Part shown: positions 1-20,071 of the stretch, piece after piece
Position numbering within the stretch: the first letter of the stretch is position 1
Layout: every line of letters begins with the position of its first letter
IMG/VR virus record: IMGVR_UViG_3300042922_000086
Location: 1-20,071 of that record
Reading direction: 5' to 3' (one strand)
Length of the DNA: 20,071 nucleotides
Source: a virus
Notes under the pieces: generated by a model
What the model saw: the letters and a program-made list of their open reading frames with translations, nothing else
What the model was told of the DNA's origin: nothing
The model's database searches: none
Program-made: the position numbers and the translations under genes

Positions 1-1086
1 TACACCGCTTATAAATACGCCTAGATTGTTATACCACGCTAAGCCTACAGGTACATTAGGCTGTACAAATGTCAAACCAGATATCGTAACCGATGTTTCG
101 CCGGATGGTATTTCTTTTAATGCCGAAGCTTGATTGCTGTAAGAACTGTTTGTAACCGCTCCCGTAGTTGGTAAGATATATTTAACTGGTGTGGCTTTGG
201 CCTTGTCAAATTTCTGTATACCCTCTACCGTTACAAGCTGATTACTTTTACCATTTAAGAACAATTCTGCCAGTCCGTTGTCGGCGGTTGTAAAATGTGC
301 AAGGGATGTGTCTGCAATGGTAGCTTTATCTTTATAGCCATTGGCCCACATAGCGCCATCTGACCTTACTTCTACGTTGCCATTACCTTTTACAAGTCCT
401 ATTACCGTATCTGTAGCAATTCCTACTCCGACAATTCCTTGTGCTTCGTCCCTGTATAACTTGGATTGATCTCTGTAATATTTACTATTGTCTGTAGCAT
501 CTTCTGGTACTACTCCACCTACTGCATATCGTTTAGATAAGTCTGCATTGGTTGTAGCTATAACTGCTTGTGCTGTTGCAATATTAGCCTGGATGGTTAT
601 GTTAGCGAGGTAATTGGGTTCTAATTTGTTTGCTGTTATGGAACCATCTTTTACAAAACAGCTTACTTTTCCATCAGTTCCTATCAAAAAACCTATAGTA
701 CTAGAATCTACAAATTCATATTGGGTAACTAATTTAGAGATATCAACTTCTGTAGTTGAACCATCGGTATTTGTGAATATAAGTTTATTTGTATCGGTAT
801 CTATATACCCACTAACAGGAACCTTTTCTAAAGCAGTATCAAACGTCTTAATTGTTCCATTCTTCAATGTTACTGTAATGACGCCTGTAGTTAAGTTCAT
901 ATCCCAATTTGCAACCATAGTTAATGCATCAGTGACAGGAAATTTAGTGGTGTCTAATGTGACAGTCCTGTCATCAAGGGTGTTTAATGCAACATCCATT
1001 TTGTTAAGATTAGTGGATCCAAGTGCTGTAGATGTACTTGGTTGATTAATCCAGTTTATTCTTGTATAAGCTTTGTCAAATGCCAT
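1..1086 (-). CDS. Tail fibre / receptor-binding-type protein, 3' end outside window
   Basis: The frame is open without a stop from the ATG at 1086 to the left edge, giving 362 residues of a longer protein. It begins MAFDKAYTRINW and has NLNKMD near residue 30, an N-terminal pattern (Trp, Pro/Ser/Thr stretch, then LNKMD) that I associate with baseplate-anchored fibre proteins of Clostridia and Bacillus prophages. The body is rich in Thr, Ser, Asn, Gly and Val. It has a middle segment with YYRDQSKLYRDEA-like alternation resembling a trimeric coiled stalk, and then predicted beta-rich sequence, all typical of fibres. AGAAGGTG lies 6-7 nt before the ATG. It follows a 61-residue gene that it overlaps by 31 nt. 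Its role would be at the tail tip, binding the host surface. The receptor-binding tip, normally C-terminal, is not in view, so host specificity cannot be read. Confidence 0.75.
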   Translation of the reverse strand, partial: MAFDKAYTRINWINQPSTSTALGSTNLNKMDVALNTLDDRTVTLDTTKFPVTDALTMVANWDMNLTTGVITVTLKNGTIKTFDTALEKVPVSGYIDTDTNKLIFTNTDGSTTEVDISKLVTQYEFVDSSTIGFLIGTDGKVSCFVKDGSITANKLEPNYLANITIQANIATAQAVIATTNADLSKRYAVGGVVPEDATDNSKYYRDQSKLYRDEAQGIVGVGIATDTVIGLVKGNGNVEVRSDGAMWANGYKDKATIADTSLAHFTTADNGLAELFLNGKSNQLVTVEGIQKFDKAKATPVKYILPTTGAVTNSSYSNQASALKEIPSGETSVTISGLTFVQPNVPVGLAWYNNLGVFISGV

Positions 1087-1241
1087 AATTCACCTTCTTT
1101 CGGCGAGATAATCAAATCGTCTATTGAGGAACTGTCCATCTTATTTAAATGCATTTTTTTCTGAGTATCTTTGCTTCCGGATTCTTTTTGTATGCGACTT
1201 AATTCTTCCCAATCGACTTTTGCATACTCGTTTTTATACAT
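1056..1241 (-). CDS. Small 61-residue protein with fibre-like LNKMD motif
   Basis: This short charged protein has no signal peptide or membrane segment. A GAGGT Shine-Dalgarno lies about 6 nt before the ATG, which supports real translation. Its 3' end overlaps the fibre gene by 31 nt, and the fibre's ribosome site lies inside it, suggesting translational coupling. It contains YAKVDW, then about 20 residues, then LNKMD and IDDL. The fibre protein that follows has AYTRINW, about 15 residues, then LNKMD and LDD. The shared order suggests a diverged copy of the fibre's N-terminal anchor; this is inference, and codon use at LNKMD differs between the two. No known family is recognised otherwise. 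Confidence 0.6.
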   Translation of the reverse strand: MYKNEYAKVDWEELSRIQKESGSKDTQKKMHLNKMDSSSIDDLIISPKEGELWHLTKLIQE

Positions 1242-1263
1242 GTATCTACCTCATTTAGGCATA

Positions 1264-1295
1264 ATAAAAGCACCTACCATGTGGTAGATGCCTTT
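1264..1295 (-). terminator. Intrinsic terminator after the secreted cargo gene
   Basis: Read on the minus strand, the arms CATCTACCA and TGGTAGGTG close a two-base loop. They extend to a stem of about 13 bp with G-U wobbles, followed by CUUUUAUUAU. The site lies 12 nt beyond the stop of the cargo gene and before the small LNKMD gene. Late transcripts for the downstream fibre gene would have to read through it or start anew; no promoter is evident in the 22 nt between it and the next start. Confidence 0.75.
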
Positions 1296-1306
1296 GTTTA
1301 CTAATA

Positions 1307-1918
1307 TTAATCTACTATTATCTTCATGACTCCTGTATTGACTGCATATTCTTCGAATCCATATCCCGTGTTCAACACTTCTTCTGGATAAAAACTGTAT
1401 TTTACTAAGTTGACGCCAACATGCAATTGTATATCTTCATATTCAAGCGTTCCGCTTATGACTTTACCATTGCTGTTTCTAAATACAAAGTCTATCGGGT
1501 TAAATATTTTGTGTATGTCGGTTTCAAATGTCAGTATCTTGCTGAATACTTGTCGTTTCAATGTATCATTAAATATTTTAGTTGTTATTGGTACTGTTAT
1601 TTCTATGTCGTGGTATTGAGGTATGTCCTTGTCCATATCTGGTAAATATTTAAGCGTAATTTTAGCTTCATCATCTTTGACAGGCTCTACCGATAATAGC
1701 TTCCAATATTTTAAAGAAATTTGCTCATTACTTTCTTTATCATAAACAATCCCAGTTATTTTATAATCGTAACTATTGGTGTATTCACCTGGATAAAACT
1801 GCCTTACCTGCTTTATATCCCCTTTAAAAATTGCTTCTTTACTATTCTCTGATGCGAATGCTTGAAATGGAATTAATATCATTATTAAAGCTATTAGTAT
1901 AGATATGCGTTTTTTCAT
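1307..1918 (-). CDS. Secreted protein of unknown function (candidate moron)
   Basis: The protein has 203 residues starting at MKKRISILIALIMILIPFQAFA-SEN: a Lys/Arg n-region, a hydrophobic core and a type I signal peptidase site after about residue 23. No lipobox Cys is visible. The start at 1918 is preferred because GGAGG sits 9 nt upstream; an upstream in-frame TTG at 1927 directly abuts that GGAGG and is unlikely. The mature part is mixed beta-rich (ITGIVYDK, IEITVPITTK, GKVISGTLEYEDIQL) with no recognised domain. It sits inside the tail-gene run yet has its own promoter-like sequence upstream and an intrinsic terminator downstream, the hallmark of a prophage cargo gene expressed during lysogeny. 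An exported product could alter the cell surface or exclude other phages, but nothing in the sequence proves this. Confidence 0.8.
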   Translation of the reverse strand: MKKRISILIALIMILIPFQAFASENSKEAIFKGDIKQVRQFYPGEYTNSYDYKITGIVYDKESNEQISLKYWKLLSVEPVKDDEAKITLKYLPDMDKDIPQYHDIEITVPITTKIFNDTLKRQVFSKILTFETDIHKIFNPIDFVFRNSNGKVISGTLEYEDIQLHVGVNLVKYSFYPEEVLNTGYGFEEYAVNTGVMKIIVD

Positions 1919-1941
1919 AAGCAACAACCTCCGTTTACATT

Positions 1942-1970
1942 ATTATACATAAATATATCAATTAAAACAA
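1942..1970 (-). promoter_or_regulatory. Sigma-A-type promoter for the secreted cargo gene
   Basis: On the minus strand a perfect -10 box TATAAT (1942-1947) is spaced exactly 17 bp from TTGTTT (1965-1970), which keeps the TTG half of the -35 consensus. The expected start would fall near 1935, just before the GGAGG at 1928-1932, giving a very short leader. It lies in the 58-nt gap between the hub gene stop and the cargo gene start. AT-rich DNA produces chance matches, so the position and perfect spacing are the main support. Confidence 0.5.
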
Positions 1971-1976
1971 TACTAA

Positions 1977-4037
1977 TTATTGCATTTCAAACACCTTTTT
2001 ATACATTTTTTGGACCATATATAATGTCCACGCATGAAAATTTTCATAATTTATCCTATGAACTTTTCCATCCGAAACATATTGACCCTCATCTGTATTG
2101 TCCCTTTTATCAATTATTTCTATGATGTTATAATCAAGTGCATTGAAACCAAAAGATTCAAAAGCGCTTTCTACTTGCTGTGCTAGCAAACCAAAAAGTA
2201 TTCCTTTTCCGTATGCATTTGTCTTGAATCTATATTGCCAAGGTTTTAAAGCTAGGTATAGTTCATCTGGCAATTCTTCTATGCTTTTAAAGTCATATTT
2301 TAATCTAAAATCAGATGAAGAAAGTGGTTGGAATGTTGCGTTACACCAGTTTACACTAGCTACGTTTACACCATTCAAACCTACGTTTCCAGATCCTGTG
2401 TAGATAGGTTGAATATGGTTTGAGTCATAATAATAATTATTCCTTGTAGCATATGTGATAACAGTAGACCCGTTAACTTGACACGCCGGAGTTTGTATTT
2501 CGTTGTGTTTTATTACCGTACTTTGTGATACACTTGTAATATCTCCGACACTGATTTCACCTGGTCTCATTTCTGAATATTGAATGTTAGAACTACCCTT
2601 TACTGCTAAGGCAGCTGGAGTCATAGTGTTGCTAAAACTTCCATAAGAAAGTTCTATAACTGAATCATTTTGGTTGTTTCCTGTGACTTTGAATGACCCA
2701 CCAGTTATTTTAGCGCTTGTACTCTCTATACTACCTTTAAATTTTCCATTAACTGCTTCTATACTGCCATCAAGTAAAATCTTAAAGTTGCTATTAGCTG
2801 TTACAATACCTTCTAATTCAATATTAAGAGCCTGTATCTTAGCCAATTCTGGAGATAGATTAATAGCGCCAATTACACCATCTTTCTCAACTCTCTGATT
2901 AATCTCGCCTGCTTGTATTGTAAATTGAGCATCGGAATTATCTTTATTGTTAGTTATCTGAACTTGTAATTCTCCGGCTTTAATATCGATTTGGTTTTCC
3001 AATCCTTCGGCTATGTCAATCATGTTAATAGATAGTTCTTCGACGCTCTTTTTTATAACTAACGCCTTACCTGCCATTTGTTGAATATCAACACCTAGAC
3101 TTTTAGCTTCACTTCTTTTTTGATTGCCCGGTGCAGAAATATCATCTTTTAAGGCCTGTATACCCGATAGTGTTCGATTAAAAACAAAGGATTCTACTGC
3201 ATCATCATTTGTTATGCACGTAACAGTGTCACCTACTTCTACATAGGGCAAACCCATCATTATTGTACTGTGCGGTCGATAGATTTTATCTTTTATCTGT
3301 AGTAAAATAGCATTTGCAATTGCTTGCATTGCTATGCTGCCTTTTCCATAAAGAAGATAGTTTCCCGTTATAATATAGGCATTACCTTCTTCTCCGACAG
3401 TAGTTCCGACGTCTTCATCCTCTTGTCTAATGGTTAATGATGTTATTGCTTCAACAATGTATTCTTCATAATCTATTTTGTAATATCCGCTAGTTATATA
3501 CTCTCCGCTTTCAGCAGGAAACAAATCTTCGGATGGATAAAGTGTTTCTGATGGGTACAAACCTAACCCACTTAATTGTATAACCTTAAACTTGTTATAC
3601 CTTGTTATATGACCAAATCCGGCGTTTATTTCACATAGCCTTTTCAATACATCCCTGCCCACTAAAACGCTTGGTGAAACGGTCTTTACAAGCATCACAT
3701 CGTCGTTTGTAATCGTTTGGTCTTCATAGTCAATGTCCAAATGTGAAAGAAGTGACAGTCTCATGTTTTTAACTGATATAGGAAAAGTTAAACTATTATA
3801 CCAAGTAGATACATCCGCATCAGTTTTTAACATTGCATCGTATCCGGTTATATCTTTTGTTTTTTGGTTATGTTTCTTTTTACAAGAATCAACGACATAA
3901 GTCCCTAGTGGCATTTCAAATTCACCAATAGACTGAGTTATAGTAAATAACTGCCCTGATAGCTCTTGTATAACATTAATAACAGAAAATTGAACCTGTG
4001 AAGCTTCGCAAGAACCAATTACTATATCATCTGCCAT
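1977..4037 (-). CDS. Tail hub / tail-tip fibre protein with C-terminal S74 chaperone domain
   Basis: This is a 686-residue open frame. The N-terminal ~240 residues (GSCEASQVQF, PLGTYVVDS, LTFPISVK) match my memory of the hub part of prophage tail proteins that follow the tape measure. Residues ~330-470 carry fibre-like repeats (IQALNIELEG, VNGKFKGSIES, AKITGGSFKV). The C-terminus is a Peptidase_S74-type intramolecular chaperone: SSSDFRLKYDF around residues 573-583, then GLLAQQVE and the final YENFHAWTLYMVQ helix. In that family autocleavage falls between Ser and Asp, here Ser575-Asp576, releasing the chaperone after trimerisation. The listed ATG (MADD) has no good ribosome site. Coding similarity continues upstream in the same frame (PNLDLTINSDRIIAESFELTESLC), and the true start appears cut off by a frameshift described at 4100-4147. 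Confidence 0.82.
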   Translation of the reverse strand: MADDIVIGSCEASQVQFSVINVIQELSGQLFTITQSIGEFEMPLGTYVVDSCKKKHNQKTKDITGYDAMLKTDADVSTWYNSLTFPISVKNMRLSLLSHLDIDYEDQTITNDDVMLVKTVSPSVLVGRDVLKRLCEINAGFGHITRYNKFKVIQLSGLGLYPSETLYPSEDLFPAESGEYITSGYYKIDYEEYIVEAITSLTIRQEDEDVGTTVGEEGNAYIITGNYLLYGKGSIAMQAIANAILLQIKDKIYRPHSTIMMGLPYVEVGDTVTCITNDDAVESFVFNRTLSGIQALKDDISAPGNQKRSEAKSLGVDIQQMAGKALVIKKSVEELSINMIDIAEGLENQIDIKAGELQVQITNNKDNSDAQFTIQAGEINQRVEKDGVIGAINLSPELAKIQALNIELEGIVTANSNFKILLDGSIEAVNGKFKGSIESTSAKITGGSFKVTGNNQNDSVIELSYGSFSNTMTPAALAVKGSSNIQYSEMRPGEISVGDITSVSQSTVIKHNEIQTPACQVNGSTVITYATRNNYYYDSNHIQPIYTGSGNVGLNGVNVASVNWCNATFQPLSSSDFRLKYDFKSIEELPDELYLALKPWQYRFKTNAYGKGILFGLLAQQVESAFESFGFNALDYNIIEIIDKRDNTDEGQYVSDGKVHRINYENFHAWTLYMVQKMYKKVFEMQ

Positions 4038-4099
4038 GCATAAACTTTCGGTTAATTCAAATGATTCGGCTATTATTCTATCGCTATTTATGGTTAAAT

Positions 4100-4147
4100 C
4101 TAAGTTAGGAAAATATATTGCTTTAATTCATCAGATATATCAAGCAT
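4100..4147 (-). pseudogene. Detached 5' end of the tail hub gene (frameshifted)
   Basis: ATG at 4147 follows a strong AAGGAGATAT ribosome site and encodes MLDISDELKQYIFLT before a TAG at 4100-4102. One base away, the frame of the hub gene is open from 4127 downward and reads YFPNLDLTINSDRIIAESF into MADDIVIG. The family normally opens with a short helix (DISDELKQYI-like) followed by a strand such as this, so the two pieces look like one gene broken near the four-A run at 4110-4113. Adding one T on the coding strand would give KQYIFPNLDLT. The cause could be a mutation in a decaying prophage, a sequencing or assembly error, or a larger deletion of 3n+1 bases. The sequence at the junction is not a convincing programmed slippery site. 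Confidence 0.75.
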
Positions 4148-4158
4148 ATATCTCCTTT

Positions 4159-4512
4159 CTACCGTTCTTTAAAGTCAAGCGATAAGGCAGAATAAAGCAA
4201 CGCTCCAACACGTAAATTCCTAAAAGGCGCACCCTTTTTAATCACTTTAAATTCTCTTGTTTCATATATTCCGCTCATTGCATCTGGGTAAGTAATGTTT
4301 ACATATCTATTTTGATTAATCAGTTGTAATATTGTAGATACTTCCTCTTTAGTTGGATCAGTCCATTCATAGGCTATATTTCTTTTTTGTGTAAGTATTT
4401 CAGAATGGTCTAATCCATCCGCTGTAACTTGGCTTTCTCCTACTTCTATATCTTCCATGTCCCAACTAAACGATGTTGGAGTTCTAATTTCTACATCATT
4501 AAATTTATGCAT
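4159..4512 (-). CDS. DUF6711-like tail protein
   Basis: The protein has 117 residues: a short N-terminal strand motif FNDVEIRTPTSFSWDMEDIEVGE, a central QKRNIAYEWTDPTKEEVSTIL and YVNITYPD, and a C-terminal LDFKER. This order (TPTSF near the start, KR-x-L/I-x-x-x-W in the middle, VTYPD, a final strand ending ER) fits my memory of DUF6711, a small protein found after the tape measure in Gram-positive siphophages. The position between tape measure and hub suggests a distal-tail or tail-tip structural role. The function is inferred from position only, and the family call is from motif recall rather than a search. Confidence 0.7.
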   Translation of the reverse strand: MHKFNDVEIRTPTSFSWDMEDIEVGESQVTADGLDHSEILTQKRNIAYEWTDPTKEEVSTILQLINQNRYVNITYPDAMSGIYETREFKVIKKGAPFRNLRVGALLYSALSLDFKER

Positions 4513-4524
4513 ATTATCGCTCCT

Positions 4525-6357
4525 TTACAAAGTAGTTTTTAATATATATCCATTCATTTTTCCGGTTTGTTTTTGTGAACGCTGTGTTGATTTATATATC
4601 GGACCATCGGTCATATAGATATCGGTTTCAATTATAGGTGCTTCTTGACTTTGTTTTAAGAATAGTGGCGCAATGGCTTTAGTAATCCCCTGGCTAATCA
4701 TGCTATTTAAAACATCAAGAGGAGCCACTACTTCTGGACTTTTTGCGTCTCCAACTCCTTTTAGTCCGTACGGTGTGCTAAATATGGTTGGCTTGCTAAA
4801 AATACCACCCTTTGCATACCAGTCAACGCCTATCTTAGGAACACCTTCTTCCACCCATTTAAGGGGATTCATGGAACCCGAAACTGTGAAATGTGGCATT
4901 TTCAACTTTGGAAATTCCCACTTAAAGTTAAAGAAGCCTTTTATTTTTTCAATAACTCCACTTATAACAGTTTTGGCACTATCCATTTTTTCCTTAATCG
5001 TTTTAACCATTGCTGTTAATTTTCCACCTGTTAATGTATCAATGAATGTAAAACCTGCTGTATAATATCCTTTAATTCCTTCCATTGTTGCAGACGCTAT
5101 ACCTTTGATTCCACCGCCGTTTTCTTCGTAAGCGGTCTTTATGTTGCCTAATTTTTCGCTTATAGTCGTCTTGGCAGCATCCATCACGTTACTTATTTTA
5201 TCTTTTACTCCATTCCAAATCTCAGTTGTTTTTGTTTTAATTCCATCCCATTTTTCTGAAATCCAACTTCCTAGTATGGTAGCTTTTTCTTTTACTGTAT
5301 CCCAATTCATTACAAGGGCTGTGCCTATTGCTATTAATGCTCCTATTGCTAGTATAACTAAAGCTATTGGATTGGCTGCCATAACAGCATTTAAACCACC
5401 TTGTGCAAGCGTCTGAGCCAGTGTTGAAGCTTTCCATGCATCCATTATTCCTGTTACTACACTGACCACTTGTAGAGCCATTATAGCGCCTAATAATCCA
5501 CCTAATATAGGGATAAGTATATTAGAGTTGTCAGCTATAAAGCCGATGACATCAGAAACAAATCCAAGTGCCGTTCCTGCTATTTCTTGGATTTGTGGCG
5601 CTTTATCCATGAACCATGTGAGCATATTTGACAATTGAGGAATCAATTCTAACATTAATTTGTTTTTAACTCCATCAAAAGTAGCTTTTACATTGTCCAT
5701 GGAATCCCCGAATCCCTCAGCTGCTACAACGCTTTCTCCGGACATTACAATTCCTAGTTCGTCCGCTTTGTCTTTTAAAGCTTGCATACCTTCGGAGCCT
5801 TCACTTAATAAAGGTTTTAGTTCTGTGTAGGACTTACCTAATAAATCATTACCGATACTATTTTTTAACGCTCCTTCTTCCATATCAGCAAGCGAGTTCA
5901 TTACCGTTTCAAAGGCTGCTTCTGGTGTCATAGAAGATAAATCCGACATTGATATACCTAGTTGCTCATAAGCGGTTTTCGCGGTCTCAGAACCGTTTTG
6001 TGCATCAACCATTGTGTTAGACAACTTTTTCATGCCTGTTTCTAAAACTCCAATATCTGCACCACTCTGGCTGGCAGCATATCCCCATCTTTGCAAGCTC
6101 TCTATTCCTATGTCAGTCCTTTGAGATAATTCCAACCACCCTGCTGCTGTTTCGGAAGTACTGTTCGCCAGAGTAAGAAGTCCAGCTACTGCCACCCCTG
6201 CTCCTGCGACTACAGCAGCACCAATTTTTGCACCCTTATTGGCAATATCTTGTAGACTGGTTTTAGTTTCTTTCCCTTTTTTGTCTACGCTCTTTAGAGA
6301 CTCTATTGCGTCTTTATCATCTATTAATACAGTACCAAATAATCTAAACAGTTCCAT
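4525..6357 (-). CDS. Tail tape measure protein
   Basis: Starting at MELFRLFGTVLIDD the protein has 610 residues. An in-frame ATG six codons upstream lies inside the AAGGAG ribosome site that serves 6357, so 6357 is the better start. N-terminal alpha-helical region (DIANKGAKIGAAVVAGAG, SQRTDIGIESLQRWGYAASQSG), then hydrophobic helices near residues 270-345 (ILIPILGGLLGAIMALQVV, MAANPIALVILAIGALIAIG) and a C-terminal Trp/Lys/Phe-rich segment (FKWEFPKLKMPHF, WYAKGGIFSKPTIF) characteristic of tape measures. In this class it sets tail length and is ejected with the DNA. At roughly 1.5 angstroms per residue, a ~90 nm tail is expected. It overlaps the end of the chaperone fusion by 14 nt, the usual arrangement. 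Confidence 0.95.
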   Translation of the reverse strand: MELFRLFGTVLIDDKDAIESLKSVDKKGKETKTSLQDIANKGAKIGAAVVAGAGVAVAGLLTLANSTSETAAGWLELSQRTDIGIESLQRWGYAASQSGADIGVLETGMKKLSNTMVDAQNGSETAKTAYEQLGISMSDLSSMTPEAAFETVMNSLADMEEGALKNSIGNDLLGKSYTELKPLLSEGSEGMQALKDKADELGIVMSGESVVAAEGFGDSMDNVKATFDGVKNKLMLELIPQLSNMLTWFMDKAPQIQEIAGTALGFVSDVIGFIADNSNILIPILGGLLGAIMALQVVSVVTGIMDAWKASTLAQTLAQGGLNAVMAANPIALVILAIGALIAIGTALVMNWDTVKEKATILGSWISEKWDGIKTKTTEIWNGVKDKISNVMDAAKTTISEKLGNIKTAYEENGGGIKGIASATMEGIKGYYTAGFTFIDTLTGGKLTAMVKTIKEKMDSAKTVISGVIEKIKGFFNFKWEFPKLKMPHFTVSGSMNPLKWVEEGVPKIGVDWYAKGGIFSKPTIFSTPYGLKGVGDAKSPEVVAPLDVLNSMISQGITKAIAPLFLKQSQEAPIIETDIYMTDGPIYKSTQRSQKQTGKMNGYILKTTL

Positions 6358-7020
6358 GTGTTTCTCCTTTCCCAAAGGATTTTTCTAACTCTAATATATC
6401 CTGCATGATATCATCTTTATTTCTAGTATCCAGCACGGCTTTCTTTGGTTTAATATTGTCCCAAAACTCATTAAATGATATGTAGGTTTTCTTATCCATG
6501 TTGGAGTATTGTGCAAGATAAATTCTAAAAGCATATTCTTTTGTATCTTCATCCATGGCACGTTCAATTACTTTTAATCCGTTTTTAAGAGGAAGATTTA
6601 AAACATACTCTATATTTCCGTATCTTTTAAGCAGGAGGTCTTCTATTTCGTCTCTTTGGATTCCCCTGCTTGTGATAAAAAATCTTCTATTCCATCTGAT
6701 TGAAACAATTCAGTAAAAAACTCTTTAATTTGCTTAATTCCCATTTTGCTTACTTCTTCCTCATTAAGGCCGGTAAGACTTGATATCAATTTCTTAACTT
6801 CTTTTTGTGCTTTAAATAGATTTCTTATTAGCTTAGTAACCATGTCAATTCCAATGCCTACTATAATTTCTTTCCCTAGTGTTGTAGCATCTTTTTTATT
6901 TTCTAATTTAGATTTCTGTATTGTTTTAGTAATCTTATCTACATCAGCTTCTAAACCCATTTTGTCTATTATTTCAGATATTGTAAAAACATCGTTTAAG
7001 TCAAATTCTTTTTTTATCAT
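6344..7020 (-). CDS. Tail assembly chaperone G-T, made by -1 frameshift
   Basis: This is the extended product of about 225 residues. The first ~115 codons are read from 7020 in the G frame. Ribosomes slip -1 at the heptamer at 6676-6682 and continue ITSRGIQRDEIEDLLLKRYGN...YAFRIYLAQYSNMDKKTYISFNEFWDNIKP to a stop at 6344. The C-terminal part is typical of the T half of tail chaperones (short helical domain with YA-x-R-x-YLA and EFWD), which recruits tail tube subunits onto the tape measure. The -1 frame is open from the slip site onward with no stop. An isolated start at 6556 has no ribosome site, so the T part is almost certainly made only by frameshifting. The classic parallel is lambda G/G-T. 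Confidence 0.85.
6629..6682 (-). promoter_or_regulatory. Programmed -1 ribosomal frameshift signal
   Basis: On the minus strand the in-frame heptamer T TTT TTA (6676-6682) fits X XXY YYZ exactly, with zero-frame codons GAT TTT TTA. After a 4-nt spacer, AAGCAGGGG (6663-6671) can pair with CTCCTGCTT (6629-6637) in a 9-bp stem with one G-U pair and a loop of about 25 nt. The zero-frame stop at 6643-6645 is in that loop. Slippage joins the G frame to the downstream T frame. Confidence 0.85.
6643..7020 (-). CDS. Tail assembly chaperone G (zero-frame product)
   Basis: This 125-residue acidic/lysine-rich helical protein (MIKKEFDLNDVFTISEIIDKMG...EEVSKMGIKQIKEFFTELF) lies directly between the tail tube and tape measure genes, the fixed location of chaperone G. 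Its start has an AGGAGGGG ribosome site. An intrinsic terminator sits between it and the tube gene upstream, so its mRNA level should be lower than that of the tube gene, as expected for a catalytic-type assembly factor. The short product ends QAGESKETK; its stop codon lies inside the loop of the predicted frameshift-stimulating stem. I see no conserved motif beyond the general fold pattern; the call rests on position, size and the frameshift partner. Confidence 0.85.
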   Translation of the reverse strand: MIKKEFDLNDVFTISEIIDKMGLEADVDKITKTIQKSKLENKKDATTLGKEIIVGIGIDMVTKLIRNLFKAQKEVKKLISSLTGLNEEEVSKMGIKQIKEFFTELFQSDGIEDFLSQAGESKETK

Positions 7021-7031
7021 TTCCCCTCCTA

Positions 7032-7059
7032 TAAAAAGAGGATGGATTTCTCCACCCTC
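7032..7059 (-). terminator. Intrinsic terminator after the tail tube gene
   Basis: The minus-strand RNA has GAGGGUGGA, a GAAA tetraloop, UCCAUCCUC and then UUUUUAU: a 9-bp stem with one G-U pair and a strong U tract. It is 6 nt past the tube stop and 12 nt before the G start. It probably terminates part of the late transcript, keeping the tube message more abundant than the chaperone and tape measure messages. Confidence 0.85.
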
Positions 7060-7065
7060 ACAATA

Positions 7066-7872
7066 TTAGATTGCATATTCAACACTCCATGGAGGAGTTG
7101 TCCTTGTTGCTTCGTCGTATGTAGCGGTAAAACCAATTGATGGCACTACTTCGTTTTTATCTTCTAGTGTCCATTCAAGATTATCGAGGTTTATGGCATC
7201 TTTTACATTAATGGTAACCGCTTTACCGTCTTTCGTTTTTCCAACCCACTTAACATCGTTATAATCTCCTAACGCAATTGTAAGCGTACTCTTCATAATG
7301 TTGTCAGAGGATGCGGCTTTACCTTGTACTGTAGTTATCATGCTGCCTGTGGCACCTGTTGAACCAGGGGAGTAAATTGCATCTGTTTTAAGTCCGACTG
7401 CTGTTGCTGTAAATGTTACTGTTGTTGTACCTGCTGTTCCTCCTGTTGTCCATCCGGAGAACGTACCATTTCTGATCTTGTCAGCCACTTGGACAGCCGT
7501 ATCAGTTGCTAAAACAGCTATATTTACCGCAACCCCATTTAATGTTATAGTTACATTTCCGGCGGTGTTTGCTGCTGTAGTGATAATTAAGCTTGCCACT
7601 TCTGCCGTTCCGGTATTAAGTGCAATATTCATTGCAGGGTAATACTTTGACATATCAGTTGCATTAAATAATTCAAGTGCATTTACTGTAAGTTTTGCTG
7701 TTTCCTTATCAATGACTATACGCCCTTTTACGGGTCCGTAATCCCCATCCGCTTCAATGTTTCTATATTCTCTTTCAACAGTAAAGGCGCTTCCACCTCT
7801 GGTTAATCCAATCGGAGTAGTGCCGACTGTAACGACACCATAGCCTAATAAAATCTTTTCTGCTGTTGGCAT
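7066..7872 (-). CDS. Major tail (tube) protein with an inserted beta domain
   Basis: The tube subunit polymerises around the tape measure to form the non-contractile tail. Starting at MPTAEKILLGYGVV it has 268 residues; the ATG three codons earlier abuts the AAAGG ribosome site, so 7872 is preferred. Core tube-fold features flank an insertion: the N-terminal part runs through GDYGPVKGRIVIDKETAKLTVNALEL, and the C-terminal part NLDNLEWTLEDKNEVVPSIGFTATYDEATRTTPPW returns to the fold. Between about residues 90 and 185 lies a Thr/Ala/Gly-rich stretch with NVTITLNGVAVNIAV and DTAVQVADKI, a small beta domain seen in several phage structural proteins and likely displayed on the tail surface. It is followed by an intrinsic terminator, consistent with a need for many copies. 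Confidence 0.88.
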   Translation of the reverse strand: MPTAEKILLGYGVVTVGTTPIGLTRGGSAFTVEREYRNIEADGDYGPVKGRIVIDKETAKLTVNALELFNATDMSKYYPAMNIALNTGTAEVASLIITTAANTAGNVTITLNGVAVNIAVLATDTAVQVADKIRNGTFSGWTTGGTAGTTTVTFTATAVGLKTDAIYSPGSTGATGSMITTVQGKAASSDNIMKSTLTIALGDYNDVKWVGKTKDGKAVTINVKDAINLDNLEWTLEDKNEVVPSIGFTATYDEATRTTPPWSVEYAI

Positions 7873-7886
7873 GTTTACCATCCTTT

Positions 7887-8258
7887 CTATTTTGAGTATA
7901 CCCGTACAACATATCTTAAATTAACAAGATGTGATGATACTAGCTCCTCCGGCGGTACATATTGTCTTTGTTCTCTTTCAAATTGCATATTAAATTCTTC
8001 CGTATTAAATGTGATGTGATTTAATCCAGTATCTATATTATCAGCAATATCTTCAATGTCTCTTACACTATTATCTGTCTTTTCGTATATGTCTATATTT
8101 AAATATAAATCTTCACTTGGATATGTATCGATACCGCTATCTATTCGAAATATTACATAAGGGAAGTTAGGGTTTTTAGGCGCTTTATTTCTATAGCTTC
8201 GATTGTGTTTGCTTGTCAAGTATTCCAGTATCGTATCAGCTAATAAATTTGTATTCAT
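7887..8258 (-). CDS. Tail terminator / tail completion protein
   Basis: The 123-residue protein begins MNTNLLADTILEYLTSK and has an early SYRNKAPKNPNFPYVIFRID, where the target strand FPYVxF is characteristic of tail completion proteins of the DUF3168/gpU-like group. It has a mid segment DIYEKTDNSVRDIEDIADNID (a helix that packs on the sheet) and ends LVNLRYVVRVYSK. It lies between the HK97 gp10-like gene and the tail tube gene, the usual place for the ring that caps the tube at the head-proximal end. An AAGGGA ribosome site overlaps the stop of the previous gene. Family call is moderate; role is supported by gene order. Confidence 0.8.
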   Translation of the reverse strand: MNTNLLADTILEYLTSKHNRSYRNKAPKNPNFPYVIFRIDSGIDTYPSEDLYLNIDIYEKTDNSVRDIEDIADNIDTGLNHITFNTEEFNMQFEREQRQYVPPEELVSSHLVNLRYVVRVYSK

Positions 8259-8259
8259 G

Positions 8260-8628
8260 CTATCCCTTCTTTCCTATTTCGTTAATAGCAGTTGCTATCA
8301 TATCCTGTATAACCTGTGCATTTCTTACAACTACTGGTTTAATAGGGTCTTCTTCTTGGCCTGTTATCATTCTTCCAACAATACCTGGAATAGACATTTT
8401 GAATCCTATCTGCAAATCCTTTTCTTTTTTTCTTGCCCAGTATCCAAGTGTTTTTTTTAGGATTGATTTTCTCTGGTGAAATTGTTGATTCATTGTGGTT
8501 GCTTTAATTTCTTTAACCAGATTCTTACCAACTATATTCATAACTTTTTCTGGTGTTTCTTGAATTTTTGGAATAATTTTTTCTAAGTTAGATTCGAATG
8601 TAAAAGGTTCTTTCTTTTTTTTAGCCAT
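8260..8628 (-). CDS. HK97 gp10-like neck / tail completion protein
   Basis: The protein has 122 residues, very basic at the N-terminus (MAKKKKEPF). The helix LEKIIPKIQETPEKVMNIVGKNLVKEIKATT is followed by YWARKKEKDLQIGFKMSIPGIVGRMITGQ and a C-terminal helix PVVVRNAQVIQDMIATAINEIGKKG. This helix-strand-helix layout, and the position after the head-closure gene and before the tail terminator, fit the HK97-gp10 family, which links connector and tail. The start overlaps the preceding stop by one base. Some relatives are annotated as minor capsid or morphogenesis proteins; I cannot separate those names from sequence alone. Confidence 0.78.
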   Translation of the reverse strand: MAKKKKEPFTFESNLEKIIPKIQETPEKVMNIVGKNLVKEIKATTMNQQFHQRKSILKKTLGYWARKKEKDLQIGFKMSIPGIVGRMITGQEEDPIKPVVVRNAQVIQDMIATAINEIGKKG

Positions 8629-8942
8629 TACGGTTCAACCCCTGTATATGAGGTTACTACAAGTTCCCTTTTGTCACCTCTTTTTGGCGCTCTTATAATT
8701 GTGAATTGCTGTTCGTTGTAACGTATGTATTTTTCATTTTCGTATTCGAATCCATTGATTTCGAATGTTAGTTCTGGCTTTAATCCAACATTGGAAGCCT
8801 GATAAAATTCGGAACGGTTATCATCTAATAGATTTGCATATACTGTTTTCCATGCTATTGTTGGTACGGCTTCTCCATGTATAATAACTTCCGTAACGTT
8901 TCCTAATTCGATTAATTCATCCCATGTATTAGACAACTGCAT
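8628..8942 (-). CDS. Head closure / head-tail joining protein
   Basis: This 104-residue beta-rich protein starts MQLSNTWDELIELG and contains FEINGFEYENEKYIRYNEQQFTIIRAPKRGDKRELVV. The ending YxxxQFxIxRxxxxGDKRELVV is typical of SPP1 gp16-like and Phage_H_T_join proteins that plug the connector after DNA packaging. The earlier in-frame ATG at 8951 has no ribosome site; GGTGGTG directly precedes 8942, so the shorter start is preferred, although both are possible. It overlaps the end of the connector gene by 14 nt, indicating translational coupling. Confidence 0.8.
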   Translation of the reverse strand: MQLSNTWDELIELGNVTEVIIHGEAVPTIAWKTVYANLLDDNRSEFYQASNVGLKPELTFEINGFEYENEKYIRYNEQQFTIIRAPKRGDKRELVVTSYTGVEP

Positions 8943-9210
8943 CACCACCATTGTGTATAATCAAATTATGCATTCTGAACTGTATGTGTCTTGGCATTCC
9001 TCCGTCACTGTCCTTGTTTTGATACCTCCACGAAACGTAATCAACGATAAACATTATGTGGTTATAATTAGCTGATTCAAGTATCAATTTTTTTTCATCT
9101 TCCAATTCCTTTATCACTGAATTTGTTATGGCAGTTAAATAAATATCCCTAACTGTTGAACTTATACCAAGTCTAGATTTTACTAAGCTTAATATCATTT
9201 CGACATCCAT
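8929..9210 (-). CDS. Head-tail connector (gp6-like adaptor)
   Basis: This 93-residue, mostly helical protein begins MDVEMILSLVKSRLGISSTVRDIYLTAITNSVIKELEDEK. The opening helix pair with a following IMFIVDYVSWRYQNKD helix matches the Phage_connect_1 / HK97 gp6-like adaptor that binds beneath the portal. It is the first gene after the capsid and is preceded by an AAAGGGGTG ribosome site and an intrinsic terminator. It then runs into the joining gene by overlap. The position, size and helical pattern agree. Confidence 0.82.
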   Translation of the reverse strand: MDVEMILSLVKSRLGISSTVRDIYLTAITNSVIKELEDEKKLILESANYNHIMFIVDYVSWRYQNKDSDGGMPRHIQFRMHNLIIHNGGDAVV

Positions 9211-9232
9211 AGAATCACCCCTTTCATAATAG

Positions 9233-9264
9233 AAAAGGGGCGAAGCTAATAAGATTCACCCCTT
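9233..9264 (-). terminator. Intrinsic terminator after the major capsid gene
   Basis: On the minus strand AAGGGGTGAA pairs with TTCGCCCCTT (10 bp, one G-U pair) around a 10-nt loop, followed by UUUUCUAUU. It starts 7 nt past the capsid stop. Partial termination here would make the portal-protease-capsid message more abundant than the downstream neck genes. Confidence 0.8.
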
Positions 9265-9271
9265 ACAAAAA

Positions 9272-10933
9272 TTAAGCCTTTGCTACTACTTGTGCACTAC
9301 CTACTTTAATAGCACGTACATTAGCATCAAGTTCAACTACGGTTATAACTTTTCCGGTTGCTGCTGTAATGGATGTGCCTGTTGTTATAATAGTATATCC
9401 AGAACCAGAATCACCACTTTCAATGTCTACCGCTTTACCTGCAATCTTATATGCAAAAGTTGTGCCAGAAACTTCTCCCCCTGTAAATGCAATTACGCTC
9501 TTTCCGGTAACACTTGCATCAGCTACGGAAGTAACCGCAAGCGCTCCTAGAGCTGTGTTGGCATAATCCTTTTCAAATGTTGCTGTTGTAGTTGCATTAG
9601 CATTATTAATATTAATGATAAAGAATCCTTCTGCAATAACCGGAGCGCCGTCGTATCTTGCAAGTCCTTTAAATACTGTCATGTCTTCTACAAATTTCAC
9701 TTGATCTGATGATGCTAGTACTGTACCTTCTCTTTCTGCAAGTAAATACAAGTCTCCATAGCCACCGATAATATCATAGTTTGGAATGAAATCTAAAATT
9801 ACAATATCTCCTCCAATAATTGGCATTTGGTTCTGCATTCCAGACGCTAAAGCACCAGCAGCATTAAAGTTTAATAATGTGCTAATTAAATAGGCCTGTG
9901 TAACACTATTCATTGCAAAGAATTTTCTGCCATCTGAAAAGTCATTTTTACATGCTGCAAAAGCAGTAATAATACTTGCTATTAAAGCAGCTCCTGTAGT
10001 ACTTACTTTAGTGATATGTGTTGTATGTAAGTCTGCCCATGTAGGAGCATTGTCAGAATAGCTAGCTGGTTTAGATGTTTGCGCTAATCTTGTTGCTATG
10101 CCTAATGGTTGCTTTGTTCCTAAGCCATAGAGTATTGCTTTGTCAAGAGCCTTTCCTATCGCCTGTCCAATTTGTGTTAATACTTCGGCTGCGAGTGCGA
10201 TATCAGAATCTTGCAAGGTTGAATTTGGTATAACTACATAACCTCCAACTTTATATCCATCAACTTCTACTTGGTTAAAACTTAATGAAAGTTCATTTAA
10301 AGCTCCAACCATTTCAGTCCAAACCGCTTCTGGAACAGTACCAGAAACATTTTGACGAGCTTTACCCTTGACCGGCTTAGTATTAACCTTGTTGATTAAT
10401 TTAGAATATTCAGTTATATTCTTCCTGAGAAGATCCAACATAATCTCTGGAATTAATAACTCTGACCCATTAACAGTTCTAGTTTGCGCTGTGAAATCTC
10501 TTGTTCTGGTTAAAAACTCTTTAACATCTTCTCTTGTAACTAAGGTTTCAACTTCTGTTCTTGTCATATCTTTAAATATTGCGTATCTACTCATTGCGGT
10601 ACCGCCCTCTCTTTTTTTATTAATTTTTTCGTTGTGTCTTTTTTCTGGTTCATTTTTAGGTTCATTACTGTTTAATTGATCCAGCTCACCTTCAAGGGCT
10701 GTTATTTCTCCCTCTAGCTTACTTTTCTTTTCTTCTAGTTCAGTTTTTTCAGTATCGATTATTTTTTCTTCTTCTTCAGCAGCTGTAATTTCTTCTTCTG
10801 TTATTGCTTCATCAATCGATGATTCAAGTTGGGCTTCTCTTACTTTTAAATCTTTTTCTTGCTCTAACAACCCATTTAAAATTGACTTTCTTTGCTCTAT
10901 TTTTTTACTAAGCATTAACTGTCTTATTGCCAT
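9272..10933 (-). CDS. HK97-fold major capsid protein with coiled-coil delta domain
   Basis: The protein has 553 residues. Residues 1-~100 are a charged coiled coil (LEQEKDLKVREAQLESSIDEA, EEKKSKLEGEITALEGELDQL), the scaffolding delta domain normally removed by the prohead protease. The HK97 fold follows, with MTRTEVETLVTREDVKEFL, VPEAVWTEMVGALNELSLSFNQVEVDGYKVGGYVVIPNSTLQDS (the E-loop/P-domain signature) and MPIIGGDIVILDFIPN near residue 370. About 95 C-terminal residues (from GALAVTSVADASVTGK) form a Gly/Thr/Val-rich extension after the shell fold, probably a small surface beta domain. A possible internal initiation site precedes MSRYAIF (residue 114) with GAGGGCGG a few bases upstream. The gene overlaps the protease gene by 10 nt. 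Confidence 0.95.
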   Translation of the reverse strand: MAIRQLMLSKKIEQRKSILNGLLEQEKDLKVREAQLESSIDEAITEEEITAAEEEEKIIDTEKTELEEKKSKLEGEITALEGELDQLNSNEPKNEPEKRHNEKINKKREGGTAMSRYAIFKDMTRTEVETLVTREDVKEFLTRTRDFTAQTRTVNGSELLIPEIMLDLLRKNITEYSKLINKVNTKPVKGKARQNVSGTVPEAVWTEMVGALNELSLSFNQVEVDGYKVGGYVVIPNSTLQDSDIALAAEVLTQIGQAIGKALDKAILYGLGTKQPLGIATRLAQTSKPASYSDNAPTWADLHTTHITKVSTTGAALIASIITAFAACKNDFSDGRKFFAMNSVTQAYLISTLLNFNAAGALASGMQNQMPIIGGDIVILDFIPNYDIIGGYGDLYLLAEREGTVLASSDQVKFVEDMTVFKGLARYDGAPVIAEGFFIININNANATTTATFEKDYANTALGALAVTSVADASVTGKSVIAFTGGEVSGTTFAYKIAGKAVDIESGDSGSGYTIITTGTSITAATGKVITVVELDANVRAIKVGSAQVVAKA

Positions 10934-11508
10934 TTCTTAATCCTCTCTTTCATAGCATGTTTTCTTTGTTCTAATTGCTTTTCTTTATGCTGCGCAACCT
11001 CACTATGTCTTGCTTGTACTCCGGTTTCTTCATATGCAGGAAATGTGCAAACTGATACTTCATGTAAATCAATCTTTGTAAGTGTCCATTTCACTGTTCC
11101 ATCGTCTCTCCAATCAGTTGTTTCTTCTTGGATATTAAAGCCAAAACTACATTGATCAACATCTCCACGTTTTACTCTTTCATAGAGATTCACTGCATCA
11201 GAATCATTTTCATTCACTTTGATTCGTCCCCATAATCCATAGCTGTCAACTTTTAATTCAAGGGTGTTAGATTTATTTCTCCCAAGCACAAGCGTGGTAT
11301 CGTGATTTATCAGCGCTCTTATGTCGTTTCCCATAGTTTCATTAAAAGCACTTGGTGATATTTCTTCAAATGCTCCTTGCCACAGTTCGGTTTCTTTACC
11401 GAATACAGCGAAATAACCTTCAATAAACATGGTCCCGCTGTCTTGTTCTGCCCTTGTTGCTTTAAATTCAGACTGGTAACTTCTGGTTTGAACTTTATTC
11501 CGTTCCAT
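10924..11508 (-). CDS. HK97-family prohead protease
   Basis: This 194-residue serine protease cleaves the capsid delta domain and itself during head maturation. His69 in RALINHD and Ser121 in DQCSFGF fit the catalytic pair, with an acidic partner near [12 protein letters not shown] (Glu150). [28 protein letters not shown] is the typical N-terminal motif block (YFAVF, E-x-x-SPSAF). The last ~35 residues are a Lys/Glu-rich helix ([23 protein letters not shown]), probably a dispensable tail or scaffold-binding segment. The start overlaps the portal gene by 14 nt. Order portal-protease-capsid is standard for HK97-type phages. Confidence 0.93.
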
Positions 11509-12715
11509 TGTCTTTTTCCCCTTTCAACTTCTTTTGTTCCCCTATCATTCCAGCCGGTATATAATTTTCCAATATAATTCTCTCGTCTAATCCGTCTAAT
11601 GGTGGCAAATCCAGCCATCCTCTAACTTCATTGCCGAGCATCAAGCTCCTTACAAATAGGTTCGAACCAACTTCCGACAATTCTTTAATGTCGTATGCGT
11701 AAAGACTTCTTGAATTAAATTTCCAGTAAAGGTCAGGACTATATAGCAATCCTTTTGTTAGTACTTGTTGTACTCCTTGTGCGATGGACATTATTTTTGA
11801 ATTTATAAAGTTGTTATATTCATCCTTGTTATAGGTACCTACTCCCAAGAAAAAAGCAGGCACTCCTATGAGTCCTGCTACTGTTCTTTTATCAATTTCA
11901 ACTGCGTCATTAATTGCTAAATCTTGAAGGCTTAACGGTTTAACTTGCTCTACTTTAAATAAATCAGCTGGAAGTATCCACGGTTTTCCTCCGCTTGTTT
12001 CATCTATGTATTTCTTAAGTATTTGTTCTCTGCCCTCCGCTGATGTAAGTTCTTCTGACATTGCATCTACCGATATAATTACAGATGGTTTCCATTTGTC
12101 CGACATAAAAGCATTTTTTGTGGCTGTAGCTTGCTTTAAATTATTAACAATATCTTTTAAGGCCACTTGATATCCCTGTCCCATGTAAGGCTTTTCGGGA
12201 TCCGGGTTTATTATAAAGTGAAGTACCTCATCGTGATTGTATGTCTGATCTCCATAAATCACCTTGTATCCATTTTCTGTATCCATAAACATTGTCCTAG
12301 ATGGTCTTAACGGCTTTAAATCTTGTATTAACCCATTACTAACAATAGGATAAACAACACTGTTTCCTTTACCTTCTAAAAGCATTGTATTAACAATGTT
12401 ATACATCCATGTTTTGCGTGTCATGATTCCATAAGGATTAATATCTATTTTTCTTGACAATTCATTTTTAACTCTAATATCTCCCTTGTCTGTATTTTGC
12501 ATTAAATAAATTGTCATCGATGAAACCAAATCTGCTATTTTATCAACAGCTATTCTGACTTCTGGATTATTTGCCAATGTTGTATATCCAGGAACACATA
12601 ATGTGGAACTTGCCGAATCAGTCATAAACCATCCAACTGCTGACGCTTCCCTTTTTTCTTTTTGTGGCTCTGCTCTGGTCTTTACCATATTTGCTCTATC
12701 GCTTATATTTCCCAA
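11495..12715 (-). CDS. Portal protein, HK97 family
   Basis: The 406-residue portal forms the dodecameric vertex through which DNA is packaged. The start is a TTG at 12715 placed about 10 nt after GGAGG; the next in-frame ATG (residue 10) lacks a ribosome site. Recognisable stretches include [40 protein letters not shown] (the L-GN-x-V motif), [49 protein letters not shown] and a C-terminal [26 protein letters not shown]. The length is normal for the family. It sits between terminase and protease, overlapping the protease gene. Confidence 0.95.
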
Positions 12716-12717
12716 AA

Positions 12718-14478
12718 TTAATCATCCTCCTTTTTGTTTGTACCGTTAAGCCATGCACTTGCTGACGATGCATTTTCCATGTTCTCTAGCATTCTTACAC
12801 AAGCAAAAACAGAGGCATCAAATATATCAATCCTCTGTTCTTCCATGACTTTTTCATATTGAATCATATCATCTGTTTTTTCTATAGCTCTAACATTTTG
12901 CACACAATATTCATAGGCTTCTGAATGTAAATAGTAAAGTTTTCCTTCTTTAGCTTTGCTTTCAATATGCCTAAATCCTTCTGATTTTTTATAAAAGTAC
13001 TGTGGCTGATCTATTATCTTGAATCCAGCTTTTTTCATTCCAAGGAAATATTCACGGCAGAACTTTCTATCATGTCCAACCATTTTAATTTTAAATCCTT
13101 TCCTTTTCATCATGACAAACCAGTTTACTATATCGGCATGGTTTACTACCGGGCTATTACACATTGTTAACCATCCATCATCTTGCCATCCGAATAATGG
13201 TATCCCGTCTTCATCTGCCTTTTTGTGCGCTGCTACAATCGGAAACCACGCATGTGTAATGACAATGTCAACTCCTTTATATTCACCATATAGAGCGGCA
13301 GCGGTTAAATCATGAAGCTTAGATAAATCTGCACCACCAAACCAATTAATTGGTAGCTTTGCTAATTCTTCTAACGTCCACTTGTATTGCCTATCTGAAT
13401 TTTTAAATTCATCTATATTGAAGTACGCTTTCATGGCAGAGGTATATATATTTAAACTCTTCGCTAAGAAGTCTTTTCTAACCTGCGGATCATTCTGCGC
13501 TTGCAATGAATCATTTATCATATCTTCTTTACGAATTGTTACACCGTAATTAGGATTAGCCTTTTCATGTTCGATTGGATTAGTGTAATCAACATTGCCT
13601 TCTTCGTCTTCATCTGCCTTACAAATAAATATACAATATGAATCATCTTTTATAGTTCCTTTTAGAACCTTTTTACAATACTCTAATCTTCTATAACAAA
13701 ATGATGCCATGTTATCACCAGCTGTCGTTATACCAATCATCAATTTATTTGTATAAGCTTTCATAGCTTCTTTGATTATGTTGTATTGCTTAGGTGATTT
13801 ATAGGCATGAATTTCGTCTGCTATTCCTATGTTGCAGTTTAGTGAATCTTGTCGGTCTGGATTTGCAGCTAAGGCTTTTATATAAAGTGAACCATCACCT
13901 AAATCTCCTTTAATGGAATGTTCTTGATTATTATCAAGTATTCTAAAATTTTCTGATTCACCCATTTCATTAATATTAAAATTTATAAAATTGAAACTCT
14001 GTAGTGATTGTTCAAGAGCTGCCCCGACAATATATATTTTTGAACCAGACTTTCTTTCTAGCAATCCTAGCGCCCACGATAAAGCGCCTACGAATCTAGT
14101 CTTTCCGTTCTTTCTGGGTATGTAAATGAATACTTCCTTAAATCTTCTTATTTTAGTTCCTTTAATATAAAACCCTAATACATTGTATATAATATATTTT
14201 TCCCACGGTTCCAATAAAAAAGGCTCCCCCATTAATGGAGTGCCGTCTAATTTTTCACCTTGATCATGAACGAAGGTCTTTTCAATTATTCCAATTACAA
14301 ACTCTGCATCCTTTGGATTAAAATCGTATAAATCATTTTGTATATCATCTAGAAACCTTTGGCAACCCTCTATTAATTCAATACATGCAATTTTATTTTT
14401 ACCTACTATGCTATTGGCATACTCCATAACAATGTCATAGTTTTTTAGTTTAGTATCTTTATCCTTTTTCGATGGCAC
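12718..14478 (-). CDS. Terminase large subunit (Terminase_1 family)
   Basis: The 586-residue packaging motor combines ATPase and nuclease. Walker A is PRKNGKT at 121-127, Walker B NIGIADE at 216-222 and the coupling motif TTAGDN at 251-256. The nuclease domain begins at [13 protein letters not shown], where Asp384 is an expected metal ligand; VGHD (Asp470) and DIFDASVFA near the C-terminus supply further acidic residues. The start is GTG, with GGAG about 9 nt upstream inside the small-subunit gene, overlapping it by 20 nt. The Terminase_1 type together with an upstream HNH gene is typical of cos-packaging phages, so unit-length packaging is expected. Confidence 0.97.
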
Positions 14479-14824
14479 TTAAAGCAGCTCCAAGTTTAGA
14501 TTGTTTTTTTTGTCCCGTACTAGGAATGTCTCTCGCCATAGCCTTAGGGTTCAAACAAAGTCTGTCTGAATATTGGAGTATGTCTTTTCTGAGACTTTCT
14601 AACGTAGAAACAATAGGCGATTTTTTTGTACCTCCTTCGGATGTGAACTCTTTATACTTGTAATCACTATCCTTAAATTCTTTAGTTAACCTTTCATATT
14701 GTTCTCTCATTTCACAATATATATCAATAACCGATTCATACTCGGCTTTATATGTGCCAAGTTTCTTCATATCCGCAATGGTGTTTTTTCTTATACTTTC
14801 CTTGCAAATAGCCTTTCCAGCCAT
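14459..14824 (-). CDS. Terminase small subunit, P27 family
   Basis: The 121-residue DNA-recognition subunit of the packaging complex has a P27-type pattern: an N-terminal basic helix ([19 protein letters not shown]), a long helix [18 protein letters not shown]-like, [33 protein letters not shown] and a Lys-rich tail. The L-x-P-x-A-M/R motif ([10 protein letters not shown]) is characteristic of P27. An AAAGGATG ribosome site lies upstream. It is immediately downstream of the candidate cos region and overlaps the large subunit gene. Confidence 0.9.
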
Positions 14825-14859
14825 ACAATCATCCTTTCTGAACTTTCGGAATTTTTTTT

Positions 14860-14900
14860 ACAGAGCTCGCTCTATTGGAAGAATCTCCTACCGCCGGTAC
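14860..14900. other. Candidate cos (packaging) site
   Basis: This is a GC-rich patch in the 96-nt gap between the packaging HNH gene and TerS. It contains two perfect short inverted repeats, AGAGC-TC-GCTCT (14862-14873) and TACCG-C-CGGTA (14889-14899), the latter overlapping GGTACC. HNH plus Terminase_1 phages usually have cos near this point. The cut position and overhang cannot be read from sequence. Confidence 0.35.
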
Positions 14901-14920
14901 CTTAGTTATTAAAATGTCTA

Positions 14921-15232
14921 TTAAATACCAGGGGGGATATAGTTTTTATAAAATATTTTTATTTTATCTTTTACTCTCTCAACTAATTGTAATCCGTTCT
15001 GTGTTAACGTATCATCTGTTCTGTTGTGCATCTTATCATGACATTTATTACATAAGCTAATTAAGTTATCGTTGCATAGTATTAGCTCATGATAATTATC
15101 AGCTGGATTAATATGATGTACCTGTTGTGCTGCTGTTGTCTTGCCGTACCTCTTACACTCTTGACATAAATACTTATCACGCTTAAGTATTACTTGTCTC
15201 TTCCTTATCCATCGTGTATCTTTATAGTTCAT
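14921..15232 (-). CDS. HNH endonuclease associated with DNA packaging
   Basis: This 103-residue protein of the packaging-HNH type lies directly upstream of TerS. The zinc-ribbon plus HNH core reads CQECKRYGKTT, VHHINPADNYHE, NDNLISLCNKCHDKMH. The two CxxC pairs bind structural zinc; the first His of VHH, the Asn of NDNLISLC and the His of CHDKMH are the catalytic set. In HK97 and related phages this protein works with the terminase to cut at cos. The gene begins with a GAAGGTGAGC ribosome site that overlaps the stop of the small gene before it. Confidence 0.92.
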   Translation of the reverse strand: MNYKDTRWIRKRQVILKRDKYLCQECKRYGKTTAAQQVHHINPADNYHELILCNDNLISLCNKCHDKMHNRTDDTLTQNGLQLVERVKDKIKIFYKNYIPPGI

Positions 15233-15238
15233 ACTTGC

Positions 15239-15370
15239 TCACCTTCTTATACATCCCTTACCTGGTACCTTGATATATCCAACTGATCCCGAGTTACCTC
15301 TAATAACCTTTATCTCCCCACACTTACTACTTGATATGTATACACACCCTATACAGCTTTTACGAACCAT
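15239..15370 (-). CDS. 43-residue Cys-containing protein
   Basis: The ATG at 15370 follows GGAAAGGT by about 6 nt, and the frame encodes MVRKSCIGCVYISSSKCGEIKVI...GKGCIRR to a TGA at 15239. It has a CxxC pair and two further Cys, suggesting one zinc site. It overlaps the preceding 51-residue gene by 11 nt and ends in the ribosome site of the HNH gene, so it is embedded in the same translationally coupled run. No function is recognised. Confidence 0.6.
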   Translation of the reverse strand: MVRKSCIGCVYISSSKCGEIKVIRGNSGSVGYIKVPGKGCIRR

Positions 15371-15515
15371 AGTGTACCTTTCCGCACTTACTACATTTCC
15401 AGATGTATTTACGTATGTAATGGCCTTGATCGTTTATATCAATGTAATCACCAGATGCAATGTATTTATGTTTGCAGAAGAACTTTTGTTTAATATTATT
15501 TATTAGCTTCTTCAT
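15360..15515 (-). CDS. 51-residue zinc-ribbon-like protein
   Basis: It starts at ATG 15515 after AAGGAG with a 7-nt spacer and encodes MKKLINNIKQKFFCKHKYIASGDYI...IWKCSKCGKVHYGS. FCKHKY and WKCSKCGKVHYG provide a Cys-x-His and a CxxC pair, a pattern common in very small phage zinc ribbons. It overlaps the DUF3310 gene by 20 nt and the 43-residue gene by 11 nt. The function is unknown; size and spacing support coding. Confidence 0.72.
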   Translation of the reverse strand: MKKLINNIKQKFFCKHKYIASGDYIDINDQGHYIRKYIWKCSKCGKVHYGS

Positions 15516-15774
15516 TCTCCATCTCCTTAATTAAATCATTTATATACCACATAGCTTTCTTAAGGTCTTCAACTCCGTTTTTCTTTTTCCATCTCCATAA
15601 ATACTTAATGGCGTTAGCTGTATCTACTGCTTCTATACCTTTTAAGTCTTTAATAGCTTCTTTAATAGCTTCTATACACTCTATATTTCCACCTGTATAA
15701 TGTGATGGATGATTTACATTGTCTTTCATCTGCGGTATTGGCATCGGGTTTATAACAACATTTGCCTTACTCAT
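15496..15774 (-). CDS. DUF3310 family protein
   Basis: This 92-residue protein carries the DUF3310 signature: NVNHPSHYTGGNIECIEAIKEA near the middle and AIKYLWRWKKKNGVEDLKKAMWYINDLI near the end. The family is widespread in phages and is sometimes labelled nucleotide kinase-like, but its reaction is not established here. GGGAGG lies 8-9 nt before the ATG. It sits between a phosphoesterase and two tiny zinc-type genes, in the region just ahead of packaging. Confidence 0.9.
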   Translation of the reverse strand: MSKANVVINPMPIPQMKDNVNHPSHYTGGNIECIEAIKEAIKDLKGIEAVDTANAIKYLWRWKKKNGVEDLKKAMWYINDLIKEMENEEANK

Positions 15775-15787
15775 ACTTTAACCTCCC

Positions 15788-16558
15788 TTATAACTTTGCA
15801 GTGAAATGTTTATTAGCACCACTCAAATAAATAACTGGTGTATCTTTGCTTGCAGGTTTAAACTCAAATGCTTCACCGTATCCACCATAATCTAGTGTTG
15901 CTGCTGTATTTACAAATAACTTATCTACACAGTTTACATTGTTATTGCTTGTATCTACTCTGTAAAATGCTTGTTTCATAACCATAGGAAGGTGAGTGTG
16001 TGAGTGAATGTATATGTCTGCATCAACTATGCTCGCCATATCAGCTAGTCTGATAGCTTTGGCACCTTCTTTTCTACCGCCACCCGATCCGTGAATAGCA
16101 TATAATGTATACCATTGTTTTCTCTTGCGATATTCATTCCATCCCATTCTAAGAAATATAAGTGATGATGTACTAGAAAATTTATCAGCCAGTTGCATTT
16201 CCCTAGCCATAACTTCCGTTAAGTCAATTCCCTCTTTTCGGTATGTCCTAGCTTCGTGGTTACCAGACTGAATAGAAAGTATTTTATCTTTAATAGGTGT
16301 AAGCAAGTCTACTGCCTGACCTATCTGTTGCATTGGCGTTAGATTCTCAGCGTAACTATCAGATATAGATGTCTTAGTGGCATTATTCATTAAGTCACCG
16401 TTTAATATTACGTAAGCATTAGGTGTCTCTTGAATGTATCTAATTCTTTCCTGTATTAGTTTATTGTCACAGTGTTTATCTCCTAGATGTAAATCAGCTA
16501 AGGTATGTACCTCTATTTGCTTTAAATCCTCTGCTAAATCAATCTTTATACAATTCAT
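15788..16558 (-). CDS. Calcineurin-like metallophosphoesterase
   Basis: All metal-binding blocks are present in the 256 residues: Asp22-x-His24 (LADLHLGD), Gly54-Asp55 (LNGDLMNN), GNHE at 99-102, His156 in YAIHG and HSHTH at 185-189. The enzyme should hydrolyse phosphodiester or phosphomonoester bonds with two metal ions. Phage members of this family are soluble and of unclear substrate; a nucleic-acid or nucleotide target is plausible but not shown. AAGGTG precedes the start. It lies downstream of an intrinsic terminator, so its expression probably depends on readthrough or a promoter I cannot see. Confidence 0.92.
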   Translation of the reverse strand: MNCIKIDLAEDLKQIEVHTLADLHLGDKHCDNKLIQERIRYIQETPNAYVILNGDLMNNATKTSISDSYAENLTPMQQIGQAVDLLTPIKDKILSIQSGNHEARTYRKEGIDLTEVMAREMQLADKFSSTSSLIFLRMGWNEYRKRKQWYTLYAIHGSGGGRKEGAKAIRLADMASIVDADIYIHSHTHLPMVMKQAFYRVDTSNNNVNCVDKLFVNTAATLDYGGYGEAFEFKPASKDTPVIYLSGANKHFTAKL

Positions 16559-16579
16559 TTGTCACCTTCTTTCTACATG

Positions 16580-16614
16580 AAAAAGCACCTACCCAACTTG
16601 ATGGATAAGTGCTT
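16580..16614 (-). terminator. Intrinsic terminator before the phosphoesterase gene
   Basis: The minus-strand RNA has AAGCACUUAUCCA pairing with UGGGUAGGUGCUU (13 bp with two G-U pairs) and a following UUUUU. It separates the early region and homing nuclease from the phosphoesterase. The 13 bases GGTAGGTGCTTTT are shared exactly with the terminator at 1264-1295. Confidence 0.8.
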
Positions 16615-16616
16615 CA

Positions 16617-16671
16617 TTTATGGTTTTCTCCTGCCATCCAGGTGCGGATTACCATAAACCGCTAGGAGAAG
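16617..16671 (-). ncRNA. Candidate structured RNA upstream of the terminator
   Basis: In the minus-strand RNA, GCGG...CCGC (16659-16662 with 16644-16647) and CCUG...CAGG (16639-16642 with 16630-16633) form two adjacent hairpins, enclosed by an outer UUCU/AGAA closing stem (16667-16670 with 16626-16629). The loop of the first hairpin, UUUAUGGU (16651-16658), is perfectly complementary to ACCAUAAA (16617-16624) at the 3' end. This gives a possible pseudoknot or alternative fold just before the terminator. No convincing promoter was found and no known RNA class is recognised. Short peptides can be read through it, but none has a ribosome site. Confidence 0.4.
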
Positions 16672-16745
16672 GAGGTAAGAAACTGTTCTAAGTGTTCTAT
16701 AATTTGTATCTTAACTATAACATACTTGTTGCGTGTCTTTCTATG

Positions 16746-17132
16746 TCATATTTCTATTTTTAGTTTTTTATCTCTAAGTTCCCTGTTCCTCAAGTATGTT
16801 TCTCTAAACTTTTTCTTGGATTCGGGCAATTGCAAAGCACCGTGTTCTTTTTGTGTTACCCAAATTAAGTTACTGACATCATTATTCTGTTTATTACCAT
16901 CGATATGATGAACATGAGATTTTTTATCTGTGTTTGGTAAAAATGCAATAGCAGCTAATCTATGAACACTTCTGATATTATTACGCCTGTTATAATATAA
17001 ATTGCATCGGCAATACCCAGACTTTTCAACCGAAATACTAAGCAAGGACAGATTACTATTTCTTCTTATATTTCCATAATTGCTTATCTGATAAATATTT
17101 ATGAATTCATCTATATCTTTCCACTCTTCCAT
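16746..17132 (-). CDS. NUMOD4/HNH homing-type endonuclease
   Basis: The protein has 128 residues. The N-terminal NUMOD4 motif is WKDIDEFINIYQISNYGNIRR. A strand-rich DNA-contact segment follows (VEKSGYCRCNLYYNRRN), then VHRLAAIAFLPN and the HNH core VHHIDGNKQNNDVSNLIWVTQKEH, where VHH, N and the Asn of NLIWVT are the usual catalytic positions. This architecture is typical of free-standing homing nucleases that move between phages. It follows the sigma-like gene with no gap, with GGAGGTGG about 5 nt before ATG. No intron or intein is visible in neighbouring genes, so it looks like a free-standing mobile gene. Confidence 0.93.
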   Translation of the reverse strand: MEEWKDIDEFINIYQISNYGNIRRNSNLSLLSISVEKSGYCRCNLYYNRRNNIRSVHRLAAIAFLPNTDKKSHVHHIDGNKQNNDVSNLIWVTQKEHGALQLPESKKKFRETYLRNRELRDKKLKIEI

Positions 17133-17552
17133 TTATACCACCTCCGTTCTTATACTGTTTAATGCTTTGCTATGTATTCGATGTGTTTGCTTCCAGCAAT
17201 ATCCTATGTCTATGCATATCTCTTCCCATGTTTTAAATTCTATATACCTTTTGTGCAGTAATGAACTTTCAATTCCATCTCTAATATCCATTATTTTTTC
17301 TTCGATATCTATTTTCCTAGTATCACATTCGAGTTGCTTGGCTTGTATTTTTTCTTGTAGTTTTTCTATCTTGCATATATAATCAGATAAATCTGTTTTA
17401 ATGTTTCCCTTTGGCATATCTGTTATATTTTGTATCTTAGCTGATTCGTTGGTTTCTCTAAGTGATTGCAACTGTTCTTCTAGTGAGGATACTTTATAAC
17501 ACAAGTTTTGATATTCTTTTAGGTACTCTTTTTTTTCTTCATTTTCTGTCAT
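17133..17552 (-). CDS. Sigma-70-region-4-like regulator (DUF1492/ArpU type)
   Basis: The 139-residue protein has a long N-terminal coiled coil (LKEYQNLCYKVSSLEEQLQSL, KIEKLQEKIQAKQLECDTRKIDIEEKIMDIRDGI) followed by a helix-turn-helix of region-4 type: LLHKRYIEFKTWEEICIDIGYCWKQTHRIHSKALNSI. This layout is known from DUF1492 and ArpU/RinA-like phage proteins that switch on late genes. It is the last early gene before the packaging block, which fits that role. The target promoter is not identifiable here. GAGAGG precedes the start. Confidence 0.82.
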   Translation of the reverse strand: MTENEEKKEYLKEYQNLCYKVSSLEEQLQSLRETNESAKIQNITDMPKGNIKTDLSDYICKIEKLQEKIQAKQLECDTRKIDIEEKIMDIRDGIESSLLHKRYIEFKTWEEICIDIGYCWKQTHRIHSKALNSIRTEVV

Positions 17553-17555
17553 TCA

Positions 17556-17843
17556 TTACCTCTCATTCTCTCTATCTAATAATACTTGTAATTTATCAGA
17601 TACAGGATCAGTCCAATCAAGTTTTTGTCCACAGTGATAACAATAATTCCTCCGTACTATCTGTGCAGCACTGCATACAATACATGTTCCTACGCTGCCG
17701 AAAGTTAAAGGTGCTAACACTTTCTTAGGTATCTGCTTTTCTAATGCCTGTACAGCTGAAATTGATAAATCATCTGCTATCATTTCTCCAACCTGCTTAG
17801 AGAGTTGTATGCATGTGTCTATTGCTCTTTCGATATCATTCAT
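17556..17843 (-). CDS. Zinc-ribbon protein, 95 residues
   Basis: A helical N-terminal half (ERAIDTCIQLSKQVGEMIADDLSISAVQALEK) is followed by a zinc ribbon: CIVCSAAQIVRRNYCYHCGQKLDWTDP, with CxxC pairs 13 residues apart. The ending YCYHCGQKLDW is a frequent phage pattern. It overlaps the upstream Cys-rich gene by 8 nt and is followed almost without a gap by the regulator gene. Its function is unknown; a role in protein or nucleic-acid binding is inferred from the zinc site only. Confidence 0.82.
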   Translation of the reverse strand: MNDIERAIDTCIQLSKQVGEMIADDLSISAVQALEKQIPKKVLAPLTFGSVGTCIVCSAAQIVRRNYCYHCGQKLDWTDPVSDKLQVLLDRENER

Positions 17844-18057
17844 TAAGTTTTCTCCTTAAATCATCTGCGCATTCCTTACAAAAGTGAATTCCTTTATGTA
17901 TCTCAACGGCACATTCATGACATATTTTCTTATCACAAGTTAATGTTATTGATTCTAGTCCCGCATTTCTTCCCTTTGTCCTCACTATACTGGTAGTAGG
18001 CATATCACACAGCAAATTTGCTTCATTCTTATTACATATTTCACATTTATCTTTCAT
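17836..18057 (-). CDS. Cys-rich small protein, 73 residues
   Basis: The pattern CEICNKNEANLLCD...CDKKICHECAVEIHKGIHFCKECADDL has four Cys pairs or near pairs, enough for two zinc sites in a B-box- or LIM-like cross-brace. It ends overlapping the next gene by 8 nt, and its start overlaps the previous small gene's end by 11 nt. I do not recognise a named family. Confidence 0.78.
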   Translation of the reverse strand: MKDKCEICNKNEANLLCDMPTTSIVRTKGRNAGLESITLTCDKKICHECAVEIHKGIHFCKECADDLRRKLNE

Positions 18058-18184
18058 TCTTCAACCCCCTAATTCCACTTTTAAGTCCATATTTGATACA
18101 CTTCCATGTATTTGAATTGTGTTCTAATCCTTCAAGAAAATAGCCACATTTAAAATCCTCAATAAAGCATTTTATTTTATTCAT
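18047..18184 (-). CDS. 45-residue Cys-containing protein
   Basis: It starts at ATG 18184 (MNKIKCFIEDFKCGYFLEG) and contains Cys at about 6, 13 and 29 (WKCIKYGLKSGI). An AAAGGA ribosome site lies ~10 nt upstream, and the start overlaps the stop of the preceding membrane-protein gene by 8 nt. The tight overlaps on both sides support coding. The function is unknown. Confidence 0.6.
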   Translation of the reverse strand: MNKIKCFIEDFKCGYFLEGLEHNSNTWKCIKYGLKSGIRGLKNER

Positions 18185-18338
18185 CCTCATTACTTCCTTT
18201 CGACTTATAGCTAACCTTTAAACTCGTAAACAACAACAGTAATATCCACCAGAATCCATGATTTACCACCATATAACATGTTAAGGCTATTAATGCAAAA
18301 TAGAATACACATACTATTGCCATTGTTTTATCATTCAT
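18177..18338 (-). CDS. 53-residue small membrane protein
   Basis: MNDKTMAIVCVFYFALIALTCYMVV is a first hydrophobic segment and FWWILLLLFTSLKV a second, joined by a short NHG turn, with a charged tail SKGSNEDE. It probably spans the membrane twice. The start overlaps the previous gene's stop as ATGA-type coupling within a GTGAATAAGGATGAATGA junction that recurs upstream. Function unknown. Confidence 0.68.
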   Translation of the reverse strand: MNDKTMAIVCVFYFALIALTCYMVVNHGFWWILLLLFTSLKVSYKSKGSNEDE

Positions 18339-18543
18339 CCTTATTCACCCTGTCTTTCCATTTTTGGTATTCTCTTCTGTTTCGCATATAATCAAGAAGC
18401 CATGTGGTTCTTCTTGTCGCATCTACCCACTTACTCCATACTCCATTTGCTATTGTCAATAGTCCTAAGATACTTAGCAATATCCCACCCATGCATATTA
18501 CAATAAGTCCTACAAACTTCATTGTTTCTATAAATTCATTCAT
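18331..18543 (-). CDS. 70-residue single-span membrane protein
   Basis: A hydrophobic stretch (VGLIVICMGGILLSILGLLTIANG, residues ~11-34) is followed by a basic cytoplasmic-like tail (KWVDATRRTTWLLDYMRNRREYQKWKDRVNKDE). It sits in a chain of short overlapping genes, ending in VNKDE* and handing over to the 53-residue gene by overlap. No family is recognised. Confidence 0.72.
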   Translation of the reverse strand: MNEFIETMKFVGLIVICMGGILLSILGLLTIANGVWSKWVDATRRTTWLLDYMRNRREYQKWKDRVNKDE

Positions 18544-18649
18544 TTTTGCTTTCCTCTTTCTTTCTATCCATTGCGCCTACATATGCAATTGTTACAAAAA
18601 CATTCCATAGTAGAGAAGCTCCAAGTATCATAAATAGAAACTCATTCAT
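18536..18649 (-). CDS. 37-residue membrane peptide
   Basis: MNEFLFMILGASLLWNVFVTIAYVGAMDRKKEESKNE is one membrane span with a charged end. It starts inside the GTGAATAAGGATGAATGA junction of the zinc-finger gene before it and ends by overlapping the 70-residue membrane gene by 8 nt. The coupling and hydrophobicity support translation despite the small size. Confidence 0.55.
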   Translation of the reverse strand: MNEFLFMILGASLLWNVFVTIAYVGAMDRKKEESKNE

Positions 18650-18809
18650 CCTTATTCACCGCCTTATCTAAACTTATTTGCCTTTTATATTTCTTAAGCA
18701 ATCCACAATTATTACAATTTCTTTTATTTTTGCAAAACCAACAATTATCATTTCCCAAGTTAAACCATTTAGGTGGAGACGGAACTTGTTTTCTTTTTGC
18801 TTTACTCAA
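18642..18809 (-). CDS. 55-residue zinc-ribbon-like protein, TTG start
   Basis: A TTG at 18809 lies just after AAAGGGTGG. The frame encodes SKAKRKQVPSPPKWFNLGNDNCWFCKNKRNCNNCGLLKKYK...VNKDE to a TGA at 18642. Two CxxC pairs (CWFC, CNNC) five residues apart form a compact zinc site in a very basic protein, suggesting nucleic-acid binding. No ATG start is available in this frame. The end overlaps the 37-residue membrane gene. Confidence 0.62.
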   Translation of the reverse strand: MSKAKRKQVPSPPKWFNLGNDNCWFCKNKRNCNNCGLLKKYKRQISLDKAVNKDE

Positions 18810-18859
18810 AACCACCCTTTCCTTTCAAATCCTATTGCTTAAAGCAAAAAAACTTAAAT

Positions 18860-19201
18860 TTACTTAGTCACTTTTCTTAAAATATCATCCATATCAAGGT
18901 CATTATCATCTAACCATTTTCTTAATGATCCTAATTGGTTGCACCATTTCTTTGCTTCTCTTTCCCAGTATCTGTTGTCATAATCTTCTAAGTCTTGATT
19001 GGTTAGTATTCTGGCTTTTCCATATATCTCGTTTGTTTCTTTCTCAGTAGAAGCTATGAACGCATCGGTGAGTTGTTGCAATGATATTCCGTTAAGATTT
19101 TCTTCTAAATCTTCATATCTCATTAATTTAAAGACGATATCAATTATTTTATTTGGCGTTAATGTCCCTATATCTATTCCGTCATAGACTAATCTCTCCA
19201 T
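18860..19201 (-). CDS. 113-residue hypothetical acidic protein
   Basis: ATG at 19201 (MERLVYDGIDIGTLTPNKIID) has AGGTG 6 nt upstream and directly follows the previous gene's stop, so it is preferred over an in-frame ATG about 33 codons further up, inside the upstream gene. The protein is helical and acidic, with DLEDYDNRYWEREAKKWCNQLGSLRKWLDDNDLDMDDILRK at the end. No family is recognised. It is the first of the cluster of early small genes after the zinc gene. Confidence 0.7.
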   Translation of the reverse strand: MERLVYDGIDIGTLTPNKIIDIVFKLMRYEDLEENLNGISLQQLTDAFIASTEKETNEIYGKARILTNQDLEDYDNRYWEREAKKWCNQLGSLRKWLDDNDLDMDDILRKVTK

Positions 19202-19202
19202 A

Positions 19203-19466
19203 TCATTCACCTGCCTTTTCATATTCATCTGGATAACCTCTTTTGCATGTAAAGCAATGCTTTGATACTTCAACTTTTCCAGTGTTGTATCTGCATCCAT
19301 GACAGGTTTCTTCCGGCTCTGACTGGATATATTCTTTAACCTTGTCTATCCCTAGTATTATTGCTAAATGATTATCTTGGATTTTAACAGACTTTGCATT
19401 GTCGCACTTTTGATTCTCTTTTTCTATTTCTGTGCTAATCCACTTTAAAAGCTTTTCCTTATTCAT
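19203..19466 (-). CDS. 87-residue zinc-binding small protein
   Basis: A helical N-terminal half (KEKLLKWISTEIEKENQKCDN, ILGIDKVKEYIQSE) precedes a short zinc motif: TCHGCRYNTGKVEVSKHCFTCKRGYPDEYE, with two CxxC pairs. AGGAGG lies 7 nt before ATG. The CxxC...CFTCKRGY pattern is common in small Firmicutes phage proteins of unknown function. Confidence 0.78.
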   Translation of the reverse strand: MNKEKLLKWISTEIEKENQKCDNAKSVKIQDNHLAIILGIDKVKEYIQSEPEETCHGCRYNTGKVEVSKHCFTCKRGYPDEYEKAGE

Positions 19467-19476
19467 TGGATACCTC

Positions 19477-19653
19477 CTACAGTTCTATAAAATCTAAATC
19501 TGGATATGTATTAAGCAAATCGTCCAATATAAACCAGTGTTCTTCTGTGCTTACATCTTCTTTTGGTGTTTCTTTCTGGTATTTCTCATATGCTTTTTCG
19601 GTAAGTATCACTTTGTACCCATTCTTGAAATTAATTTTCCATCCGCTTCTCAT
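19477..19653 (-). CDS. 58-residue acidic hypothetical protein
   Basis: It starts at ATG 19653 (MRSGWKINFKNGYKVILTEKAYEKY), whose ATGA overlaps the stop of the YopX gene, and ends DLDFIEL at 19477, 11 nt before the next start. Mixed alpha/beta, acidic C-terminal half (EEHWFILDDLLNTYPDLDFIEL). GGAGG lies ~10 nt before the start. No family is recognised; the tight spacing and clean frame support a real gene. Confidence 0.65.
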   Translation of the reverse strand: MRSGWKINFKNGYKVILTEKAYEKYQKETPKEDVSTEEHWFILDDLLNTYPDLDFIEL

Positions 19654-20071
19654 TGCTTATCTACCTCCTGTAATAGCTCTGGATTATCATGGGTGTTCCC
19701 GATTACGATTGCATCATGAGTTAATAACGTCATCTTATGAATCATGAACCAGATGTTTTTATTTCTTAACCTCAATCCATAATGAGTGTTGGTGTTGGTA
19801 AATTCCACTACATAATTCCTGTAATATTCATTTGTTTCGAAATCATATGGTAAATCCCAACCTTCGTGCTCTTTCTCAACAAGTTTTTCGTGCTTGAACT
19901 GTATAATATCCCCCTCATATATCTCTTTACCGTTCTTATCTTTAAGACCTGTATATTGTCCTACTGTTTCTGGTATTACCGTAAATGCGAAATACTGTCC
20001 ATCTTCACTTGGCTGTATCCGAACTGCATATTCATCATTTCTTGATTTGTCCAGTAATAAGCAACCATATA
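19650..20071 (-). CDS. YopX family protein, 5' end outside window
   Basis: The frame is open from the right edge down to a TGA at 19650, giving 139 residues of the C-terminal part. GQYTGLKDKNGKEIYEGDIIQF is the hallmark of the YopX family of phage proteins, followed by YVVEFTNTNTHYGLRLRNKN and the final IGNTHDNPELL, also family-typical. The biochemical role of YopX proteins is not established. The missing N-terminus is expected to carry ~15-25 residues including the start and the usual initial strand. Confidence 0.88.
   Translation of the reverse strand, partial: YGCLLLDKSRNDEYAVRIQPSEDGQYFAFTVIPETVGQYTGLKDKNGKEIYEGDIIQFKHEKLVEKEHEGWDLPYDFETNEYYRNYVVEFTNTNTHYGLRLRNKNIWFMIHKMTLLTHDAIVIGNTHDNPELLQEVDKQ

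Follow-up and report, generated by a model that had tools for sequence, protein, structure and literature searches.

A probable moron with a predicted secreted product between the tail hub and tail fibre genes of a siphophage

Introduction

Does a gene for a predicted secreted protein, located between the tail hub and tail fibre genes of a phage, belong to the late operon around it, or is it a moron, an autonomous unit of promoter, gene and terminator? This question is raised by a stretch of viral DNA of 20,071 nucleotides (IMG/VR record IMGVR_UViG_3300042922_000086), referred to here as the window. An earlier note on this DNA had favoured the second answer. Here we report the follow-up of this gene, which we call the cargo gene, and of the slot that it occupies in related phages.

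The cargo gene encodes a predicted secreted protein

The features of the locus are collected in Table 1. The gene lies between the tail hub and tail fibre genes as the earlier note had described, and the signal peptide that the note assigned to its product is clear in the sequence. The N-terminus, MKKRISILIALIMILIPFQAFA followed by SE, has a positive start, a hydrophobic core and an AXA site. The cargo protein of the relative L002 has the same signal-peptide architecture (cleavage between VKA and ET), although it is only 46% identical to the window protein, and neither protein has the +1 Cys of a lipobox. Signal peptides were read in all four cargo proteins found in this slot (4/4), the start of the L012 protein being graded as signal-peptide-like. 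The dN/dS of the cargo gene is 0.12 (window versus L001/G001), so it encodes a real, constrained protein under purifying selection. Its base composition differs slightly from the surroundings (31.5% GC and 28.4% GC3, versus 35.1% GC for the window, 34.9% for the hub and 38.0% for the fibre); several core genes are equally low and there is no clear foreign signature.

Table 1. Features of the cargo locus, in the order of transcription of the minus strand
Feature	Position	Strand	Basis or remark
Tail hub, carrying a Peptidase_S74 (endosialidase chaperone) tip at its C-terminus	1977..4037	minus	Profile matches
Exchange block, from hub tip through cargo and terminator to small ORF	1051..3050	minus	2.0 kb, 90.3% identical to G001
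Promoter-like box TTGTTT - 17 bp - TATAAT	1942..1970	minus	Sequence; kept in L001 and L002; analogous box in L012
Ribosome-binding site CGGAGG	1928..1933 (1933-1928)	minus	9 nt upstream of cargo ATG
Cargo gene	1307..1918	minus	203 aa, predicted secreted protein; ATG at 1918, stop ends at 1307
Signal peptide, residues 1-22, cleavage between AFA and SE	1853..1918	minus	Read from sequence
N-terminal half of mature protein, predicted beta-sandwich, probably Ig-like	1565..1846	minus	AlphaFold2 and structural matches
C-terminal half, conserved in sequence	1307..1564	minus	No confident fold
Intrinsic terminator hairpin with TTTTATTAT tail	1261..1295	minus	Folding and shuffles; conserved in L001, L002 and L012
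Small ORF, 61 codons, between terminator and fibre	1056..1241	minus	Also present in L001 and L012
Tail fibre, N-terminal part (cut by window end)	1..1086	minus	Profile matches

The cargo gene is flanked by a candidate promoter and a terminator

The TATAAT/17 bp/TTGTTT motif that the note had reported upstream of the gene is present (TTGTTT at 1970-1965 and TATAAT at 1947-1942), with a -35 hexamer that agrees with the consensus at only 3/6 positions. A generic motif scan of the region gave 15 promoter-like sites versus 17.5 expected, so motif matching alone is no evidence for a promoter. When the short intergenic region was shuffled, the pairing of TTG with a perfect TATAAT had a P of 0.036 in the window and 0.017 in L002. 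The distant relative L002 keeps the box almost equally far from the start codon while the remaining spacer has diverged, and the element TATAATAATGT is found shortly upstream of the cargo start in the window, L001 and L002 (3/3).

The 13-bp terminator of the earlier note was likewise recovered downstream. Its stem includes A-U and G-U pairs and closes on a 4-nt loop (-18.3 kcal/mol, z -3.9); a generic terminator tool missed it. Three comparable hairpins, this one included, occur on the minus strand of the window, with none on the plus strand and none in 20 shuffles. The hairpin pattern GCATCTA(C/T)C...G(G/A)TAGGTGCTTTTATTAT is common to the window, L001 and L002, and a scan of viral contigs with the terminator pattern matched three known relatives and nothing else, which indicates that the collection holds no further cargoes with exactly that terminator.

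A strong terminator hairpin is also found at 7059-7038, directly after the major tail protein gene and inside the late operon, suggesting that the phage tolerates or antiterminates such sites. Another hairpin, at 16612-16585 between the phosphoesterase and HNH genes, carries GTAGGTGCTTTTT and has a 3' arm like that of the cargo terminator.

That the locus is a spurious ORF with random motifs around it would agree with the background count of promoter motifs. This explanation is refuted by conservation, namely the low dN/dS, the 46% identity over the full length in a distant phage and the conserved terminator, and we give it virtually no chance.

The cargo unit is present, absent or replaced among related phages

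In 2.9 million viral contigs, three scans with different peptide patterns returned the same two homologues of the cargo, in L001/G001 (90% identity) and L002/G002 (46%, full length), and the gene has the same neighbours in the window, L001 and L002. Searches of phages, plasmids and species genomes with the cargo sequence gave nothing, the genome scan consisting of two short peptide patterns that diverged copies can escape.

The earlier note had proposed comparing related phages for clean presence or absence of the block, and homologues of the hub and fibre were gathered independently of the cargo. The hub continues straight into the fibre in L013, L018 and L019, and it abuts or overlaps a small ORF in L022 and in two phages further removed, Roseburia phage Jekyll and NatCom_3357, in both of which the two genes overlap; none of the six has the block. 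The block is thus absent from at least five related tail modules (L013, L018, L019, L022 and L015). Together with Jekyll and NatCom_3357, these place the insertion between genes that are adjacent in relatives, and a single coding region lies between the terminator and the candidate promoter, the latter judged by its conserved sequence. The empty slot of L015 keeps, at 1747-1805 between hub and fibre, a T-tract hairpin, which is weak (z only -1.4) and is perhaps the remnant of an earlier cargo unit.

In L012/G003 (IMGVR 3300042922_000097), the slot is filled by another gene. Its product of ~131-133 aa starts like a signal peptide and contains a Big_2 domain (E 1.6e-7, above the cut-off), and the unit has its own promoter-like box (TTGCAT/16/TACAAT) and the same terminator as the window cargo. 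No similarity was found between the mature sequences of the L012 and window cargoes, and the L012 cargo, when searched for relatives, matched only itself. The DNA of G001 and G003 is unrelated through the hub end and the cargo and is then 92% identical over 2.4 kb, the similarity beginning exactly at the stop codons of the two unrelated cargo genes. The block is therefore not a fixed part of the tail module, being absent in some relatives and replaced in L012.

The N-terminus of the small ORF downstream (1241-1056; YxKxDW...NKMD) resembles the fibre's own N-terminal segment, and its place is taken by different small ORFs in G002, L022, Jekyll and NatCom_3357. A resemblance between the small ORFs of L002 and L022 was dropped, as BLASTP gave no match.

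The cargo is inherited together with the hub tip

The 2.0-kb exchange block is the only long near-identical segment common to the window and G001 in the stretches compared. Over residues 1-330, the hub is 58-63% identical to that of the window in L001, L002, L012, L013 and L018, and 40-54% identical in L015, L019 and L022. For the S74 tip, on the other hand, identity reaches 95% and 50% in the two further carriers of the cargo, while no other phage of the set exceeds 30%. The cargo is present in 3/3 phages with the window-type S74 tip and in 0/6 without it (Fisher P ~0.012, calculated by hand and uncorrected for relatedness). Judged from these alignments of a small sample, the cargo is inherited together with the C-terminal S74 tip of the hub; plain physical linkage could be the cause.

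The N-terminal half of the mature protein is predicted to be a beta-sandwich

As the earlier note had stated, the mature protein has no recognised domain: no family match was found in Pfam, PHROGs, NCBIfam or PADLOC, and the family is new to these libraries. The structure prediction and search that the note had proposed gave a partial answer. An AlphaFold2 model from a three-sequence alignment is beta-rich at residues 25-118 (pLDDT about 65-87) and uncertain elsewhere. The best structural neighbours of this region are Rib, S-layer, LigB, PKD and FN3 beta-sandwiches; these matches are weak (Z 4.3 or less) and may reflect no more than a common arrangement. The model suggests a probable Ig-like beta-sandwich for the N-terminal half, and the two slot cargoes, that of the window and the Big_2 protein of L012, may both be Ig-like. 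The C-terminal half gave no confident fold, and modelling it alone produced a low-confidence model. With no more than three family members known, support for the fold is thin. Foldseek of the model against PDB and BFVD gave no match at E <= 0.001.

Searches of the cargo found no defence-family match, no known adhesin domain or cell-wall anchor motif, and no lipid anchor or TM segment. Two candidate matches were rejected. A YezG-like match of the L002 cargo (E 0.0022, below the cut-off) was seen in that one member and not in its closest relatives, and an eIF-1A match in a PDB profile search is implausible for an exported protein.

Lysogeny and the probable host

The contig of the cargo-carrying relative G002 encodes a tyrosine integrase, a CI-like repressor, a Cro-like protein and an AntA/ORF6C anti-repressor, indicating that a lysogenic state exists in this phage group. 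G004, which has an empty slot, also carries an integrase. No integrase, CI, Cro or anti-repressor gene was found in the 20-kb window, itself a fragment. Among named phages, the nearest terminases and hubs are those of Geobacillus, Exiguobacterium, Ruminococcus gnavus and Roseburia phages; together with the AT-rich DNA, this suggests a host in the Firmicutes, probably in the Clostridia. An acyltransferase-3 gene (PF01757, E 1.6e-25) is located between the fibre and lysis genes of G002 (L002 8422-9468) and is likely a second conversion gene, for surface polysaccharide acylation.

The cargo unit as a moron, and alternative explanations

We consider it probable that the cargo unit is a moron, an autonomous promoter-gene-terminator unit that a temperate siphophage, probably of one of the Clostridia, carries between its hub and its small ORF/fibre. 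We favour this reading because promoter box, gene and terminator have all been kept in a relative whose protein is only 46% identical, and because the slot is empty in five relatives and refilled by an unrelated secreted Big_2 protein in L012. The anatomy also agrees with the structural description of morons in PMC4378225, and the earlier note's assignment holds in this structural sense. Several points speak against it. The -35 box is weak, AT-rich DNA such as this abounds in promoter motifs, the hairpin after the major tail protein gene means that such a structure in the late operon is not necessarily the sign of a separate unit, and transcription of the late genes must pass through the cargo terminator to reach the fibre. 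In addition, the base composition lacks a clear foreign signature, and the window is a fragment without an integrase.

The anatomy of the unit, its conservation, its presence, absence and replacement, the purifying selection and the co-exchange with the hub tip are read from the DNA, and from these we infer lysogenic conversion in the functional sense. In the prophage, host sigma-A RNA polymerase would read the cargo promoter while the late operon is silent. The protein would be exported by Sec, with cleavage after AFA. Outside the membrane or in the lysogen's cell wall, it might serve as a beta-sandwich binding protein. Its role would most likely be lysogenic conversion of the cell surface, with superinfection exclusion and adhesion or another host benefit about equally likely; the inheritance of the cargo with a particular hub tip tilts this slightly towards exclusion.

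It is improbable that the gene is instead a tail or lysis accessory, read mainly with the late operon, whose secreted product acts in lytic growth, for example by freeing progeny from, or protecting, the receptors recognised by the tip. The cargo does share the strand and position of the late genes and is inherited with the hub tip, and the hairpin at 7059-7038 shows that such structures are tolerated inside the late operon. Against this, its own promoter box is kept across a large divergence and the cargo is missing from most relatives with the same hub body. To our knowledge, moreover, structural phage proteins as a rule lack Sec signal peptides.

If the unit is a moron, two roles have to be weighed, and each is put forward tentatively. 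A prophage-made secreted protein may keep phages with the same hub tip from adsorbing or injecting, which would account for cargo and S74 tip being swapped as one 2-kb block between otherwise divergent phages and for L012 having both a different tip and a different cargo. Examples of prophage-encoded proteins for surface exclusion come from Gram-positive phages, such as the Ltp lipoprotein (PMC3952083), and HK97 gp15 is a moron with that role as cited in PMC4737114. The sample is small, however, and physical linkage alone can make neighbours travel together; in addition, the absence of a lipid anchor or TM segment leaves surface retention unexplained, and there is no defence-family match. The protein may instead be a surface protein or adhesin that benefits the lysogen and is unrelated to phage exclusion, as possible a role as the first. 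Both slot cargoes are secreted, the Big_2 one being Ig-like and the window one probably so, and lambda lom offers a precedent at the same position; yet the cargo has no known adhesin domain or cell-wall anchor motif and its fold match is weak. A more specific and doubtful idea is that the slot is a cassette in which hub tip and secreted surface protein form a matched pair, the prophage-made protein masking or occupying the receptor of the tip so that a new tip would call for a new exclusion protein.

Comparison with known systems

Like the cargo gene, lambda lom lies between the tail hub and a tail-fibre gene in the same orientation and encodes an exported product. The spacing is J - 61 bp - lom (206 aa) - 64 bp - orf401 in lambda, and hub - 58 bp - cargo (203 aa) - 65 bp - small ORF/fibre in the window. 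Lom is expressed from the lambda prophage (PMC7067206). It is an outer-membrane protein of a Gram-negative host, whereas the cargo has the look of a soluble, exported protein and its host is probably Gram-positive, and the cargo shows no sequence similarity to Lom (Lom/Ail family; E 5.5).

The morons of lambdoid phages (Juhala et al. 2000, as summarised in PMC4378225) are likewise single genes with a promoter on one side and a terminator on the other, inserted between genes that lie next to each other in relatives. Unlike these, the cargo differs only slightly in base composition and is exchanged with the hub tip, not alone. Superinfection exclusion lipoproteins of the Ltp type (TP-J34) are also prophage-encoded, exported and small, but have a lipobox, which the cargo lacks, and another genome position; the target of Ltp is the tape measure protein (PMC3952083). 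A parallel in slot, promoter-like box, terminator and signal-peptide-like N-terminus is the L012 cargo, which has an Ig-like domain where that of the window is probable, and which differs in size and mature sequence.

The locus is a well-delimited moron candidate at the lom position, with a protein family absent from the libraries searched, a secreted product and probably Gram-positive hosts. The linkage of tip and cargo raises a testable question, namely whether prophage surface proteins are matched to their own receptor-binding tips. If they are not, the cargo would be an ordinary further example of a moron with an exported product.

Other features of the window

The hub gene seems to be broken at its 5' end (4147-4037). 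An ATG with a ribosome-binding site at 4147 meets a stop after 15 codons, and the frame homologous to residue 29 onward of the relatives is open from about 4121, so that ~20 residues' worth is missing. This looks like a deletion/frameshift or an assembly error. The window also has two HNH endonuclease genes (16746-17132 and 14921-15232), one of them of the NUMOD4-HNH_3 homing type.
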